This document shows positions 1 through 64,000 of a DNA stretch of 64,000 nucleotides, piece after piece. Source of the DNA: Stappia albiluteola. GTDB taxonomy: Bacteria > Pseudomonadota > Alphaproteobacteria > Rhizobiales > Stappiaceae. The notes beneath the pieces are model-generated. The model was not told the DNA's origin, searched no databases, and saw nothing but the letters and a program-made list of their open reading frames with translations. The stretch's first letter is position 1. Each line of letters opens with the position of its first letter. The stretch spans positions 85,662-149,661 of the forward strand of contig NZ_JACFXV010000065.1 in NCBI RefSeq assembly GCF_014050225.1. The letters are read 5' to 3'. A program made the position numbers and the translations under genes.

Positions 1-674
1 TCCCGGCAAGCTTCAACACCAATTGCCTGTCGCTGGTCGATCGCGGCTTCGTCTATGCCATCGCCCATATTCGCGGTGGCAAGGACAAGGGCTTTCGCTG
101 GTACAAGGACGGCCGGCGCGAGAAGAAGTTGAACACTTTCACCGATTTCATCGCAGCCGCCGACTACCTGGTCGCGGGAGGCTTCACCAGCCACGAGCGG
201 ATCGTCGCGCAGGGTGGGTCGGCGGGCGGCATGCTGATGGGCGCGGTTGCCAATATGGCGGGCGAGAAATTCGGCGGCATCGTCGCCGAGGTGCCCTTTG
301 TCGACGTGCTCAACACCATGCTCGACGACAGCCTGCCGCTGACCCCGCCGGAATGGCCGGAATGGGGCAACCCGATCACGGACAAGGCGGCCTACGACTA
401 TATCGCCGCCTATTCGCCCTACGACAACGTGGCGGCGAAAGCCTATCCGGCGCTCCTGGCGCTGGCCGGCCTGACGGACCCGCGCGTCACCTATTGGGAG
501 CCGGCGAAATGGGTGGCAAGGCTCAGGGAATTGCGCATCAACGACGCGCCACTTTTCCTGAAGACCAACATGGAGGCAGGCCATGGCGGCGCATCCGGCC
601 GCTTCGACCGGTTGAAGGAAGTGGCGCTCGTCTATGCCTTTGCGCTGAAGGTTGCCGGCAAGGCACAGGGCTGA
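1..674 (+). CDS. ptrB: Oligopeptidase B / prolyl oligopeptidase family (S9A), C-terminal part, 5' truncated by window
   Basis: The reading frame is open from position 3 at the window edge, so only the last about 223 residues are present. This is the alpha/beta-hydrolase catalytic domain of an S9A serine peptidase, which cleaves short peptides after basic residues in oligopeptidase B. The triad is visible: the serine in QGGSAGG, the aspartate in LTDPRVTYWEP and the histidine in EAGHGGASGRF. The conserved AHIRGGKDKGFRWY stretch before the nucleophile fits the family. The beta-propeller domain would lie upstream of the window. The assignment to oligopeptidase B rather than a general S9 peptidase rests on these blocks. 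Confidence 0.9.
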   Translation, partial: PASFNTNCLSLVDRGFVYAIAHIRGGKDKGFRWYKDGRREKKLNTFTDFIAAADYLVAGGFTSHERIVAQGGSAGGMLMGAVANMAGEKFGGIVAEVPFVDVLNTMLDDSLPLTPPEWPEWGNPITDKAAYDYIAAYSPYDNVAAKAYPALLALAGLTDPRVTYWEPAKWVARLRELRINDAPLFLKTNMEAGHGGASGRFDRLKEVALVYAFALKVAGKAQG

Positions 675-737
675 CGCCGAGGATACGAGCCCGCGCGCCG
701 GTGGCCGCACACCGGCGCGCGGCGCCCCTGCCCACGC

Positions 738-938
738 TCAACCGGTCCGGCAGGTCTCGATTCCCAGCAGCGCATAGAGCGGGCACCAGCCCACGCCTGC
801 CGAGACCGCCGGAAACAGCCCCAGCCAGCCTATTCCCGTCCAGGGAACATCCGGCGGTCCGAAGGCCGCGAAGGTGAGAAGGGTAAAACCGATGACCGCC
901 CGGGCGAGCCTGTCGGAAGAGCCCACATTCGCGCTCAT
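738..938 (-). CDS. DUF2892 (YgaP-like) small inner-membrane protein
   Basis: This is a 66-residue protein starting at MSANVGSSDRLARAV; an in-frame start 30 bases upstream is less likely. DUF2892 proteins have a short N-terminal segment followed by two hydrophobic helices, and this one shows AVIGFTLLTFAAFG and IGWLGLFPAVSAGVGW. The C-terminal GWCPLYALLGIETC block with two cysteines is the family signature. In some proteins the domain is joined to a rhodanese; here it stands alone. The function is unknown. Confidence 0.8.
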   Translation of the reverse strand: MSANVGSSDRLARAVIGFTLLTFAAFGPPDVPWTGIGWLGLFPAVSAGVGWCPLYALLGIETCRTG

Positions 939-1246
939 GACCTCACTCCACACTGCGATGACACGCACAGAGTAACGTCGGATCCTGCCGCAATCTTTGA
1001 TTTAACCCCGTGCAGGATTTGGGACGCGAAATCTCAGTGCAAAGCGGTTCTGCCTGTTGCCCTTTCTTGCATCCCTTTGCCTTCTGGCAGCCGCTCGTGT
1101 TTCGCCGGTACCGCAGCGTTGCAGCGGGTAGCGGTCCGTCTTGCCGGGTTTACTTATTCTTCCGTTGCGGGATACGAAGAGGCGATTATCAATGCTATGA
1201 TGCAAAAGCAGTTTTCAAGCGGTCAGGCAATGGATGGAGTAGCCGT

Positions 1247-1612
1247 ATGTACAGGAAGCCGCTGATCGCCGCAGCCGTTTCTCTCGCCTTCGTCGCGGCT
1301 GCCTGTCAGTCCACGCAGTATCAGGCCGACAATATCGTCGACTATCTCCTCTTCGCTCCCACCTACAATCCCATGTACGTGCCGCAGGTCTACGGCACGC
1401 CCTACGAATGCAGGACGGCGGCGGCACGCTACGGCGGCGCCAATGTCTGGCGCGCGAATATCGGCGGGCGCGTGTTCGACATCGACCAGCAGCGCCCAGT
1501 CGGCCGCGAGGCCTGCTTCCAGACCCAGGCCGAATGCTTTGCCTTCCTCAATCTCATGGAAGGCTATATCGACATGGTGATCTCCCGCACCTGCACCAGG
1601 GGCTACGGCTGA
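1247..1612 (+). CDS. Small predicted lipoprotein
   Basis: This is a 121-residue protein whose first 18 residues form a lipoprotein signal peptide with the lipobox AAAC at cysteine 18. The start at 1247 is supported by a GGAG-type ribosome binding site in the preceding bases and gives a canonical MYRK-hydrophobic-lipobox N-terminus; earlier in-frame starts would bury it. The mature part has four further cysteines (in YECRTAA, EACFQ, AECFAF and RTCTRGYG), which could form disulfides in the periplasm. I do not recognise a named family. It lies 12 bases upstream of the GFA-family gene and may be co-transcribed with it. Confidence 0.75.
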   Translation: MYRKPLIAAAVSLAFVAAACQSTQYQADNIVDYLLFAPTYNPMYVPQVYGTPYECRTAAARYGGANVWRANIGGRVFDIDQQRPVGREACFQTQAECFAFLNLMEGYIDMVISRTCTRGYG

Positions 1613-1624
1613 GGCTCGATCGCC

Positions 1625-2098
1625 ATGACCGGAGAGCTTGAAGGCGGCTGCACCTGCGGAAGCACGCGCTACAGACTGAAGGCGCGTCCACTCTTCGTCC
1701 ATTGCTGCCATTGCACGTGGTGCCAGCACGAGACCGGCTCGGCCTTCGCCATCAACGCGATGATCGAGGCGAGGGAAGTGGAGGTCACGAAAGGCGGCAT
1801 CATGCGCGTAAGGCTCCCTTCCGCCAGCGGCGAGGGCCAGGTCTTCGCCCGATGCCCGGATTGCGGGCTGACGCTGTGGAGCAACTATGCCGGCGCCGGT
1901 GACGCGGTGAATTTCATCCGCGTCGGCACGCTGGACGAGCCGGGAAAAGCCCCGCCCGACATCCATATCTACACGTCGACCAAACTGCCCTGGGTGGTTT
2001 TGCCAAAGGACGTGCCCGCGGTGCCGGAATACTACCGCCGGTCGGAGCACTGGCCGGCGGAGGCGATCGCGCGGTTGAAGGCCGTAAAGCCGGAATAA
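1625..2098 (+). CDS. GFA / CENP-V family zinc protein
   Basis: This 157-residue protein has the GFA fold named after glutathione-dependent formaldehyde-activating enzyme. The zinc ligands are visible as GGCTCGSTRY near residue 9, HCCHCTWCQ near residue 33, and the later CPDCG pair near residue 81. Many proteins with this domain have no proven Gfa activity, so a role in glutathione-formaldehyde adduct handling is only a possibility. The formate dehydrogenase genes in this window lie 50 kb away and give no operon support. It follows a small lipoprotein gene on the same strand. Confidence 0.85.
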   Translation: MTGELEGGCTCGSTRYRLKARPLFVHCCHCTWCQHETGSAFAINAMIEAREVEVTKGGIMRVRLPSASGEGQVFARCPDCGLTLWSNYAGAGDAVNFIRVGTLDEPGKAPPDIHIYTSTKLPWVVLPKDVPAVPEYYRRSEHWPAEAIARLKAVKPE

Positions 2099-2103
2099 AC
2101 CCC

Positions 2104-2222
2104 TAGAGAATATCCCGCCAAATCTGAATCGGATTTGGCGATAAGGATATGCTCAAAGCATTGATCCTGGAGCGATTTCTTGATCCACGAAAGCGATCCC
2201 GCTTTCGTGGAAAGCGCTCTAG
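2104..2222. repeat. Two-palindrome intergenic element (RIME-like)
   Basis: Two strong palindromes lie in the short gap between the GFA gene and sodB. The first pairs 2116-2124 with 2132-2140 (9 bp, 7-base loop). The second pairs 2185-2194 with 2201-2210 (10 bp, 6-base loop). The size of about 110 bp and the two-palindrome layout match the RIME mosaic elements known from rhizobial intergenic regions. Family membership is inferred from layout, not alignment. Confidence 0.5.
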
Positions 2223-2224
2223 GC

Positions 2225-2256
2225 AAACAAAAAGGCGGGCCGAACGACCCGCCTTT
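2225..2256 (-). terminator. Rho-independent terminator of sodB
   Basis: A 9-bp stem pairs 2231-2239 with 2248-2256 around an 8-base loop. On the minus strand it is followed by a T-rich tract (2225-2230). It sits 22 bases beyond the sodB stop codon. Confidence 0.8.
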
Positions 2257-2278
2257 CCGCTGTCCGGTATGCCGTTTC

Positions 2279-2878
2279 TTACGACGCGGCCTGGAACATC
2301 TCGTCCACGTAGTCCCAGTTGACGAGGCTGTCGAACCAGGCTTCCAGGTACTTCGGGCGCGCGTTGCGGTAGTCGATGTAGTAGGAGTGCTCCCACACGT
2401 CGCAGCCGAGCAGCGGAGCTGCGCCATGCACCAGCGGGTTCTCGCCGTTCGCCGTCTTCATGATGGCGAGCTTGCCGTCCTTCAGTGCCAGCCACGCCCA
2501 GCCGGAACCGAATTGCGTCACGCCGGCATTGATGAAGTCGGCGCGGAACTTGTCGAAGCCGCCGAGGTCGGAATCGATCTTCGCGGCGAGCTGGCCCGGC
2601 AGCGACTTGCCGCCGCCGTTGGGCTTCATCCACTTCCAGAAATGGATGTGGTTGTAGTGCTGGCCTGCATTGTTGAAGAGGCCGGCATTCTTGCCAAAGC
2701 TCTCCTTCACGATGTCCTCCAGCGACTTGCCTTCCAGGCCGCTGTCCTTCAGCAGATTGTTGCCGTTGGTGACATAGGCCTGATGGTGCTTGTCGTGGTG
2801 GTATTCCAGCGTCTCGGCCGACATGTAGGGCGAAAGCGCATCATACGCATAGGGAAGGTCTGGAAGTTCGAATGCCAT
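2279..2878 (-). CDS. sodB: Superoxide dismutase [Fe/Mn]
   Basis: This 199-residue enzyme converts superoxide to oxygen and hydrogen peroxide. The length and sequence fit the Fe/Mn superoxide dismutase family. The N-terminal block YHHDKHHQAYV, the QHYNHIHFWKWM block and the C-terminal DVWEHSYYIDYRN block carry the metal-ligand histidines and aspartate. There is no signal peptide, so it is cytoplasmic. The start at MAFELPDLPY is the usual family start; an in-frame extension of 78 codons upstream is not protein-like. The metal (iron, manganese or cambialistic) cannot be decided safely from sequence alone. Confidence 0.95.
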   Translation of the reverse strand: MAFELPDLPYAYDALSPYMSAETLEYHHDKHHQAYVTNGNNLLKDSGLEGKSLEDIVKESFGKNAGLFNNAGQHYNHIHFWKWMKPNGGGKSLPGQLAAKIDSDLGGFDKFRADFINAGVTQFGSGWAWLALKDGKLAIMKTANGENPLVHGAAPLLGCDVWEHSYYIDYRNARPKYLEAWFDSLVNWDYVDEMFQAAS

Positions 2879-3064
2879 GGCGGATCTCCCGGCAGTGTCT
2901 TGTTGTGGATTTCGGCGAACCGTAAGGTGCCACGCCCCACGCGAAAGCGGTAAGGCATCACCCCGTTCGTGCGGCACGATACGGTCCCCGGGGCCGTACG
3001 GCAATGCCTGAGGCGCTGAATTTGAAAATATTTTTCTTGCTATATTGCATTGCACATGAAATTT

Positions 3065-3082
3065 ATCTCGCAAGTGCGAGAT
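3065..3082. promoter_or_regulatory. 8-2-8 inverted repeat in the sodB / MFS divergent region
   Basis: ATCTCGCA and its exact reverse complement TGCGAGAT are separated by two bases. The site lies 187 bases upstream of sodB and 163 bases upstream of the MFS gene, inside a 366-bp intergenic region (2879-3244) that contains no credible gene. An AT-rich tract at about 3020-3055 is a likely promoter area. The site could be an operator for a dimeric regulator; which one is unknown. Confidence 0.4.
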
Positions 3083-3244
3083 GATGGCTTGTTGCGCGGC
3101 CGTTCGTGGCACGCAAATGTGACGGCGCCTCCTGCCTGCGGACAGCTTGCGGGAATTTGTACGATCTATTCTGATTGACGGATTCGTTCGGAAACCTTCC
3201 CAGGCGGCTCAGGCGCAGGCCCCCAACAGCGGCATCGGGCAGAC

Positions 3245-4402
3245 ATGCAATCGACCTCGAACTCCCCCTACCCCCTGGCTTTCGCCGGACTTTTGGCGTT
3301 GACAGCGGCCATGGGCATCGGCCGCTTCGCGCTGACGCCGATCCTACCCTTCATGATCGAGGGGATTCCCCTGTCGCCGGCCGATGCAGGCTTCATCGCC
3401 TCGGCGAATTTCCTGGGTTACCTTGCCGGTGCCATCGGCGCGTCCGCCCTTCCCTCGGGCGGCGACGGCCGGCGCTGGTTTCTCGCTGGCCTCGTCCTGT
3501 CGGTGATCACCGTCACCGCGATGGGACTGAGCGCGGACCCGGTCGCACTCGCCGTCAACCGCTTCGTCGGCGGCGCTGCAAGCGCGCTGGTGCTGGTGTT
3601 CTCCGCCAGCCTCATTGTCGAGCCGCTGACGCGGGCCGGGCGGCCCGAACTGTCCGCCGTGCTTTTCGGCGGCGTCGGTTGCGGAATCATCCTGTCGGCA
3701 ACCATCGTCGGCATACTTGGCGCGCGGGGCGCCGACTGGCGCATGCTATGGGAGGCCTGCGGCGCGGCCACCTTCGTCGCAACGCTTGTCATCTGGTACG
3801 TCTTGCCGCGCCGGGAGAGTGCCACGGCGACACCCGCCGTCGCCAGGGCGGCGGCCAGCAACGGCTCAAGCCGCTGGCCGCTCATCCGGCTCAATCTCGC
3901 CTACGGCCTCTTCGGCTTCGGCTATGTCATCACCGGCACATTCCTGACGACGATCCTGCGGGGCTCGGCCGATCTTCGCACGCTCGAGGCGCCCGTCTGG
4001 GCTCTGGTCGGCCTTGCCGCCGCGTTTTCCCTGTGGTTCTGGAGCAGGGTTGCCGGCCGCATCGGCCATGCACGATCCTTCGCGCTCGCCTGCCTGGTGG
4101 AAGCCGCCGCCGTCACCCTGACGGTGACGAGCAGCGCTCCCGCCGCTTTCCTTGTCGCCGCTGTCATGTTCGGCGGCACCTTCGTCGGTATCAGCGGCAT
4201 CGGCCTGATCGTGATGCGGCGGATTTCCTCCGCCAATCCGAGCAGGGCTTTCGGCGTGATGACGGCGATCTTCGGCGTCGGTCAGGCGATCGGCCCGACC
4301 GTTGCCGGCATCGGCGCGGAACTGACGGGCAGCTTCACCCTGCCCTCGCTCGCCGCCGCGGTGGCCTTGACGGTCGCCGCTGCCCTGTCCTACGGCCTGT
4401 GA
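3245..4402 (+). CDS. MFS transporter, YbfB/YjiJ family
   Basis: This 385-residue inner-membrane protein has about twelve hydrophobic segments. The N-terminal LALTAAMGIGRFALTPILP stretch and the LSPADAGFIASANFLGYLAG loop are characteristic of the YbfB/YjiJ group of the major facilitator superfamily. The substrate is unknown for nearly all members. It ends 7 bases from the convergent aminotransferase gene, so the two share a very short terminator region. Confidence 0.85.
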   Translation: MQSTSNSPYPLAFAGLLALTAAMGIGRFALTPILPFMIEGIPLSPADAGFIASANFLGYLAGAIGASALPSGGDGRRWFLAGLVLSVITVTAMGLSADPVALAVNRFVGGAASALVLVFSASLIVEPLTRAGRPELSAVLFGGVGCGIILSATIVGILGARGADWRMLWEACGAATFVATLVIWYVLPRRESATATPAVARAAASNGSSRWPLIRLNLAYGLFGFGYVITGTFLTTILRGSADLRTLEAPVWALVGLAAAFSLWFWSRVAGRIGHARSFALACLVEAAAVTLTVTSSAPAAFLVAAVMFGGTFVGISGIGLIVMRRISSANPSRAFGVMTAIFGVGQAIGPTVAGIGAELTGSFTLPSLAAAVALTVAAALSYGL

Positions 4403-4409
4403 CGCCTAC

Positions 4410-5267
4410 TCAACCGTGCGCGAAGTCCCAATAGAGTTCGCGCGCGCGCGCCGCGATCGGGCCGGGTTGCAGGTCGCGCGTCTCGATCCGCTTTACCGGC
4501 ACAACCTTGTTGTAGTTGCCCGTGGAGAAGATCTCGTCCGCCTCCAGGAAGTCGGCATAGGTCAGCGTACGCTCCCGCACCTGCGTCCCCGCATCGCGCA
4601 GCAGGGAAATGATGCGCTGGCGGGTGATGCCGTTCAGGAACGTGCCGTTCGGATAGGGCGTGTGGACGACGCCGTCCTTCACCATGAACACATTGGCCGT
4701 GGTCAGTTCCGCAACATTACCCAGAAGGTCGAGCACGAGGGCATTGTCGAAGCCGCGCGACTTCGCCTCCACGATCGCCCGCGCATTGTTCGGATAGAGG
4801 CATCCCGCCTTGGCATTGACGGGCATGCACTCCATCGACGGCCGACGGAAGGGCGAAAGCGTGACGGAGATCGACGCATCCTTCGGCGCCAGCGCCGCCT
4901 CGAAGAGGCAAAGGCAGAAGCGCGTGGTCTCCGCGTCGCCGGCAATGGTGCCGATGCCGTCGCCTTCCGCCCAATACATCGGCTTGATGTACACCGGGGT
5001 GCCGGGAGCAAACTTCGCAAGGCCTTCCCGCGTCAGTTCCATCATCTGCCCGACCGGCATTTTGGGCTTGAGGCCCAGCGCGACGGCGGAGGCGTTCACG
5101 CGCTCGCAATGCAGGTCGAGATCGGGCGTCACCCCCTCGAAGGCGCGCGCGCCGTCGAAGACGCTCGACCCAAGCCATGCCGCATGCGTGCGCGGCCCCA
5201 TGATCGGCGGATTGCCCTCATGCCAGCTTCCGTCGATCCAGGTCCATGTCGTCGACCATTCGGCCAT
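4410..5267 (-). CDS. Class IV (branched-chain type) aminotransferase
   Basis: This 285-residue PLP-dependent enzyme belongs to fold type IV, the family of branched-chain amino acid aminotransferase and D-amino acid aminotransferase. The catalytic lysine lies in PVNAKAGCLYPNNARA near residue 150, and the GNVAELTTANVFMV and NGTFLNGITRQRII blocks match the phosphate-binding region. A strong AAGGGAG site precedes the ATG. Rhizobial homologues are usually annotated as branched-chain aminotransferases. No branched-chain pathway genes are adjacent, so the physiological substrate remains open. Confidence 0.85.
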   Translation of the reverse strand: MAEWSTTWTWIDGSWHEGNPPIMGPRTHAAWLGSSVFDGARAFEGVTPDLDLHCERVNASAVALGLKPKMPVGQMMELTREGLAKFAPGTPVYIKPMYWAEGDGIGTIAGDAETTRFCLCLFEAALAPKDASISVTLSPFRRPSMECMPVNAKAGCLYPNNARAIVEAKSRGFDNALVLDLLGNVAELTTANVFMVKDGVVHTPYPNGTFLNGITRQRIISLLRDAGTQVRERTLTYADFLEADEIFSTGNYNKVVPVKRIETRDLQPGPIAARARELYWDFAHG

Positions 5268-5468
5268 GGCGTTCTCCCTTGAATTCTACCGCTCTTTGCC
5301 GCGATCGAACGCCCTTCCTGCGCCGAGGTCAAGACAGCGCGGCCAACAGGCCGAAATCGGGAAGGAATGGACCCATCCAATCGAATGTTCTATTTTTGTT
5401 CTTTGAATTGACCTGAAAATGGGGAAGAATTCACCCCGATGAAATACGAGAAGCCGGGAGGCACCGCC

Positions 5469-5927
5469 ATGGAACAAAGGATTTCGCTGATTACGCTTGG
5501 CGTCGACGACCTTGCGGAGGCGAGGCGATTCTTCGAAGAGGGGCTTGGCTGGAAAAGAGCCGCGATGGAGAGTGACGAAGTCGCCTTCTACCAGACGGGC
5601 GGCACTGTCCTCGGCCTGTTCGGACGCAAGGCGCTTGCCGAGGACGCCGGCCTGCATCTGAACGAGACCGAGGAAAGCGATGGCGGCAGAGGCTACAAGG
5701 CGACGTCGATCGCGTGGAACGGGCGCAGCGAGGAGGAGGTCGACGCGGCCTTCGTCAAGGCGGTCAAGGCCGGCGCCCGGCCGCTGAAGAAGCCGGAGAA
5801 GGTCTTTTGGGGCGGTTATTCGGGCTATGTGATGATGCCGGGGGGCCATCTGCTGGAGTTGGCCTACAATCCGTTCTGGCCGATCGGCAAGGATGGATCT
5901 ATCGAACTTCCGCCACCCGCGGGTTGA
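5469..5927 (+). CDS. VOC / glyoxalase-bleomycin resistance superfamily protein
   Basis: This 152-residue protein starts RISLITLGVDDLAEARRFFEE, the typical beta-alpha opening of a vicinal oxygen chelate module, and ends with the matching GGHLLELAYNPFWP segment. VOC proteins bind a metal and act on small molecules or antibiotics; nothing here names the substrate. The start at 5469 is chosen over an ATG 30 bases upstream because GGGAGG lies at the right distance. It is divergent from the aminotransferase and is followed by the HAD gene. Confidence 0.8.
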   Translation: MEQRISLITLGVDDLAEARRFFEEGLGWKRAAMESDEVAFYQTGGTVLGLFGRKALAEDAGLHLNETEESDGGRGYKATSIAWNGRSEEEVDAAFVKAVKAGARPLKKPEKVFWGGYSGYVMMPGGHLLELAYNPFWPIGKDGSIELPPPAG

Positions 5928-6020
5928 AATCCTGCTTTCCGCAGCCGGTCATTACCGGTTGACGAAAAAGGCCGTTGTCTGTTCTTTGGTGCCATCCATT
6001 CAACAGAGAGAGGCACGTTC

Positions 6021-6701
6021 ATGGCCTTGCCCGCGTCAAAGCCGATTTCCGTCTATGTCTTCGACGCTTACGGAACGCTGTTCGACGTGCATGCGGCGGT
6101 ACGCAAGAACGCCGCGGGGCTCGGGCCGGACGCCCAGCGCCTTTCCGAACTCTGGCGCCAGAAGCAGCTCGAATATTCCTGGATCCGCACGATGATGGAC
6201 CGGTATCTCGACTTCTGGACGCTGACCGAACAGGCGCTCGACACTGCCTTCGCGATGGTGCCGACGGCGGACAGGAGCCTGCGCAATACGCTGCTCGACG
6301 CCTATTCGCAGCTCGACTGCTATCCCGAGGTACCGCAGGTCCTGAAGACGCTGAAGGACAATGGCGCAAGGCTTGCCATCCTCTCCAACGGCAATCCGGA
6401 CATGCTGGACGGCGCCGTGCGCGCGGCGGGCCTCGACATGGTGTTCGACGCCGTGCTCTCGGTCGACACGCTGCGGATATACAAGACGCGGATGGAGGTC
6501 TATGAGATGGCGACCAACCAGTTCCGCGTCTATCCGGAGGCGATTTCCTTCCAGTCGTCGAACCGCTGGGACGTGGCCGGCGCCACCGCCTTCGGCTTCC
6601 GCACCGTCTGGATCAACCGCACCGGCAACCCCGACGAGTACACCGATCTTGCGCCTGCCGCCGTGCTCAGCGATCTCAACGGCCTGACCACGCTTGCCTG
6701 A
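6021..6701 (+). CDS. Haloacid dehalogenase, type II (HAD superfamily)
   Basis: This 226-residue protein matches (S)-2-haloacid dehalogenases. The nucleophilic aspartate lies in VYVFDAYGTLFDV, motif II serine/asparagine in LAILSNGNPDML, the conserved lysine in RIYKTRMEVYE, and the C-terminal block SSNRWDVAGATAFGF is typical of the family. The family hydrolyses short 2-haloalkanoates to hydroxyacids, but many members have other substrates, so activity on halo-acids is inferred. A good AGAGAGG site precedes the ATG. Confidence 0.88.
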   Translation: MALPASKPISVYVFDAYGTLFDVHAAVRKNAAGLGPDAQRLSELWRQKQLEYSWIRTMMDRYLDFWTLTEQALDTAFAMVPTADRSLRNTLLDAYSQLDCYPEVPQVLKTLKDNGARLAILSNGNPDMLDGAVRAAGLDMVFDAVLSVDTLRIYKTRMEVYEMATNQFRVYPEAISFQSSNRWDVAGATAFGFRTVWINRTGNPDEYTDLAPAAVLSDLNGLTTLA

Positions 6702-6707
6702 CGACGC

Positions 6708-7289
6708 TCAAATCTCGTCGCGCTTGATCCATTTCGGCGTCTTTGGCGGCTCATAGGCTCGGAAGGCGTCGATCATCCGCTTCGGATCGTCCTCCACCAG
6801 CAGCATGGCGTGCATGTCCGGCTTCACGAACGCTTCCTCCACGCTCGACGCCAGGAAGGCCAGAAGCTGGTCGTAATAGCCGGTCGCATTGAGAAAACCG
6901 CATGGCTTGCGGTGATAGCCGAGTTGCCCCCAGGTCCAGACTTCGAAGATCTCCTCCAGCGTGCCGGTGCCGCCCGGAAGCGCCACGAAAGCGTCGGAGA
7001 GATCGGCCATCTTCGCCTTGCGCTCGTGCATGGACCCGACGATGTGGAGCCCGGCGAGCCCTTCATGCGCCAGTTCCTTTTCCGCCAGCGCAATCGGCAG
7101 CACGCCGATCACCTCGCCGCCGGCGGCAAGGGCCGCATCGGCAACCGCCCCCATCAGCCCGACCTTCGCCCCGCCATAGACGAGCCTGAGACCTTCCTCG
7201 GCAATGGCCCGCCCCATGGCGCGGGCGGCCTGCTCGTAGTCAGGCCGCCGGCCGAAGCTGGAGCCGCAGAATACGCAAATCGATTTCAT
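6708..7289 (-). CDS. LOG family cytokinin riboside 5'-monophosphate phosphoribohydrolase
   Basis: This 193-residue Rossmann-fold protein carries the LOG signature: CVFCGSSFGRRPDY at the N-terminus, LVYGGAKVGLMGAVADAAL, and the catalytic PGGTGTLEEIFEVWTWGQLG motif near residue 105. LOG proteins hydrolyse the N-glycosidic bond of nucleoside 5'-monophosphates, releasing free cytokinin in plant-associated organisms; bacterial members may act in general nucleotide turnover. It lies 23 bases downstream of the M20 dipeptidase gene on the same strand and probably shares its transcript. Confidence 0.9.
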   Translation of the reverse strand: MKSICVFCGSSFGRRPDYEQAARAMGRAIAEEGLRLVYGGAKVGLMGAVADAALAAGGEVIGVLPIALAEKELAHEGLAGLHIVGSMHERKAKMADLSDAFVALPGGTGTLEEIFEVWTWGQLGYHRKPCGFLNATGYYDQLLAFLASSVEEAFVKPDMHAMLLVEDDPKRMIDAFRAYEPPKTPKWIKRDEI

Positions 7290-7312
7290 TCACCGCTCCA
7301 CGAGAAGACCGA

Positions 7313-8704
7313 TCAGACCCGCGACAGTTCGTCGAGCACGCGCGCCCAGCTGCGAATGCCGCGCCGATAGCTTGTCATCTCGTATTTTTCATTCGGCGAA
7401 TGGACCTGGTCGTCGTCGAGGCCGAAGCCGATCAGAAGCGAATCCATGCCGAGCTTGCGCTTGAAGTCGCCGACGATGGGGATCGAGCCGCCGCAACCGA
7501 TGAAGACCGCTTCCCTGCCCCATTCGGCGGCCAGCGCCTTGCTGCCCTTCGCCAGCGCCTCGCTTTCGAATGGCAGGCGAAGGGCCGGGTTCGCACCGTG
7601 ATCGGCGAATTCGACGCTGCAGTCGGCCGGCACTTTCGAGCGGACATAGGCGCGGAATGCGTCGCGGATCTTTTGCGGGTTCTGGTCGCCGACGAGACGG
7701 AAGGAGATTTTCGCCTGCGCCTTGGAGGGGATCACCGTCTTGAAGCCGGCCCCCGAATAGCCGCCGGAAATGCCGTTCACCTCGCAGGTCGGCCGCGTCC
7801 AGATCTGTTCGAGCGCCGTGCGATCCTTCTCGCCTGCCGGAATGGCGAGATCGACGCCGCCGAGGAAGGACTTGGCGTCGAAGCCGAGGCCATCCCAGCG
7901 CCGCTTCACGTCTTCCGGCATCTCGATGACGCCATCATAGAAGCCGTCCAGCGTCACCCGGCCGTTTTCGTCATGCAGTCCCGCGACGATATCGGCGAGC
8001 ATGTGGATCGGATTGCGCGCCGCCCCGCCATACATGCCCGAATGCAGGTCCTTGTCCGCGGCGGTGATGATGACCTCCTCGCCGACCAGCCCGCGCAGCA
8101 TGGTGGTGATCGCCGGCGTCTCGCGGTCCCACATGCCGGTATCGCAGACCAGAGCGAGGTCGCAGGTCAGCTCTTCCTTGTTTTCCTCCAGAAAGGGCGG
8201 CAGCGAAATCGAGCTCGATTCCTCCTCGCCCTCCAGCAGCACGGAGACGGAAATCGGCAACTCGCCGGTCTCGGCGATCCAGGCCCGCGCCGCTTCCAGG
8301 AAGGTCATGAGCTGGCCCTTGTCGTCGGCCGCGCCGCGCGCCACGATGATCTTCGAGCCGTCCTCGCGCGTCACGACGCACGGCTCGAAGGGATCGGCCT
8401 GCCAAAGCTCCAGCGGGTCGACGGGCTGAACGTCGTAGTGGCCGTAGAAAAGAACATGCGGTCCGCGCTTGTCCTCATCCGTGCGATGGCCGACGACCAT
8501 CGGATGGCCGATCGTGTCGCGAACGCTGGCCGCGATACCGGAAGCGGTCATCTCGCGGGCAAGCCATTCCGCCGCAGCCCGGCAATCGGGCGCATAGGCC
8601 GGATCGGTCGAGATGCTCTTGATGCGCAGCAAGTCGAAAAGCCGCTCGAGGCTCTGGTCGAAATCGGCGTCGATGCGGGTGAGGACACGGTCGAGGGACG
8701 ACAT
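7313..8704 (-). CDS. M20 family metallodipeptidase
   Basis: This 463-residue enzyme fits the M20 dipeptidases (dapE/ArgE/carnosinase type) that use two zinc ions. The metal-binding blocks are VLFYGHYDVQPVDP, ARGAADDKGQLM and LEGEEESSS, with later histidine-containing DLHSGMYGGAARNP from the dimerisation or lid domain. The predicted location is cytoplasmic. The exact dipeptide substrate is unknown. It is the upstream gene of a probable two-gene unit with the LOG gene. Confidence 0.88.
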   Translation of the reverse strand: MSSLDRVLTRIDADFDQSLERLFDLLRIKSISTDPAYAPDCRAAAEWLAREMTASGIAASVRDTIGHPMVVGHRTDEDKRGPHVLFYGHYDVQPVDPLELWQADPFEPCVVTREDGSKIIVARGAADDKGQLMTFLEAARAWIAETGELPISVSVLLEGEEESSSISLPPFLEENKEELTCDLALVCDTGMWDRETPAITTMLRGLVGEEVIITAADKDLHSGMYGGAARNPIHMLADIVAGLHDENGRVTLDGFYDGVIEMPEDVKRRWDGLGFDAKSFLGGVDLAIPAGEKDRTALEQIWTRPTCEVNGISGGYSGAGFKTVIPSKAQAKISFRLVGDQNPQKIRDAFRAYVRSKVPADCSVEFADHGANPALRLPFESEALAKGSKALAAEWGREAVFIGCGGSIPIVGDFKRKLGMDSLLIGFGLDDDQVHSPNEKYEMTSYRRGIRSWARVLDELSRV

Positions 8705-8815
8705 CTGAAGCTCCGGAAACTGGTACGGTCGGGCGACACTTGGCCACAGTTCGCGCGCCCGGGCAACCGTGCCCGGACGTTATGGGCAGACAATCGCGAT
8801 CGGCGCCCGGAAGCG

Positions 8816-10411
8816 TCAGGAACCCCGCTTCAGCGAGCCGAGAATACCGCGCACGATGGCCCGCCCAAGCGATGACCCGACAGAGCGGGCCGCCGATTTC
8901 AGCGCTGCCTCGATGGGCGTGTCGCGATTGGATCGGCGCGGCGCCCGGCGTCCGGATCCCGGCCGGTCGTCCCGTCCGAAATCGGGAAGTTGAAAGCCGC
9001 TGCGGCTGCGCGGACGCGCATTCTCTTCTTCCTCATGCCGCCGCTGTTCTTCCTCGCGCATCGCGGCCTCGTCCGCCCGCCGCTTCAGCACCTCGAAGGC
9101 TGAATCGCGATCCCGCACCTGATCGTAGAGGGCCGACAGCCCGCTTTCGGCCATGACGGCCCGACGCTCGTCGGGGCTGATCGGGCCGAGCCTGGACGAA
9201 GGCGGACGTATCAGCGTGCGCTCGACGATCGATGGCACGCCCTTGCCTTCCAGCAGCGACACCAGCGCTTCCCCGACGCCGAGTTCTGTGATCACCCGCT
9301 CCGTGTCGAGCTCCGGATTGGGGCGGAAGGTTTCGGCGGCCGTGCGTACGGCCTTCTGCTCGCGCGGCGTATAGGCGCGCAGCGCATGCTGCACGCGGTT
9401 GCCGAGTTGCGAAAGCACGGTCTCCGGCACGTCGAGCGGGTTCTGGGTGACGAAATAGACGCCTACGCCCTTGGAGCGGATAAGGCGCACCACCTGCTCC
9501 ACCTTTTCCAGCAGCGCCTTCGGCGCCTCGTCGAATAGCAGATGCGCCTCGTCGAAGAAGAAGACGAGCTTCGGCTTCTCCGGGTCGCCGACCTCCGGCA
9601 ATTCCTCGAACAGTTCCGACAGCAACCAGAGCAGGAAGGTCGCATAGAGGCGCGGGGCGCCCATCAGCTTGTCGGCGGCAAGAATGTTCACTACGCCGCG
9701 ACCGTCCGGCGCGGTCCGCATCAAGTGGCGAATGTCGAGCGCGGGTTCGCCAAAGAAAGCCTCTCCCCCCTGGCGCTGCAAAACCAGTAGCTGGCGCTGG
9801 ATCGCCCCGACCGAAGCCTTGGAGACATTGCCGTAGGTCTTGGAGAGTTCCGAAGCGCGGTCGGCCACATGGACGAGGAGAGACTGCAGGTCCTTCAGGT
9901 CAAGAAGCAGCAGGCCTTCGTCGTCCGCGAGTTCGAAGGCGACGTTGAGCACGCCTTCCTGCGTGTCGTTGAGTTCCATCAGGCGGGAAAGCAGCAGGGG
10001 ACCCATCTCCGAAACCGTCGCGCGGATCGGATGGCCCTGCTCGCCGAAAAGATCCCAGAACGCGGTCGGAAAGGCACTGAAGCGGTATTCGTCGGCAAGC
10101 CCTATGTCGGCCGCGCGCCTTGCCAGGAAATCCTTCGGCTCGCCGCTCGCCGCCACGCCGGAAAGATCGCCCTTCACGTCGGCGGCGAAGACCGGCACGC
10201 CGGCGCGCGAGAACCCTTCCGCGAGGATCTGCAGGCTGACGGTCTTGCCCGTTCCCGTCGCCCCGGTGATCAGCCCGTGCCTGTTGGCGAGCTTCAGCGT
10301 GAGATATTCCGGCTTGACCGAACGGCCCACGAAGATCTTGTCGTCTGCAAGCACTGGCATTCCCCTGAAATCGGATTCCAACCGAGCGAGATTGCCACTC
10401 AAAAGCGGCAT
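8816..10411 (-). CDS. HerA-like DUF853 (YjgR) ATPase
   Basis: This protein of about 531 residues is a P-loop ATPase of the HerA/FtsK branch. The Walker A motif GATGTGKTVSLQ lies in the first 60 residues, and KLVFFFDEAHLLFDE is the Walker B. The C-terminal tail of about 100 residues is charged, then rich in arginine and serine, with a terminal RAIVRGILGSLKRG segment typical of this family. The ATG at 10411 is favoured because GGGAG lies 8 bases upstream; a GTG at 10420 and an ATG at 10360 are alternatives. The family is widespread, and its biological role is unsettled. Confidence 0.88.
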   Translation of the reverse strand: MPLLSGNLARLESDFRGMPVLADDKIFVGRSVKPEYLTLKLANRHGLITGATGTGKTVSLQILAEGFSRAGVPVFAADVKGDLSGVAASGEPKDFLARRAADIGLADEYRFSAFPTAFWDLFGEQGHPIRATVSEMGPLLLSRLMELNDTQEGVLNVAFELADDEGLLLLDLKDLQSLLVHVADRASELSKTYGNVSKASVGAIQRQLLVLQRQGGEAFFGEPALDIRHLMRTAPDGRGVVNILAADKLMGAPRLYATFLLWLLSELFEELPEVGDPEKPKLVFFFDEAHLLFDEAPKALLEKVEQVVRLIRSKGVGVYFVTQNPLDVPETVLSQLGNRVQHALRAYTPREQKAVRTAAETFRPNPELDTERVITELGVGEALVSLLEGKGVPSIVERTLIRPPSSRLGPISPDERRAVMAESGLSALYDQVRDRDSAFEVLKRRADEAAMREEEQRRHEEEENARPRSRSGFQLPDFGRDDRPGSGRRAPRRSNRDTPIEAALKSAARSVGSSLGRAIVRGILGSLKRGS

Positions 10412-10611
10412 TCGCCACACACTCCCGCAGCCGCAGCCATTCCCGTCACCCGCTGCACTCAGGCTGTTCCGGCAGGAAAACTGCTCTCCTGCCCTGATAT
10501 GACGCAGATGGAAGCGCGTAACTGTCTCTCGAATCTAAGCTTATATCAGTTGCGCAGCTTTCTGGACTGTTGTCTGATGTCCATAAGTAAGTTTGGTAGC
10601 CGGAGGGGGAT

Positions 10612-11001
10612 ATGGAAGACCTCATCGCTCAAATCGCCAAGGCTACAGGCATCAGCGAAAGCGTTGCCCGCAAGGCTGTGGGGATCGTGCTCAAGTTCAT
10701 CAACCGCGATGGGCCGCACGGCTCCACCCAACGGTTGCTGGCGGCCTTGCCGGGCGCCGACACGCTGGTTTCCGAACAGGGCGAAGCCGGGTCGAGCGCT
10801 CTTTGGGGCGGCTTTTCCGACATGATGGGCGGCGGCATGGGCGCCATGGCGGCCCTCGGCGAACTGACCAATGCCGGCCTCGACATGGGCCAGGTCCAGG
10901 TCGTCACCAGCAAGCTTGTCGCCTTCGCCCGGGACCGGGCCGGCGACGCGCTCGTCGACGAGGTGATCGACGGCATCCCCGGATTGCGGCAGTTCGTCTG
11001 A
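10612..11001 (+). CDS. Small protein resembling DUF2780 (VcgC/VcgE type)
   Basis: This 129-residue protein begins with a helical segment, EDLIAQIAKATGISESVARKAVGIVLKF, that is also seen in DUF2780-type and other small helical domains. A glycine/methionine-rich linker (GGFSDMMGGGMGAMAAL) follows. The C-terminal half has a DRAGDALVDEVIDGIPGL helix. Assignment to the family is by recollection of its layout, not alignment. AGGGGG precedes the ATG. It stands 60 bases upstream of the DUF4332 gene and could be co-transcribed with it. Confidence 0.6.
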   Translation: MEDLIAQIAKATGISESVARKAVGIVLKFINRDGPHGSTQRLLAALPGADTLVSEQGEAGSSALWGGFSDMMGGGMGAMAALGELTNAGLDMGQVQVVTSKLVAFARDRAGDALVDEVIDGIPGLRQFV

Positions 11002-11061
11002 CTTTGATCGGCTGATTTTCATCGCCAGCCCCTGACGGCCGGCTCATTACGGAGGAAGCGC

Positions 11062-11469
11062 ATGTCGTATTCAATTGCTGAGATCGAGGGCATCGGCCCG
11101 GCCTATGCGGAAAAGCTGCAGGCGGTGGGGATCAGGACCACCGACGCCTATCTTGCCAAGGCGAAAGACCCCAAGGGCCGAAAGGCACTGGCGCAGGACA
11201 CCGGCATCGACGACAAGCGCATCCTGAAGTGGGCCAACATGGCCGACCTTATGCGGATCAAGGGGATCGGCGAAGAATATTCCGAGCTGCTGGAAGCTGC
11301 CGGCGTCGATACCGTAAAGGAGCTGAAGACACGCAAGGCGGCCAACCTCGCGGCGAAAATGAAGGAAGTGAATGACGCTAAGAAGCTTGTTCGCCAGTTG
11401 CCCAGCGAAAAGTCCGTGGAAGGTTGGGTCGAGCAGGCCAAGGCACTACCGCCGATGATGACCTACTGA
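11062..11469 (+). CDS. DUF4332 helix-hairpin-helix protein
   Basis: This 135-residue protein contains two copies of the pattern IxGIGPAYAEKLQAVGI / IKGIGEEYSELLEAAGV, which are helix-hairpin-helix motifs like those in DNA-binding proteins and in DUF4332. It has no membrane segment and no enzymatic motif. A role in nucleic acid binding is an inference from the fold. GGAGGAAG lies just before the ATG. Confidence 0.8.
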   Translation: MSYSIAEIEGIGPAYAEKLQAVGIRTTDAYLAKAKDPKGRKALAQDTGIDDKRILKWANMADLMRIKGIGEEYSELLEAAGVDTVKELKTRKAANLAAKMKEVNDAKKLVRQLPSEKSVEGWVEQAKALPPMMTY

Positions 11470-11576
11470 GGTCGGCGGCGTTTTCAACCCAGGCGGGCCC
11501 CTTTCCGATATTCAGGCCCGCATTCAAGCTGGCGTTCAGGCAAGAGTGCCTGGGCGCGGCTGAAAGATGGATCTGC

Positions 11577-12278
11577 CTACATGCGGATTTGGCAATAGCG
11601 CAGCGCCTCGACCACCGTATGGGTCTTGTTCGTGGCCTTGAGCTTGGCGCTGGCGTTTTGCAGGTGCGCGTGGACCGTGCGCTGCGAAATGTCGAGAAGC
11701 TCGGCGATTTCATTGGCCGTCTTGCCCAGCGCGGTCAGTTCGAGCACCCGTCGTTCGCGCACCGACAGGTCGCCGGGCCGCTGCGTCGACAGGCATCCGA
11801 TCTGCATGAGCCGCCGGAACGCAGCATTGCAGACGAGTTCCAGGTTCGAAAGGTCGATCCGCGTCGGGCGCAGGTGCGGCCCCGCCCCAAGCACGATTGC
11901 CTGGAAAGGATGCACCTCGGTCACTGGAATGATGACCACTTTCTGCCCGGCCCCCACGGCGCCGAAGAGATCGGAATGGACAAGGTCTCCTTCGACGATA
12001 TCCCAGAGCGACGGCCGCACGCAGGAAAGGCTGAGAATCAGCGCGCTGTCGTCCGAAGCGACTGCCGAGCGCTCGATGCCGCCCTGCCGCTCGTCCGGCC
12101 AGCGAAAGCGATGGACAAGCCCGTCGATCGGACGCCCGGGCATCGGGAGGCCGGTGACGAGAATATGCGTCGCGCCCAGTTTCCGAAGTTGAGCCTCGAC
12201 GATATCGAGGATATGGGCGGCCGCCTGAGCCTCTGAAATTGCTGATATTTTTGCCTGAACGTCATTTGAATCAACCAT
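11577..12278 (-). CDS. LuxR-family transcriptional regulator
   Basis: This 233-residue regulator has a C-terminal LuxR-type helix-turn-helix, LSVRERRVLELTALGKTA followed by EIAELLDISQRTVHAHL. The N-terminal 150 residues have the size of an autoinducer-binding domain but are divergent, and no LuxI-type synthase is nearby, so it is an orphan (solo). Whether it binds an acyl-homoserine lactone cannot be told. It is transcribed toward the DUF4332 gene and away from the mutase operon, from a 622-bp intergenic region. Confidence 0.85.
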   Translation of the reverse strand: MVDSNDVQAKISAISEAQAAAHILDIVEAQLRKLGATHILVTGLPMPGRPIDGLVHRFRWPDERQGGIERSAVASDDSALILSLSCVRPSLWDIVEGDLVHSDLFGAVGAGQKVVIIPVTEVHPFQAIVLGAGPHLRPTRIDLSNLELVCNAAFRRLMQIGCLSTQRPGDLSVRERRVLELTALGKTANEIAELLDISQRTVHAHLQNASAKLKATNKTHTVVEALRYCQIRM

Positions 12279-12900
12279 CTCTACCCGCCCTTGTCTTCAC
12301 AACGCCAAAGAAAAAAGCGCTTGGCCAGTCAAAGCTTTCACTCATCCAATCTGGTGCAGCGTCAGGCCGCCGGAGGTGAAATGCTACGCCGACGGGCTCC
12401 TAATTCGTGGCAAAATTGATCCTGATAGAAATACTCCCGGAAGAATTGTTGTCGCCATCATAAGCACTGTAATTTCTACAATCCATCCTCCGGGAAGCTG
12501 CATCACCAGATTTCGCGGCGTGATTGCATAAAATTAACGACCTGATGACGAACGAATAACGAAGATATTACGGTGACGAACAAATCCGCTTCGTGAACAC
12601 GGTATCCGCAGGCAATGAATTCCCTCTCACCCTTACGGAAGGAATAATCCCTCGTAAACCGACGATTGCATTTCGCGCAAGCCCCTCCCCACCGTCCTTT
12701 GCCTAGCTTGATTGCATCATCCGGCAATCCTTATAACGGGCGAAGGAAAGCTGCACCTCGACAAACACCTCCGATACCGTTGCGGATTGGCGCAAAGCCC
12801 AATCTTCCCAACGGCAAGAGCTCCGGTGTGGAAGAATTTGTGCCTTTTTCCGCTATAATGTTTTGCATGGCTGAAGGTCTGGCGCGCCAGGAGATAGAGT
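12279..12900. other. 622-bp region between luxR-type gene and mutA with no confident gene
   Basis: The stretch is less GC-rich than its surroundings, with AT-rich patches at about 12400-12560 and 12840-12870. An open frame of 74 codons on the minus strand (12503-12727) would start with TTG and contains a CAKCNRR pair of cysteines, but it has no clear ribosome binding site and no recognised family. I see divergent promoters as its likely content. Confidence 0.4.
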
Positions 12901-14874
12901 ATGGCCGGAAGTGAATTCACCCTGCCCCGGGAGTTTCTCGACTTCGACAGCGGAGACTGGATGGCGGCGGTGGACAAGGCGTTGAAGGGAGCGCCCTTCG
13001 ACCGGCTGCGTACACGGACCCTCGACGGCCTGCCAATCGAACCCCTTTATCCAAGAGCGGGAAATGCCCGTCCGCAAGCTGGCCGGGCTGCGGGCGAGCC
13101 GTGGGTCGTGATGCAGCGAATCGATCATCCGGCCCCCAAGGCGGCGAGAGAGCTGATACTGGCGGACCTCCAGGGCGGGGCGAACGGTATAGAGCTGGTC
13201 TTTTCCTCCTCGACTCGGGCACGCGGCAATGGCCTCGTCGCCGACACCCTGGACCGGTTTTCCATCATGCTGGAGGGGATCCATCCGGAACTCATCCAGG
13301 TCCGCCTCGATGCAGGCTATGAGACGGCGGCCGCACTCGCGCTGTTCCTTGCGCTCGTCGAGGGTCGCGGGCTCGACCCGGCGAAGCTCGATATCGTCTG
13401 CTCCGCCGACTATGTCGGCAAGCTCGCGGCGACAGGACAGTTGCGCACTGCCCTTTCCGTCCTGCAGGCGCGGCTGGGCGATCTCGCGCATCGTAGCGTC
13501 GAGCGCGGGATGATCATCCCGATCGTCAATTGCGACGGTCGCCACTGGCACGATGGCGGCGCATCCGAGGCGCAGGAACTCGCCTTCACCTTCGCGACCG
13601 CGCTCGAATACCTGCGGGCGCTGGACAGGGCCGGCATCGATGCGGAAGTCATGCCCCGCCTGATCGGCTTCACGCTCGTCGCGGATGCGGACCAGTTCGC
13701 AACGCTTGCGAAGGCGCGTGCGGCACGCCGAATGTGGGCGGCAATCCTTGAGGCCGCGCAGCTTCCGGCCACGCCCATGCGCCTCCATATGGAAACGTCG
13801 TGGCGGATGATGAGCCGGCGTGACCCCTGGGTGAACATGCTGCGGACGACGATCGCGGCCTTTGCCGCCGGTGTCGGCGGCGCCGACAGCGTCACGGTCC
13901 TTCCCTTCACGGCCCCGCTCGGACTTCCTGACGCCTTCGCCCGGCGCATCGCCCGCAACACACAGACCATCCTCATCGAGGAGGCCAATCTTCACAAGGT
14001 TGCCGATCCAGGTGCCGGCTCCGGCGCCGTGGAGGCCTTTACGACGGAACTGTGCGAGGCCGCCTGGCGGCTGATGCAGGAGGTCGAAGCGGAAGACGGT
14101 ATCGTTTCCACCCTCATGGCGAAGACGGTGCAGCAGAAGATCGCCACGGTGACGGCAGCGCGGCGGGCCGAAATTGCAGCACGTCGGCATCGCATCACCG
14201 GCACCAGCGCCTTCCCGGATATCAGGGAACGGCCGGTCGAGGTACTCGCCGTTTCCCCGGACGATCTGGGGACAGCGGGAAGGCGCGTGGACCTGCCGCC
14301 GCCAGGACGCGGCGAGCATCAGGCGGCCGTCGAGGCGGCGCTCAGGAATGGTGCCAGCATGGCCGATATACTGGTATCGCGGCCGGTCAGCACCGGCTTG
14401 ACGACGACGGCCATTGCCCCCCACCGCGATTCCGAGCCTTTCGAGGTCCTGCGCGATGCGGCCGACGAGGCCGTCAGGCGCCCGACCGTCTTTCTCGCGA
14501 CCCTGGGGGCCCTTTCGCAATTCACGGCCAGGGCCACCTGGACGAAGAATTTCTTCGAGACGGGAGGTATCGAGGCTGTCGGCGGCGATGTCTACGGCGA
14601 TCTCGATGCGGCACTTGCCGGTTGGAAGGCCTCCGGCGCCTCTCTCGTCTGCCTGTGCAGTTCGGACGCCGTCTATGCCACGCAGGGCGAAGAGGCTGCC
14701 GAGCGCTTTGCCGCCGGCGGGGCCGCCGGACTTTATCTTGCAGGACGGCCGAAGGATCTGATGCCGGCGCTGGCGGCCGCAGGCGTGGCGACATTCGTCT
14801 ATGAGGGCTGCGATGCGCTCCATGTGCTGCGCACGGCCCATCAGCGCCTCGGCCTTGCGCCGAAGGCTGCCTGA
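12901..14874 (+). CDS. mutA: Methylmalonyl-CoA mutase, small (beta) subunit
   Basis: This 657-residue protein is the non-catalytic partner of the adenosylcobalamin-dependent mutase that interconverts methylmalonyl-CoA and succinyl-CoA, linking propionate and branched-chain degradation to the TCA cycle. It aligns in layout with the large subunit (TIM barrel, then a Rossmann-like C-domain), but its C-domain lacks the DxHxxG cobalamin-ligand motif, which is expected for this subunit. An AGGAGATAG site precedes the ATG. The catalytic subunit gene follows after 24 bases, and the GTPase chaperone gene lies 4 kb further on. Many bacteria use a single homodimeric subunit; the heterodimeric form here is the MutAB type. 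Confidence 0.9.
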   Translation: MAGSEFTLPREFLDFDSGDWMAAVDKALKGAPFDRLRTRTLDGLPIEPLYPRAGNARPQAGRAAGEPWVVMQRIDHPAPKAARELILADLQGGANGIELVFSSSTRARGNGLVADTLDRFSIMLEGIHPELIQVRLDAGYETAAALALFLALVEGRGLDPAKLDIVCSADYVGKLAATGQLRTALSVLQARLGDLAHRSVERGMIIPIVNCDGRHWHDGGASEAQELAFTFATALEYLRALDRAGIDAEVMPRLIGFTLVADADQFATLAKARAARRMWAAILEAAQLPATPMRLHMETSWRMMSRRDPWVNMLRTTIAAFAAGVGGADSVTVLPFTAPLGLPDAFARRIARNTQTILIEEANLHKVADPGAGSGAVEAFTTELCEAAWRLMQEVEAEDGIVSTLMAKTVQQKIATVTAARRAEIAARRHRITGTSAFPDIRERPVEVLAVSPDDLGTAGRRVDLPPPGRGEHQAAVEAALRNGASMADILVSRPVSTGLTTTAIAPHRDSEPFEVLRDAADEAVRRPTVFLATLGALSQFTARATWTKNFFETGGIEAVGGDVYGDLDAALAGWKASGASLVCLCSSDAVYATQGEEAAERFAAGGAAGLYLAGRPKDLMPALAAAGVATFVYEGCDALHVLRTAHQRLGLAPKAA

Positions 14875-14898
14875 AATCTGATTTCGGAGGATCGCGCG

Positions 14899-17064
14899 AT
14901 GAGCCGCATTCCGGATTTCTCGAAGATCGCATTCCGCGAGGCTTCCCCCGCAGGCCGCAAAGGTTCGGCGGGCACATGGACGACGCCGGAGGGCATCGAC
15001 GTCGCCCCGGCGCACGATGCCGCGTCGATTGCCGACATCGCGCATCTGGACACATGGCCCGGCCTGCCGCCTTTCCTGCGCGGCCCCTACCCGACCATGT
15101 ATGTCCAACAACCCTGGACCGTCCGCCAGTATGCGGGCTTTTCGACGGCCGAGGATTCCAACGCCTTCTACCGGCGCAACCTTGCCGCCGGGCAGAAGGG
15201 CCTTTCCGTCGCCTTCGACCTCGCCACCCATCGCGGCTATGACAGCGACCATCCGCGTGTGGCCGGCGATGTCGGCATGGCGGGCGTCGCCATCGACTCC
15301 ATCCTGGACATGCGCACGCTCTTCTCGGGCATTCCGCTCGACCAGATGAGCGTATCGATGACCATGAACGGTGCCGTGCTGCCGGTGCTGGCCCTTTACA
15401 TCGTCGCGGCCGAGGAACAGGGCGTACCGCACGACAAGCTTTCGGGGACCATCCAGAACGATATCCTCAAGGAGTTCATGGTCCGCAACACCTATATCTA
15501 TCCGCCATTGCCTTCGATGCGGATCATCTCCGACATCTTCGGCTACACCTCCAGCCACATGCCGAAGTTCAATTCGATCTCCATATCCGGCTACCACATG
15601 CAGGAAGCCGGAGCGACGGCGGATCTGGAACTTGCCTATACGATCGCGGACGGTATCGAATATGCCCGCGCGGGCGTCGCCGCCGGCCTCGACATCGACG
15701 CCTTCGCGCCGCGCCTCTCCTTCTTCTGGGCCATCGGCATGAACTTCTTCATGGAGGTCGCCAAGCTTCGGGCCGCCCGCCTGATCTGGGCGACCCTGAT
15801 GAAGGAGAATTTCGCGCCAAAGAGTGACAAATCACTTTCACTGCGCACCCATTCACAGACCTCCGGCTGGTCACTGACCGCGCAGGACGTGTTCAACAAC
15901 GTAATCCGCACCTGCGTGGAGGCGATGGCCGCCACGCAGGGCCACACGCAGTCGCTGCACACCAACGCCCTGGATGAGGCGCTCGCCCTGCCGACGGACT
16001 TTTCCGCCCGCATCGCCCGCAATACCCAGCTCTTCCTCCAGCAGGAATCGGGCACCACGCGCACGATCGATCCTTGGGGCGGTTCCTTCTATGTCGAGCG
16101 GCTGACAGCCGATCTGGCTGCGAAGGCACTCGCGCATATCCAGGAAGTGGAGGCGCTTGGCGGCATGGCCAAGGCCATTGAGAAAGGTATTCCGAAGCTT
16201 CGCATCGAGGAAGCGGCCGCTAAGACTCAGGCGCGGATCGATGCCGGTTCTCAGACTGTCGTCGGCGTCAACAAGTACAAGCCCGAAACCGAGGACGTCA
16301 TCGACGTCCTCAAGGTCGACAATGCCGAGGTGCGGGCGCGCCAGATCGAAAAGCTCAAGATCCTGAGGACGGAGCGCGACGAGGACGCAACGCAGGCCTC
16401 GCTCGAGGCGCTGACGGCTTGCGCGGCTTCCGGCGACGGAAACCTGCTAGACCTTGCCGTCAAGGCAGCGCGCGCCAAGGCCACGGTCGGTGAGATTTCG
16501 CTCGCCATGGAGAAGGTGTTCGGGCGGCACAAGGCGGAAGTCCGGACGATTTCCGGCGTCTACAAGCGGGAAGCTGGCATCATGTCGGAGCAGATCGCCA
16601 AGGTACAGAAGCTGGTTGAGGTCTTCGAGGAGAACGAAGGCCGCAGGCCTCGCATCCTGGTCGCCAAAATGGGACAGGACGGCCACGACCGGGGACAGAA
16701 GGTGATTGCCTCGGCCTTCGCCGATCTCGGCTTCGACGTCGACATCGGTCCGCTCTTCGCCACGCCCGAGGAGGCTGCGCGCCAGGCAGTGGAAAACGAC
16801 GTCCACATTGTCGGCGTCTCGTCCCTTGCCGCCGGCCACCTGACGCTGGTACCGGCTCTGAAGGCCGCACTTGCCGACGCGGGCCGCGAGGACATCATGA
16901 TCGTCGTCGGCGGGGTCGTGCCGCCGCAGGATTACGATGCCCTGCTGAAGGCCGGCGCATCGGCGATCTTCCCGCCCGGCACGGTGATCGCCAGCGCGGC
17001 CGAGGAGTTGATCGCCAAGCTCAACCGTCAGCTCGGGCATGAACCCGCGCAAGCGGCGCAATAG
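14899..17064 (+). CDS. scpA: Methylmalonyl-CoA mutase, large (catalytic) subunit
   Basis: This 721-residue protein is the catalytic alpha subunit; the S. meliloti homologue is called bhbA. The TIM-barrel domain carries the CoA-binding [17 protein letters not shown] block near residue 70 and the NTQLFLQQE and [13 protein letters not shown] substrate blocks. The C-terminal cobalamin-binding domain has [15 protein letters not shown], where the histidine is the lower axial ligand to cobalt, followed by the [10 protein letters not shown] and [11 protein letters not shown] strands. A GGAGGA site lies before the ATG. It is the second gene of the mutA operon. Without adenosylcobalamin the enzyme is inactive, so the organism must make or import B12. 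Confidence 0.96.
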
Positions 17065-17100
17065 GCGGGAGCCGTCACGTTTAAAAGCGTCCTGTGAACG

Positions 17101-17145
17101 AAAGACGGGCGCCGGCATGCTTGACCTGAGCCCGTCTTTTTCTTT
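17101..17145. terminator. Bidirectional terminator between scpA and the outer membrane protein gene
   Basis: A 10-bp stem pairs 17101-17110 with 17130-17139 around a 19-base loop. It is followed by a T tract on the plus strand and by an A-rich start that gives T on the minus strand. It separates two convergent genes. Confidence 0.75.
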
Positions 17146-17156
17146 CAGGTCGCCTT

Positions 17157-18152
17157 TCAGAAGCGGTATTTCGCCTGTGCTAAGAGGCCGAAACGCTCGC
17201 TGGTCGCTTCTGCTTCGAAATCTTCGCTCAATGGCGGCGACAGGGATGCGCCGACGGTGGTCTTCACTTCCCGCGAATTCAGCCACCAGTAACGCGCGCC
17301 GGCACCAACAGAAAAGCTTTCGTTGAAGGCGTAGTTCAGGATCGCCTCTGCCTGAACGCCATAGGCACCAGCTCCCCTGCTTTCGACGTTTGGAACCGGG
17401 CCGAGGTAGTAATTCACATATTGGCTGTCTTCGTTGTGGTAGTAGCCAACCGGAATGGCGGCAACTTCGCCATCGAATGAGAATCCGTTTCCGAGGTCGG
17501 CCTGAAGACCCAGGCCGACTCTGAACAGGTGCCATTCGACTTGTGATTGATAGGTGTGGACCGAACCCGGTACATTCAGGCAAAAGGCCCCGCCTGCGTC
17601 ATCCGGATTGCAGCGCAAACCGTCCGCATTATAGGTCTCGCCAATATACTGATACCCGACAAAGGCAGTCGTTTTCACGCGCCCGCCGGAAAATTCGCCC
17701 CAGTTGACCCCGGCATCGATGCTGGCATAGGCGAGGGATCCGGTTTGGCCGTCAGCGGAACCGTCGAATATCTCGTCGCCAAATGTGAGATCGAAATCCC
17801 GTTCGCGGAAGGAACCATTGAAGAGCCCTCCCAAGCCGACAGTCCCCTTCAGGAAGCTTCCGTAATACGTATCCTCGATCTGGAAAAAGGCCTCGCCTGC
17901 CGCCGAATCCACATCGTTGTATTCAAAGGTCCCGAACTTGACGCCCGTAGGCGTACTCAGCTTGTAGTCGAAATTCGATCGGCTGAGCCAGGTCCTGAGG
18001 CCGATCGAACCCCGCAGCGCGGCGGTTTCCTCGAAGACGGGCGGACGGGCGTTTCCGAAAATGGGATTTGCCGAAAGATCTGCTGCATCAGCTATTTGAG
18101 CCGGGAAGATGAAGGCTGACGCCAGGATGGCGGAAACGCCAAAATACCGCAT
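17157..18152 (-). CDS. Outer membrane beta-barrel protein
   Basis: This protein of about 331 residues begins with a Sec signal peptide (MRYFGVSAILASAFIFPAQ, then ADA cleavage site). The rest is rich in alternating aromatic and polar residues, with strands such as SIGLRTWLSRSNFDY and FGLLAQAKYRF. The terminal phenylalanine is the usual C-terminal sorting signal of barrel proteins. The start at 18152 is preferred because AAGGAG lies just upstream. I cannot name a specific porin or receptor family. The base composition is a little lower in GC than neighbouring genes. It is convergent with scpA. Confidence 0.8.
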   Translation of the reverse strand: MRYFGVSAILASAFIFPAQIADAADLSANPIFGNARPPVFEETAALRGSIGLRTWLSRSNFDYKLSTPTGVKFGTFEYNDVDSAAGEAFFQIEDTYYGSFLKGTVGLGGLFNGSFRERDFDLTFGDEIFDGSADGQTGSLAYASIDAGVNWGEFSGGRVKTTAFVGYQYIGETYNADGLRCNPDDAGGAFCLNVPGSVHTYQSQVEWHLFRVGLGLQADLGNGFSFDGEVAAIPVGYYHNEDSQYVNYYLGPVPNVESRGAGAYGVQAEAILNYAFNESFSVGAGARYWWLNSREVKTTVGASLSPPLSEDFEAEATSERFGLLAQAKYRF

Positions 18153-18352
18153 CGTCAACTCCTTAAGGAAAAAAAATGAATTCAACCTGAAGTGGATTTC
18201 CCTGCATCATTCTTTCTTAAGGTTAATGCTGGTTTAATCGTCCGAGCCTCAACCGTCGTATTTTTCACAAGATGGTCCTGCCCGCTTTCCCTGCCCTTTC
18301 CGGTTTGCTATCCGGGGCGCTCGATTTTCGAACAAACGGTCAAAGGGACACC

Positions 18353-18946
18353 ATGATGCGCAGCCCCACCGCAGCCCTGCTCGCGCTCGCGCTCGCCACC
18401 GGCGCCTGCACGCCGGTGCTGGACGAAGGCCCTGTGCTGGCCTCGCGCACTTCCGACGTTACCCTGGCGAGGATCACGGAACAGTCGGCCGGAGGCATCG
18501 ACGGGTCGACGACCTATTCGCAAAAAGCGATCGCCGCCGCATTGCCGGGCTTCACCACCGAGGGGCTCCAGTCTGCCACGGAAAACGACACCGAATGGGT
18601 GATCGGGGCCTTCAATTCCGACGGCTTCCAGGTGCTGCAGGTCTACAAGGGCGATGACGGCAAGGTGCGGGAGGTGCACGGTGTCACCCATCATCTGCAG
18701 GGGCCGGACGGTGTCCGTATCGGCATGACCTTCCAGGAAGCCGGCATGTCGCGCAGCGATTGCCGCGTCGGGCGGAACCTGTGGATCGGCATGGCGATCT
18801 GTCCGGCGCCAAGTGCGCCCAACGTCAAGCTGCTCTTCGCCATTCCCCAGTTCAACGGACCGTTCGACGAACTGGCTCCCGCATCCGAGCTGAAACGGGC
18901 TGAGTTGCAGCGCATCGTATGGACCCCGCCGTCACCGCATTCCTGA
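18353..18946 (+). CDS. Predicted lipoprotein of unknown function
   Basis: This 197-residue protein has a signal peptide ending in a lipobox, LALATGACTPVLDEG, so it should be a lipid-anchored envelope protein. The mature region has no motif that I recognise; two cysteines (SDCRVG and AICPAP) may form a disulfide. The ATG at 18353 gives a standard lipoprotein N-terminus, whereas an in-frame start 81 bases upstream would not. It lies between an outer membrane protein gene and meaB and is separated from meaB by 58 bases. Confidence 0.7.
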   Translation: MMRSPTAALLALALATGACTPVLDEGPVLASRTSDVTLARITEQSAGGIDGSTTYSQKAIAAALPGFTTEGLQSATENDTEWVIGAFNSDGFQVLQVYKGDDGKVREVHGVTHHLQGPDGVRIGMTFQEAGMSRSDCRVGRNLWIGMAICPAPSAPNVKLLFAIPQFNGPFDELAPASELKRAELQRIVWTPPSPHS

Positions 18947-19004
18947 CCGCCTGGCCCATGGCACAAAGGGCTACCGTGACGCGGCGTGCCATTTGCGCTA
19001 ATCG

Positions 19005-20015
19005 ATGGCCATGAGCGAGCACAGCCCACGCCCCCGGCCGGCAACCGACATCGAAGGCCTGGCCGCAAAGATCCGCGCCGGCGATCGGGCGTCGCTTGCC
19101 CGTGCCATCACGCTCGTCGAATCGCGCAGGCACGATCATCGGGCAACTGCGCGCGCGCTGCTCCAGCTCCTGATGCCCGAGACCGGCACGGCGCTGCGCG
19201 TCGGCATTACCGGCGTTCCGGGTGTGGGCAAGTCCACCACGATCGACGTGCTCGGCTCCAACCTGACGGCAGCCGGCCACAAGGTTGCCGTGCTCGCCGT
19301 CGATCCCTCCTCAACGCGCACCGGCGGCTCCATCCTCGGCGACAAGACCCGCATGGCTCAGCTTGCGGTGGATCCAAACGCCTTCATCCGCCCCTCGCCC
19401 TCCTCCGGCACGCTTGGCGGCGTGGCGGCGAAGACGCGCGAAACGATGCTTCTGTGCGAAGCCGCCGGCTTCGACGTCGTGCTGGTGGAAACCGTCGGCA
19501 TTGGCCAGTCGGAGACGACTGTCGCCGAAATGGTCGATTTTTTCCTCGTGCTGATGCTACCCGGAGCGGGCGACGAATTGCAGGGCATCAAGAAGGGCGT
19601 GCTGGAGATCGCCGACATGATCGCCGTCAACAAGGCGGACGGCGAAGGCGCGACCCGCGCGCGGGCTGCGGCTTCTGAATATCGTGCGGCCCTGCACATC
19701 CTGCAGCCGCGGTCGCCGACCTGGACGCCGCCGGTCGTCACCATTTCCGGCCTCGCCAATCAGGGGCTGGATGAGCTTTGGCAGACGATCGAACTCTACC
19801 GCTCCAAGATGACCGCAAGCGGCGAATTTGCGGAACGGCGTGCCCGCCAGCAGGTGTCCTGGATGTGGGCGATGATCGAGGAGCGCCTGATGTCGGCGCT
19901 GAAGGCCCATCCGGGCGTCAAGGCGCGGCTTTCAGGCATCGAGGACGCGGTGCGGACCGGAGAATTGCCGGCTTCCGTGGCGGCCGAGGAAATCGCCGGC
20001 CTCTTCGGCCTTTGA
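19005..20015 (+). CDS. meaB: Methylmalonyl-CoA mutase-associated GTPase (chaperone)
   Basis: This 336-residue SIMIBI-class G protein protects and reactivates methylmalonyl-CoA mutase by gating adenosylcobalamin loading. The P-loop is GITGVPGVGKSTTIDV near residue 67, with downstream AVDPSSTRTGGSILGDKTRM, the ETVGIGQSE switch region and the base-recognition NKADGEG. The C-terminal segment has the helices found in MeaB dimers. It is also named ArgK in some annotations, but no arginine transport function is suggested here. It follows the mutase genes on the same strand but is separated from them by two other genes. Confidence 0.95.
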   Translation: MAMSEHSPRPRPATDIEGLAAKIRAGDRASLARAITLVESRRHDHRATARALLQLLMPETGTALRVGITGVPGVGKSTTIDVLGSNLTAAGHKVAVLAVDPSSTRTGGSILGDKTRMAQLAVDPNAFIRPSPSSGTLGGVAAKTRETMLLCEAAGFDVVLVETVGIGQSETTVAEMVDFFLVLMLPGAGDELQGIKKGVLEIADMIAVNKADGEGATRARAAASEYRAALHILQPRSPTWTPPVVTISGLANQGLDELWQTIELYRSKMTASGEFAERRARQQVSWMWAMIEERLMSALKAHPGVKARLSGIEDAVRTGELPASVAAEEIAGLFGL

Positions 20016-20019
20016 GCAA

Positions 20020-20301
20020 TCAGCCGTCCTGCGCCTGCGCCAGCTCGTCGCGATGGCCGGCGAGGAAATGGCGCAGCACGGCGAGAAGATCCTTTGCGTG
20101 CTGCTGGTCGCCCCGCTGGAGGGCCTCGCGGATATCGTCCTCGATCATCCTGCGGATCACCACGGCCCCCTTGTCCTTGTGCAGCAGGTAGGCGCCCAGC
20201 GCCGCCGCGACGATTTCCGGCACATGCTCGTGCTCCGCAAGTGCCAGGATCTCCCCCTCTTCGAGCCCGCTCAGCGCGATGCAATCCTCGATGCTGATCA
20301 T
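20020..20301 (-). CDS. Conserved rhizobial-type hypothetical protein
   Basis: This 93-residue protein starts MISIEDCIALSGLEEGEILALAEHEHVPEI, continuing into an amphipathic helical C-terminal half with DDIREALQRGDQQHAKDLLAVLRHFL. It has no signal peptide or membrane segment. Such small helical proteins occur in many rhizobia, but I do not know a function. The start at 20301 is chosen because GGAG lies just upstream; a start 57 bases earlier is less convincing. It is convergent with meaB, with 4 bases between the stop codons. Confidence 0.65.
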   Translation of the reverse strand: MISIEDCIALSGLEEGEILALAEHEHVPEIVAAALGAYLLHKDKGAVVIRRMIEDDIREALQRGDQQHAKDLLAVLRHFLAGHRDELAQAQDG

Positions 20302-20536
20302 GTTCTCCTCCCGCGCCCGAAACGCCGCTGTATTGCCGAAACAGCTTAGCCGCCTCACCCCTTGTGACCATGATCAGTGTCAAGCCGCCGGCGCATATAC
20401 CCATCAGGTGTGTCATCGCAGGACGGCCAGGGCGGCACGCATCTTGCGACCGGCGGGACAGCCGCGGCGATACCGCGTGCCAGGGTCGGGACCAGCCAAG
20501 AGAATGCGCCTTTTCGGGACAGGAAGAGCTTTGCCG

Positions 20537-21898
20537 ATGGATCTGGCCCGCAGGGGATTGCTGGTCGGTGCGGCCACCGTCGCCGCCAATGGTGCGGTAC
20601 ATGCGGCGACGCGGGTCGCCGATCTGCGCGGTACGATCGACGGCGCCGAATTCGGTCTGCGTCCGGGAGCCGCCGACGACCAGAGCGCCGTGATGCAGAA
20701 GGCCATCGACACGGCGGCGGAGCGCGGCCGGGCGCTGTTCCTGCCCGGCGGACGTTATCCGGTCGCCAACCTGCGCCTGCCCCAGGGCTCCCGCCTCGTC
20801 GGCCTGCCCGGCCAGACCCATTTCGTCTATCAGGGCGGGGGCGGACACCTGCTTTTCTCGGAAGGCGCGGAGAATATCGGCATCGAAGGCATCCACTTCG
20901 ACGGCGCCAACAAGTCGCTTGGGGAATATACGCCCGGCCTCCTGCATTTCAGCCATGTGAAGGGCCTGACGCTGGAGGATTGCACGATCACCGGCAGCAT
21001 GAAGAGCGGCATCGCGCTGGATCGCTGCTCGGGTCGCCTCACCCGCAATTCGGTTTCCGGCGCGGCGGAGGCCGGCATCCGCTCCATCGAGGCGGCGGGC
21101 CTGTCAATTACCGACAATACGGTCAGCGACTGTGCCAATGCGGGCATTCTCGTTTACCGCTGGAACGAAGGCGAGGACGGCAGCATCGTGTCGGGGAACC
21201 GCGTCGAGCGCATCGCCGCGCGTGCCGGCGGCACCGGCCAGAACGGCAACGGGATCAACATCTTCCGCGCCGCCGGCGTGATCGTCAGCGGAAACCGGGT
21301 GGCAGACTGCACCTTCTCGGCGATCCGCTCCAATGCCGGCTCCAATGTCACCATCCAGGGCAATTCATGCCTACGCTCGGGCGAAACGGCGATCTATTCG
21401 GAATTCACCTTCCAGGGCGCCGTTATCGCCGACAACCTTGTCGACGGCGCGACCATGGGCATCTCCATCGCCAATGCGCGCGAGGGCGGTCGCCTTGCCG
21501 TTTGCTCGGGCAACCTGATCCGCAACCTGTCGACGGTCGCCCCCTATCCGCAGGAAGTGCAGGGCTTCGGCATCGGCATCGCAGCCGAAAGCGACACCAC
21601 GATCACCGGCAACGTGGTCGAGAATGCTCCGCTTTTCGGACTGATGCTTGGCTGGGGGCCGTACCTGCGCGACGTGATCGCCAGCCAGAATATCCTGCGC
21701 GACTGCGGCACCGGCATCGCCGTCAGTGTGGTCGACGGCGCCGGCCCGGCGCTGATCACGGACAATATCATCCGCAACGCGAAATCCGGCGCCGTCGTCG
21801 GCTACCGCTGGCGCGATGCGGCGACCGGCGATCTCACCGAAGGGCAAGCGGACCGCTGGCCGCACCTGGATATCCGCGGCAATCTGGTCCGGCCCTGA
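20537..21898 (+). CDS. Tat-exported right-handed beta-helix repeat protein (TIGR03808 type)
   Basis: This protein of about 453 residues starts MDLARRGLLVGAATVAANG, a twin-arginine signal with RR, a hydrophobic core and an AHA-type cleavage region. The rest is a parallel beta-helix made of repeated segments such as VIVSGNRVADC, ADNLVDGA and ITGNVVENAP. This layout is the TIGR03808 family of RR-plus-repeat proteins found in alphaproteobacteria. It should be exported folded to the periplasm. Such helices are often carbohydrate-active, but no catalytic residues can be assigned. An ATG 33 bases upstream is an alternative start. Confidence 0.8.
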   Translation: MDLARRGLLVGAATVAANGAVHAATRVADLRGTIDGAEFGLRPGAADDQSAVMQKAIDTAAERGRALFLPGGRYPVANLRLPQGSRLVGLPGQTHFVYQGGGGHLLFSEGAENIGIEGIHFDGANKSLGEYTPGLLHFSHVKGLTLEDCTITGSMKSGIALDRCSGRLTRNSVSGAAEAGIRSIEAAGLSITDNTVSDCANAGILVYRWNEGEDGSIVSGNRVERIAARAGGTGQNGNGINIFRAAGVIVSGNRVADCTFSAIRSNAGSNVTIQGNSCLRSGETAIYSEFTFQGAVIADNLVDGATMGISIANAREGGRLAVCSGNLIRNLSTVAPYPQEVQGFGIGIAAESDTTITGNVVENAPLFGLMLGWGPYLRDVIASQNILRDCGTGIAVSVVDGAGPALITDNIIRNAKSGAVVGYRWRDAATGDLTEGQADRWPHLDIRGNLVRP

Positions 21899-21907
21899 GC
21901 GGAGGGC

Positions 21908-22933
21908 TTACCTGCCCTTCAGCAGCGATCCGAAATTCGCCGTCGCGCGGACTTCGCCGGCGGCAAAGCCCTTGCGCGTGCGGACGGCCGGCCGGAGCCA
22001 TGGCGCGAGATCGGCCGCTTCCTGCTCGTCCTGTTCCACCAGTTCATCGATGACCGCCGCCAGCATCGTTTCCGACGCCCGCGTCGCGCCGTCGTCGCAT
22101 TTCAGGGCGATGCCAAGGCCAAGCTCGGGAACGGCAGCGCAGAACACGCCCTCCGCGCCGGTCTTCACGAAGACCCGGCCGCCGAAGGCCTGCATGATCG
22201 AGGTACAGCAGCGTTCGGTTCCCGCCACCATCCACGCTTCGTCGATGCAGGCGTCATAGAGCCGGCGCGCCGCCTCCGCCCTGCCCTTTTCCAGCCCCTG
22301 GCCTGTGCCGAACCGGGCGAAGGCTTGGGCAAGGTTGTGCAGCGGCGTCGCATAGGTCGGGATCGAGCAGCCGTCGATACCGCATTGATCCGCGCCGAGC
22401 GTCGTTCCGGTCATGGCCTCGACCGCGGCCTTCACCTCGCGCTGCACCGGATGGGCGGCCTCGACATAGCCGCGCGTTTCCACGCCCATCACCTTGGCGA
22501 GCCCCAGGAAGCCGGCATGCTTGCCGGAGCAGTTGTTGTGGAGCGGACAAGGCTCGGCATCCTGCCGGTGCAGTCGGGCGATATCCTCCATGCGGGCCGG
22601 CCAGTGGCTGCCGCATTCCAGCGCGTCCTCGTCCAGCCCCGCCTTCATCAGCATGACGCGGGCGGAATTGACATGACGCTCCTCGCCATTGTGCGAAGCG
22701 CAGGCAAGCGCCAGTTCTGCCTCATCGTAGCCAAGCGCATCGGCGGCGCCCGATTCCACCAGTGGCAGCGCCTGCAGCGCCTTCACGGCCGAGCGCGGGA
22801 ACACGGGGCGGGTGACGTCGCCAATGGCGGCGACAACCGCGCCATCGGCATCGACAACGGCAATCGCGCCGCGATGCCGGCTCTCGACCACGTTGCCGCG
22901 GGTCACTTCCACCAGAACGGGATTTTCCATCAT
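21908..22933 (-). CDS. R. etli ReAV-type asparaginase
   Basis: This 341-residue enzyme belongs to the class 3 asparaginases, the R. etli type, which hydrolyse asparagine to aspartate and ammonia. The expected S-x-x-K pair is visible in FPRSAVKALQALPL near residue 45. The zinc-site residues appear as a cysteine and lysine in NNCSGKHAGFLGL near residue 130 and a cysteine in QCGIDGCSIPTYATP near residue 185, as in ReAV. There is no signal peptide, so it is cytoplasmic. It lies 18 bases downstream of the aminotransferase gene on the same strand, so the two probably form one unit in amino acid catabolism. Confidence 0.88.
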   Translation of the reverse strand: MMENPVLVEVTRGNVVESRHRGAIAVVDADGAVVAAIGDVTRPVFPRSAVKALQALPLVESGAADALGYDEAELALACASHNGEERHVNSARVMLMKAGLDEDALECGSHWPARMEDIARLHRQDAEPCPLHNNCSGKHAGFLGLAKVMGVETRGYVEAAHPVQREVKAAVEAMTGTTLGADQCGIDGCSIPTYATPLHNLAQAFARFGTGQGLEKGRAEAARRLYDACIDEAWMVAGTERCCTSIMQAFGGRVFVKTGAEGVFCAAVPELGLGIALKCDDGATRASETMLAAVIDELVEQDEQEAADLAPWLRPAVRTRKGFAAGEVRATANFGSLLKGR

Positions 22934-22951
22934 GTTCTCCAGCCGGACTTC

Positions 22952-24130
22952 TTATCGGCCACGCGCGCCGATGCCGGCAATCCAGTTGCCAAGCCGCTCC
23001 ACCGCACCGTCCAGCACCTCGTCCCTCTTGCAGAAGCAGAAGCGGATGAAGGACGTCGGCGCATCGGCGAGATAAAAGGCGGAGACGGGAACGGCGGCCA
23101 CGCCTGCTTCCACCACCATCCGCCGGCAGATCTCGAAATCGTCGCTATTGAGGCCAAGCGAGGTCACGTCGCATGTCACGAAATAAGTGCCTTCGCAAGG
23201 CAGCACGTCGAAACCGATCGACTTCAGCCCGGTCGTGATGCGGTCGCGCTTGGCCTGCATGTCCGCCGCAAGCCCTTCGAAATAGGCATCTTCCTTGGAG
23301 AATCCGTAGGCAACGGCCTTCTGCAGACCGGGCGGCGTGGTGAAGGTGACGAATTGATGCGCCTTGGCGATCGGATCGAGCAGCTTGGGAGAAGCGGTGA
23401 CGTAGCCGACCTTCCATCCGGTCAGCGAGAAGGTCTTGCCGGCCGAACCGATTTTCACCGACAGGTCGCGCATACCCGGGAAGGAGATCAGCGGCCGGTG
23501 GCGTCGCCCGTCGAACAGCAGATGCTCGTAGACTTCGTCGCAGATCGCGTAAACGCCGTATTCGCGGCAAAGCCGCGCCACTTCGGCAAGCTCTTCCTCG
23601 GAAAACACCTTTCCCGACGGATTCATCGGATTGTTGATGAGGATCGCCTTGGTGTTCTCGGTAAAGGCCGCCCGCAGCGCCCTGAGATTGAGCTTCCATT
23701 CCGGCGGCGTGACGCGCACGCGCACGGGTATGCCGCCGAACCGCTTCACCAGCGGCAAATAGCAGTCGTAAAGCGGTTCGATGAGAATGACTTCGTCGCC
23801 GGGTTCCAGCAGGGCGAGCATCGTGTCGGCAAGCGCTTCCGTCGCGCCGGACGTCACCATGACCTCGGTCTTCCAGTCGGTCTCGAGCCCGTAGAAACGG
23901 CGGTTCGCCTCCGCCACCGCCTGGCGAAGCTCCGGCAGCCCCAGCATCGGCGGATACTGGTTCGGCCCTGCCATCAGTGCGTCGGCAGCCGCCTTGCGCA
24001 CGTCTTCCGGGCCATCCACATCCGGGAAACCCTGGCCGAGGTTGATGGCGCCATGCTCGATGGCAAGCCGCGACATGGTCTCGAAAACAGTCGTTGCCAG
24101 ACCCGTAAAGACCGGATTGGTCGGCTTCAT
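22952..24130 (-). CDS. Class I/II PLP-dependent aminotransferase
   Basis: This 392-residue enzyme is a fold type I aminotransferase. The catalytic lysine lies in KIGSAGKTFSLTGWKVGY near residue 235, and substrate and cofactor positions are visible in NNPMNPSGKVFS, ICDEVYEHLLFDG and VTSGATEALAD. The C-terminal arginine is in APTSFIRFCFCK. It is close to the YbdL/kynurenine aminotransferase-like branch; the substrate is not decided by sequence. It is the upstream gene of a unit with the asparaginase. Confidence 0.85.
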   Translation of the reverse strand: MKPTNPVFTGLATTVFETMSRLAIEHGAINLGQGFPDVDGPEDVRKAAADALMAGPNQYPPMLGLPELRQAVAEANRRFYGLETDWKTEVMVTSGATEALADTMLALLEPGDEVILIEPLYDCYLPLVKRFGGIPVRVRVTPPEWKLNLRALRAAFTENTKAILINNPMNPSGKVFSEEELAEVARLCREYGVYAICDEVYEHLLFDGRRHRPLISFPGMRDLSVKIGSAGKTFSLTGWKVGYVTASPKLLDPIAKAHQFVTFTTPPGLQKAVAYGFSKEDAYFEGLAADMQAKRDRITTGLKSIGFDVLPCEGTYFVTCDVTSLGLNSDDFEICRRMVVEAGVAAVPVSAFYLADAPTSFIRFCFCKRDEVLDGAVERLGNWIAGIGARGR

Positions 24131-24362
24131 TTACGCACCCATCCTCACGCGATCCCACAGCACAAGATGCTGAAACTTGCCAATCGCCCTGCAGCTTTCA
24201 ACATGCCTCGCGTTTTAATCCGTGGCGGAAGCCGCGTCGAGGCCGGATTGGGTGCAGCAAGGATTCATTCCTCTTGTGACGACCGTCACATCGGAATTGG
24301 TTAATCGACCCTATCTTGAACCTATCGGCAAAGCGGGCATCAGACCCGCGCCAGAGAGGCTA

Positions 24363-24626
24363 GGGTCCGGACTCATTCATTTGACTGGAATGGCGTTCGA
24401 GATGACGAGAGATGGAAGGAAAAGCTCGAAGAGCGGGGTTATTCCCCCGGTCGAGGGCTTTGACGCGACAGGTCGAAAACAGCTCGATCGTCCTTTGGAT
24501 CGGGCGGATCCGCACGGGCTACTTTGTCGCAAACCCTTGAAAGGCTTTAGCCTTCCTGTGGGCTTACTCCTCGTATCCGCACGAATCCGCTCCGACCATT
24601 CCAGCCAAATGAATGAGTCCTGACCC
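24363..24626. mobile_element. MITE-like element, 264 bp with 31-bp terminal inverted repeats
   Basis: The first 31 bases (24363-24393) and the last 31 bases (24596-24626) are inverted copies that differ at two positions, sharing GGACTCATTCATTTG and CTGGAATGG. Nothing between them encodes a transposase. No clear target duplication is visible in the flanks. The element fills most of the 512-bp gap between the aminotransferase gene and a small secreted protein, so its right end lies 16 bases before that gene's start and may supply or displace its promoter. Confidence 0.75.
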
Positions 24627-24642
24627 GAGGATGGAAAGAACG

Positions 24643-24939
24643 ATGCTGACCAAGACCACGATAGCGCTGGCGGCGGTGGCGATCACCGCGATTGCCGTGG
24701 CCGGCGTTTCGATCACCGGAGCTGATGCGAAGAACCATCGGGACGTGGCCGTGGTGGCCGGCGCCGTAGCAAGCTTTGCGGGAGGCGCCATGGTGCTAGG
24801 CGCTATCGCAAAGCCCCGCCCGCTGAACGAGACCGTCCAAGCGGTCCGCGTCTATCGCCCCTTCTGCCGGGTCGAGACGACGCGGGAATGGGACAGTTAC
24901 GCCAATCGCTGGCAGGTCTATACCGAACGGGCCTGCTGA
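24643..24939 (+). CDS. Small predicted secreted protein
   Basis: This 98-residue protein has an N-terminal signal or anchor (MLTKTTIALAAVAITAIAV followed by a small-residue region ending in TGADA). A second hydrophobic stretch, VAVVAGAVASFAGGAMVLGAIA, and a C-terminal part with two cysteines (FCRVET, ERAC) follow. It could be periplasmic or membrane-tethered. I do not recognise the family. Its start is 16 bases beyond the right end of the MITE-like element. Confidence 0.6.
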   Translation: MLTKTTIALAAVAITAIAVAGVSITGADAKNHRDVAVVAGAVASFAGGAMVLGAIAKPRPLNETVQAVRVYRPFCRVETTREWDSYANRWQVYTERAC

Positions 24940-25105
24940 CCGGCCAGCGCTTATAAATGCGGCCGGGCCCGATCACAGGGCAGGAATTTCGGTGGTCGCG
25001 TATCCAGACGCAGTAGGCGCAATGGACTAATGACCGCCGAACCGCAAGCACCCGGTAAGTTGCGTATCATCGGGCGCTTGCGGTCAATATCCGGCATGGA
25101 GGCGG

Positions 25106-25303
25106 TCACACGTCCCGGCATCTCCTCTCCCCGGCCAACCGTCCGTCGATCAGCCCGATATCCCTCTTCAGATACTCCGGCATGTCCTTGAGCGCGAGCC
25201 TCGCCCGCTTGCGTCGGCGGCGCTCCGAGATGGCGGAAACAACCGCTCCCATGCCCGTCACAAGGCCTCGGAGTGCAAAAATCCGTCCGGCAAGCGATCG
25301 CAT
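25106..25303 (-). CDS. DUF1127 small arginine-rich protein
   Basis: This 65-residue protein carries the DUF1127 pattern RARLALKDMPEYLKRDIGL near its C-terminus, after a basic ERRRRKR segment. In alphaproteobacteria such proteins affect phosphate, carbon and RNA turnover; a specific role is not known here. It is divergent from the GcvA-type LysR gene, an arrangement that recurs in rhizobia and suggests that the regulator controls it. The start at MRSLAGRIFALRGL keeps a normal length. Confidence 0.75.
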   Translation of the reverse strand: MRSLAGRIFALRGLVTGMGAVVSAISERRRRKRARLALKDMPEYLKRDIGLIDGRLAGERRCRDV

Positions 25304-25424
25304 GCTGGCACCCAACGCCCTGCGAGAGGGCTCCTCAGTTGATGTATTCGCTATCCTTTTCCATCGAATTTCCGTTACGATCCAATCGAATGATCGAACC
25401 GATGCATAAGGTATCTTTATCCAC

Positions 25425-26315
25425 ATGAGGCACCGGCTTCCTCCACTCGCCGCAATCCGCGTATTCGAGGCGGCCGCAAGGCATCTCAGCTTCACCAGAG
25501 CGGGCGAGGAACTGGGCATGACGCAGGCGGCGGTGAGCTATCAGATCAAGCTGCTGGAGGAGCGCTTCGGCGCACCGCTTTTCATTCGCCGCCCGCGACA
25601 GGTCACCCTCACCGAAAGCGGCCACCGGCTGGCGCCGGCAGTCAGCGAGGCGTTCGAAACGCTGGCAACCGCATTCGACGACGCTCGCGGCGCTGTCGAA
25701 GGCGTGCTCTCGATCAGTTCGATACCGACCTTCGCCGCCCAGTGGCTGGCGCAGCGGATCGGGTCCTTTCAGATCGCCCATCCCCATCTGGCGGTTCGCC
25801 TTTACGCGGATCCCACCACCGCCGATTTGTCCAGGCAGGAAATTGACGTCGGCATTCGATCCGGCCACGGCAACTGGCCGGGCATTGTCGCGCACAAGCT
25901 GATCGATGTGCGCTTCACGCCCATGATCAGCCCCGATCTCCTGAAGGACGGCGACGGGTTTTCGAAGCCTGAAGACCTGTTGAAATTCAGGATTCTGTCA
26001 CCTGGCGATCCGTGGTGGAAAGTCTGGTTTGCGGCGGCTGGCGTTTCCTCCGTTTCGCTGGAGGGGCTGCAGGAAACGAAGTTCGGTGCACAGTCGCTGG
26101 AGGCCGCCGCGGCACTGGCCGGAAACGGCATCGCGATCCTGACGCCTGCTTTCTACCAGACCGATATTACGCTTGGACGTCTCATTCAGCCCTTCGACCT
26201 CGTTTGCGAGGACGGGCGCGGCTATTGGCTCGTCTACGCGGAAAGCCGGCGCAACGTCCCGAAGATCCGCGCTTTTCGTGAGTGGCTGCTCAATGAAATC
26301 GCCGACCTGACCTGA
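25425..26315 (+). CDS. LysR-type regulator, GcvA family
   Basis: This 296-residue protein has the GcvA-type N-terminus RLPPLAAIRVFEAAARHLSFT with helix-turn-helix residues GMTQAAVSYQIKLLEERFG. The C-terminal part is the usual periplasmic-binding-like effector domain (FAAQWLAQRIGSFQIAHP, VGIRSGHGNWPG). GcvA regulates glycine cleavage in E. coli, but the name is used for a wide family and no glycine-cleavage genes are near. Divergence from DUF1127 makes that gene a likely target. Confidence 0.88.
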   Translation: MRHRLPPLAAIRVFEAAARHLSFTRAGEELGMTQAAVSYQIKLLEERFGAPLFIRRPRQVTLTESGHRLAPAVSEAFETLATAFDDARGAVEGVLSISSIPTFAAQWLAQRIGSFQIAHPHLAVRLYADPTTADLSRQEIDVGIRSGHGNWPGIVAHKLIDVRFTPMISPDLLKDGDGFSKPEDLLKFRILSPGDPWWKVWFAAAGVSSVSLEGLQETKFGAQSLEAAAALAGNGIAILTPAFYQTDITLGRLIQPFDLVCEDGRGYWLVYAESRRNVPKIRAFREWLLNEIADLT

Positions 26316-26586
26316 CCGCCGAACCCCCGGGCAATACAAGGGAACCACCTGCGAAAAGATGAGGGATCGTTCGTCCAAACGACACTTTCAAGACGCTGCG
26401 TGCACTTTTTGTTCAAAGTTTTTTGAGCATGCAGCGGGTCGATTTCCGGCTATCCCATGCCAAGAATGACGCAGCGGTTGGGAGGTTGCTATCCGGCAAT
26501 CGGCCGACGGTTCGGATGCAGCGCAACGGATCGGCCGAACGAACACCGCCAGGCAGGCCGGAACGGCAAGCAACGGGAGCGAGAAA

Positions 26587-27897
26587 ATGACCACGGCAAA
26601 CGTGCCCGCCGCCCAGACCGCGAGCGCCGCCCACGCAGGCAGCGAAGCTGAGGGCTTTCCAGCAGAGCGCCTGTTTGCCACGCGCAGGCAGAGCCTCGCT
26701 CTGACGGACCACCTTTCCGACGCCGACCAGACGGTCCAGTCCATGGACGATGCAAGCCCGGCCAAATGGCATCTGGCGCATACGACCTGGTTCTTCGAGG
26801 CCTTCATCCTGCGCGATCACATGCCGGGCTATCGGCCCTATGACGATCGCTTCTTCTATCTCTTCAATTCCTATTACGAGAACGAGGGCGAGCGACATCC
26901 CCGCCCCTATCGCGGCATGATCACGCGGCCGTCCGCCGACGAGGTGCGCCAGTATCGCGCCCATGTCGACGGCTGGCTGGAGAAGCTGGTGACGACCTCC
27001 GACGAGGCGCTGGCGCGCAAGCTCGCGCCGCTGGTCGAGCTCGGCATCCATCACGAGCAGCAGCATCAGGAACTGCTTCTCACCGATATCCTGCATCTCT
27101 TCGCGCAGAACCCGCTGAAGCCAGCCTATGCGCTCGAGGCGCCGAGAAGCGCGCCGCATGCGGCGCCCGCCGACACGTGGTCGTCCTTCGACGGCGGCAT
27201 CCGCCGTATCGGCCACGAGGGTGGCGGCTTTTTCTATGACAACGAAGGTCCGGCGCATGAGGTCCTTCAACGCCCGTTCAAGCTGGCGGACCGGCTGGTC
27301 ACCAACCGCGAATGGCTCGCCTTCATGGAAGATGGCGGCTACGAGACCGCGACGCTGTGGCTCGCCGACGGCTGGGGCACCGTCAATCGCGAGGGCTGGC
27401 GTGCTCCGCTCTACTGGCTGAAGCGCGACGGCGCCTGGCATCAGATGAGCCTGCACGGTTTGCGGCCGATCGAGCTTGACGCCCCCGTCTGTCACGTCAG
27501 CTATTACGAGGCTGACGCCTTCGCCCGCTTCGCCGGCAAGCGCCTGCCGCTGGAAAGCGAGTGGGAAGTCGCCGCGGCCGGTCTGCCGCTGAAGGGGAAC
27601 ACGGTCGGCACCGGGGAGCTTCGCCCGCTTGTCGCCGGCCATGCGTCTTCCGGCCCGCGCCAGATGATCGGCGATGTCTGGGAATGGACCGCTTCTCCGT
27701 ACGTCGCCTACCCCGGCTTCAAGCCGGCGGCCGGCGCGGTCGGCGAATACAACGGCAAGTTCATGGTCAATCAGCTTGTGCTGCGCGGCGGATCCTGCGC
27801 TACGCCGGAAGGCCATATCCGCGCCACCTATCGCAATTTCTTCTATCCGCATCATCGCTGGCAGTTCATGGGGCTGCGGCTGGCAGAGGACGCGTAA
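26587..27897 (+). CDS. egtB: Ergothioneine biosynthesis sulfoxide synthase EgtB
   Basis: This 436-residue non-heme iron enzyme joins hercynine to a thiol donor with oxygen in ergothioneine biosynthesis. The N-terminal DinB-like domain has the iron-ligand histidines: WHLAHTTWFFE (residues 62-65) and HHEQQHQE (near 155-162). The C-terminal formylglycine-generating-enzyme-like fold has RLPLESEWEVAAAG, GDVWEWTASPY and the closing FYPHHRWQFMGLRLA. The gene is 3 bases from egtD on the same strand, so both are translated together. EgtB variants differ in their thiol donor (gamma-glutamylcysteine or cysteine); the donor here is not decided. Confidence 0.95.
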   Translation: MTTANVPAAQTASAAHAGSEAEGFPAERLFATRRQSLALTDHLSDADQTVQSMDDASPAKWHLAHTTWFFEAFILRDHMPGYRPYDDRFFYLFNSYYENEGERHPRPYRGMITRPSADEVRQYRAHVDGWLEKLVTTSDEALARKLAPLVELGIHHEQQHQELLLTDILHLFAQNPLKPAYALEAPRSAPHAAPADTWSSFDGGIRRIGHEGGGFFYDNEGPAHEVLQRPFKLADRLVTNREWLAFMEDGGYETATLWLADGWGTVNREGWRAPLYWLKRDGAWHQMSLHGLRPIELDAPVCHVSYYEADAFARFAGKRLPLESEWEVAAAGLPLKGNTVGTGELRPLVAGHASSGPRQMIGDVWEWTASPYVAYPGFKPAAGAVGEYNGKFMVNQLVLRGGSCATPEGHIRATYRNFFYPHHRWQFMGLRLAEDA

Positions 27898-27900
27898 TTC

Positions 27901-28884
27901 ATGTCCGTGGCTCTGGCGAAAGCACGTTCCACCGCCTTCGAGGCGATCAACGGCACCGAGGAAGGCGGCTTCCTGGACGCGGTCCTCAACGGCCTGTCCC
28001 TACCGCAAAAGGCGATCCCCAGCCGCTTCTTCTACGACAAGCGCGGCTCGGAACTCTTCGAGGACATCACCCGGCTGAAAGCCTACTATCCCACCCGTTC
28101 GGAGCTGGAAATCTTCGACATTCGCGGCGAGGAAATCGCGGCCCTCGTGCCGGATGCCGAGGCGATGGTGGAGTTCGGCTCGGGCTCCAGCCGCAAGATC
28201 CGCGCAATCCTGAAGGCGCTGACCCATCTTCGCCTTTACGCGCCGATCGACATCTCGCCGGAGATGCTGGCCGCCGAGGCGAAGGCGCTTTCCGCCGACT
28301 TCCCGGACCTCAAGGTTGTGCCGATCCATGCCGACTTCATGAGCCCGGTGCAGCTTCCCGCCGAAATTCGGGGCACGAAGCGCCTTGCCTTCTTCCCCGG
28401 CTCGACGATCGGCAATCTGGAGCCGCACGAGGCGTTCCAGTTCCTGCAGCGGGTGCGGGACGTCGTCGGTTCGTCCGGCCATCTCCTGATCGGCGTCGAC
28501 CGCAAGAAGGACGAGGCGACGCTGGTGCGGGCCTATGACGATCCCGAGGGCGTGACGGGCGCCTTCAACCTCAACCTGCTGGTCCGCGCCAATCGCGAGC
28601 TGGGTGCGGATTTCGACCTGGAGCGCTTTGCCCACGAGGCGCGCTACAATGCCGATCACGGCCGCATCGAGATGCACCTGAAGAGCCTTGCCGACCAGCG
28701 GGTGACGATCGGCGACCGCCATTTCGATTTCAGGGCGGACGAGACGATCCACACCGAGAATTCGTACAAGTACACGCCGGACGAATTCCACCTGCTGGCG
28801 CGCGCTGCCCGCTTCGAGCCGGTCAGGAGCTGGACCGACAGCGCCTCGCGCTTCGGCGTCTACCTGCTGCAGAATCAGGGATAG
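27901..28884 (+). CDS. egtD: L-histidine N-alpha-methyltransferase EgtD
   Basis: This 327-residue SAM-dependent enzyme trimethylates histidine to hercynine, the first step of ergothioneine synthesis. The SAM-binding motif is MVEFGSGSSRKIRAIL near residue 82, with IDISPEMLAAEA, FFPGSTIGNLEP and LLIGVDRKKDE following. It forms an operon with egtB. EgtA, EgtC and EgtE are not in view, which is normal for alphaproteobacteria, where egtB-egtD often stand alone. Together the two should give an antioxidant thiol pathway. Confidence 0.95.
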   Translation: MSVALAKARSTAFEAINGTEEGGFLDAVLNGLSLPQKAIPSRFFYDKRGSELFEDITRLKAYYPTRSELEIFDIRGEEIAALVPDAEAMVEFGSGSSRKIRAILKALTHLRLYAPIDISPEMLAAEAKALSADFPDLKVVPIHADFMSPVQLPAEIRGTKRLAFFPGSTIGNLEPHEAFQFLQRVRDVVGSSGHLLIGVDRKKDEATLVRAYDDPEGVTGAFNLNLLVRANRELGADFDLERFAHEARYNADHGRIEMHLKSLADQRVTIGDRHFDFRADETIHTENSYKYTPDEFHLLARAARFEPVRSWTDSASRFGVYLLQNQG

Positions 28885-28923
28885 TGGTTGGCGCAGAGCC
28901 CGGCAATGCGGCCGCCGATTGAC

Positions 28924-28957
28924 TGTTTGTTGTAAAATGCGCATTTTACAACAAACA
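28924..28957. promoter_or_regulatory. Perfect 34-bp palindrome, likely toxin-antitoxin operator
   Basis: TGTTTGTTGTAAAATGC is followed immediately by its exact reverse complement. The site ends where the antitoxin's AGGAG ribosome binding site begins, so a bound protein would block transcription and possibly loading of the ribosome. In type II systems the antitoxin binds such sites; this is the obvious candidate. The RNA could also fold into a 17-bp hairpin. Confidence 0.8.
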
Positions 28958-28967
28958 GGAGATGACC

Positions 28968-29219
28968 ATGGCGGACGCCACAACGATCAGCGCCACCGAA
29001 TTCGCGCGTGGCTTCGCGCGCATTCAGGAAGATGTGCGCGAATACGGTGTCATCAAGGTGACCAGCCACAACCGCGTTGTCGGCGGCTTTCTTTCTCCGA
29101 AAGAAATGGAGAATTACGAGCGGCTGAAGCGCCGGGAGCGGGAGATCCTGAAGGCCGGCCAATTGCCGGACGATCTCGTGGCCGAGCTTGAGGCGTCGAG
29201 AGATCTCCATGGCGAATAG
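28968..29219 (+). CDS. Putative type II antitoxin (Phd-like)
   Basis: This 83-residue protein has a Phd/YefM-like N-terminus, TEFARGFARIQEDVREYGVIKVTSHNRVVGG, with a strand-strand-helix pattern suited to DNA binding. A charged helical C-terminus follows, RLKRREREILKAGQLPDD, that could wrap a toxin. The start is the second ATG, 6 bases after AGGAG; the first ATG overlaps the binding site. It lies directly behind the palindrome and 5 bases upstream of the toxin gene, which is the classic antitoxin-first order. Exact family membership was not verified by alignment. Confidence 0.75.
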   Translation: MADATTISATEFARGFARIQEDVREYGVIKVTSHNRVVGGFLSPKEMENYERLKRREREILKAGQLPDDLVAELEASRDLHGE

Positions 29220-29224
29220 GCTGT

Positions 29225-29683
29225 ATGCCGCTGCCTGATCCGAAGCGCGGTCTGGTCATCCGCTATTCGTTTCTATGGAGCGATGAGCGCCGGACCGGAG
29301 CAACGGAAGGCCGCAAGGACCGGCCATGCGCGATCGTTATTTCGAAGAAGTTTGAAGAGACCGGCGCCACGCAGGTCACGGTCGTGCCCATCACCCACGC
29401 CGCACCACCACAAGCCGATAGACGTATCCATCTCAAACTTGATGACGCGGACTGCCGCAAGCTCGGTCTTGACCATCAGGATCACTGGGTGGTGCTGGAT
29501 GAACTGAACCGCTTCGAGTGGCCGGGTTACGATCTCCGGCCGATACCCGGTACCGACCGTTATGATTACGGCATGCTGCCCCAGTCCACATTCCAGAAGA
29601 TCGTGCAGGCAATCATCGACCTGGATAAAGAGCGCAAGGCAACGAATCAGAGGCGGCTGGCGCCGCTCGACCGCGACGCGTAA
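29225..29683 (+). CDS. PemK/MazF-like toxin
   Basis: This 152-residue protein opens with DPKRGLVIRYSFLWSDE and EGRKDRPCAIVI, which resemble the PemK/MazF fold with a conserved R-x-x-P-C strand. The VTVVPITHAAPPQ strand and LGLDHQDHWVVLDELNRFEWPG follow. This layout is seen in alphaproteobacterial MazF-like toxins that probably cleave RNA. It is encoded 5 bases downstream of the antitoxin. The target RNA and cleavage site are unknown. Confidence 0.75.
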   Translation: MPLPDPKRGLVIRYSFLWSDERRTGATEGRKDRPCAIVISKKFEETGATQVTVVPITHAAPPQADRRIHLKLDDADCRKLGLDHQDHWVVLDELNRFEWPGYDLRPIPGTDRYDYGMLPQSTFQKIVQAIIDLDKERKATNQRRLAPLDRDA

Positions 29684-29729
29684 GCCGATCCTCGGGGACC
29701 AGGGTCAGGACCTAGCCACCCATACCCCC

Positions 29730-31208
29730 TTACCTGACCAGAATGTTCCGGAACTGCCAGGGGTCGCTCTCGTCGATATCCTCGGCGAAGAGACCGGGGC
29801 GGTTCTCCAGCGGCGTCCAGTCGGTGTAATAGCCCTTCACCGGGCCGAGATAGGGCTTCTGCACCTCAAGGCAGCGCCGGTAATCTATCTCGTCGGCTTC
29901 CACGATGCCGGCTTGCGGGTTCTCCAGCGCCCAGACCATGCCGGCGAGCACGGCGGAACTCACCTGCAGGCCTGTCGCGTTCTGATAGGGCGCAAGCTCG
30001 CGTGCTTCCTCGATCGAAAGCTGCGATCCGTACCAGTAGGCATTTTTCTTGTGGCCGTAGAGCAGGACGCCGAGTTCGTCGATACCGTCCTCGATCTCGT
30101 CCTCATGCAGCACGTGGTGCTTGGGCTGCACCTTGCCGGCAGCGCCGAAGAGTTCGTGCAGCGACAGCACCGCGTCATTGGCCGGGTGATAGGCATAGTG
30201 GCAGGTCGGCCGGTAGATCACCTTGCCGTCTTCCTCGACCGAATAGTAGTCGGCGATCGAAATCGACTCGTTATGGGTCACTAGGAAGCCGTATTGCGCG
30301 CCCGGCGTCGGGCACCAGGTGCGCACCCGGGTATTGGCGCCCGGCTGCTCCAGATAGATCGCTGCCTTGCAGCCCTTCTTCTGCTTGCGGGCGTTCTTCG
30401 GCATCCACTTCTCGTGGGTGCCCCAGCCCAGTTCCGCCGGTTGCATGCCTTCCGAGAGGAAACCTTCCACCGACCAGGTGTTCCAGAAAACGCCCATCGG
30501 CTTCGGGTGCTTGGTGCGCTGCGTATCGCGCTCGGCGATATGCACGCCCTTCACGCCAAGCTTCTTCATGAGCCTGGCCCACTGCTTGCGGCTCTTTGGC
30601 TCCTCGATTTCAAGGCCCGTATCGCGCGCGATGTCGACCAGCGCCTGCTTCACGAACCAGGAGACCATGCCCGGATTGGCGCCGCAGCAGGAGACGGCCG
30701 TCGTCCCGCCGGGGTTCTTGCGCTTTTCCTTCCGCACCGGTTCGCGCAGGGCATAGTTGGTACGGTCCGCGTTGCTGGCGCTCGTGTCGAAATAGAAGCC
30801 GAGCCAGGGCTCCACCACGGTGTCGATATAGAGCACGCCCAGTTCGCGGCAGAGCTTCATCAGGTCCAGGGATCCCGTGTCGACCGAAAGGTTGACGCAA
30901 AAGCCCTGCCCCTCGCCTTCCGTCAGCAGCGGCGTCAGCACCTTGCGATAGTTGTCGCGGGTAATCGCGGTCTTTTCAAAACGGTAGCCGCGCTCGTCGG
31001 CCAGCCCTCTGTCTTCGTCATTCGGGTCGATGATGGTGACGCGCGACCGGTCGAAATTGAAATGGCGTTCGATCAGCGGCAACGTGCCCTTGCCGATGGA
31101 CCCGAAGCCGATCATCACGATCGGGCCGGTAATCGTGCCGTGGACAGGATAGTCCTTGCCCCCGGCCTTGGCAGACGCCTCTGCGCTCTTGCTGGTCGCG
31201 TCGTTCAT
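29730..31208 (-). CDS. hss: Homospermidine synthase
   Basis: This 492-residue NAD-dependent enzyme makes sym-homospermidine from two putrescines (or putrescine and spermidine). It has an N-terminal Rossmann motif (VMIGFGSIGKGTLPLIERHF near residue 31) and blocks conserved in the family: EPWLGFYFDTSASNADRTN, CGANPGMVSWFVKQAL, NTWSVEGFLSEGMQPAELGWG. The ornithine decarboxylase gene lies just upstream on the same strand and provides the putrescine. Homospermidine is a typical polyamine of rhizobia. A GNAT gene lies between them; 107 bp separate it from this start. Confidence 0.95.
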   Translation of the reverse strand: MNDATSKSAEASAKAGGKDYPVHGTITGPIVMIGFGSIGKGTLPLIERHFNFDRSRVTIIDPNDEDRGLADERGYRFEKTAITRDNYRKVLTPLLTEGEGQGFCVNLSVDTGSLDLMKLCRELGVLYIDTVVEPWLGFYFDTSASNADRTNYALREPVRKEKRKNPGGTTAVSCCGANPGMVSWFVKQALVDIARDTGLEIEEPKSRKQWARLMKKLGVKGVHIAERDTQRTKHPKPMGVFWNTWSVEGFLSEGMQPAELGWGTHEKWMPKNARKQKKGCKAAIYLEQPGANTRVRTWCPTPGAQYGFLVTHNESISIADYYSVEEDGKVIYRPTCHYAYHPANDAVLSLHELFGAAGKVQPKHHVLHEDEIEDGIDELGVLLYGHKKNAYWYGSQLSIEEARELAPYQNATGLQVSSAVLAGMVWALENPQAGIVEADEIDYRRCLEVQKPYLGPVKGYYTDWTPLENRPGLFAEDIDESDPWQFRNILVR

Positions 31209-31315
31209 TTTTTCAATCCTTTTTTCCTGCAGCGGCCGAAAACGACCTCAGGCCGGTTTTGCCGGCCTGGGGTTCGTACAAGGCAGATTTCACCCGGACC
31301 GGGGTCCGTTTTCAA

Positions 31316-31918
31316 TCAGCGGGCGGGCGGCCAGGGTTTCATTGCGATCTGCCCTTCGGCTTGGGTGAACGGATCGGCCGCCATACGGCCGGTGAGCGAG
31401 GAAATGCGGCCTGTCGCGGCGAGGCAGCCGCGCGCACCGGCAAGCGCGCCCTGAGAAAGTTCCAGACCGAGAAAGCGGTGCCGCTCCACAGGCCCCGGCA
31501 TGTCGAGCCCTTCGGTGAGCTCGGCCGAAAAGCCGAACCGTTCGTAATAGGGAGCATCGCCCACGAGAATGACGGCGCCATGACCGGCAATCGCCGCCCG
31601 GTTCAGCGCCCAGCGCATCAGCCGGCCGCCGAGACCCGTGCCGCGATAGCTGGCATCGACGGCAAGCGGCCCGAGCAGCAGCGCAGGCCGGCCGTCACCG
31701 GTGGCAACGTTCCACAGCCGCACGGTGCCGGCGAGGTTACCCTCGCCGTCCGCATCCTCGCTGACATCGAGCGCGCTGAGCGCGATCGCCGGCGCGCGTC
31801 CCTCGCGCAGCCGCTCGGAGGTTTTTTCGAAACGCGCCAGACCGAAGGCACGGTCGAGCAGCGCCTCGCGGGCACTCCCTTCCCAGGGCGCCTCGTCGCG
31901 AATGTCGAACATCGGCAT
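31316..31918 (-). CDS. GNAT family N-acetyltransferase
   Basis: This 200-residue protein has the acetyl-CoA binding block VDASYRGTGLGGRLMRWAL near residue 88 and the YYERFGF segment of GNAT enzymes. It starts 6 bases after the ornithine decarboxylase stop on the same strand and precedes homospermidine synthase. This order, decarboxylase then acetyltransferase then synthase, recurs in rhizobia and raises the possibility that it acts on a polyamine or a related amine. That substrate is an inference from neighbours only. Confidence 0.85.
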   Translation of the reverse strand: MPMFDIRDEAPWEGSAREALLDRAFGLARFEKTSERLREGRAPAIALSALDVSEDADGEGNLAGTVRLWNVATGDGRPALLLGPLAVDASYRGTGLGGRLMRWALNRAAIAGHGAVILVGDAPYYERFGFSAELTEGLDMPGPVERHRFLGLELSQGALAGARGCLAATGRISSLTGRMAADPFTQAEGQIAMKPWPPAR

Positions 31919-31924
31919 CGGCCT

Positions 31925-33055
31925 TCAGATCACGTAGGAAGCCAGGGGCGAGAAGCCGTTGAACGCCACCGACGAATAAGTCGTCGTATAGGCGCCACAG
32001 GCCTCGATCAGCACCTTGTCGCCGATCGCCAGCGACACGGGCAGCTCGTAGGGTGTCTTCTCGTAGAGCACGTCGACGCTGTCGCAGGTCGGGCCGGCCA
32101 GCACGCAGGGCGTCTTGCGGTCGCTGTCCTTGTCCGTGAGGATCGGATAGCGGATCGCCTCGTCCATGGTCTCGGCCAGGCCGTTGAACTTGCCGATATC
32201 GAGATAGACCCAGCGCACCTCGTCGTCGTCGGACTTGCGGGAGATCAGCACCACCTCGGCCTCGATGAGGCCGGCATTGCCGACCATGCCGCGCCCCGGC
32301 TCGATGATCGTCTCGGGCAGCCGGTTGCCGAAGTGACGGGTCAGCGAGCGGAAGATCGCCTCGCCATAGGCCGGCACACCGGGCATTTCCTTGAGGTACT
32401 TCGCCGGGAAGCCGCCACCCATGTTGACCATGGAAAGCTGGATGCCGCGCTCGGCCATGTCATGGAAGATCGCGGCGGCCGAACCGAGCGCACTGTCCCA
32501 CGCATCCACATTGCCCTGCTGGGAGCCGACGTGGAAGGAAATGCCGTAGGCGGCGAGGCCGAGGCGATGTGCGAGCTCCAGCACGCGCGGCGCCATTTCG
32601 GGCGCGCAGCCGAACTTGCGCGACAGCGGCCAGTCCGCGCCGGCGCCGTCGCACAGGATGCGGCAGAACACGCGCGAACCGGGCGCCGAACGGGCGATCT
32701 TCTCCACTTCGGCTTCGCAATCCACCGCGAAGAGGCGGACGCCGAGCTCGAACGCGCGCGCAATGTCGCGCTCCTTCTTGATCGTGTTGCCGAAGGAGAT
32801 GCGGTCGGCACCGGCACCCGTTGCCAGCACCATCTCGATCTCCGCCACCGAGGCGCAGTCGAAGGACGAGCCCAGCTCGGCCAGGAGGTTGAGGATCTCC
32901 GGCGCGGGATTGGCCTTCACCGCGTAGAAGACGCGGGTGTCGGGCAGCGAATGCGCGAAGGCATGATAGTTGTCGCGCACGACGTCGAGGTCGACCACGA
33001 CACAGGGACCATCTTCACGTCGGTTGCGAAGGAATTCGCGGATACGCTCAGTCAT
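31925..33055 (-). CDS. odc: Ornithine/lysine decarboxylase, group IV (alanine racemase fold)
   Basis: This 376-residue PLP enzyme belongs to the eukaryotic-type ornithine decarboxylases (fold type III). The PLP lysine is in VFYAVKANPAPEIL near residue 42. Glycine-rich phosphate binding is in MVNMGGGFPA. The catalytic cysteine is in AGPTCDSVDVLYE near residue 320. It makes putrescine, or cadaverine if it accepts lysine, for homospermidine synthase downstream. A conserved RNA leader appears to lie upstream on the same strand. The GNAT gene follows 6 bases later. Confidence 0.95.
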   Translation of the reverse strand: MTERIREFLRNRREDGPCVVVDLDVVRDNYHAFAHSLPDTRVFYAVKANPAPEILNLLAELGSSFDCASVAEIEMVLATGAGADRISFGNTIKKERDIARAFELGVRLFAVDCEAEVEKIARSAPGSRVFCRILCDGAGADWPLSRKFGCAPEMAPRVLELAHRLGLAAYGISFHVGSQQGNVDAWDSALGSAAAIFHDMAERGIQLSMVNMGGGFPAKYLKEMPGVPAYGEAIFRSLTRHFGNRLPETIIEPGRGMVGNAGLIEAEVVLISRKSDDDEVRWVYLDIGKFNGLAETMDEAIRYPILTDKDSDRKTPCVLAGPTCDSVDVLYEKTPYELPVSLAIGDKVLIEACGAYTTTYSSVAFNGFSPLASYVI

Positions 33056-33059
33056 CGGG

Positions 33060-33480
33060 GCAACTCCCGTTCCGGTTCAAGACGCAGGGCCGCATAGCCG
33101 GAATCGAGACCTCCCCCGTTTTGGAGACGGCGGCTCGCTTGCGGCGATGCGAACGGGAACACGCGCCGCCACGACGGACGACAGGCTTTCCCGGGAATAA
33201 TGCCTTGGATTGGAACAGGGAGGATCCCCGCACCGCACGGCCGGCAATGATGTAACAAGTGCCTCTTCAGTGACCCCGGAGGTTGGAAACCCCGGCAGAG
33301 ACCAAAAAAGCCCTCTTACGTCGTTGCTTTAAGCCGTCCTGTTTTGCCGCCACCCCGAAACAGTCCGAAGGGGTTGCTGGCGGCTGCCACAGAATTCTGG
33401 ACGACCACGGGCACGTGCGAATTTGGGCAACGCCGTCTTCGCGCAAAACGCCTTCATGATCAAGAAAAAATCCGCCCCTT
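33060..33480 (-). ncRNA. speF-motif-like leader RNA of the ornithine decarboxylase gene
   Basis: The 460-bp region upstream of the decarboxylase has no good gene but is rich in structure on the minus strand. Pairing of 33343-33387 gives a long hairpin with GCCGCC/GGCGGC and ACCCC/GGGGT arms. The block at 33275-33295 (GGTTTCCAACC within CCGG arms) gives another. A speF motif is known upstream of such genes in alphaproteobacteria, and this location and layout fit it. A 42-codon frame on the same strand, beginning MKAFCAKTALPKFARARG, lies inside the leader. The boundaries are approximate. Confidence 0.55.
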
Positions 33481-33515
33481 CCCGAATTTTTTGATGGGCA
33501 CTTGCCAAACCATTG

Positions 33516-33549
33516 AAAAAACAAAGGGCGGCACCGCCGCGCCGCCCTT
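33516..33549 (-). terminator. Rho-independent terminator of the EF-hand gene
   Basis: A 9-bp stem pairs 33524-33532 with 33541-33549; on the minus strand a T tract covers 33516-33523. It stands 34 bases beyond the stop of the EF-hand gene and separates it from the decarboxylase leader. Confidence 0.8.
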
Positions 33550-33582
33550 GAGTAAGGTATGTTTTGGGAAACTTTCGCGACG

Positions 33583-34515
33583 TTAGTTGCTTGATTCGCC
33601 ATCGTCGCCGCGCTGCATCCAGCGAGGTCCGCGCCGCCCTTCGCCGCGCATCCCCTCGCCATGCCGCGGACCGTCCTGGATCGACAATGCACCGTCGCCG
33701 TCGCGGTCCATTCGCTTGACCAGGTTGGCGAAGAGGCGATCGACCTCTGCACGCGTAACTTTGAGATCGCCGTCCCGGTCAAACCGCTGGAAGGCCCGCA
33801 CGATGCGGCCATCAGATTCCACCAGCCAGATGTCCTGGAATTCCGCCAGCGTAACCGCATTGTCGCCATCCTTGTCCGCCTTGGCGAACAGCTCGGCGCG
33901 GCCGCTGGTAAATTCCTCGCGGCTCACATCGCCGTCGTCGTCCGTGTCGAAGAGTTCCAGCAGCATGCCGCCGCCACGGCCGTAGCCGCGGCGTCCGCCC
34001 CTGTCGTCACTCTCGATGCTGTCGTCATCGTCCCTGTCAAGGCGCGCGAACTGCCTCTCGCCGCGCCGAGCGAACTCGGCCTCGGTGACCTTGCCGTCGC
34101 CGTCGCGGTCGAGGCGCTGGAACGAGCGTACGCGCCGCTCGGCAAAGGTGTCGGCGAAAGCCGGCTTGAATTCCTCAAGCGTCACGCCGCCATCGCCATT
34201 CGTATCCGCCTTGCCGAATCGCTCCGTCACGACGGCATCGATTTCCGCCTGCGTAACCTTGCCGTCCTTGTCGGTATCGAAGGTGTCCATGAAGAAGATG
34301 GCCCCGCCCATCATGCCGCGATGATGACCGCCGCCGTGGTGACGGCCCTCTCCCCTGCGTCCTTCCCATCGACCATGGTGCTCTCCGCGCTCGCCGTGGC
34401 GCCAGCCGTGACCTTCGCCGCGTCCCTCGCCACGATCGGCGAATGCAGGCAAGGCGACCGATCCGGCAAGAACGATTGCAAGAGCGGACAGTGTGGCGAC
34501 CTTCAAGGGTTTCAT
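33583..34515 (-). CDS. Secreted EF-hand calcium-binding protein
   Basis: This 310-residue protein has a signal peptide (LATLSALAIVLAGS-like core, cleaved after AFA). A 45-residue basic region rich in histidine and glycine follows, HGERGEHHGRWEGRR and HHGGGHHRG. The rest holds about seven EF-hand loops with the DxDxDGxxxxxE pattern, for example DTDKDGKVTQAE, DRDGDGKVTEAE, DTDDDGDVSREE and DKDGDNAVTLAE. It should bind several calcium ions in the periplasm, and the histidine-rich part may bind zinc, copper or nickel. The start has AAGGAG. It is divergent from a two-component system. Confidence 0.9.
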   Translation of the reverse strand: MKPLKVATLSALAIVLAGSVALPAFADRGEGRGEGHGWRHGERGEHHGRWEGRRGEGRHHGGGHHRGMMGGAIFFMDTFDTDKDGKVTQAEIDAVVTERFGKADTNGDGGVTLEEFKPAFADTFAERRVRSFQRLDRDGDGKVTEAEFARRGERQFARLDRDDDDSIESDDRGGRRGYGRGGGMLLELFDTDDDGDVSREEFTSGRAELFAKADKDGDNAVTLAEFQDIWLVESDGRIVRAFQRFDRDGDLKVTRAEVDRLFANLVKRMDRDGDGALSIQDGPRHGEGMRGEGRRGPRWMQRGDDGESSN

Positions 34516-34719
34516 CGCCGGATCTCCTTCGGTTTCAATTGCTATGATCCCGAGATAGGCACTCCCTGTCGCAGAACTACGACGGCAATCCCGCCTTTGT
34601 GTCGCGTCCTGTCGCGGAAGGGCAGGCTGATACATTCCGTTACACTTTCCGCTGCCAGGATTGCCTCCGGCATATTACTTCTGGAGAAACCGAAGGATAA
34701 GGACCGCGCGGCCCAGCAG

Positions 34720-35448
34720 ATGAGCGAACCCAGCCCTCACATCCTCGTCGTCGACGATCACCGCGATATCCGCGAGACGCTCGCCCGCTATCTGGTGAAG
34801 AACGGCCTGCGCGCGACCACGGCGGAAAGTGCTGCCCAGGCGCGCAAGCTCCTGAAGGCATCGTCGATCGACCTGGTCGTCCTCGACATCATGATGCCGG
34901 GCGAGGACGGACTGTCGCTCTGCCGACACCTCGTGGAGGCGAGCAGCACACCCGTGATCCTGCTGACCGCGATGGCCGAGGATACCGACCGCGTTGTCGG
35001 CCTGGAGATCGGTGCGGACGACTACGTGACCAAGCCCTTCAACCCGCGCGAACTGCTGGCCCGTATCCGCGCGGTGTTGAGACGCACGGCCAACCCTTCC
35101 CGCGAGCGCGATCCCGTGGAAAGCGACAAGCTCCTGTTCGATCGCTGGGCGCTCGACGTCGCAAGGCGTCACCTGGTCAGTGACGACGGTGTCGTTACAG
35201 CCCTTTCAACCGGCGAGTATCAGCTGCTGATCGCCTTTCTGAAGCGTCCCCGCATGGTCTTGTCGCGCGACCAGTTGCTCGATCTCACCTCCGGGCGCTC
35301 ACCCAACATCTTCGACCGCTCGATCGACAATCAGGTCAGCCGGCTCCGGCGCAAGATCGAGGCGGATCCGAAGAACCCGGAACTCATCAAAACCGTGTGG
35401 GGCGGCGGCTATACATTCACCGCCGATGTCAGGGAATCCGGCACATGA
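34720..35448 (+). CDS. OmpR-family response regulator
   Basis: This 242-residue protein has an N-terminal receiver domain: the acidic pair in ILVVDDHRD, the phosphoacceptor aspartate in LVVLDIMMPGEDG near residue 55, and the lysine in YVTKPFNPREL. The C-terminal winged helix has STGEYQLLIAFLKRPRMVLSRDQLLD. The last residues overlap the histidine kinase start by 4 bases. It diverges from the EF-hand gene and may control it. Confidence 0.92.
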   Translation: MSEPSPHILVVDDHRDIRETLARYLVKNGLRATTAESAAQARKLLKASSIDLVVLDIMMPGEDGLSLCRHLVEASSTPVILLTAMAEDTDRVVGLEIGADDYVTKPFNPRELLARIRAVLRRTANPSRERDPVESDKLLFDRWALDVARRHLVSDDGVVTALSTGEYQLLIAFLKRPRMVLSRDQLLDLTSGRSPNIFDRSIDNQVSRLRRKIEADPKNPELIKTVWGGGYTFTADVRESGT

Positions 35449-36899
35449 AGGGCGCGCGCCTTCGCCTGTGGCCGCAAAGCCTCGGCGGCCAGTTGATCGC
35501 CCTGCTGCTGGCAAGCCTCGTCCTCGCGCAGGTCGCCAGCCTCTGGCTCTTTGCCGGAGAGCGGCGCGGGGCTCTCGCCGATCTTGCGCGCCAGGGCCTG
35601 GCCCAGCGCACCGCCTCGCTGGTGGAGCTCATCGAGGCAACCCCGGGGAACCTTCACACGCAGGTGGTGGAAACCGTCTCAAGTCCCTTCCTGACCTACT
35701 GGATCGCCGACAGGCCATCGGTCGGGAAAAGCGGCGACGGCTGGGCGGACCGGCAGCTCTCCAGCCTGATTTCCGAGGAACTGGGCGGCAATCGCGAGAT
35801 CCATGCCGACGTCTCGCGCGTCGTCCTGCCGCCGCGCCGCCATTCCCATTCGGCCGATCATCATGACGGGGACGAAGACGACGAGGAGGAGGAAGACGCG
35901 AGGCCCGGCCGGCGCAATTCGGGCTGGTTCGGCTTCTGGCGGCAGCCGCGCCAGAGCCTGACGCTGAACGCCTCCGTCTCGCTTGCCGATGGCAACTGGC
36001 TCAACATGGCCGGCCGGTTCCGCCTGCCCTACCGGTCGCTGACACCGCTCTTCCTGTCGATCATGGTCATGGGACTGGCCGTCGTGCTGGTCGTCGCCTT
36101 CACCGTGCGCAGGCTGACGCGCCCGCTGCGGGACCTCAGCCGCGCCGCCGACCGACTCGGCCGTGGCGAGGACGTCGAAAGCCTGCCCGTCAGCGGTCCG
36201 CTGGAGATTCAGGGAACCATCCACGCCTTCAATGTCATGCAGGATCGCCTGTCGCGCTTCGTCAGGGATCGGACGCGAATGCTGGCCGCCATCAGCCACG
36301 ACCTGCGCACGCCGATCACCTCGCTGCGCATCCGGGCAGAGTTCATCGAGGACGAGGAAAACCGGGACAAGATCATCGCCACGCTGGAGGAAATGCAGCG
36401 GATGACGGAGGCGACCCTCGCCTTTGCGCGCGAGGACGGCACGAACGAAGCGCCGGTCGAAGTCGATCTCGGCGATTATCTGGATGCCATGGCCGAAGAC
36501 TACCGGGCGATGGGACAGGACGTGAGTTTCACGCCACCCGAAAGCCGCATCGTGCTCACCTGCCGCCCGCTCAGCCTGAAGCGGGCGGTGCGCAACATCC
36601 TCGACAACGCCATCCGCTACGGCGAGAGGGCGCGCATGGACCTGGCGGCGCGCGGCGGCGAAGCGGTCATAACCATCGCCGACGACGGGCCGGGCATTCC
36701 GGAGGCAAGGCTCAAGGACGTCTTCGAGCCCTTCGTCAGGCTGGAAGAATCGCGCAGCGAGGAAACCGGCGGCATCGGCCTTGGCCTGGCGATCGCCCGG
36801 TCCGTGGTACACGCCCTGGGCGGCACGCTGACGCTCGCCAACGGCCCGCAAAAGGGTATCGTCGCGACGATCGCCCTTCCCGTTTCATTGACCAGCTGA
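35445..36899 (+). CDS. Sensor histidine kinase with acidic, histidine-rich periplasmic insertion
   Basis: This 484-residue kinase has two membrane segments, near residues 10-30 and 200-222, separated by about 170 periplasmic residues. It then has HAMP, HisKA and HATPase domains: H box AAISHDLRTPITSLRIR, N box VRNILDNAIRYGE, G1 ADDGPGIPEARL and G2 GIGLGLAIARSVVH. The periplasmic part contains a stretch, RRHSHSADHHDGDEDD, of histidines and acids that could bind a divalent metal. The ATGA overlap with the regulator gene shows the two are translated together. The sensed signal is not known. Confidence 0.92.
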   Translation: MKGARLRLWPQSLGGQLIALLLASLVLAQVASLWLFAGERRGALADLARQGLAQRTASLVELIEATPGNLHTQVVETVSSPFLTYWIADRPSVGKSGDGWADRQLSSLISEELGGNREIHADVSRVVLPPRRHSHSADHHDGDEDDEEEEDARPGRRNSGWFGFWRQPRQSLTLNASVSLADGNWLNMAGRFRLPYRSLTPLFLSIMVMGLAVVLVVAFTVRRLTRPLRDLSRAADRLGRGEDVESLPVSGPLEIQGTIHAFNVMQDRLSRFVRDRTRMLAAISHDLRTPITSLRIRAEFIEDEENRDKIIATLEEMQRMTEATLAFAREDGTNEAPVEVDLGDYLDAMAEDYRAMGQDVSFTPPESRIVLTCRPLSLKRAVRNILDNAIRYGERARMDLAARGGEAVITIADDGPGIPEARLKDVFEPFVRLEESRSEETGGIGLGLAIARSVVHALGGTLTLANGPQKGIVATIALPVSLTS

Positions 36900-36961
36900 A
36901 ACAGATCGGCCCGCATCCTGGCGGACACGGGCCGAGTTCGATTTCATCGACAGGCGTTGGT

Positions 36962-39145
36962 TCAGGCTCCGGCGCGCGCCGCCTTCACCTCGAGCCGGCG
37001 CTTGTGCAATATCGGCTCGGTATAGCCGGCCGGCTGCTCGCGGCCCTTGAACACCAGGTCGCAGGCCGCCTGGAAGGCGATCGAGCGGTCGAAGTCTTCA
37101 GCCATCGGCAGGTAGGCCGGATCGCCCGCGTTCTGTCCGTCGACGACCTTGGCCATCCGCTTCATCGTCTCCGTCACCTGCTCGGCGCTGCAGACGCCGT
37201 GGGCAAGCCAGTTGGCGATATGCTGCGAGGAGATACGCAAGGTCGCGCGATCCTCCATCAGGCCGACATTGTTGATGTCCGGCACCTTGGAACAGCCGAC
37301 GCCCTGATCGACCCAGCGCACCACGTAGCCGAGAATGCCTTGGGCATTGTTGTCGAGTTCGGCCTGGATCTCTTCCGGTGACCAGTTCGGGCGGTTCGCG
37401 ACGGGAATCGACAGGATATCGTCAAGGCTGGCGCGGCCACGCGAGGCGAGTTCCTTCTGCCGCGCCTTCACGTCGACCTTGTGGTAGTGCAGCGCATGCA
37501 GCGTCGCTGCCGTCGGCGACGGCACCCACGCGGTATTGGCGCCGGCCATCGGGTGGCCGACCTTCTGCTCCAGCATCGCCTTCATCAGGTCCGGCATTGC
37601 CCACATGCCCTTGCCGATCTGGGCGTGGCCCGGCAGGCCGCATTCCAGGCCGATATCGACGTTCCAGGCTTCGTAGGCCTGGATCCAGGCCGCCGTCTTC
37701 ATGTCGCCCTTGCGGATCATCGGTCCGGCTTCCATCGAGGTATGCATCTCGTCGCCAGTCCGGTCCAGGAACCCGGTATTGATGAAGAACACCCGCTCGG
37801 AGGCGGCACGGATGCATTCCTTGAGGTTGACGGTCGTGCGCCGTTCCTCGTCCATGATGCCCATCTTGAGCGTGCTCTTCTCAAGCCCGAGCGTTTCCTC
37901 GACACGGCCGAACAGGCGATTGGAGAAGGCGACCTCTTCCGGCCCGTGCATCTTCGGCTTGACGATATAGAGCGAGCCGGCGCGGCTGTTCGCCCGCCGA
38001 CCGCCGCCATTCGTGCCGCCCTTGCCGATATCGTGGATGGCGATGGCGGACGTCACCATGCAATCGAGAATGCCTTCCGGGATCTCGTTGCCGTCGCGGT
38101 CGAGGATCGCCGGATTGGTCATCAGGTGGCCGACATTGCGCACCAGCATCAGCGAGCGGCCATGCAGGCGAACCTCGCCCGCGCCGTCGGCGGCCGTATA
38201 GAAGCGGTCGCCATTCAGCTTGCGGGTGACCGTCTTGCCGCCCTTTTCGAAGGTGTCGGCGAGATCGCCCTTGATGAGGCCAAGCCAGTTGCGATAGGCG
38301 ACGACCTTGTCCTCGGCATCGACCGCGGCAACCGAATCCTCGCAGTCCATGATCGTGGACAGCGCTGCCTCAAGCACGACATCGGCGATGCCCGCCTTGT
38401 CCGTCTTGCCGATGGGATGGGCGCGATCCACGACGATTTCCAGGTGCAGGCCGTTGCGGACGAGGAGCACCTTGTCCGGATTTTCGGCGGAGCCGGTAAA
38501 GCCGCGGAACTGGGCCGCGTCCTTGAGCGATGCCTTCTCGCCGCCTTCCAGAGTAACGACGAGGGATCCGCCGGCAACGGCGAGGCCGGTCGCCGCGGCC
38601 CAGTCGCCGGAGGCGAGCGGAGCGCTTTCGTTCAGGACATTGCGGGCATAGGCGATGACTTCTGCCCCGCGTGCCGGATCGTAACCGCCGGCAGTCGGCG
38701 TCGACCCCATTGCGTCCGTACCGTAGAGCGCGTCATAGAGCGAGCCCCAGCGCGCATTCGCGGCGTTCAGGGCGTAGCGTGCGTTCATGATCGGCACGAC
38801 AAGCTGGGCACCGGCAATCGAGGAGATCTCCGGATCGACATTTGCCGTCGTGACCCTGAACGCCGGGCCTTCCTCGACGAGATAGCCGATTTCCTTCAGG
38901 AAGGCCTTGTAGGCGGCAAGATCGATGGGGCCGCGATGCGCCTTGTGCCAGGCGTCTATTTTTTCCTGAAGCGCGTCACGCTTGGCCAGCAACGCGCGGT
39001 TTTCGGGAGCAAGGTCGTGCACGATCGACGACAGGCCCTGCCAGAATGCGTCCGCGCTCACGCCGGTCCCCGGAAGGACGTCGTTGTTGACGAATTCATA
39101 GAGTTCGGCGGCGACCTTCAGGCCAGCGGCATCGACCCGTTCCAT
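36962..39145 (-). CDS. glcB: Malate synthase G
   Basis: This 727-residue monomeric enzyme condenses glyoxylate with acetyl-CoA to malate in the glyoxylate cycle. Visible family blocks are [24 protein letters not shown] (its acids include the magnesium-binding and catalytic residues), [17 protein letters not shown] and [18 protein letters not shown]. The N-terminal start at [20 protein letters not shown] matches the usual GlcB start. GGGAG precedes it. There is no isocitrate lyase or glycolate oxidase gene next to it. Acetate or glycolate growth is implied. Confidence 0.95.
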
Positions 39146-39425
39146 GGCGTCGGTACTCCCTCGCAATCTTCGCAAAAGCTGCAATTCTCGACCGGCGAGA
39201 TAGGCAAGCCGGTTCTTCGTGGCTGCACACTGTCAGAAAGGCCTTACACCCGTCAATCAGTCACAAATCCAAAGGACTTTATCCAATCAGGAACAAATAC
39301 TGCCGACCGGAGTGCCGCGCCAGGCGCATGGCTGCCCATCAATTGATAATACGATTGCGCACCGTTATAGCAGGCAGGCTATCCGTATTCGTTGCATGCC
39401 GCGATCAAGGGCCGATGGGATTTTC

Positions 39426-40331
39426 ATGCTGACCACGTTCTACTCCCGGCCGATCCTGCTTCTGATCCTGACCGCTCTTTTCTGGGCGGGCAACACGATC
39501 GCGGGCCGGCTGGCGATCGGCGAGGTATCTCCATTCGTCGTCGTCACGCTGCGCTGGGTCATCGTTTCCGGCCTGCTGATGGTCTTTTTCGGCCGCCAGG
39601 TCGTGGCCGAGTGGGCAACCCTGCGTCGGCACATGATCGCGCTGATCCTGATGGCGATCTTCGGACTGACGGCCTTCAATTCGCTTTTCTACGTCGCGGC
39701 ACACTCCACCACGGCACTCAATCTCGGCATCATTCAGGGGTCCATGCCGATCTTCGTGCTCGTCGGCGCGCTTGTCTTCCACCGCACGCCAGTCGGACCG
39801 CTGCAGATAGCGGGCGTGATGATCACCATGCTCGGCGTCATTTATATCTCGGCACATGGCGATCTCGCCCGGCTGGCAGAACTCGAGATCAATCCGGGTG
39901 ACGGATTGATGATCATCGCCTGCGTCTTCTACTCCGCATACGCGGTTACGTTGCGCAACCGTCCAAAGGTTCCCGGCATCGTGTTCTTCACGATGCTGTC
40001 GGTCATTGCCGCGATCACTTCGCTGCCCGCCCTCGGCTATGAGATCGCAAACGGGACCGTGCAATGGCCCACACCCGAAGGCTGGCTGATCGTGCTCTAC
40101 ATCGCTCTTGGACCGTCATTCCTGTCGCAGATCTTCTTCATGCGCGGCGTGGAATTGATCGGGCCCGGCCGCGCCGGCGTCTTCATCAACCTGGTGCCGA
40201 TCTTCTCCTCGATCATGGCTGTCGTGCTGTTGAGCGAACCGTTCCAAAGCTATCACGCGGTGGCGCTTGCGCTTGTCTTTGCCGGAATCTGGCTATCGGA
40301 GCGCAGGCCCGCCCTTCGGGAAGCCCGCTGA
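39426..40331 (+). CDS. EamA/DMT superfamily permease
   Basis: This protein of about 301 residues has ten predicted membrane segments in two EamA repeats, for example SRPILLLILTALFWAGN and the C-terminal half beginning about FAGIWLSERRP. The LGPSFLSQIFFMRGVE and FINLVPIFSSIMAVVLL blocks are typical. The transported substrate is unknown, as for most DMT permeases. It is divergent from malate synthase G. An in-frame start more than 200 bases upstream is rejected because it would add a non-membrane N-terminus. Confidence 0.88.
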   Translation: MLTTFYSRPILLLILTALFWAGNTIAGRLAIGEVSPFVVVTLRWVIVSGLLMVFFGRQVVAEWATLRRHMIALILMAIFGLTAFNSLFYVAAHSTTALNLGIIQGSMPIFVLVGALVFHRTPVGPLQIAGVMITMLGVIYISAHGDLARLAELEINPGDGLMIIACVFYSAYAVTLRNRPKVPGIVFFTMLSVIAAITSLPALGYEIANGTVQWPTPEGWLIVLYIALGPSFLSQIFFMRGVELIGPGRAGVFINLVPIFSSIMAVVLLSEPFQSYHAVALALVFAGIWLSERRPALREAR

Positions 40332-40424
40332 AGCGGGCGGATCGGCGGCGCATGGTGCTCTCCGGGCGTCGGGATTCCGCTATTTGCCCCGAATTTTGCC
40401 TTGCGCTTGCCGTTAAGTCAGACG

Positions 40425-43019
40425 ATGACGGTTGTCATGGAAGCACCGCTTATCCTTGCAGCCATCGCCGGCCTGCTCGTGGTCGTCAGTCTCATCCAGC
40501 CGCTCGCGGCGCGTCTGGGGCTGGCGCCCTCCGTTCTGCTGGCCGTGGTCGGCGTCGGCATCGGCATTCTTGCAGCACAACTTCTGTTCACGACCCGCAC
40601 GGATGCTTTCAACGAGATCGCAAGCGTCTTCGTCTATCTGCCTGTCGACTCGCAAACGATCCTCTACGTCTTCCTGCCGCTTCTCCTGTTCCAGACCACA
40701 TTGACGCTCGATGTACGGCGGATGGCGGAGGATGCCGGCGTCGTCTTCGTGCTCGCCGTGGTCGCGGTGCTCATTGCCACAGCCGTCATCGGCCTGGCCC
40801 TCTTTCCCTTCGCGGGCGTTTCGCTCATCGCCTGCCTGTTGCTTGGCGCGATCGTGGCGACGACGGACCCCGTCGCCGTCGTTGCCATCTTCCGCGACAT
40901 TGGTGCGCCGGCGAGGCTCGGCCGCCTGGTTGAAGGCGAAAGCCTGCTCAACGACGCGGCCGCCATCGCCATCTTCGTCGTGCTTCTGGGCCAGCTCACC
41001 GGCACGGAAGAACGCGGCTCGTTGATGGCCGTCTATTCGTTCCTGGAATCTTTCGCCGGTGGCATCCTGCTTGGCTATGTCGGCGGCCAGGTCATGGTCC
41101 GCCTTTTTGCCCCGGTCCGCGAATTCCGTCTGGCCCTGGTGACCTTGAGTGTCGCCCTGCCCTATCTCGTCTATATCATCGCGGAGCAGCTTGCCGGTGT
41201 ATCCGGGGTCATCGCCGTGGTCGTGGCCGGCATGGTGATCAATCTCTCCGGACCGTCGAGGATCACGCCCGACGGCTGGAACTACCTGCTCGACATCTGG
41301 GAACAGATCGCCTTCTGGGCCTCGTCGCTGATCTTCGTGATCGCCGCGATATCCGTGCCGCGCCTGATGGTCGACATGACCTGGTACGATCTCGCCCTGG
41401 TCGGCGTCGTGGTGGTTGCGGCTCTCGCGGCCCGCGCCGCGGTCCTCTTCGGTTTCCTGCCTCTTCTCAACTTCATGCGGGTCAACCAGTCGGTCAGCAC
41501 GCCCTACAAGACCGTCATCCTTTGGGGCGGCATGCGAGGGGCGGTAACGCTCACGCTCGCTCTCGGCGTCACCGAGCACGACATGATCGCGCCCGACATC
41601 AAAAGCTTCGTCGCCGTCTGTGCAACCGGTTTCGTCCTGTTCACCCTGCTCGTCTACGGCACCACGCTGAAACCGCTGATCCGGCTGTTGAAGCTCGACA
41701 AGCTGTCGCCCATCGACGCGGCTTTGCGCAACCAGGTGCTCGCGCTGGCGCTCGAGGATGTCCGCGAGGGCGTGACGGACACCGCCGGCGCCTATCAGCT
41801 CTCGCCCGCCGTCGCCGCGCATGTGGCAACGCCCTACCACCTTCGTGCCGAGACGGCGGCGCAGGCCAACGCGCTCGCCGAAGGCATCCAGGATCGCGAC
41901 CGGATCACGCTCGGGCTCGTGGCGCTTGCCAACCGGGAACGCGAGTTGATCCTGCGGCATTTCCGCGAGCGCACGGCCTCTGTACGTACCGTGCAGACGC
42001 TGATTGCCCAGACGGGCCGGCTCGCGGACCGGGCAAGGGCCGGCGGTCGCTTCGAATACAACCGGGCGGCGCGCCAGATCCTCGGATTTCCGCTGAGCTT
42101 CCGCATTGCCCAGAACCTGCAGCGCTGGTTCAAGCAGGAACGATGGCTCGCTGGCCTTCTGGCCGACCGCTACGAGACCCTGCTCTTGAGCCGCATCGTG
42201 CTCGACGAGCTGATCCGTTTCATCCCGCAGAAAATGTCGCCGCTTCTGGGCGACCGCGTCGGCGAAATCCTGGCCGAGATCCTTAATCAACGCCGCGACG
42301 GAACCGAACTCGCCCTCAAGGCCGTGCGGCTGCAATATCCCGACTACGCCGACAAGCTGGAACAGCGCTTCCTGCGAAAGGCGGCGCTGCGGCTCGAAGA
42401 AAACGCCTATCGCTCACTGCTGCAGCAGAACCTTATCGGCGCCGAATTGCATTCCGACCTGCAGAAGGCGGTAAGCGAAAGCCGCACGGATGCAGATCGT
42501 CGGCCGAGGCTCGATCTGGGGCTTCGCACGGAAACCCTGGTCAGCCAGTTGCCACTGTTTGCCGATCTGCCCGGCGACCGCATCAAGGCGATCGCCCATC
42601 TGATGCGGCCACGCTTCGCCGTGCCCGGCGAGATGCTGATCCGCAAGGGTGAGCGGGGTGATGCAGCCTATTTCATTTCCTCCGGCGCTGTCGAAGTGAG
42701 AACGGGCGACATGCGGGTTACCCTCGGGCGTGGCGACGTCTTCGGCGAAATTGCCCTTTTGAAAGGGACGCTGCGGACGGCGGATGTCATCGCACTCGGC
42801 TATTGCCACCTGCTCGTCCTGTCCACTCACGACTTCATGCAACTTCTGCAAAAGGACGAGCATATCCGGGACCATATCGACGCGGTTGTTCAGGCCCGCC
42901 TCGACATGAACGACCCTGCCCGCCATCAGACCGGAAGTGCTCCGTCAGCCGGCCAGACCGCGCCGAAGGAGCAAGTGGAGGATAAGCAGGTTCCGCCTCC
43001 GGCCGCCTTGCGGCGTTGA
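40425..43019 (+). CDS. CPA1-type Na+/H+ antiporter with C-terminal cyclic-nucleotide-binding domain
   Basis: This protein of about 864 residues has 12 membrane segments in its first 410 residues with antiporter motifs VATTDPVAVVAIFRDIG and EGESLLNDAAAIAIF. The middle of about 280 residues is helical and cytoplasmic. The C-terminal part from about residue 700 is a cyclic-nucleotide-binding fold (LPLFADLPGDRIKAIAHLM, KGERGDAAYFISSGAVEV, GDVFGEIALLKGTLRTADVIAL). A role in ion homeostasis gated by a nucleotide is suggested; the ligand is not known. The exact start (40425 or 40437) is uncertain. Confidence 0.9.
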   Translation: MTVVMEAPLILAAIAGLLVVVSLIQPLAARLGLAPSVLLAVVGVGIGILAAQLLFTTRTDAFNEIASVFVYLPVDSQTILYVFLPLLLFQTTLTLDVRRMAEDAGVVFVLAVVAVLIATAVIGLALFPFAGVSLIACLLLGAIVATTDPVAVVAIFRDIGAPARLGRLVEGESLLNDAAAIAIFVVLLGQLTGTEERGSLMAVYSFLESFAGGILLGYVGGQVMVRLFAPVREFRLALVTLSVALPYLVYIIAEQLAGVSGVIAVVVAGMVINLSGPSRITPDGWNYLLDIWEQIAFWASSLIFVIAAISVPRLMVDMTWYDLALVGVVVVAALAARAAVLFGFLPLLNFMRVNQSVSTPYKTVILWGGMRGAVTLTLALGVTEHDMIAPDIKSFVAVCATGFVLFTLLVYGTTLKPLIRLLKLDKLSPIDAALRNQVLALALEDVREGVTDTAGAYQLSPAVAAHVATPYHLRAETAAQANALAEGIQDRDRITLGLVALANRERELILRHFRERTASVRTVQTLIAQTGRLADRARAGGRFEYNRAARQILGFPLSFRIAQNLQRWFKQERWLAGLLADRYETLLLSRIVLDELIRFIPQKMSPLLGDRVGEILAEILNQRRDGTELALKAVRLQYPDYADKLEQRFLRKAALRLEENAYRSLLQQNLIGAELHSDLQKAVSESRTDADRRPRLDLGLRTETLVSQLPLFADLPGDRIKAIAHLMRPRFAVPGEMLIRKGERGDAAYFISSGAVEVRTGDMRVTLGRGDVFGEIALLKGTLRTADVIALGYCHLLVLSTHDFMQLLQKDEHIRDHIDAVVQARLDMNDPARHQTGSAPSAGQTAPKEQVEDKQVPPPAALRR

Positions 43020-43070
43020 TGGTGCGGCCATCAGCGTGCCAGGCTCGATGAAAAGCATGCCCCGGCTCGC

Positions 43071-44468
43071 TCAGTCTGCTTCCTCCCACGCCTGAAGGCG
43101 GCGGTAGATCGTGGAAGGGCTCACCTGCAGCGCCGCCGCAGCTTTGGGAATACTTCCGCCGAACTTGGCAATCGCCTGCTCGATGGTTTCCCTGATCACA
43201 GTTTCCAGCGGGCGCACCGCAGGCGAAGGATCCACGAAAACATCGCGCGCGGTCGAATGCCGCAGCGTTTCGCTCGTCCCTGGAACCTTTACCGGAGCAG
43301 CACGAATCTCGGCCGGCAACATATCCAGTTCAAGCGTCTCGCCGTCATGCAGGACGACCGCCGTGCGTATCGAATTCTGCAACTGACGGATATTGCCTGG
43401 CCAGCCGAAGGAAAGAAGAGCCTGTTCGGCTTCGGACGAGATTGCGCGAAACTTCTTCCCGTCCTCACGCGAATAGTCCGCAAGCAGGTGCCTGGCAATC
43501 AGCAGGACGTCGTCATCGCGCTCGCGTAGTGGCGGCAACTCCACTGGCACCACGTGAAGCCGGTAATAGAGGTCTTGCCGGAAACGACCTTCGGCTATCG
43601 CTTCGAGAGGGTTGCAGTTCGTCGCACAGACGATCCGCACATCCGCCAGCCGGGCCATATCCTCGCCGACCCGGCGTACGGCCTTGTCCTGGAGGAAGCG
43701 CAGCAACTTGGACTGCAGCGCCAGATCCATTTCGCAGATTTCGTCGAGAAAAAGGGTTCCACCATTTGCCGTGAGGGCTGCCCCCTTGCGCTCCGACGTG
43801 GCGCCGGTGAACGCGCCCCTGGCATGCCCGAAAATCTCGCTTTCCAGCAGATCGCGCGGGATTGCCGCGCAATTGATCGAGACGAACGGGCCGTCCACCC
43901 GGCGGCTGAGATCGTGAACGGCGCGGGCACAGAGTTCTTTGCCCGTACCGCTTTCACCGGTGACAAAGATCGTGGCGTTTGTCGGCGCTGCATTCTGCAG
44001 GACGCGGTAGACGGTTTGCATCGCAAAGGAACGCCCGACCATTCCCTGGAAACTGTCGCGATCGAATTCATCGTCGATCGTCTCCACCCGGCGGGCAAGA
44101 AGGCGATGCTTGAGAGCGTTGCGGACTGTGACCCTGAGCCGGTCGGCGGTGAAGGGCTTCATGATGAAGTCGAAGGCGCCTTCCCGCATGGCCTCGACCG
44201 CGAGGGCCACCGAAGCCTGGCCGGTGATGACCACGACCTCCGTGGGCATATCTTCAGCCCGAATCTGGCGCAATAGATCGATCCCGTTCGAATCGGGCAG
44301 ATTCACATCGAGCACGATCACATCGGGCAGGGTGCGGGAAATGATGGCGAGCGCCTTTTCTCCCGTCTCGGCGATCTCGACCGGCACGCCTTCCGCCGCC
44401 AGATAGGCCCGATAGGTCTCCGCGAGCGCAACAGTGTCCTCGACGAGGAGGATCTTGGGTTCGACCAT
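43071..44468 (-). CDS. Sigma-54-dependent response regulator (NtrC type)
   Basis: This protein of about 465 residues has three domains. A receiver domain carries DVIVLDVNLPDSNG as the phosphorylation site. An AAA+ domain has Walker A TGESGTGKELCARAVH and the sigma-54-contacting GARGAFTGATSER block. A Fis-type helix-turn-helix has PKAAAALQVSPSTIYRRLQ at the C-terminus. No cognate kinase gene is adjacent. It is divergent from the heme peroxidase gene, which has a candidate -24/-12 promoter, so that gene is a likely target. The start at 44468 or 44474 is favoured over 44492. Confidence 0.92.
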   Translation of the reverse strand: MVEPKILLVEDTVALAETYRAYLAAEGVPVEIAETGEKALAIISRTLPDVIVLDVNLPDSNGIDLLRQIRAEDMPTEVVVITGQASVALAVEAMREGAFDFIMKPFTADRLRVTVRNALKHRLLARRVETIDDEFDRDSFQGMVGRSFAMQTVYRVLQNAAPTNATIFVTGESGTGKELCARAVHDLSRRVDGPFVSINCAAIPRDLLESEIFGHARGAFTGATSERKGAALTANGGTLFLDEICEMDLALQSKLLRFLQDKAVRRVGEDMARLADVRIVCATNCNPLEAIAEGRFRQDLYYRLHVVPVELPPLRERDDDVLLIARHLLADYSREDGKKFRAISSEAEQALLSFGWPGNIRQLQNSIRTAVVLHDGETLELDMLPAEIRAAPVKVPGTSETLRHSTARDVFVDPSPAVRPLETVIRETIEQAIAKFGGSIPKAAAALQVSPSTIYRRLQAWEEAD

Positions 44469-44599
44469 CTTCATTCTACGAAAAAATCCCACACCGGATC
44501 ACCGGTCATGCAAACGATTGAACACGCTTTTTCGCTCAATTCTGCGCTCATTTGCCCCTGCTCGAGCCATGCAGGCACATGCGGGCCGCCCCCCTCAAT

Positions 44600-44614
44600 T
44601 GGCAGACTGGGTGC
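44600..44614 (+). promoter_or_regulatory. Candidate sigma-54 (-24/-12) promoter for the heme peroxidase gene
   Basis: TGGCAGACTGGGTGC matches the consensus TGGCAC-N5-TTGC at all but two positions, with correct spacing. It is 172 bases upstream of the peroxidase start and is directed toward it, next to a sigma-54 activator gene. The rest of the 311-bp gap (44475-44786) contains A/T-rich and short inverted segments that could bind the activator. Confidence 0.5.
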
Positions 44615-44786
44615 GATTTCTCAAGCTGGTCAGAATCACCAAAGGTCACATTCGCGCGGCCAGCCAGGGAGAAAGTATCTCCGTCAATATAATTTTTTGC
44701 CCGTGATTGGCGCTCCAGACGCAGACATAACGCTCCCTTCACGGTAGCGAGCCTAAACAAAAACACGATCAAAAGGGAAACGAACC

Positions 44787-46463
44787 GTGCACAACAAGGC
44801 AACGGACACGACAATTTTGCCAAGTGGCGGCTCAGCCGGGGAATTCGCGAATGCGGGTTTCGACACTGGGCACACCGACCGCTTCGATCATGCGAATCTG
44901 GCGCGGGTATATGTCGGCGTTGAGGATTTGAATGCGCCCGGCGTTTCGGATCAAGCCCTAACCGAGAGGCTGTTTGATGCTCTTTCCGCCCGTATGGCAA
45001 AGACGCGGTTTCCCTTCCAGGACAATGTCGGGCACGTGAACCCGAATATTCCCGCCGGATATACCTATCTCGCCCAGTTCGTTGCCCATGATCTTTCCGT
45101 CAGTTCGAGCGTCGACGAAGGCGTCGACACCGCAATTCAGACGGTAAATCTCAGAACCTACCCCCTCCATCTTGACTGCCTTTATGGCTATGGACCGTCC
45201 TTCGAGCCTGCCTGCTACGAACTGCGGACGGCAAAGCCGATTGCCCAGCGCATCGGCTGGCCCAAAACGCGATTCCGTCTGGATGCGATCTCGAATGAAG
45301 GTTTCGTTCGCCCCGACGATTCTTCCGCCGGACCAAAACGGGATATCGGTCGCCTGATCGAGATGCGTGGCCCGGCAAGCGTCGGGGTCGCGCTCATCGC
45401 AGACGTCCGCAATGACGACAACGCTGTCATTTCTCAACTGACGGCGCTGTTCCAGTTGGCGCATAACGCTGCCATGGACCTGCTGGAAGGCGGGAATGAG
45501 CCGGCAACGCCCGCCACAAGCGCGCTGAACTTCACGATCGCCCGCATGGCCCTGACCCAGGCCTATCGCAAGATCATCCGTCACGACCTGCTCCCGCGCC
45601 TGCTGTCTCCGGCCATACGGGAGTATTACGAGACGTCGGACAATGCAGGGTCGCTCACGTGCAATCCGGCCGATCGCTTCGTCAGCGCGGAATTCGCGCA
45701 GGCCGCCTACCGCATCGGTCATGCCATGATCCGCGAGGCTTACCTGTTCTGCGGGAATCCTCCGGTCGAGCATGTGTTGTCGGACGTGTTGCGACGGAAT
45801 TCCGAGCGAAACCCGCCGAAGACCCCGCACAATCGCGACTGGATCATCGAATGGTCGAATTTCTTTGAGCTTGGGGAAACGCCTCCCCGCCCATCGGGAC
45901 GGCTGGAGCCGCGATATGAAACGCCGCTTTTCGACGACACGCTGTTTCCTCCTGTTGCCGACGGGAAACCGGCCGGCCTTGCCTATCGCGATCTGGTGCG
46001 CAGCTCGAGCGGAGAATTGCGCAAGATCGACGCGATGTGCCAGGAAATCGCGGCTAAAGACCCCGACCTTGCGGCTCGGAGCCCATGGCTCACCGATCGC
46101 GGGCTGCGGCGCCATGCCGTGCGGAAATGGCTGGAGGCCAGCAGGGCGAACGATCTTGGCGACCTTGCCGACGAGGTCGTCAACAACCCTCCGCCGGTTC
46201 TCTATTTCCTGATCGAAGCGGCTGCCGCGGAAGACGGCTTCCGGGCCGGACCTCTCGCCTCGGTGATCATGGCCGAGATCTTCTACAAGGCCCTGCGCAT
46301 GGAACGTGGCAGGCGCCTGGATGGTCTCACCCCGTCTGAAGCCGCGGGCCGCGTCTTCGGCGCCGCGATCCCGCAATCGATGCCAGATCTTATCCGTTGG
46401 GTGGACGCCAATATGTCTTCGCAAGACAAGACCTATTGCGCGACGGATTTGCCACTCATCTAG
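44787..46463 (+). CDS. Animal-type (peroxinectin-like) heme peroxidase
   Basis: This 558-residue protein belongs to the peroxidase-cyclooxygenase superfamily. The distal histidine lies in AQFVAHDLSVSS at residue 101, the active-site arginine near RNDDN at 208-212, and the proximal histidine in YRIGHAMIREAY at residue 312. These are the hallmarks of a heme enzyme using hydrogen peroxide. There is no signal peptide, so it appears cytoplasmic unless exported by another route. It starts with GTG after AAAAGGG. A 131-residue orphan gene follows 36 bases later. The natural substrate is unknown. Confidence 0.88.
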   Translation: MHNKATDTTILPSGGSAGEFANAGFDTGHTDRFDHANLARVYVGVEDLNAPGVSDQALTERLFDALSARMAKTRFPFQDNVGHVNPNIPAGYTYLAQFVAHDLSVSSSVDEGVDTAIQTVNLRTYPLHLDCLYGYGPSFEPACYELRTAKPIAQRIGWPKTRFRLDAISNEGFVRPDDSSAGPKRDIGRLIEMRGPASVGVALIADVRNDDNAVISQLTALFQLAHNAAMDLLEGGNEPATPATSALNFTIARMALTQAYRKIIRHDLLPRLLSPAIREYYETSDNAGSLTCNPADRFVSAEFAQAAYRIGHAMIREAYLFCGNPPVEHVLSDVLRRNSERNPPKTPHNRDWIIEWSNFFELGETPPRPSGRLEPRYETPLFDDTLFPPVADGKPAGLAYRDLVRSSSGELRKIDAMCQEIAAKDPDLAARSPWLTDRGLRRHAVRKWLEASRANDLGDLADEVVNNPPPVLYFLIEAAAAEDGFRAGPLASVIMAEIFYKALRMERGRRLDGLTPSEAAGRVFGAAIPQSMPDLIRWVDANMSSQDKTYCATDLPLI

Positions 46464-46499
46464 CCGCCAACCACCGGCCAAGCCAAAAGGGAGAATGTC

Positions 46500-46895
46500 A
46501 TGACTGAGCAGAGACTTGGGCGCATTACCATTTTCGACCACAAGGCTTTTGGCAGGCTTATCGCCGACTATGCCACGGGTGTCAGGCCCTGGCCGGCGTC
46601 ACTCGATGAATTCAAGCAGGAAGTCGAAGGTCGCAACATTGCCAAGGTGCCCGAGCACATGAAGGCCATACAGGTCGTCCAGCCCTCGGACGAGATCTTC
46701 TTCCTGCGCCTGCCGCCGCGCAAGATGATCAGCCAGTCGCTCGAGCGTTTCGCGGAAAACGACGCATCCGGAAATACGGAACCCTATCCGGCTCCGCCCT
46801 TCTATTCGGACATGGTTTGCCGGGAAGCCCGTCTCACCCATACCGACTTTTTCCTCAGCCGCGTCGCTGACTACACGATTTCCGTCTGCACCTGA
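46500..46895 (+). CDS. Orphan 131-residue protein downstream of the heme peroxidase
   Basis: I do not recognise this protein. It opens with RLGRITIFDHKAFGRLIADYAT, has a helical middle (PSLDEFKQEVEGRN-like) and ends HTDFFLSRVADYTISVCT, with cysteines at about residue 107 and 130. There is no signal peptide or membrane segment. The gene is 36 bases after the peroxidase and has AAGGGAG, so it should be on the same transcript. Because a stand-alone YcaO gene is near, it could be a substrate or a partner, but this is speculation. Confidence 0.7.
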   Translation: MTEQRLGRITIFDHKAFGRLIADYATGVRPWPASLDEFKQEVEGRNIAKVPEHMKAIQVVQPSDEIFFLRLPPRKMISQSLERFAENDASGNTEPYPAPPFYSDMVCREARLTHTDFFLSRVADYTISVCT

Positions 46896-47102
46896 CATTT
46901 CGGTCTGAATTGGCATACCGAAAGCGACAACCCGGTCGAAATGGATACGTGAAACACAAAAACAAGCTGAACAGATACGGAGCGCCCTGGAGATTTGGTC
47001 AAACCGCTTCTTCGATGCGCCCCGAATCCCTGACGACCAAGGGCGCAGGCGCTTCAGCCTGCGCCCGAAAGGGATGCCGTTGCGTGAATTCCGCAAGGGA
47101 AA

Positions 47103-49202
47103 TCAATCCGGTACATCCATGCCGGCGCTGCGCAGCCCGTCCCACAGTTCGTCGCGTTGGCGCAGGTCGGCTATCGGAAAACATTCGGAAAGCCACTCGA
47201 ATATGTCCCGGCTCGTCGGACTCGCGTCGGCGACCCATCTGCCCGCGATGCGCTGCTCCATACGCTTGCACGCCGCCGACGCCTCCTCGGCCCTTCCAAG
47301 CTTGGCCAATGCGGCGACATACCAGGCCTCGACACCGACATAACCGCTGTCCATCTGGACGAACGTGTCCGCCGCTGCCTGATAATCTCCGCTCAGGAAC
47401 ATGATTCCGACGTAATAGCTCCAATGGAGCGGGGAAATGAGCATTCCGCGCTCATTGAGCTCGACGGCGACCGCCTTCGCTTCTTCGCGGTATCCGTAGT
47501 AGCCCAGTCCGTGTGCGGCCGAAAGGGCGGTCCAGGGATCGTTGCGGTTCAACTCCAGGGCGCGCCTGTGATGCACTTCTGCGGTCTCGAAATCCTCGCG
47601 CAGCGCGGCCGTCCAGCCCGCACAAAGGAAAGCCCGGGAATCGAACGGATCCAGGGTGATTGCCATTCCCGCCAGTTCGTCCGCCCGCCGCAGATCCGAC
47701 ATCAAACGCCGCCGGCCGGGGAAGATGATGTGCCTGGAATTCAGAACCTGCGCGAGGCTGCTGTAGGCGGGACCGAATGCCGGGTCCAATTCGATAATCT
47801 GCTCGAAAACCGCTTCTGCGCGCTGGGTTTCTTCATAAAGCCACGAATAGTGGAGTTGCTGCCCCTGCAGGAGCAGGTCATAGACCTGCAGCGATGTTGC
47901 AGGCACCTTCATGAGCTGCGTGAGCCGGGCTGCCGATATGTTGACCCGCATCGCCATGGCGATATGGCTTATGAGGTGCGGCTGCATGGAAAACAGGTCT
48001 TCCAGCCGCACTTCGTAATCCCGGCCCCAGATATAGGCGCGTGTTCGGGAGTTCTTGATGACAACCGAAAAAGTGGCCGCACGGCTTGTGCTGGCCGTGC
48101 TGATGGACACCCTGTAGACAGGGATCGGGCTGCGGGCGAGTACCTCGGTCTCCGCATCGACGACGGACCATTCCCGAAACCTCACCAACCGGGATATCAG
48201 GTCGTGGCGAAAGACTTCCGCCAGGCGGGCATCGCGGCTTGTCTCGTCGAAGTGAAGCCCTTGCTCGACGATGATTGCGGGGCGGAAATCGCCGACGATA
48301 TTGCCGGACGCGGACGACGGGGAAATCCCTCTGCCCGCCTTTTCGGGTTCCTTGAAGCCGCCTTCAGGCTTTTCGCTCTCCTCCGGCTCCGGGGAATAGG
48401 CGCCAAGCTTGATGCTAACGATCAGGTCCTGCGTTTCACGGGCGGGCTGTGTATCGAATTCCTCTTCGAGGACGCGCCACAAGTCGTCATAGGCGCGCAC
48501 CGCTCCGGCAAAGTCGCCGGCGCGCGCCCGTGCGTGAATGAACGCCCGGCATGCCGGCTCATGCGTCGGATCGAGGTTCAACAGAGCGACGGCCGCCTGC
48601 TCCACCACCCCCCAGTTCGCCTTGGCCGGAGACAGGCGATCCTCGAGGATTGTTCTCAAGCCGTCGTAGATCTGCTGCCGCCGGTTGCGCAACCAGACGG
48701 TAAAGCTCTCGTCGAGACCTTCCATCCGATCAAAAAGACGATCCTGCAGGCGCTTTTCGGCGAGCAGCCGGCGTGGAAGTTCTTCCCCTCGCTTCAATTC
48801 CGCGAATAGGGCGTCGATATCTGTCTCGATGCGGCTCTTGTCGATAAAAATGCTGAGGCGGTCGGACCCGAGACCGTCGAACCCGGCGGCTTCCAGCTCT
48901 CTTCTGATAATGAGAAGCGTCTGCCGTAGGGACGAGCGCGCCTGGGCTTCCGGGCTTTCGCTCCAAAGCAGGCCGGCCGCCAATTCGCGCGTCATGCGGC
49001 CATCGAGCACGAGGCACAGGTAGCCAAGCAAAGCATCGGCCTTGCGGGAGCGGAACTTGAGGGCCCGCCCCGCAATACGAAACGTAGGGTGCCCTAACAA
49101 CTCGGCTGAAAGCCGCGTTGAGGCTACCGCTTCGCTGGAGCCTGCGCCGGACGTTCCCGGCTCTTCGTGGTTTCGCAAGGCAGTGCCTGTCCGCTTCGTC
49201 AA
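47103..49202 (-). CDS. BTAD/TPR transcriptional regulator (SARP-like)
   Basis: This protein of about 699 residues has an N-terminal winged-helix region (LKFRSRKADALLGYLCLVLDG, residues 45-70). A bacterial transcriptional activator domain follows with LWLRNRRQQIYDGLR-type helices and EACRAFIHARARAGDFAGAVRAYDDL. Then comes a linker with acidic residues, a CadC-like alpha/beta region and several TPR-like repeats (residues 440-680). It starts with TTG, overlapping the YcaO stop by 4 bases, so it is translated with YcaO. SARP-type regulators often control secondary metabolites; its target is not known. Confidence 0.85.
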   Translation of the reverse strand: MTKRTGTALRNHEEPGTSGAGSSEAVASTRLSAELLGHPTFRIAGRALKFRSRKADALLGYLCLVLDGRMTRELAAGLLWSESPEAQARSSLRQTLLIIRRELEAAGFDGLGSDRLSIFIDKSRIETDIDALFAELKRGEELPRRLLAEKRLQDRLFDRMEGLDESFTVWLRNRRQQIYDGLRTILEDRLSPAKANWGVVEQAAVALLNLDPTHEPACRAFIHARARAGDFAGAVRAYDDLWRVLEEEFDTQPARETQDLIVSIKLGAYSPEPEESEKPEGGFKEPEKAGRGISPSSASGNIVGDFRPAIIVEQGLHFDETSRDARLAEVFRHDLISRLVRFREWSVVDAETEVLARSPIPVYRVSISTASTSRAATFSVVIKNSRTRAYIWGRDYEVRLEDLFSMQPHLISHIAMAMRVNISAARLTQLMKVPATSLQVYDLLLQGQQLHYSWLYEETQRAEAVFEQIIELDPAFGPAYSSLAQVLNSRHIIFPGRRRLMSDLRRADELAGMAITLDPFDSRAFLCAGWTAALREDFETAEVHHRRALELNRNDPWTALSAAHGLGYYGYREEAKAVAVELNERGMLISPLHWSYYVGIMFLSGDYQAAADTFVQMDSGYVGVEAWYVAALAKLGRAEEASAACKRMEQRIAGRWVADASPTSRDIFEWLSECFPIADLRQRDELWDGLRSAGMDVPD

Positions 49203-50545
49203 TAGAGTGCGATCGCGTCGCCCGGAATTCGGGCAAGGCCGGATGCCTGCCGTTGGGTCTCAAGACGCGGCAGGACGAGCTCTGAGGGATCGGGCTGCAA
49301 GCCGTCGACGATCGCGCGAATAACCGGAACCGCTATGTCCTCTCGCGTAAGATCCACAAGATGCACCGGGTGGCCATGCGCCTCAAGCCTTTGCGCGAGG
49401 TAGGCAAGCACCTCTTTGGCATCTCTGCTATCCTCGTTCCTCCTGCATTCCGCCGTTCCCATTTTTGCCGCCTGCAAGCCAGGCCAGTCGCTCCCGATTT
49501 TCGAAAACCGTTCCAGGTGTTTGCGGTCGGTCTCGTTCAGGCCTTCATTCCCGCGCTCGCGCTGCTTTGCCGCGACCAGATGATCCGCAAGTTCTATTTG
49601 CAGGAGCTCGTCGAGCGCATTGCGGCAGGCGTCCGCGAGGTTTGTCGCGGCAGCAAACCCATATGCAAAACCTTGCCCGTCCCTTCCGACGGAAAGCGCG
49701 GCCGCGACGGGAATATCGAGATCGGTCGTCAAGTCCAGAAACCAGGTCCGTCTTTCGACCAGCCCATCTCTATATTGACCGAGGCGGCCTGCAAGACCGG
49801 TCCCGTCGAAGATTTCCATCGGAACTGCTGCCGGGCTTCGACCTCCGCGCCACCACAAGGCCACGGCGTCGCGCTCGACCCATTCCAGAATCGCGTGGCA
49901 GGCAGCTTCTTGCGCGTTACGTCCGGCGGCCACCCCAACTCCCATCGCATAGGAGAGCCCGTTTGCATCCCTGCCCCTCCCCCTCCTGAAGGTGAGGATC
50001 CCTGGCAAACGGCACCAGCGACCGTCTGTAACCCGTTCTGCCCATACCCAATCGGAAGCGTCAAGTTCCCGGCCGCCTGTGAGGCCGTTCCATGCATATG
50101 CCTCTGTCGCGGCGTGCCATGAGCCGTCGGGTCCTTCACGACGTATGCCTGGCGAACTGGCCCTGGTTTCTTCCCCGGATTCGAACTGGCAGACGAATTC
50201 CGCCGCCTCCGCCACGCATGCGCGAAACGCCGTGGCCCTGTCCTGTCCCACACCGGAAACAGAGGCCGTCGCGGAGACCACGGCCCCATACTCCGAGGTC
50301 GACGCAACCGCCCCGAAACAGCAAAGCCCCGGTGCTGTCGGCGAGCGTAGTTCGAACAGATGATCAAGCTTTGCCGCGAACCGCAACAGACGTGCCAGAT
50401 CCTCCCTGTCAGCTGCGTCTGACAGGTCTGACAACCCCAACCAGTCAAGCAGCGCAAATCCCTGCGCCCCTGTCGAAGGAGTACCCGCCGCATTCGAATA
50501 AAGCTCTGCGGCGGCGACAAGTGCTTGTCGCATTTCCGGTTTCAA
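49199..50545 (-). CDS. Stand-alone YcaO-domain protein
   Basis: This 448-residue protein has YcaO hallmarks: the SVSGVGQDRATAFRACVAEA ATP-binding block near residue 95, EWVERDAVALWW near residue 220, and IPVAAALSVGRDG followed by ADACRNALDELLQIELA. YcaO enzymes use ATP to activate backbone amides, giving azolines, thioamides or amidines on peptides. No E1-like, TfuA or dehydrogenase gene is near, and no PxPxP C-terminus is present. It starts with TTG behind GAGGTG and overlaps the BTAD/TPR gene. The nearest candidate substrates are small orphan proteins. The exact reaction is unknown. Confidence 0.88.
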   Translation of the reverse strand: MKPEMRQALVAAAELYSNAAGTPSTGAQGFALLDWLGLSDLSDAADREDLARLLRFAAKLDHLFELRSPTAPGLCCFGAVASTSEYGAVVSATASVSGVGQDRATAFRACVAEAAEFVCQFESGEETRASSPGIRREGPDGSWHAATEAYAWNGLTGGRELDASDWVWAERVTDGRWCRLPGILTFRRGRGRDANGLSYAMGVGVAAGRNAQEAACHAILEWVERDAVALWWRGGRSPAAVPMEIFDGTGLAGRLGQYRDGLVERRTWFLDLTTDLDIPVAAALSVGRDGQGFAYGFAAATNLADACRNALDELLQIELADHLVAAKQRERGNEGLNETDRKHLERFSKIGSDWPGLQAAKMGTAECRRNEDSRDAKEVLAYLAQRLEAHGHPVHLVDLTREDIAVPVIRAIVDGLQPDPSELVLPRLETQRQASGLARIPGDAIALY

Positions 50546-51154
50546 TGCCGCACCTCATTTCGACTTTCGAAACACACTTGGGCCGCGATAGACCCGCTCG
50601 TCAAGCACAACCATAAGGATAGTTACAACAACCGAATTTGCTCGCCCTGGCTGCGCAGACGGGCCGCAAACCCCAGATTGCAGCGGCAGGATATCTCAAT
50701 CATGCGCTCCACCGATGAAAATCACGAACAAATAACGCAACCGATGATCAACTGAAATTGTAGGAAATACGGTCAGTAGCGCTCTTTGATTGTCTGTCAC
50801 GGCATCGCACAACCTGTAGATGGGGATATCGAATTTGCTGTGCGATGGGGCTGTTTCGGCCCGCCTGTGCCGAAGAGGCGGCCTGAGGAGCGCCTGCAGG
50901 CGAAGGAATCACCGGGCAGCAGGCTTCGGCGTTTGCTGACGATCCTTGCGCGACCGGAGCAGCTGGTTTGCGGTTGCCGGCTGGACTGCTCGGACGATGA
51001 AAGATTTTAGGAAGTTGCCGGAGTGCCTGGGAGGCCGGGGAAACCCTGCCGTATTCGTGGCTGATTGCCTTCGGATGCAGGGAGGACCCAGTCTCCGCAC
51101 ACGCGATCCGGATTTGCCAGCATTGAGGGCCGCCGGCTCGCACGTGACCCAACT

Positions 51155-51184
51155 GGGCCGGGTGAGTGAGCCCGGCCCATTTTT
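51155..51184 (+). terminator. Rho-independent terminator downstream of an unassigned plus-strand region
   Basis: GGGCCGGG (51155-51162) pairs perfectly with CCCGGCCC (51171-51178) around an 8-base loop and is followed by ATTTTT. No plus-strand gene upstream is assigned, so it may end an unrecognised transcript. Confidence 0.7.
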
Positions 51185-51229
51185 GGGCCGAATTTGACGA
51201 CGCCAGTAAACCGAATTTCATAACCTAGG

Positions 51230-51303
51230 CATTTTTTACAGTGCAATTGGTTCACGTCGGCCATCCATGCGCCCTGGAAAACGGGGCGCATGGATGGTTT
51301 TTT
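51230..51303 (+). ncRNA. Candidate small RNA with its own terminator
   Basis: TTGACG at 51194-51199 and TCATAA at 51218-51223 (18-bp spacer) resemble a sigma-70 promoter that would start transcription near 51230. The transcript would end in a perfect 14-bp hairpin (51261-51274 with 51284-51297) and six T residues. No coding frame fits. A length of about 74 bases is typical of a trans-acting sRNA. The function is unknown. Confidence 0.45.
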
Positions 51304-51568
51304 GCTGCCCAGGCATATTTCCACTCCGTTTATTCGAAGCACCCCGAACGCGACCGGGCCGGGCTCGACACAACATCGAATGTATTGAATGGACGAATTC
51401 GTTACCTGGATAATTTGACCCTTAACTTTCAAACGATTATCGATACGCCGCCTTATCTCGCACCGCTTCGGACGAGCATCGATACCCTAGATTCTGGCGT
51501 ATTTCCCAAAGCGCGGACTTGTCCTATCAATTGCTGTGACTGGAACCTGAATTCCATCGGGGAATCAT

Positions 51569-52474
51569 GTGGCTATCCTGCCCCCCATAGATCTTGTCGA
51601 CCTGCGCGTACTGGTGGCGCTCGCGGAAGCGCGCCACTTTGCCAGGGCGGCGGAAGCCTGCAACATCTCGCAGCCCGCGCTTTCAACGCGCATCAGACGC
51701 ATGGAAGATGCGTTGGGCACGCCGCTGGTTGAAAGGGGGCGCCGTTTCCAGGGCTTTACCGCTGCCGGGGCAAGGTTGCTGGTCCGCGCCAGGCAGATCC
51801 TGGCCGACATGGACGGGCTGATCCAGGATGCGGCTTCCGGAGAAAGGCTTTCAGGCGACATACGTGTGGGTGTCGTTCCCACGGCGACGCCGCTTGCGGG
51901 CCGGCTGGCGGCCGCCATGGCAGCGGCACACCCTTCGATTCGCCTGAGTTGCCGCAGTCTCTCATCACGTGCAATCGCCGCAAATCTGGCCGAGTTCTCG
52001 CTTGAAGCAGGCATCACCTACCTGAACAACGAGCCCATCCCCGATGTTTTCGCCCTCCCCTTGATCCGCGAGGATTATTGTCTCGTCGGTTCGAATTCAT
52101 TGATCGGAAATGCCGGCGACGTGCTGGACTGGGCCAGGCTGGCGGATATTCCACTGGCACTGCTGACAAGCGACATGCAAAACCGCCGGATACTCGACCG
52201 TGCGTTTGCAGCGGTCGGATTGGCACCGACCGTGACATTTGAAGCCAATAGCTTCCTCGCGATTGTGGGGCGCGCGGCGGTCGGCTCGGCAGCTGCAATT
52301 CTGCCCCGAATGATGGTCGATATGCTTGCCCTGGGCGATCTTGCGATCCGGCCCCTCGCGCCCTTGCCCTTGCAGCCGATCATTGGCCTCATTCTGCCGC
52401 GGCGCGAACCATTGCTGCCCGTGGCTGCCGCTCTGTGGTCCTGCGCGGAGAGCAAAATTGCCGTAGCGGGATAA
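51569..52474 (+). CDS. LysR-type regulator upstream of formate dehydrogenase
   Basis: This 301-residue protein has a LysR helix-turn-helix in HFARAAEACNISQPALSTRIRRMEDALGT-like form (LSTRIRRMEDALGTPLVERG) and a substrate-binding effector domain. It starts with GTG behind GGGGAA. The gene is 114 bases upstream of the formate dehydrogenase operon on the same strand, and LysR regulators called FdsR or similar are found next to such operons. Control of the operon by formate or another one-carbon signal is inferred. Confidence 0.88.
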   Translation: MAILPPIDLVDLRVLVALAEARHFARAAEACNISQPALSTRIRRMEDALGTPLVERGRRFQGFTAAGARLLVRARQILADMDGLIQDAASGERLSGDIRVGVVPTATPLAGRLAAAMAAAHPSIRLSCRSLSSRAIAANLAEFSLEAGITYLNNEPIPDVFALPLIREDYCLVGSNSLIGNAGDVLDWARLADIPLALLTSDMQNRRILDRAFAAVGLAPTVTFEANSFLAIVGRAAVGSAAAILPRMMVDMLALGDLAIRPLAPLPLQPIIGLILPRREPLLPVAAALWSCAESKIAVAG

Positions 52475-52588
52475 TTTTGATAGTTCCTATTTATCATGTG
52501 ATCTGGAAAATCTATTTGCAAACTTATCAATGCATCGCTTTTCTGCTGCCCTGATTACAGAAAAGGGCCGCATTCGAAAGGGCACTGC

Positions 52589-54268
52589 ATGCTGGGAGGA
52601 AGCCGCGCGGATCTGACGAAGAAGTCGGCGCGCCCGAAAGGGCGTCCGCTTGATGAAGACGCGCTTCAGGACGTCCGCGACACTTTGGGGAATGCGCCAC
52701 GACGCCGCGACCTGCTGATCGAGCACCTGCACAAGGTACAGGACCGCTTCGGCCACCTCAGCGCCGCCCATCTCAAGGCGCTTGCCGAAGAGATGCGGAT
52801 GTCGCAGGCGGAGGTCTACGAGGTCGCAAGCTTCTACCACCATTTCGATATCGTGAAGGAGGGCAAGCCCGCGCCCGCACCGGTGACGATCCGCGTCTGC
52901 GAGTCCCTTTCCTGCATGTTGGCGGGCGCCGAACAACTGATCGCGTCTCTCGAATCCGGATTCGACACCAACGACGTGCGAATCGTTCGCGCGCCGTGCC
53001 AGGGTCGTTGCGCGGAAGCGCCATCCGCCTGCGTCGGGCGCAGGGAGATCGGGCACTCCACCTTCGAGAAGATCGAAGAGGCGGTGAGTGCAGGCGCAAC
53101 TCGGCCAGAACTGCCAGACTATCTTGGCTTCGACGCCTATGTCGCGGAGGGCGGCTATCAGTCCCTGCGAGACTGTCTGTCAGGCGAGCGGCAGGTCGAT
53201 GACGTCATCGAAAGGCTCTCCGCTTCGGGATTGCGCGGTCTCGGCGGAGCCGGTTTTCCATCGGGCCGCAAGTGGCAGATCGTGCGTTCCTATCCCGGTC
53301 CGCGCCTGATGACCGTCAATGGCGACGAAGGCGAGCCCGGCACCTTCAAGGATCGTCACTATCTGGAGCGCGATCCGCACCGAATGCTCGAGGGCGCCCT
53401 GATCGCCGCCTGGGCGGTTGAAGCCGAGCGCATCTACATCTACATGCGCGACGAATACCCCGCCGTGCTGGAAATTCTGCATCGCGAGATCGCCAGGCTC
53501 GAGGAGGCCGGCCTGACGAAGCACGCCGCCATAGAAATCCGCCGTGGCGCCGGCGCCTATATATGCGGCGAAGAAAGCGCGATGATCGAATCGATCGAGG
53601 GCAAGCGCGGCCTGCCGCGCCACCGCCCGCCCTATATTGCCGAAAACGGTCTCTTCGGCAGGCCGACACTCAATCACAATGTCGAAACGCTCTACTGGGT
53701 GCGGACCATCCTTGAAAAAGGCGCGGACTGGTTTGCCGACCAGGGCAAGGAAGGCCACAAGGGCCTGCGCTCCTTTTCCGTCTCCGGTCGGGTCGCATCT
53801 CCCGGCGTGCGTCTTCTTCCCGCCGGCACCACCATTCGCGAATTGATTGAAGCCTGTGGCGGCATGGCCGAAGGCCATTCATTCCGCGCCTTCCTGCCCG
53901 GCGGCGCCTCGGGCGGCATTTTCCCGGCCTCCATGGCCGACCTGCCGCTCGACTTTGGCACCTTCGAGAAATTCGGCGGCTTCGTGGGCTCGCATGCGGT
54001 CGTCATCCTCTCCGACAAGGACGACCTGAAGGCTGCCGCTCTCAATCTGATGAATTTCTTCAAGCATGAAAGCTGCGGCCAATGCACCCCTTGCCGGGTT
54101 GGAACGGAAAAAATGGTGGCCCTTCTTGAAGCCGACGACTGGGACGAAGTCCTCATCGGCGATCTTGAAGCGGTGATGCGCGACGCATCGATCTGCGGCC
54201 TTGGCCAGGCCGCGGCAAACCCCGTTCGTTCCGTCATCAACATTCTCGCCAAGGAGGCCGGCCAATGA
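52589..54268 (+). CDS. Formate dehydrogenase beta subunit, fused NuoE/NuoF-like
   Basis: This 559-residue protein has two parts. The N-terminal 150 residues match the thioredoxin-like NuoE/FdsG domain with a [2Fe-2S] set in VCESLSCMLAG and CQGRCAEAPSACV. The rest is the NuoF/FdsB NADH-binding subunit with LGGAGFPSGRKW, FMN-binding MTVNGDEGEPGTFKDR and the [4Fe-4S] cysteines in SCGQCTPCRVGTEK and ICGLGQ. In the Methylobacterium Fdh1 enzyme these domains are likewise fused. It transfers electrons from the alpha subunit to NAD. The stop overlaps the alpha subunit start by 4 bases. Confidence 0.92.
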   Translation: MLGGSRADLTKKSARPKGRPLDEDALQDVRDTLGNAPRRRDLLIEHLHKVQDRFGHLSAAHLKALAEEMRMSQAEVYEVASFYHHFDIVKEGKPAPAPVTIRVCESLSCMLAGAEQLIASLESGFDTNDVRIVRAPCQGRCAEAPSACVGRREIGHSTFEKIEEAVSAGATRPELPDYLGFDAYVAEGGYQSLRDCLSGERQVDDVIERLSASGLRGLGGAGFPSGRKWQIVRSYPGPRLMTVNGDEGEPGTFKDRHYLERDPHRMLEGALIAAWAVEAERIYIYMRDEYPAVLEILHREIARLEEAGLTKHAAIEIRRGAGAYICGEESAMIESIEGKRGLPRHRPPYIAENGLFGRPTLNHNVETLYWVRTILEKGADWFADQGKEGHKGLRSFSVSGRVASPGVRLLPAGTTIRELIEACGGMAEGHSFRAFLPGGASGGIFPASMADLPLDFGTFEKFGGFVGSHAVVILSDKDDLKAAALNLMNFFKHESCGQCTPCRVGTEKMVALLEADDWDEVLIGDLEAVMRDASICGLGQAAANPVRSVINILAKEAGQ

Positions 54269-57057
54269 GCGCTCCGATGAATGATCCAGTCCGCTTCACG
54301 CTCGATGGCCGGGAGGTCGAGGCTTCAGGGGATGAAAGCATCTGGCAGGTCGCGAAGCGCGAAGGCATTGCCATTCCCCATCTCTGCCACAAGGACGCCA
54401 CCGGGTACCGCTCCGACGGCAATTGCCGCGCCTGCATGGTCGAGATCGAAGGGGAACGCGTGCTGGCCGCTTCCTGCCAGCGCAAGCCCGCGGAAGGCAT
54501 GAAAGTGACCACGGAGAGCGAAAGAGCCGAAAAGGCTCGCGCCATGGTCTTTGAATTGCTGTTGTCGGATATGCCACCCCGCGCCGAGGCCCCCGACCCG
54601 GACGCGGATATCTGGATCTGGGGCAACCGGATCGGCGTAGCGGGATCGCGCTACAACAGCCGCTACGACGCCAAAGGCCACCACGCCGCGACAGGCGAAA
54701 GCCGGATCGATACCAGCCACGCCGCGATTGCCGTGAACCTGGATGCCTGCATAGCCTGTGGCCTGTGCGAAAGGGCCTGCCGCGAAGTGCAGGTCAATGA
54801 CGTCATCGGCATGGCCTACCGCGGCTCCGAGGCCCGTCCCGTCTTCGACCTCGCCGACCCGATGGGCGGATCGACCTGCGTCGCCTGCGGGGAATGCGTG
54901 CAAGCCTGCCCGACCGGCGCTCTTTTCGAAAAGAGCCTGATGGACGGAGAGGCCCGCCATCGCACCGTCTACGCGGACAAGGTCGTCGACACCCTCTGCC
55001 CTTTCTGCGGCGTAGGCTGCCAGACGCGCGTCTACGTCAAGGACGACGAAATCGTGCAGGTGGACGGACGCGACGGGCCGGCCAACGAAAATCGTCTCTG
55101 CGTCAAGGGCCGGTTCGGCTTCGACTATGTCCGCCATCCACATCGCCTGACCAGGCCGCTGGTACGCCGTGACGATGCGCCCAAAGCCGGAGACATGGTC
55201 CTCGATCCCGCCAATCCCTGGGAGGTCTTCCGCGAGGCGACCTGGGAGGAAGCGCTCGATCGTGCGGCTCTGGGCCTCAGCCGCACCCTGAACGTCCATG
55301 GCGGACAGGCGCTTGCCGGCTTCGGCTCGGCCAAGGGCTCAAACGAAGAGGCTTATCTTTTCCAGAAGCTGATCCGGCAGGGATTCGGCACCAATAACGT
55401 CGACCACTGCACACGGCTTTGCCACGCGTCATCCGTCGCAGCACTCATGGAGGGTGTCGGCTCGGGCGCGGTCTCGGCGCCATTTGCGGCTGCGAACGAA
55501 GCCGACTGCATCATCGTGATCGGCGCGCGTCCCGGCCAGAACCACCCGGTTGCCGCTACCTATTTCAAGCAGGCTGCAAAACGCGGCGCAACGCTCGTTA
55601 TCATGGACCCGCGCGGCCAGGAACTCATGCGCCATGCGACCCATGCCCTGCGCTTCAAGCCAGGCAGCGACGTGGCGCTGCTGAACGCGATGATCCACAC
55701 CATCATCACCGAGAAGCTCTACGACGAGCAATATATCCAGGCCAATGTCGAAGGCTTTGCGGCGCTGAAGGAAAAGATCGCCGATTTCTCGCCCGAGGCA
55801 ATGGAGCCCGTTTGCGGCATCGATGCCGAGACGATCCGAACCGTCGCACGCACCTACGCGACAAGCCCCCGCTCCATCATCTTCTGGGGTATGGGCGTGT
55901 CGCAGCATGTGCATGGTACGGACAATGCCCGCTGCCTGATCGCCCTGTCGCTGATCACCGGCCAGATCGGTCGCCCCGGAACCGGCCTGCATCCCCTGCG
56001 CGGGCAGAATAACGTGCAGGGCGCATCCGACGCCGGCCTCATTCCCATGGTCTATCCGGACTACAAGTCGGTCGAGGACGCCAATGTCCGCGCCCGCTAC
56101 GAGGATGCATGGGGCAGAAGCCTCGATCCCGCGCGCGGCCTCACCGTCGTCGAGATCATGGACGCCATCCATGAAGGCGAAATCCGCGCCATGTACATCA
56201 TGGGCGAGAACCCGGCCATGTCCGATCCCGACCAGATCCATGCCCGGGCTGCACTCGCGAAACTGGACCACCTCGTCGTTCAGGATATCTTCCTGACGGA
56301 AACCGCCTGGCATGCCGACGTGGTGCTGCCGGCATCCGCGCATGCGGAAAAGCTCGGCACATTCACCAATACCAATCGCCAGGTCCAGCTCGGCCGCCCG
56401 GCCCTCGACCTGCCCGGCGAGGCTCGCCAGGACTGGGAGCTGATCGCCGAGATTGCCAAGCGTATCGGCCTCGACTGGTCCTACGCCCACGTAAGCGAGG
56501 TCTATACCGAGATGGCATCGATGATGCCGTCGCTCGATCACATTTCCTGGGAACGTCTCGAGCGGGAGGACGCGGTCACCTATCCTTCCCCCGCCGAGGA
56601 AGGGCCCGGCACCGAGATCCTCTTTGCCCAGGGCTTTCCGACGAAAAGCGGCAGGGCGAAAATCGTCCCGGCGGATATCGTTCCGCCGGACGAACTGCCC
56701 GACGACACCTATCCGCTCGTCCTCACCACGGGTCGCCTGCTGGAGCATTGGCATACGGGCGCCATGACCCGGCGCTCCGCATCTCTGTCGGCCATCGAGC
56801 CGGATGCGATTGCCGCCATGAACAGCCGGGAAATCCGTCGCCGTAACCTGCGGCCCGGAGCGCAGATCACCGTAACGACGCGCCGGGGTTCGATCACGGC
56901 CCTTCTGCGTGAGGATCGCGACGTTGCCGACGGAATGGTCTTCGTGCCCTTCTGCTTTGCCGAAGCGCCCGCCAACAGGCTTACGAATCCCCAGTTGGAC
57001 CCCTTCGGCAAGATCCCCGAGTTCAAGTTCTGCGCGGCACGCGTGGATCAATACTAG
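54265..57057 (+). CDS. Formate dehydrogenase alpha (catalytic) subunit
   Basis: This 930-residue protein oxidises formate to CO2 at a molybdenum or tungsten bis-pyranopterin centre. The N-terminal part has a [2Fe-2S] ferredoxin-like domain (HLCHKDATGYRSDGNCRACM), then two [4Fe-4S] clusters (CIACGLCERACREVQ and CVACGECVQACPTGAL) and the N-terminal [4Fe-4S] of the pterin fold (CPFCGVGCQTR). The catalytic cysteine lies in NNVDHCTRLCHASSV. The histidine and arginine of the pocket are downstream in GMGVSQHVHGTDNARC. The two-subunit order resembles the tungsten-type Fdh1 of methylotrophs. Accessory genes such as fdhD are not adjacent. Confidence 0.94.
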   Translation: MSAPMNDPVRFTLDGREVEASGDESIWQVAKREGIAIPHLCHKDATGYRSDGNCRACMVEIEGERVLAASCQRKPAEGMKVTTESERAEKARAMVFELLLSDMPPRAEAPDPDADIWIWGNRIGVAGSRYNSRYDAKGHHAATGESRIDTSHAAIAVNLDACIACGLCERACREVQVNDVIGMAYRGSEARPVFDLADPMGGSTCVACGECVQACPTGALFEKSLMDGEARHRTVYADKVVDTLCPFCGVGCQTRVYVKDDEIVQVDGRDGPANENRLCVKGRFGFDYVRHPHRLTRPLVRRDDAPKAGDMVLDPANPWEVFREATWEEALDRAALGLSRTLNVHGGQALAGFGSAKGSNEEAYLFQKLIRQGFGTNNVDHCTRLCHASSVAALMEGVGSGAVSAPFAAANEADCIIVIGARPGQNHPVAATYFKQAAKRGATLVIMDPRGQELMRHATHALRFKPGSDVALLNAMIHTIITEKLYDEQYIQANVEGFAALKEKIADFSPEAMEPVCGIDAETIRTVARTYATSPRSIIFWGMGVSQHVHGTDNARCLIALSLITGQIGRPGTGLHPLRGQNNVQGASDAGLIPMVYPDYKSVEDANVRARYEDAWGRSLDPARGLTVVEIMDAIHEGEIRAMYIMGENPAMSDPDQIHARAALAKLDHLVVQDIFLTETAWHADVVLPASAHAEKLGTFTNTNRQVQLGRPALDLPGEARQDWELIAEIAKRIGLDWSYAHVSEVYTEMASMMPSLDHISWERLEREDAVTYPSPAEEGPGTEILFAQGFPTKSGRAKIVPADIVPPDELPDDTYPLVLTTGRLLEHWHTGAMTRRSASLSAIEPDAIAAMNSREIRRRNLRPGAQITVTTRRGSITALLREDRDVADGMVFVPFCFAEAPANRLTNPQLDPFGKIPEFKFCAARVDQY

Positions 57058-57100
57058 GATCCCCCGTCCCGTCGAAGGTCAGCAATTTCAAGGAATAAGC

Positions 57101-57132
57101 ATCGCCCGCGTTGCCGAAGCGCGGGCGATTTT
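57101..57132 (+). terminator. Terminator of the formate dehydrogenase operon
   Basis: ATCGCCCGCG (57101-57110) pairs with CGCGGGCGAT (57120-57129) and is followed by TTT. It lies 43 bases after the alpha-subunit stop. Confidence 0.75.
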
Positions 57133-57247
57133 GCCTGTTTGCAGTCAGCCGGACGACCCACGATAGCCCGGCCCTCGCCGGACGCGCGGCATCAGGGCGC
57201 AGCGGCCAGCAAACTTGAAGCACAGATTTTTGAGGGAAAACATCCGA

Positions 57248-57322
57248 TGGCTGGGGCGGGAGGATTCGAACCTCCGAATGCCGGTACCAAAAACCGGTGC
57301 CTTACCACTTGGCGACGCCCCA
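57248..57322 (-). tRNA. tRNA-Gln (anticodon TTG)
   Basis: On the minus strand, the 75-base sequence begins TGGGGCG and ends CGCCCCA followed by GCCA-type CCA. The anticodon stem CCGGT/ACCGG surrounds the loop TTTTGGT, with anticodon TTG, which reads CAA (glutamine). The T arm GGTTCGAATCC is standard. The CCA tail is encoded. Confidence 0.93.
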
Positions 57323-57572
57323 ATCGAGATCGGGAGGTCTGTATAGCGACCGGCAGGGCGTCATGCAAGGCTGCAGCAGGAGGCCCTCATTGCGATCCAC
57401 ATCCTGCTCCAGCGCACGCAAGGCCGCAGCCCGAAGGTTCATCCACAGCCCCCTGAGAAAGCTGCAAATCCGGGGTTGCGGCAACCCGGGGCGGGTGATA
57501 TTAGACCGCCTCACAGTGAGCCGTCAGCGCCCAGGATCGCACCATGCGGATCGAGATCGGGCTGCGAATTGG

Positions 57573-57649
57573 CGGAGTGTAGCGCAGTCTGGTAGCGCAC
57601 CTCGTTCGGGACGAGGGGGTCGCAGGTTCGAATCCTGCCACTCCGACCA
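57573..57649 (+). tRNA. tRNA-Pro (anticodon CGG)
   Basis: The 77-base plus-strand gene starts CGGAGTGTAGCGCAG and ends ACTCCGACCA. The anticodon stem CCTCG/CGAGG surrounds TTCGGGA with anticodon CGG, which reads CCG (proline). The T arm GGTTCGAATCC is standard. The prophage-like region begins about 150 bases downstream, so this tRNA is a possible integration site. Confidence 0.93.
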
Positions 57650-57800
57650 ACAAAAACAAAGGCTTAGCTGGAATTAAAGGGACTGGAATTTGCGGGCCGG
57701 ACAGATATCCGGACAGAAACCCACCTCTCACAACCCCTGCTTAGTCGTCGCCCCTGTCATTTCTGACCATGATCAATGAAAAAGATCACGGGTCACGAAT

Positions 57801-58583
57801 ATGTTGTCTGAGCGGGTCCGCGCGGCCCTTAGCCGCTATATGGACGAGCGCGGCATCAGTGCTGCGAACTGGTGTCATCGCGCGGGATTGAACGAGAGCT
57901 GGCTTTATTCCTTCCTGCGGGGCGTGTCGGACGATTTTGGCGCGATGAAGCTCATCGCCCTTGCCGACGCCGAGAACGCGTCGATCGACGAGATGCTCGG
58001 CCGCAACCTCGAAGACCGCATGAGCGTCATCGACGCCGCCCTGCCCATCCTCCAGGAACGAGCGACGGAGGTCAGTCTCGGGCAAATAGCCATCGAGACG
58101 ATGATCCCACTGAAGCACCTCGTCGCACAATTCGAGACGAAGGAAACGCTTCTGATCGAGGCCTATCTGAAACTCGCGCGCGACAGTGCCTTGCCGACCG
58201 TCGCGCGCACGGCCGGCGACTGCCTGCAACAGCGGATGGACAGCTATGTTGGGCTCGCGGCCGGCTGGATCCTGCAGCGCTTCCCGATGTACCTCGCCTT
58301 CCGATCCGCGATCCTTATCGCCTCGGCCGCGCACCGGGCCGACTATCTACGGATACAGAATGACCTGGCAGCGGTCATCCGGGACAAGGTTCTCATGCCA
58401 TCGAAAGAGATTTCGATCCCGGACATGGAAATCCTCACCTGCCTGTCGCAGACGCTCTACCGGGAAATGGCAGCCCTGATCCTGATCCACGGGCACCATG
58501 GCGAGCTCGAGCTCATCGCCGCCGACCTGCAGCGGATCACCCGCGCCATCCTGACAGGCAAAAAAGACGCTGCGGAACTGTAG
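57801..58583 (+). CDS. Two-domain regulator with XRE-like and TetR-like helix-turn-helices
   Basis: This 260-residue protein starts with an XRE-like repressor domain (YMDERGISAANWCHRAGLNE, about residues 14-50). A second DNA-binding segment follows with the TetR-like layout VSLGQIAIETMIPLKHLVAQF at about residues 90-115. The helical rest could bind a ligand or dimerise. Two DNA-binding heads in one short protein are unusual. It is the first gene after the tRNA-Pro and could be the immunity or control gene of the prophage-like region. Repeats lie at its stop codon. Confidence 0.7.
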   Translation: MLSERVRAALSRYMDERGISAANWCHRAGLNESWLYSFLRGVSDDFGAMKLIALADAENASIDEMLGRNLEDRMSVIDAALPILQERATEVSLGQIAIETMIPLKHLVAQFETKETLLIEAYLKLARDSALPTVARTAGDCLQQRMDSYVGLAAGWILQRFPMYLAFRSAILIASAAHRADYLRIQNDLAAVIRDKVLMPSKEISIPDMEILTCLSQTLYREMAALILIHGHHGELELIAADLQRITRAILTGKKDAAEL

Positions 58584-58619
58584 AATCCTGCGTGAACTCA
58601 GCGTGATTCGTAGAATCCT
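58580..58619. repeat. Direct repeats GTAGAATCCT, 30 bp apart, at the end of the regulator gene
   Basis: GTAGAATCCT occurs at 58580-58589 and again at 58610-58619. The second copy continues to form a GTAG/CTAC inverted pair around AATC. The regular 30-bp spacing (about three helix turns) suggests an operator, possibly for the adjacent regulator. Confidence 0.45.
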
Positions 58620-58693
58620 ACACGTAATACAAATTGCAGGCCGGTCCCGCGCAGCGGCATGATAGCTTCAGCCGATCACAGGAGGCCCAAAAC

Positions 58694-58882
58694 GTGGTTA
58701 GGAATGAAGCTATTATTGAGGCGCTCAGCGCCATCATTCAAATTGCCGAGCATAACGACAAGATTTATATCGTCACAGAAGTATCCAAGGAAACCATTGA
58801 CGCGATTGCTTGCGCTGGATTTGACATCATGGCCGCCCGCCGAAATGAATTCGAGGCAGACGGCGGCGAAGACCTGATATAG
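58694..58882 (+). CDS. Small hypothetical protein of the prophage-like region
   Basis: This 62-residue protein starts with GTG 10 bases behind a strong AGGAGG, which decides the start. It reads NEAIIEALSAIIQIAEHNDKI followed by a VSKETIDAIACAGFD segment. There is no signal peptide or metal motif, and I do not recognise the family. It is oriented with the regulator and against the next small gene. Confidence 0.65.
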   Translation: MVRNEAIIEALSAIIQIAEHNDKIYIVTEVSKETIDAIACAGFDIMAARRNEFEADGGEDLI

Positions 58883-58917
58883 CTTTCGCCACACCATGTG
58901 CGGGCGCGACGTTCCAC

Positions 58918-59124
58918 TTATACCGGCTCGCGGCTTTCGATCACCCTGATCCCCTGGCGAAGCGTGATGTTTTCGCCAGGGCGCGCCTTGATCGCGGCTT
59001 GAAAGGCCGCCCGCGCAACCAGCACGTTGCCGCAGACGGCGAGCGTCTCTTCAATATGCAGGCCCTTCCGGTCCCATTGTTCGACCTTGAAGGCACTTCC
59101 GAGGATGCATTTACAGTTTGCCAT
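58918..59124 (-). CDS. Small conserved hypothetical protein
   Basis: This 68-residue protein reads MANCKCILGSAFKVEQWDRK, then a GNVLVARAAFQAAIKARPGEN segment. Similar short proteins are common in rhizobial prophages and accessory regions, from memory rather than a search. It has three cysteines and no membrane segment. The function is unknown. Confidence 0.6.
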   Translation of the reverse strand: MANCKCILGSAFKVEQWDRKGLHIEETLAVCGNVLVARAAFQAAIKARPGENITLRQGIRVIESREPV

Positions 59125-59490
59125 GGCCCATCGGTATCACGAGAACAAATATGGAACAAATCGATTTCAGCCTCTCAAAATACCAATAGGGAACAATTGA
59201 GCCCATCGTGACAAAAAAGCACCATGCGCTCTAATCGAGGTCTCGCCAAAAATGGCAAAACCCTAGGATTTTGGCCAATTTCAACCCATAAATACCCAAA
59301 CAGAAGGAATGTCGTTTAATCAATAATTTGCATTACAGTTTATTCGTTCTGGCTTTTGTCAACTCCTTTTGTTAAGGTCAATTTAAGATGCGATGTGCAT
59401 ATTGACATTCTGGGGAAAATGTATATGTGACTTGCGCGGATGGAATTGTCCACTAAATAACTCATAAAAGTAGTGCTAGGAGATTTGGCT
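59125..59490. other. AT-rich intergenic stretch with a possible promoter
   Basis: The 366 bases are markedly AT-richer than the chromosome and contain no gene. TTGACA at 59402-59407 with TATGTG at 59424-59429 (16-bp spacer) could be the promoter of the next gene, about 60 bases upstream of its start. Confidence 0.45.
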
Positions 59491-59730
59491 ATGACAAGCA
59501 CGAGAAAGGACGCGCTCTGGAGATTTCTCTTCGCAAGCGACGGCTGTCAGCTTGTCAATTTGAAACTCATGCGCGGGGATTCGCACGACTTCACGGCGCA
59601 GGGTTTGCGTGAGCAGGTGCACAGCGCCCTTATGCAAGTCAAAACAGGAACGTCGGAACGTTTCGATAGCTTCCCGGAGGCATCAAAAGGTTTTAATATC
59701 GACCTCCGAGAACTTGCCGCAAAAATGTGA
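59491..59730 (+). CDS. Small orphan protein upstream of the ImmA/IrrE-like gene
   Basis: This 79-residue protein begins MTSTRKDALWRFLFASDGCQ and ends with FNIDLRELAAKM. It has AGGAG 10 bases before the ATG. No helix-turn-helix is obvious, so it is not a typical partner repressor of ImmA. It is followed by a terminator and then by the degenerate ImmA-like gene, with which it shares an unusual base composition. Confidence 0.6.
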   Translation: MTSTRKDALWRFLFASDGCQLVNLKLMRGDSHDFTAQGLREQVHSALMQVKTGTSERFDSFPEASKGFNIDLRELAAKM

Positions 59731-59757
59731 ATAGGCTAAAAATATCGAATCGATAAG

Positions 59758-59783
59758 CTCGGGCTTGTCCCGAGTTTTTTTTT
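59758..59783 (+). terminator. Rho-independent terminator between the two AT-rich genes
   Basis: CTCGGG (59758-59763) and CCCGAG (59769-59774) form a stem with loop CTTGT, followed by nine T residues. It would partly uncouple the 79-residue gene from the following gene. Confidence 0.85.
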
Positions 59784-59795
59784 GGGTTCTGGCCG

Positions 59796-60383
59796 ATGCT
59801 ATTAAAAAAACTATTCGATCACTTCGACAACTACGAAAAACTACATATTGAAGTTAACACTGTAAAAGACCAATTGGTAGAAATAGGCTGCCAAGATAAA
59901 ATTAATTTCCATTTTGTAGAGATTAACGATGGTATTTTACGCGGGCTAATTCATAGATATATTCGACGAGATTCGCCCTACGGCGACCAAATAATGTGTT
60001 CTGATATATGTATTGCAAAGTCACTAGATCCGGAATGGCGTCGATTAGTTGCCGTTAAAGAATTGCTACATATAACCGACACCAAACAAGAAACTGCGCA
60101 AAGTGAGGCAGCTGTAGAAAAACTCATTGAGAGGCTATCACTTCCATTTGAGGTTCAGCACGAAACAAAGTCATCATTAAATGACAGAGTATACATACTA
60201 TTTGCCCTTGCTATTTTAGTCCCAAAAGGCTGTAGGGCGATATTAAGAACCTTGTATGATAATGGACACATTACACTCTTAGATGTCGCTCAGATGGCTC
60301 AGATACCAGAACGGTATGCCGATGTAGTGATGGGCGATTGGTTTGAGCCTTTCTTGTCTGAATTTGTTTATGATCAGATATAA
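59796..60383 (+). CDS. Degenerate ImmA/IrrE-like protein
   Basis: This 195-residue protein is strongly AT-rich and differs from neighbours in codon use. It contains RRLVAVKELLHITD near residue 88, which looks like the HExxH zinc motif of ImmA/IrrE metallopeptidases but with the first histidine replaced by lysine. The FALAILVPKGCRAILRTL segment and AQIPERYADVVMGDW near the end resemble the fold's C-terminal helices and its hydrophobic entry. The active site therefore seems lost. It lies after a terminator with only 13 bases between, and no promoter is evident. Confidence 0.55.
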   Translation: MLLKKLFDHFDNYEKLHIEVNTVKDQLVEIGCQDKINFHFVEINDGILRGLIHRYIRRDSPYGDQIMCSDICIAKSLDPEWRRLVAVKELLHITDTKQETAQSEAAVEKLIERLSLPFEVQHETKSSLNDRVYILFALAILVPKGCRAILRTLYDNGHITLLDVAQMAQIPERYADVVMGDWFEPFLSEFVYDQI

Positions 60384-60474
60384 CCTTAGAGGATAAACGT
60401 TTAATATGCCCGCAAAAGAGCGGATTCTATACGAAAAGTCGATAATTGCACCTGGTGGCGAAATCCAGCAGGAA

Positions 60475-60492
60475 GCCCCGCCGAAGCGGGGC
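60475..60492. terminator. Hairpin between convergent ImmA-like and methyltransferase genes
   Basis: GCCCCGC (60475-60481) pairs with GCGGGGC (60486-60492) around CGAA. It lies 10 bases beyond the methyltransferase stop, with only a weak T tract on each side, so it may slow or end transcription from either direction. Confidence 0.55.
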
Positions 60493-60502
60493 CTCTTATC
60501 AA

Positions 60503-61327
60503 TCACAACAACGGATGCTCAAAATTACCGATGATCAGCTCCGCCGCCTGTTTGGTGTCGCCATCGTTGATTGAGTAGGTCACCGCCACCTCCGCAATTG
60601 TGAAACCGGCGAACAGCGCGCGGATTTCCGGCACGTCGTTGATTGACAGGATCCACCTGCCCTTGACCGCAGCCAGGCAATCGCGCAGGCGCTCGAAATC
60701 CGGCCGACCGAACATATCCTTGCCGTAGTCGGTCTCGCATCCCCAGTAAGGCGGATCGCAGTAGAAAAGCGTGTCCGGCCCGTCATAGCGCGGGATGAAA
60801 TCGGCAAAGCTCAGGTTCTCGATCACGACGCCGGCAAGGCGCTCGTGCACCTCTTCCAGCATCGGCGCGAGCTTTGTCAGGTCGAATCGGGCGCGGCCGT
60901 CGAGCGATACGCCAAAGGTGCGGCCGGCCACTTTCCCGCCGAAGGCCGTGCGCTGCAGATAAAGGAACCGGGCGGCACGCTCCAGGTCCGTCAGCGTCGA
61001 AGGGTCGGTGCGCGATAGCCGGTCGAACTCGCGCCGGCTGGTCACCTGGAAGCGCAGCGTTTCGATGAACTGCGGATAATGCCGCTGCAGGATCCGGAAC
61101 AGGTTCACGACGTCGCCGGAATAGTCGTTGATGACCTCGGCTGGCGGCAGGACAGTACGCCGCAGGAAGACGCCGCCCATGCCTACGAAGGGCTCGCAGT
61201 AGGTTTTGTGCGCCACATTGGCGATGAGCCGCGTCAGCCGCTTTGCAAGGTTTCGCTTGCCGCCGATCCACGGGGCAACCGGCGTCACGGCCTCGGTTTC
61301 CCGCTGCCCAAAGAGATTTGATTTCAT
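60503..61327 (-). CDS. D12-class (Dam-type) adenine-specific DNA methyltransferase
   Basis: This 274-residue protein has the D12 family motifs: SAM-binding CEPFVGMGGVFLRRTVLP near residue 45 and the catalytic FYCDPPYWGCETDYGKDMF near residue 195. WIGGKRNLAKRLTRLI near residue 20 is the N-terminal X motif. It should methylate adenine in a short DNA site; the site is unknown. No restriction enzyme is adjacent, so it is an orphan, as often in phages. It is transcribed opposite to the neighbouring early genes. Confidence 0.92.
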   Translation of the reverse strand: MKSNLFGQRETEAVTPVAPWIGGKRNLAKRLTRLIANVAHKTYCEPFVGMGGVFLRRTVLPPAEVINDYSGDVVNLFRILQRHYPQFIETLRFQVTSRREFDRLSRTDPSTLTDLERAARFLYLQRTAFGGKVAGRTFGVSLDGRARFDLTKLAPMLEEVHERLAGVVIENLSFADFIPRYDGPDTLFYCDPPYWGCETDYGKDMFGRPDFERLRDCLAAVKGRWILSINDVPEIRALFAGFTIAEVAVTYSINDGDTKQAAELIIGNFEHPLL

Positions 61328-61536
61328 CGTGATCGTTATCCGCCGTTATCCCCAGCGCGCTTGCTCAAGCGAGATCCGGCCTCGCGGCCGGATGCGGGGA
61401 TGACGTTGTTCTTTCCTGCGTCGGGCCGGCTTGTGTCTTGGTCGATAACTGGCCGGCGGTCCGGGGCGTTGGCGCGCTCCGGGCTCCCCGTTCTCTTAAC
61501 GGGGATGCAGATTTCTACTTTTGCGAGATTTTCCGC

Positions 61537-61571
61537 TTGACGCTCGCATTATTGCGTCCTAAATATAGGAC
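61537..61571 (+). promoter_or_regulatory. Phage-type promoter with overlapping operator
   Basis: TTGACG (61537-61542) and TAAATA (61560-61565) are separated by 17 bp. The inverted repeat GTCCTA / TAGGAC (61556-61561 and 61566-61571) overlaps the -10 box, as a repressor site would. It lies 51 bases upstream of the small plus-strand gene. Confidence 0.6.
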
Positions 61572-61621
61572 ATAGACGGAAGGGGATCGGCCCCGCCGCT
61601 CAAGGGTAAGGAGACCCGGAG

Positions 61622-61828
61622 ATGAACACGAACCAAGCTATCCTGACCATCAAGGCCAATGTCGAAGCCGACGGACTCACGATCGAGGAGTTTGTGACCG
61701 AATGGTGCAACGCCTCCGAAGTCGAGGTCAGCGAGGAAGGCAATATCTGGATTGCCAATCCCCAGCGCGGCCACTGGTTGAGTGAAGAGTTGAAGGCGGA
61801 ATTCGTCGCCTGGTGTGAGGCACTTTGA
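61622..61828 (+). CDS. Small phage-type hypothetical protein
   Basis: This 68-residue acidic protein reads MNTNQAILTIKANVEADGLT, followed by a TEWCNASEVEVSEEGNIWIAN segment. AAGGAG-type sites precede its ATG, and it follows the promoter-operator. Its stop overlaps the start of the next gene by one base, so both are co-translated. I do not recognise a family. Confidence 0.65.
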   Translation: MNTNQAILTIKANVEADGLTIEEFVTEWCNASEVEVSEEGNIWIANPQRGHWLSEELKAEFVAWCEAL

Positions 61829-62082
61829 TGAGCAGCAAGTTGATCCGCGACGTTGGCGAGGCCCTTTACGGGCCTCGCTGGCAGTCAGACATGGCCCGCG
61901 ACCTGGATGTTTCGGACCGGCACATTCGCCGGCTGGCGGCCGGAGCATCCGACCTGACGCCCGGCATGGCGATGGATCTCTGGCGCTTGGCCGAGGAGCG
62001 CGCCGCCGCGCTCGACGATGTGATCGAGCGTCTCAAGGTTGCTGCCGGACCAAGCCAGATTCCCCTGTCCGATGCAGACTGA
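61828..62082 (+). CDS. Small helix-turn-helix phage protein
   Basis: This 84-residue protein contains DMARDLDVSDRHIRRLAAG, a helix-turn-helix as in XRE/Cro-type regulators, followed by a helical dimerisation region. It starts where the preceding gene stops. It may repress the divergent genes or its own promoter at 61537-61571, a Cro-like role that is inferred. Confidence 0.7.
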   Translation: MSSKLIRDVGEALYGPRWQSDMARDLDVSDRHIRRLAAGASDLTPGMAMDLWRLAEERAAALDDVIERLKVAAGPSQIPLSDAD

Positions 62083-62409
62083 TTATCCCTTCCGCCCCCG
62101 CCATACCGACAGGATTTCTCCGGCGGCCGCGGCGGGATCGCGCGAGGCGCGAATGGCGTATGCCGCCCAGTTGCGGCCCGTCAGTGCCAGGATCGCGGCA
62201 AGCGCCTCGCTCCAACCCTGGTCGAGCGATAACAGGCTGCGCACCGGATCGGCGAATACAACCGCGGCCATTACGCCGGCGGCGAAGGTCAGTGCCCTGC
62301 CCCACAGGCCCATATCCCGCTGCATCACGGCGCCGAGCGCGGCAAAACCGACGATCACCGCCCATTTGGTGAGTGTGAAGCGCCCCAGTGCTTCCAGCCA
62401 TTCCGCCAT
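62083..62409 (-). CDS. Holin-like membrane protein
   Basis: This 108-residue protein has about three membrane segments: WAVIVGFAALGAVMQ, ALTFAAGVMAAVVFADPV and SEALAAILALTGRNWAAYAI. The layout resembles LydA-type and other phage holins. The chosen start MAEWLEALGRF gives a short cytoplasmic N-terminus. It is convergent with the helix-turn-helix gene and lies downstream of the lysis cassette, separated from it by a strong hairpin. Confidence 0.65.
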   Translation of the reverse strand: MAEWLEALGRFTLTKWAVIVGFAALGAVMQRDMGLWGRALTFAAGVMAAVVFADPVRSLLSLDQGWSEALAAILALTGRNWAAYAIRASRDPAAAAGEILSVWRGRKG

Positions 62410-62485
62410 GTTGACCCCGCAACTTGTGAGTGTATCGTGATTGTCGACAAGGGCGCGAGACCGTGCTTTCCGCTCGCCCATTGTT

Positions 62486-62519
62486 ATCGCCGGCCGGATG
62501 GGGGCCACCGGCCGGCGAT
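62486..62519. terminator. Perfect 12-bp hairpin downstream of the spanin genes
   Basis: ATCGCCGGCCGG (62486-62497) pairs with CCGGCCGGCGAT (62508-62519) around a 10-base loop. It lies just after the spanin genes on the minus strand. It lacks a clear T tract, so its role as a terminator is uncertain. Confidence 0.45.
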
Positions 62520-62522
62520 TCC

Positions 62523-62801
62523 TTATTGAGCATCAGGTGGCGTGCGCTGCTGATGTATCCGGCATTCCGCCCTGGTCCAGACCGCCGCACCGCACAGGCC
62601 GGCCGCCGTGTCGTCAATCGCCTCCTGGTCCGACGGGGTCGCTCCCCGTGCGCCGATCAGGGACGTTCCGACGATCGCCCTTGCCGAGCGCGCCAGCGTC
62701 GGCTTGGCTGCATCGGCCGGCGGCGAAGTCCCACACCCCGCCGCCATCAACGCAAAGGCGGCGGAGAAAACGAGCCTTGTCGGCAGCGCTGGCGAGATCA
62801 T
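62523..62801 (-). CDS. Rz1-like o-spanin lipoprotein, overlapping the Rz-like gene
   Basis: This 92-residue protein has a lipoprotein signal, FSAAFALMAAGCGTSPP, with the lipobox AAGC at about residue 23. The mature part is small and has prolines and two further cysteines. It begins inside the Rz-like gene in another frame and continues past its stop. Phage o-spanins are lipoproteins encoded within or next to Rz in this way. It should sit in the outer membrane and help fuse the membranes at lysis. Confidence 0.65.
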   Translation of the reverse strand: MISPALPTRLVFSAAFALMAAGCGTSPPADAAKPTLARSARAIVGTSLIGARGATPSDQEAIDDTAAGLCGAAVWTRAECRIHQQRTPPDAQ

Positions 62802-62973
62802 GGATTGCTCTTTCTGTTGCCTGCCGGGCTTCGGCTGTCGCCGCCGCGTGACCACGGTCATAGGCCCGGTTGTTGATGGTGAGGATGACGGCTGCCGCGA
62901 CGGCGAGCAGCAGGATGAAGCGGCCGGCTTCCGTCGCCAGAAGCCAGCGGCCGAGCGCGAGGAGGCCGGTCAT
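62614..62973 (-). CDS. Rz-like i-spanin
   Basis: This 119-residue protein has an N-terminal membrane anchor (GRFILLLAVAAAVILTI) followed by a charged helical part, AAATAEARQATERAIHDLAS, and FLRRLCVDGGGVWDFAAGRC. This is the layout of i-spanins, which span the periplasm from the inner membrane. The start overlaps the preceding holin-like gene by 4 bases. An out-of-frame lipoprotein gene begins within it. Confidence 0.65.
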   Translation of the reverse strand: MTGLLALGRWLLATEAGRFILLLAVAAAVILTINNRAYDRGHAAATAEARQATERAIHDLASAADKARFLRRLCVDGGGVWDFAAGRCSQADAGALGKGDRRNVPDRRTGSDPVGPGGD

Positions 62974-63155
62974 TCGCCGGCCGGCCGATCGTTCGGGACG
63001 AACCAGACGCCAAAGGCCGCAAGGCCGCTGACAATGAGGTCCACCAGCAGAGTTTCAGCCCCCATCAGGTCGACGCCGAAGCGGCGATAGAGGATCATCA
63101 CCACAAGCCCGACGATCGCGGCGATCAGCTTGCGGTATTCGGCGAGGCGGTTCAT
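62970..63155 (-). CDS. Small holin-like membrane protein
   Basis: This 61-residue protein has two hydrophobic stretches, LIAAIVGLVVMILYRRFG and LVDLIVSGLAAFGVWF, with charged ends, as in small class II or III holins. Its start overlaps the endolysin stop by 4 bases, and its stop overlaps the spanin start, so it is inside the lysis unit. Holin identity is inferred from size, membrane segments and context. Confidence 0.65.
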   Translation of the reverse strand: MNRLAEYRKLIAAIVGLVVMILYRRFGVDLMGAETLLVDLIVSGLAAFGVWFVPNDRPAGE

Positions 63156-63922
63156 CGGGTCTTCCTTTCGAAAAGCGCTGCGATGATCTTGACGAGGGCA
63201 GCAAAAAGCCCGCTCGCGGCGGGCTGTTGCGGCTTCGGCTCGGGTTTCGGGATATCCGGCGGCGGCGGAACCGCCACCACCTTGCGCGGCTCGTAGGCGG
63301 CCCTTTGCAACGCCTCGAAATACCGGCGATGAAGGGCCGCGACGGTCATGTCTTTGCCGTCCTTGCCGTTGACGATGCGGCGCGGGTTCGACTTTTCCGG
63401 TTCTTCCAGCGCGGCAGGGAAGTGGTAATCGGCAAGCCGCTTGCCTGTGAACAGGCCATCGACCATGCCGACGATGGCGATTTGCGCGGAAACCACCGGA
63501 TCGAGCGCCAGATTGCGGTTGCCGACCAGGTCGACGCCGAGGCGCCTGCCAAGCCGGGCATAGTTGTCGCGGTGCGTGATCTGGATCAGCCCACGGCCGA
63601 ACCATCCGTCGCGCCAATATGGCGTCCGCACCCAGGGCAACTGACCCTTGGCGAAGGCCGCGTCGAGCCGGGATTCAACCGTGATATCGTGGGGATTGGC
63701 GTCCTTGTGATAGGCCTGCACGGTCTCCTTGATCGGAACCATGCGGCCGCCGGTCTCGTGGTGGATCTGCGCCAGGCTGTTGGCGATCCAGTGGGCCGGC
63801 GCGTCCGGGTAGAGATCGCGCCACTGGTCGAGAATGACGTTGATCCCGTCGACCTCGGATTGCGTCAGGTGTCCGCCGAAAAGCGACTTGCGGATGGCCT
63901 CAAAAAAACCGGTGCGGTTCAT
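63152..63922 (-). CDS. Phage endolysin, GH19 chitinase-like domain
   Basis: This 256-residue protein has a GH19 lysozyme/chitinase core with SLAQIHHETGGRMVPIKE (the proton-donor glutamate) near residue 50 and YWRDGWFGRGLIQITHRDNY near residue 103. A proline-rich linker (PPPPDIPKPEPKPQQP) follows at about 215. The C-terminal FAALVKIIAALFERKTR is hydrophobic and basic. It should hydrolyse peptidoglycan during lysis. The next genes overlap it in an ordered lysis cassette. The window ends just upstream. Confidence 0.85.
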   Translation of the reverse strand: MNRTGFFEAIRKSLFGGHLTQSEVDGINVILDQWRDLYPDAPAHWIANSLAQIHHETGGRMVPIKETVQAYHKDANPHDITVESRLDAAFAKGQLPWVRTPYWRDGWFGRGLIQITHRDNYARLGRRLGVDLVGNRNLALDPVVSAQIAIVGMVDGLFTGKRLADYHFPAALEEPEKSNPRRIVNGKDGKDMTVAALHRRYFEALQRAAYEPRKVVAVPPPPDIPKPEPKPQQPAASGLFAALVKIIAALFERKTR

Positions 63923-64000
63923 GGGGGCTCCTAAAACGAGAAAGAGCCGCCGAATGGCAGCCCTTTTGTCATGCGTGATTGCTTGTGATCCGGCGGTCAG

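Follow-up and report, generated by a model that had tools for sequence, protein, structure and literature searches.

The window, a stretch of 64,000 nucleotides of Stappia albiluteola DNA, carries the following genes and features (positions are those of the window):

43071-44492, minus strand: sigma-54 response regulator (profile search), a non-core neighbour in some Stappiaceae
44787..46463, plus strand: animal-type heme peroxidase of 558 aa with a GTG start (PF03098, E=1.4e-8, residues 201-323 only)
46500..46895, plus strand: P131, 131 aa, the predicted modification substrate (homologues, dN/dS, AF2 model)
46848..46892, plus strand: C-terminal tail of P131, FFLSRVADYTISVCT (column information, tail-motif match)
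46872-46874 and 46887-46889, plus strand: codons of P131 Tyr125 and Cys130
47103..49202, minus strand: BTAD/TPR regulator of 699 aa (PF03704, the BTAD domain, E=7.9e-9)
49199..50545, minus strand: stand-alone YcaO of 448 aa with a TTG start (PF02624, E=9.6e-41)
50717..50738, strand unassigned: conserved 22-nt block, a candidate element for regulating the YcaO-BTAD operon

The P131 ORF starts 36 nt past the end of the peroxidase gene, and the BTAD and YcaO genes overlap by 4 nt, forming a pair that is convergent to the peroxidase-P131 pair. The gene positions, the overlapping pair and the convergence described in the first-pass annotation are all borne out by the coordinates and domain matches. 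The conserved block precedes the YcaO start codon by 172 nt, and in two same-genus genomes 20 of its 22 nt are identical, at an equal distance. The sigma-54 regulator and a -24/-12 promoter had also been counted as parts of the system, and neither proposal held: the regulator adjoins P131 in only 7 of 18 genomes, and the best promoter candidate in the window agrees with the consensus at 8 of 12 positions, while five relatives showed nothing evidently equivalent, their top scores on the peroxidase strand being 6, 6, 7, 7 and 8 at differing offsets (scanned, unaligned regions).

P131, initially described as an orphan, in fact has 46 homologues in the database. It gave no Pfam or NCBIfam match above cut-off, and no fold match for its models was found in the PDB; the AF2 model has a pLDDT of 86.4 and a pTM of 0.78. 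Comparison with two relatives gave dS values of 1.56-1.74 and a dN of 0.13 (dN/dS ~0.08), and with a third a dS of 1.27 and a dN of 0.24 (dN/dS 0.19). Because dS is far above dN for all three relatives, the 131-aa ORF is, judging from these substitution rates, a genuine gene under purifying selection.

A tail of approximately the form R-[VI]-[AG]-D-Y-[TS]-x-x-x-C plus 1-3 residues ends 45 of the 46 homologues, the exception being a truncated fragment (P0129), which was excluded from the two alignments used here (A3, 39 rows; A4, 57 rows, including one redundant pair, P0003 and L022). The pattern [DNE]Y[TS]xxxCx{1,3}-end is matched by all 57 aligned rows, and mean information reaches 3.01 bits per column over the last 12 columns, compared with 1.89 elsewhere. 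Y125 and C130 are invariant in A4, as they are, together with G18, in A3, and D124, Y125 and T126 are conserved nearly as strongly as C130. The consensus has a near-invariant core, whose Cys/Ser/Thr candidates are the C-terminal Cys, which never varies, and a Thr that hardly does; a GG-type cleavage site is absent from it.

Across 61 genomes (the window's own included), P131 was present in 10 and YcaO in 11, with both present in 10 and always linked (hypergeometric p=1.2e-10, ignoring kinship). The first-pass annotation had named separate, unlinked pairs in relatives as the finding that would speak against a single system, and all 10 P131 genomes were found to have a linked YcaO. The most constant neighbour is the BTAD/TPR regulator, which adjoins P131 in 18/18 distinct P131 genomes, followed by YcaO in 16 of 17 testable genomes; at the locus, the peroxidase is full-length in 11/18, a remnant in 1/18 and absent in 6/18. 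In a class sample of 385 genomes (cut-offs E<=1e-20 for YcaO and E<=1e-10 for the peroxidase), YcaO occurred in 5 and the peroxidase in 11, and all five YcaO genomes had a peroxidase on the same contig, within ~3 kb (p=6.7e-9; 2.4e-7 without the window's genome). The class searches detected P131 in only 3/385 genomes. In a fourth class genome, G156, only the tail motif, encoded beside YcaO and the peroxidase, revealed P131; it later matched the profile, with an E-value that is not independent because the profile contains G156's own sequence.

The four-gene layout, a rare one, is shared with other, distantly related alphaproteobacterial families (loci L030, L045, L068 and L046, the YcaO of the last being cut by the contig end), where protein identity is ~30%, the convergent arrangement is kept and the flanking genes differ. 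Indeed, only these four genes recur across distant P131 loci, and no fifth common gene was found among the 13 loci compared. This recurrence across families, with changing flanks, argues against the peroxidase-P131 and BTAD-YcaO genes being independent pairs that are adjacent by chance, as does the fact that P131 remains with BTAD-YcaO where the peroxidase is lost. Such independence, already disfavoured, seems to us very unlikely, even though the convergent pairs do not form one operon and, at 6 of the 12 places found in the class sample, a peroxidase of the same family had no YcaO within the sequence retrieved. Two loci speak both for independent pairs and against a cassette: L040, a Hyphomicrobiales MAG with peroxidase, P131, BTAD and the same tail, has no YcaO beside them and only a distant one elsewhere in the genome (E=8e-6), and L031 has YcaO and BTAD but neither P131 nor the peroxidase. 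Of the single linked system acting on P131 that had been proposed, the linkage is upheld, whereas membership of the sigma-54 regulator and its promoter, and the peroxidase as an obligatory component, find no support.

The window's genome contains a single YcaO match at E<=0.001. Residues E113, E116, E221, E224, R225 and D226 are invariant among 10 aligned YcaO copies, the four glutamates being what we take to be conserved ATP-site residues. The best PDB sequence matches are TruD, LynD and MusD, with MJ1094 weaker; TIGR03604 was matched at 8.8e-33, under that model's cut-off, and TIGR03266, the McrA-glycine thioamidation model, also under its cut-off. Our best reading is that P131 would be a folded, RiPP-like substrate and that the stand-alone YcaO would cyclise its Cys130. 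The enzyme could alternatively introduce a thioamide or a macroamidine into the tail backbone (e.g. at Asp-Tyr-Thr) rather than form a thiazoline at Cys130. Such reactions are performed by stand-alone or TfuA-linked YcaO proteins, as described for bottromycin and McrA glycine thioamidation (PMC8120280, PMC4603692). The weak similarity to MJ1094 and TIGR03266 and the conservation of D124, Y125 and T126, close to that of C130, fit this chemistry, but the best matches (TruD, LynD, MusD, TIGR03604) all belong to the azoline-type group, Cys130 is invariant and TfuA was not seen at the locus, so that we regard backbone modification away from Cys130 as possible, if somewhat unlikely.

In the peroxidase, Q97, H101, D102, R208, R309 and H312 are invariant among 10 aligned copies, in agreement with the superfamily pattern of a distal QxxxHD, an Arg and a proximal RxGH. 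The PF03098 match exceeds the Pfam cut-off, and the protein has the characteristics of the peroxidase-cyclooxygenase superfamily. No N-terminal signal was apparent by eye in the window copy; in L040 the protein carries a Tat-like segment, RRGFLKG. The BTAD domain of the regulator matches PF03704 above cut-off; a Trans_reg_C winged helix was matched weakly by the L045 homologue (2.8e-4; 21.3 bits, below the cut-off of 26.2) and not by the window copy.

TPR domains can bind C-terminal peptides. The locus might encode a redox sensor for peroxide, in which P131 would be a sensor protein rather than a biosynthetic substrate: its Tyr/Cys tail would be oxidised, either by peroxide itself or through the action of the peroxidase, the TPR part would bind the free C-terminus and YcaO would prime or repair the tail. 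Consistent with this are the stricter partnership of P131 with BTAD/TPR (18/18) than with YcaO (16/17), the position of the motif at the very C-terminus, 1-3 residues past the Cys in 57/57 rows, and the lack of a conserved exporter among the compared loci. However, the peroxidase is absent at six P131 loci and a remnant at one, L031 retains YcaO-BTAD without P131, and simple redox sensing needs no YcaO. We therefore consider a sensor unlikely.

P131 also shows a weak likeness to nitrile-hydratase-like leader peptides (NHLP). It aligned to the NHLP profile over 40 columns with an hhalign probability of 40% and a score of 28.3, weak but above the control maxima of 18.4 among 149 usable column shuffles and 14.0 among 45 natural segments; one of the 150 shuffles (score 131.9) was a two-column artefact and was set aside. 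None of the 39 A3 members matched TIGR03793 (NHLP) at E<=1, and one homologue, P0141, matched TIGR03795 over 29 residues with E=0.04, far below cut-off. Independent loci in two further genomes (L069 and L074) carry YcaO, the same peroxidase family and a different Cys-ending small protein; from their profile alignment (78.5% hhalign probability, 75 columns), these small proteins resemble NHLP. In P131, the invariant Cys-bearing C-terminus and the weak NHLP-leader signal support its predicted role as the substrate.

As noted from the start, no E1-like, TfuA or dehydrogenase partner was found that is common to the compared loci: neither an E1-like protein or fused leader-binding domain nor TfuA was present among the scanned window neighbours or common to loci, and no FMN dehydrogenase was shared. 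Likewise, no exporter or peptidase gene is common to the loci, although single loci do carry one nearby. In the flanking-gene scan, which covered ten ORFs of distant loci, a subtilase-family peptidase (5709-7301) lies beside the peroxidase of L046, an ABC-exporter-type gene (10224-12125) ~4 kb away at L045, a vanadium-chloroperoxidase-like gene also flanks L045, a flavin monooxygenase-like gene L051 and a P450 gene L030; none of these types recurred. ABC-ATPase genes group across L040, L045, L069 and L074.

Taking the linkage and the conservation of the tail together, we propose, with a probability of roughly 55%, that the peroxidase, P131, BTAD/TPR and YcaO genes form a four-gene cassette whose predicted modification target is the invariant tail at the C-terminus of P131. 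The folded, weakly NHLP-like front of P131 would serve as leader and docking scaffold, and YcaO with ATP would activate the backbone carbonyl before Cys130, giving a thiazoline without an E1-like or TfuA partner. The peroxidase, where present, might catalyse an H2O2-driven oxidation of the YcaO product; its role would be merely accessory, because several lineages do without a peroxidase at the locus. The BTAD/TPR protein would control the cassette, its TPR part perhaps reading the modified tail. As no conserved exporter or peptidase is found, the product would probably be retained intracellularly, possibly without being released from P131; this is the weakest step of the model, and the subtilase-family peptidase of L046 and the exporter-type gene of L045 speak against it. 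Against the cassette as a whole, besides L040 and L031, stand the tail itself, which is unchanged, Tyr included, at loci without a peroxidase, the invariant core, which is unusual among RiPP antibiotics, and the missing family and fold matches of P131. A more far-reaching idea, which we put forward tentatively and hold to be rather doubtful, is that the tail R-V-[AG]-D-Y-T-x3-C-x of the folded protein acquires a permanently attached redox or metal-binding group through a partnerless YcaO and the peroxidase and, read by the BTAD/TPR protein, acts as an intracellular signal or protein-bound cofactor instead of an antibiotic for export, representing a new class of ribosomally encoded modification system.

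If true, the cassette would be a system for modifying peptides or proteins of a kind not yet described, with a named, testable substrate, in which a YcaO works on a folded protein without an E1-like or TfuA partner, and the animal-type heme peroxidase would join the possible tailoring enzymes of ribosomal peptides. No paper joining YcaO, heme peroxidase and RiPP was found in the literature collection searched. The P131 family, with its 46 database members and no Pfam or NCBIfam model, provides a handle for locating the system elsewhere.

The near-invariant core would place the product nearer to peptide-derived cofactors than to antibiotics. PQQ and mycofactocin also derive from small ribosomal substrates with a near-invariant C-terminal motif that includes a Tyr, the product presumably being undiversified, but their biosynthesis depends on radical SAM enzymes together with a peptidase. 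At the window locus no gene of either type was seen, and P131 is predicted to be folded and is ~130 aa long. With the TOMM and linear azol(in)e peptides the locus shares a TruD/LynD/MusD-related YcaO and a dedicated small protein with a Cys-bearing C-terminus, but neither a C (E1-like) protein nor an FMN dehydrogenase is common to the loci compared; stand-alone YcaO exceptions to the E1-like partner rule are known (PMC4603692). The YcaO-TfuA thioamidated RiPPs (PMC8120280) likewise combine a YcaO with a small precursor, whereas the P131 locus has a peroxidase in place of TfuA, and the main text of that source does not mention 'peroxidase'. Elsewhere in the genome of L040, a further locus (L047) holds a YcaO, a TfuA-like neighbour (a label from our reading of the ORF) and a BTAD regulator. 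A further related description is that of NHLP-Burk (TIGR03795, a 114-position model), small precursors with an NHase-related front encoded near a YcaO-type enzyme (Haft et al. 2010, PMC2887384). In Burkholderia these precursors come in pairs, each with one member that has Cys or Cys-Cys as its C-terminus; the main text of that paper does not mention 'peroxidase'. Measured against that description, the P131 loci share a small protein near YcaO, with a weakly NHLP-like front and a Cys close to its C-terminus, but have no fused cyclodehydratase and one precursor gene rather than a tandem pair, and they add a near-invariant C-terminus, a heme peroxidase and a BTAD/TPR protein.

All five genes named by the first-pass annotation were found at their positions in the window, here listed with two conserved blocks beyond YcaO:

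43071-44492, minus strand: sigma-54 regulator
44787-46463, plus strand: heme peroxidase
46500-46895, plus strand: 131-residue protein (P131)
47103-49202, minus strand: BTAD/TPR regulator
49199-50545, minus strand: YcaO protein
50717-50738: conserved block 1, 22 nt
51139-51163: conserved block 2, 25 nt

The peroxidase and P131 genes lie 36 nt apart on the plus strand, and the YcaO and BTAD/TPR genes, overlapping by 4 nt on the minus strand, converge on them. Scans of the five-gene interval for tRNA genes and Rfam families gave nothing above cut-off, and the YcaO query matched its own genome once at E<=0.001. The two blocks are kept at about 91-92% identity in two same-genus genomes, where the gap of about 1 kb that separates YcaO from a LysR gene has diverged elsewhere; block 1 lies upstream of YcaO at the same spacing in the window and in both relatives. 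Elsewhere in the window (33124-33428, minus strand), Rfam matches to the speF leader and the ar45 sRNA stand side by side.

The neighbourhood of P131 was compared in 18 distinct genomes, 12 of which are Stappiaceae-like relatives and not independent; the distant loci are L030 (G060), L040, L045, L046, L051 and L068, with L046 and L051 from the same genus. The BTAD/TPR gene adjoins P131 in all 18, and YcaO follows beyond it in 16 of the 17 testable genomes, L040 being the one without and L051 being left out as its contig ends before the YcaO position (the L046 YcaO is cut by a contig end). The peroxidase is more variable:

Peroxidase at the P131 locus
Full-length (11/18): window, G001 (Hongsoonwoonella zoysiae), G002 (Stappia sediminis), G028, G060, L035 (S. 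taiwanensis), L040 (Hyphomicrobiales MAG), L045 (G291), L046 (G153), L051 (G448), L068 (G156)
Absent (6/18): G034, G011, G006, G016, G021, L036 (Stappia sp. MMSF_3263)
Remnant: L034 (Stappia indica SN13-18), 9681-9959, last 93 residues matching, no full-length ORF; P131, BTAD and YcaO kept

The sigma-54 regulator, which had been counted as part of the system, is adjacent in just 7 of the 18 genomes and is not core to it.

The linkage check called for earlier was run across genomes. Among 61 genomes (own included; YcaO threshold E<=1e-20), YcaO occurs in 11, P131 in 10 and both in 10, the sole YcaO genome without P131 (G042) having a BTAD neighbour beside microcompartment-type genes; hypergeometric values for co-occurrence ignore kinship. 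The YcaO-BTAD pair without P131 or peroxidase (L031, 7000-13100) follows genes that resemble those of microcompartment shells, a label read from the ORFs. Searches of a 385-genome class sample detected P131 in 3, YcaO in 5 and the peroxidase in 11, and all five YcaO genomes carried the peroxidase on the same contig, at most about 3 kb away. Six of 12 peroxidase matches lie near YcaO (G000, G153-C108, G291, G156, G334, and G411, whose YcaO is weaker); no YcaO was seen in the fetched stretches at G153-C44, G421, G205, G352, G408 and G177, some of which are cut short by the end of the contig (for G177, about 0.7 kb beyond the peroxidase match). The cassette is rare, since order-level searches found P131 in 2/18 genomes around G153 and 1/23 around G291.

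P131 had been described as an orphan, yet it has 15 homologues by single-sequence search and 46 by profile search, with no Pfam or NCBIfam model found to cover it. Gly18, Tyr125 and Cys130 are invariant in a 39-row alignment, and Tyr125 and Cys130 in a 57-row alignment that includes one redundant pair. Indeed, the tail [DNE]-Y-[TS]-x3-C, followed by one to three further residues, closes 45 of the 46 database sequences, the other being a truncated fragment; in the 57 rows, one residue follows the Cys in 54, two in two and three in one. Mean information is 3.01 bits in the last 12 columns and 1.89 in the remainder, where the best 12-column stretch reaches 2.66. The dN and dS values (about 0.13 and >1.5 against two relatives, 0.24 and 1.27 against a third) show that selection constrains the protein.

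The AF2 model of P131 (pLDDT 86.4, pTM 0.78) is helical, without a PDB match, and its tail motif passes out of the last helix (114-127) into an end modelled with low confidence. Alignment of P131 to the nitrile-hydratase-like leader peptide (NHLP) profile with hhalign gave a probability of 40.5% and a score of 28.3 over 40 columns, compared with maxima of 18.4 in 149 usable column shuffles and 14.0 in 45 natural control segments. Because no curated model fires on P131, we regard this apparent similarity as a lead, not membership. Tandem double TIGR03793 (NHLP) matches, below cut-off, also occur in frames of ~210-300 aa in genome G000 (C60:46913-47308 and C43:290751-291143); similar ones recur in many alphaproteobacteria, with some match in 52/142 genomes.

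Both Glu-x-x-Glu motifs are conserved in YcaO, which aligns with TruD, LynD and MusD and less well with MJ1094, and it is therefore likely active. In the peroxidase, the putative heme-binding and catalytic residues are retained; it has no PDB sequence relative at E<=10, and a Tat-like segment appears in L040 and, by eye, in none of the other nine inspected. P131 would be the substrate, at whose Cys130 YcaO would close a thiazoline, the peroxidase would oxidise the product and the BTAD/TPR protein would regulate. Tyr125 is invariant also where the peroxidase is missing, so its conservation is not ascribable to that enzyme, which we therefore treat as accessory.

ORF clustering of 13 loci found BTAD, YcaO, peroxidase and P131 (with opposite-strand shadows) and no fifth gene common to the distant P131 loci; other common genes mostly reflect the local synteny of near relatives; one cluster contained ABC-ATPase genes of L040, L045, L069 and L074. 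Among ten flanking ORFs scanned with Pfam, L046 has a subtilase-family peptidase adjoining the peroxidase, L051 has a flavin monooxygenase-like gene and L030 a P450. L045 has an ABC-exporter-type gene about 4 kb from the peroxidase and, directly adjoining it, a vanadium-chloroperoxidase-like gene (6513-8165; VCPO_N + PAP2), which hints at halide or further peroxide chemistry there. None of these extras recurs in the ten ORFs, and single lineages may thus have a private protease or exporter. The near-invariant core and the lack of a conserved exporter speak against an antibiotic and for an internal role of the product (cofactor, metal site or signal), which is the weakest step of the proposal. 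Elsewhere in the L040 genome, at L047 (5568-9982), a different YcaO stands next to a TfuA-like gene and has a separate BTAD/TPR regulator, so regulators of this type may accompany YcaO genes more widely.

G334 and G411, two genomes of a single genus, have YcaO next to the peroxidase in the same orientation, and with them a cyclase/TPR protein matching TIGR04510 far below cut-off (8.3e-10 and 4.9e-10). Their loci also encode Cys-ending NHLP-like small proteins, ending IRSCASC or IRCCAAC:

L069, 8574-8984: small protein
L074, 2722-3252: small protein

As a pair these reached an NHLP probability of 78.5% over 75 columns in hhalign; P131 against them gave 16.5%. Two kinds of dedicated, Cys-ending small protein that look unrelated thus go with the YcaO-peroxidase pair, and judging by sequence L069 and L074 represent a sibling system with a different predicted substrate. 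Among short ORFs within 1.5 kb of the six other peroxidase places, no convincing Cys-ending partner was seen.

In the literature searched, we found no paper with the YcaO-peroxidase-P131-BTAD combination. That the cassette is a new class is doubtful, at a probability of little more than one in four. Its closest described counterpart is the NHLP-Burk family, in which, according to PMC2887384, members may end in Cys.
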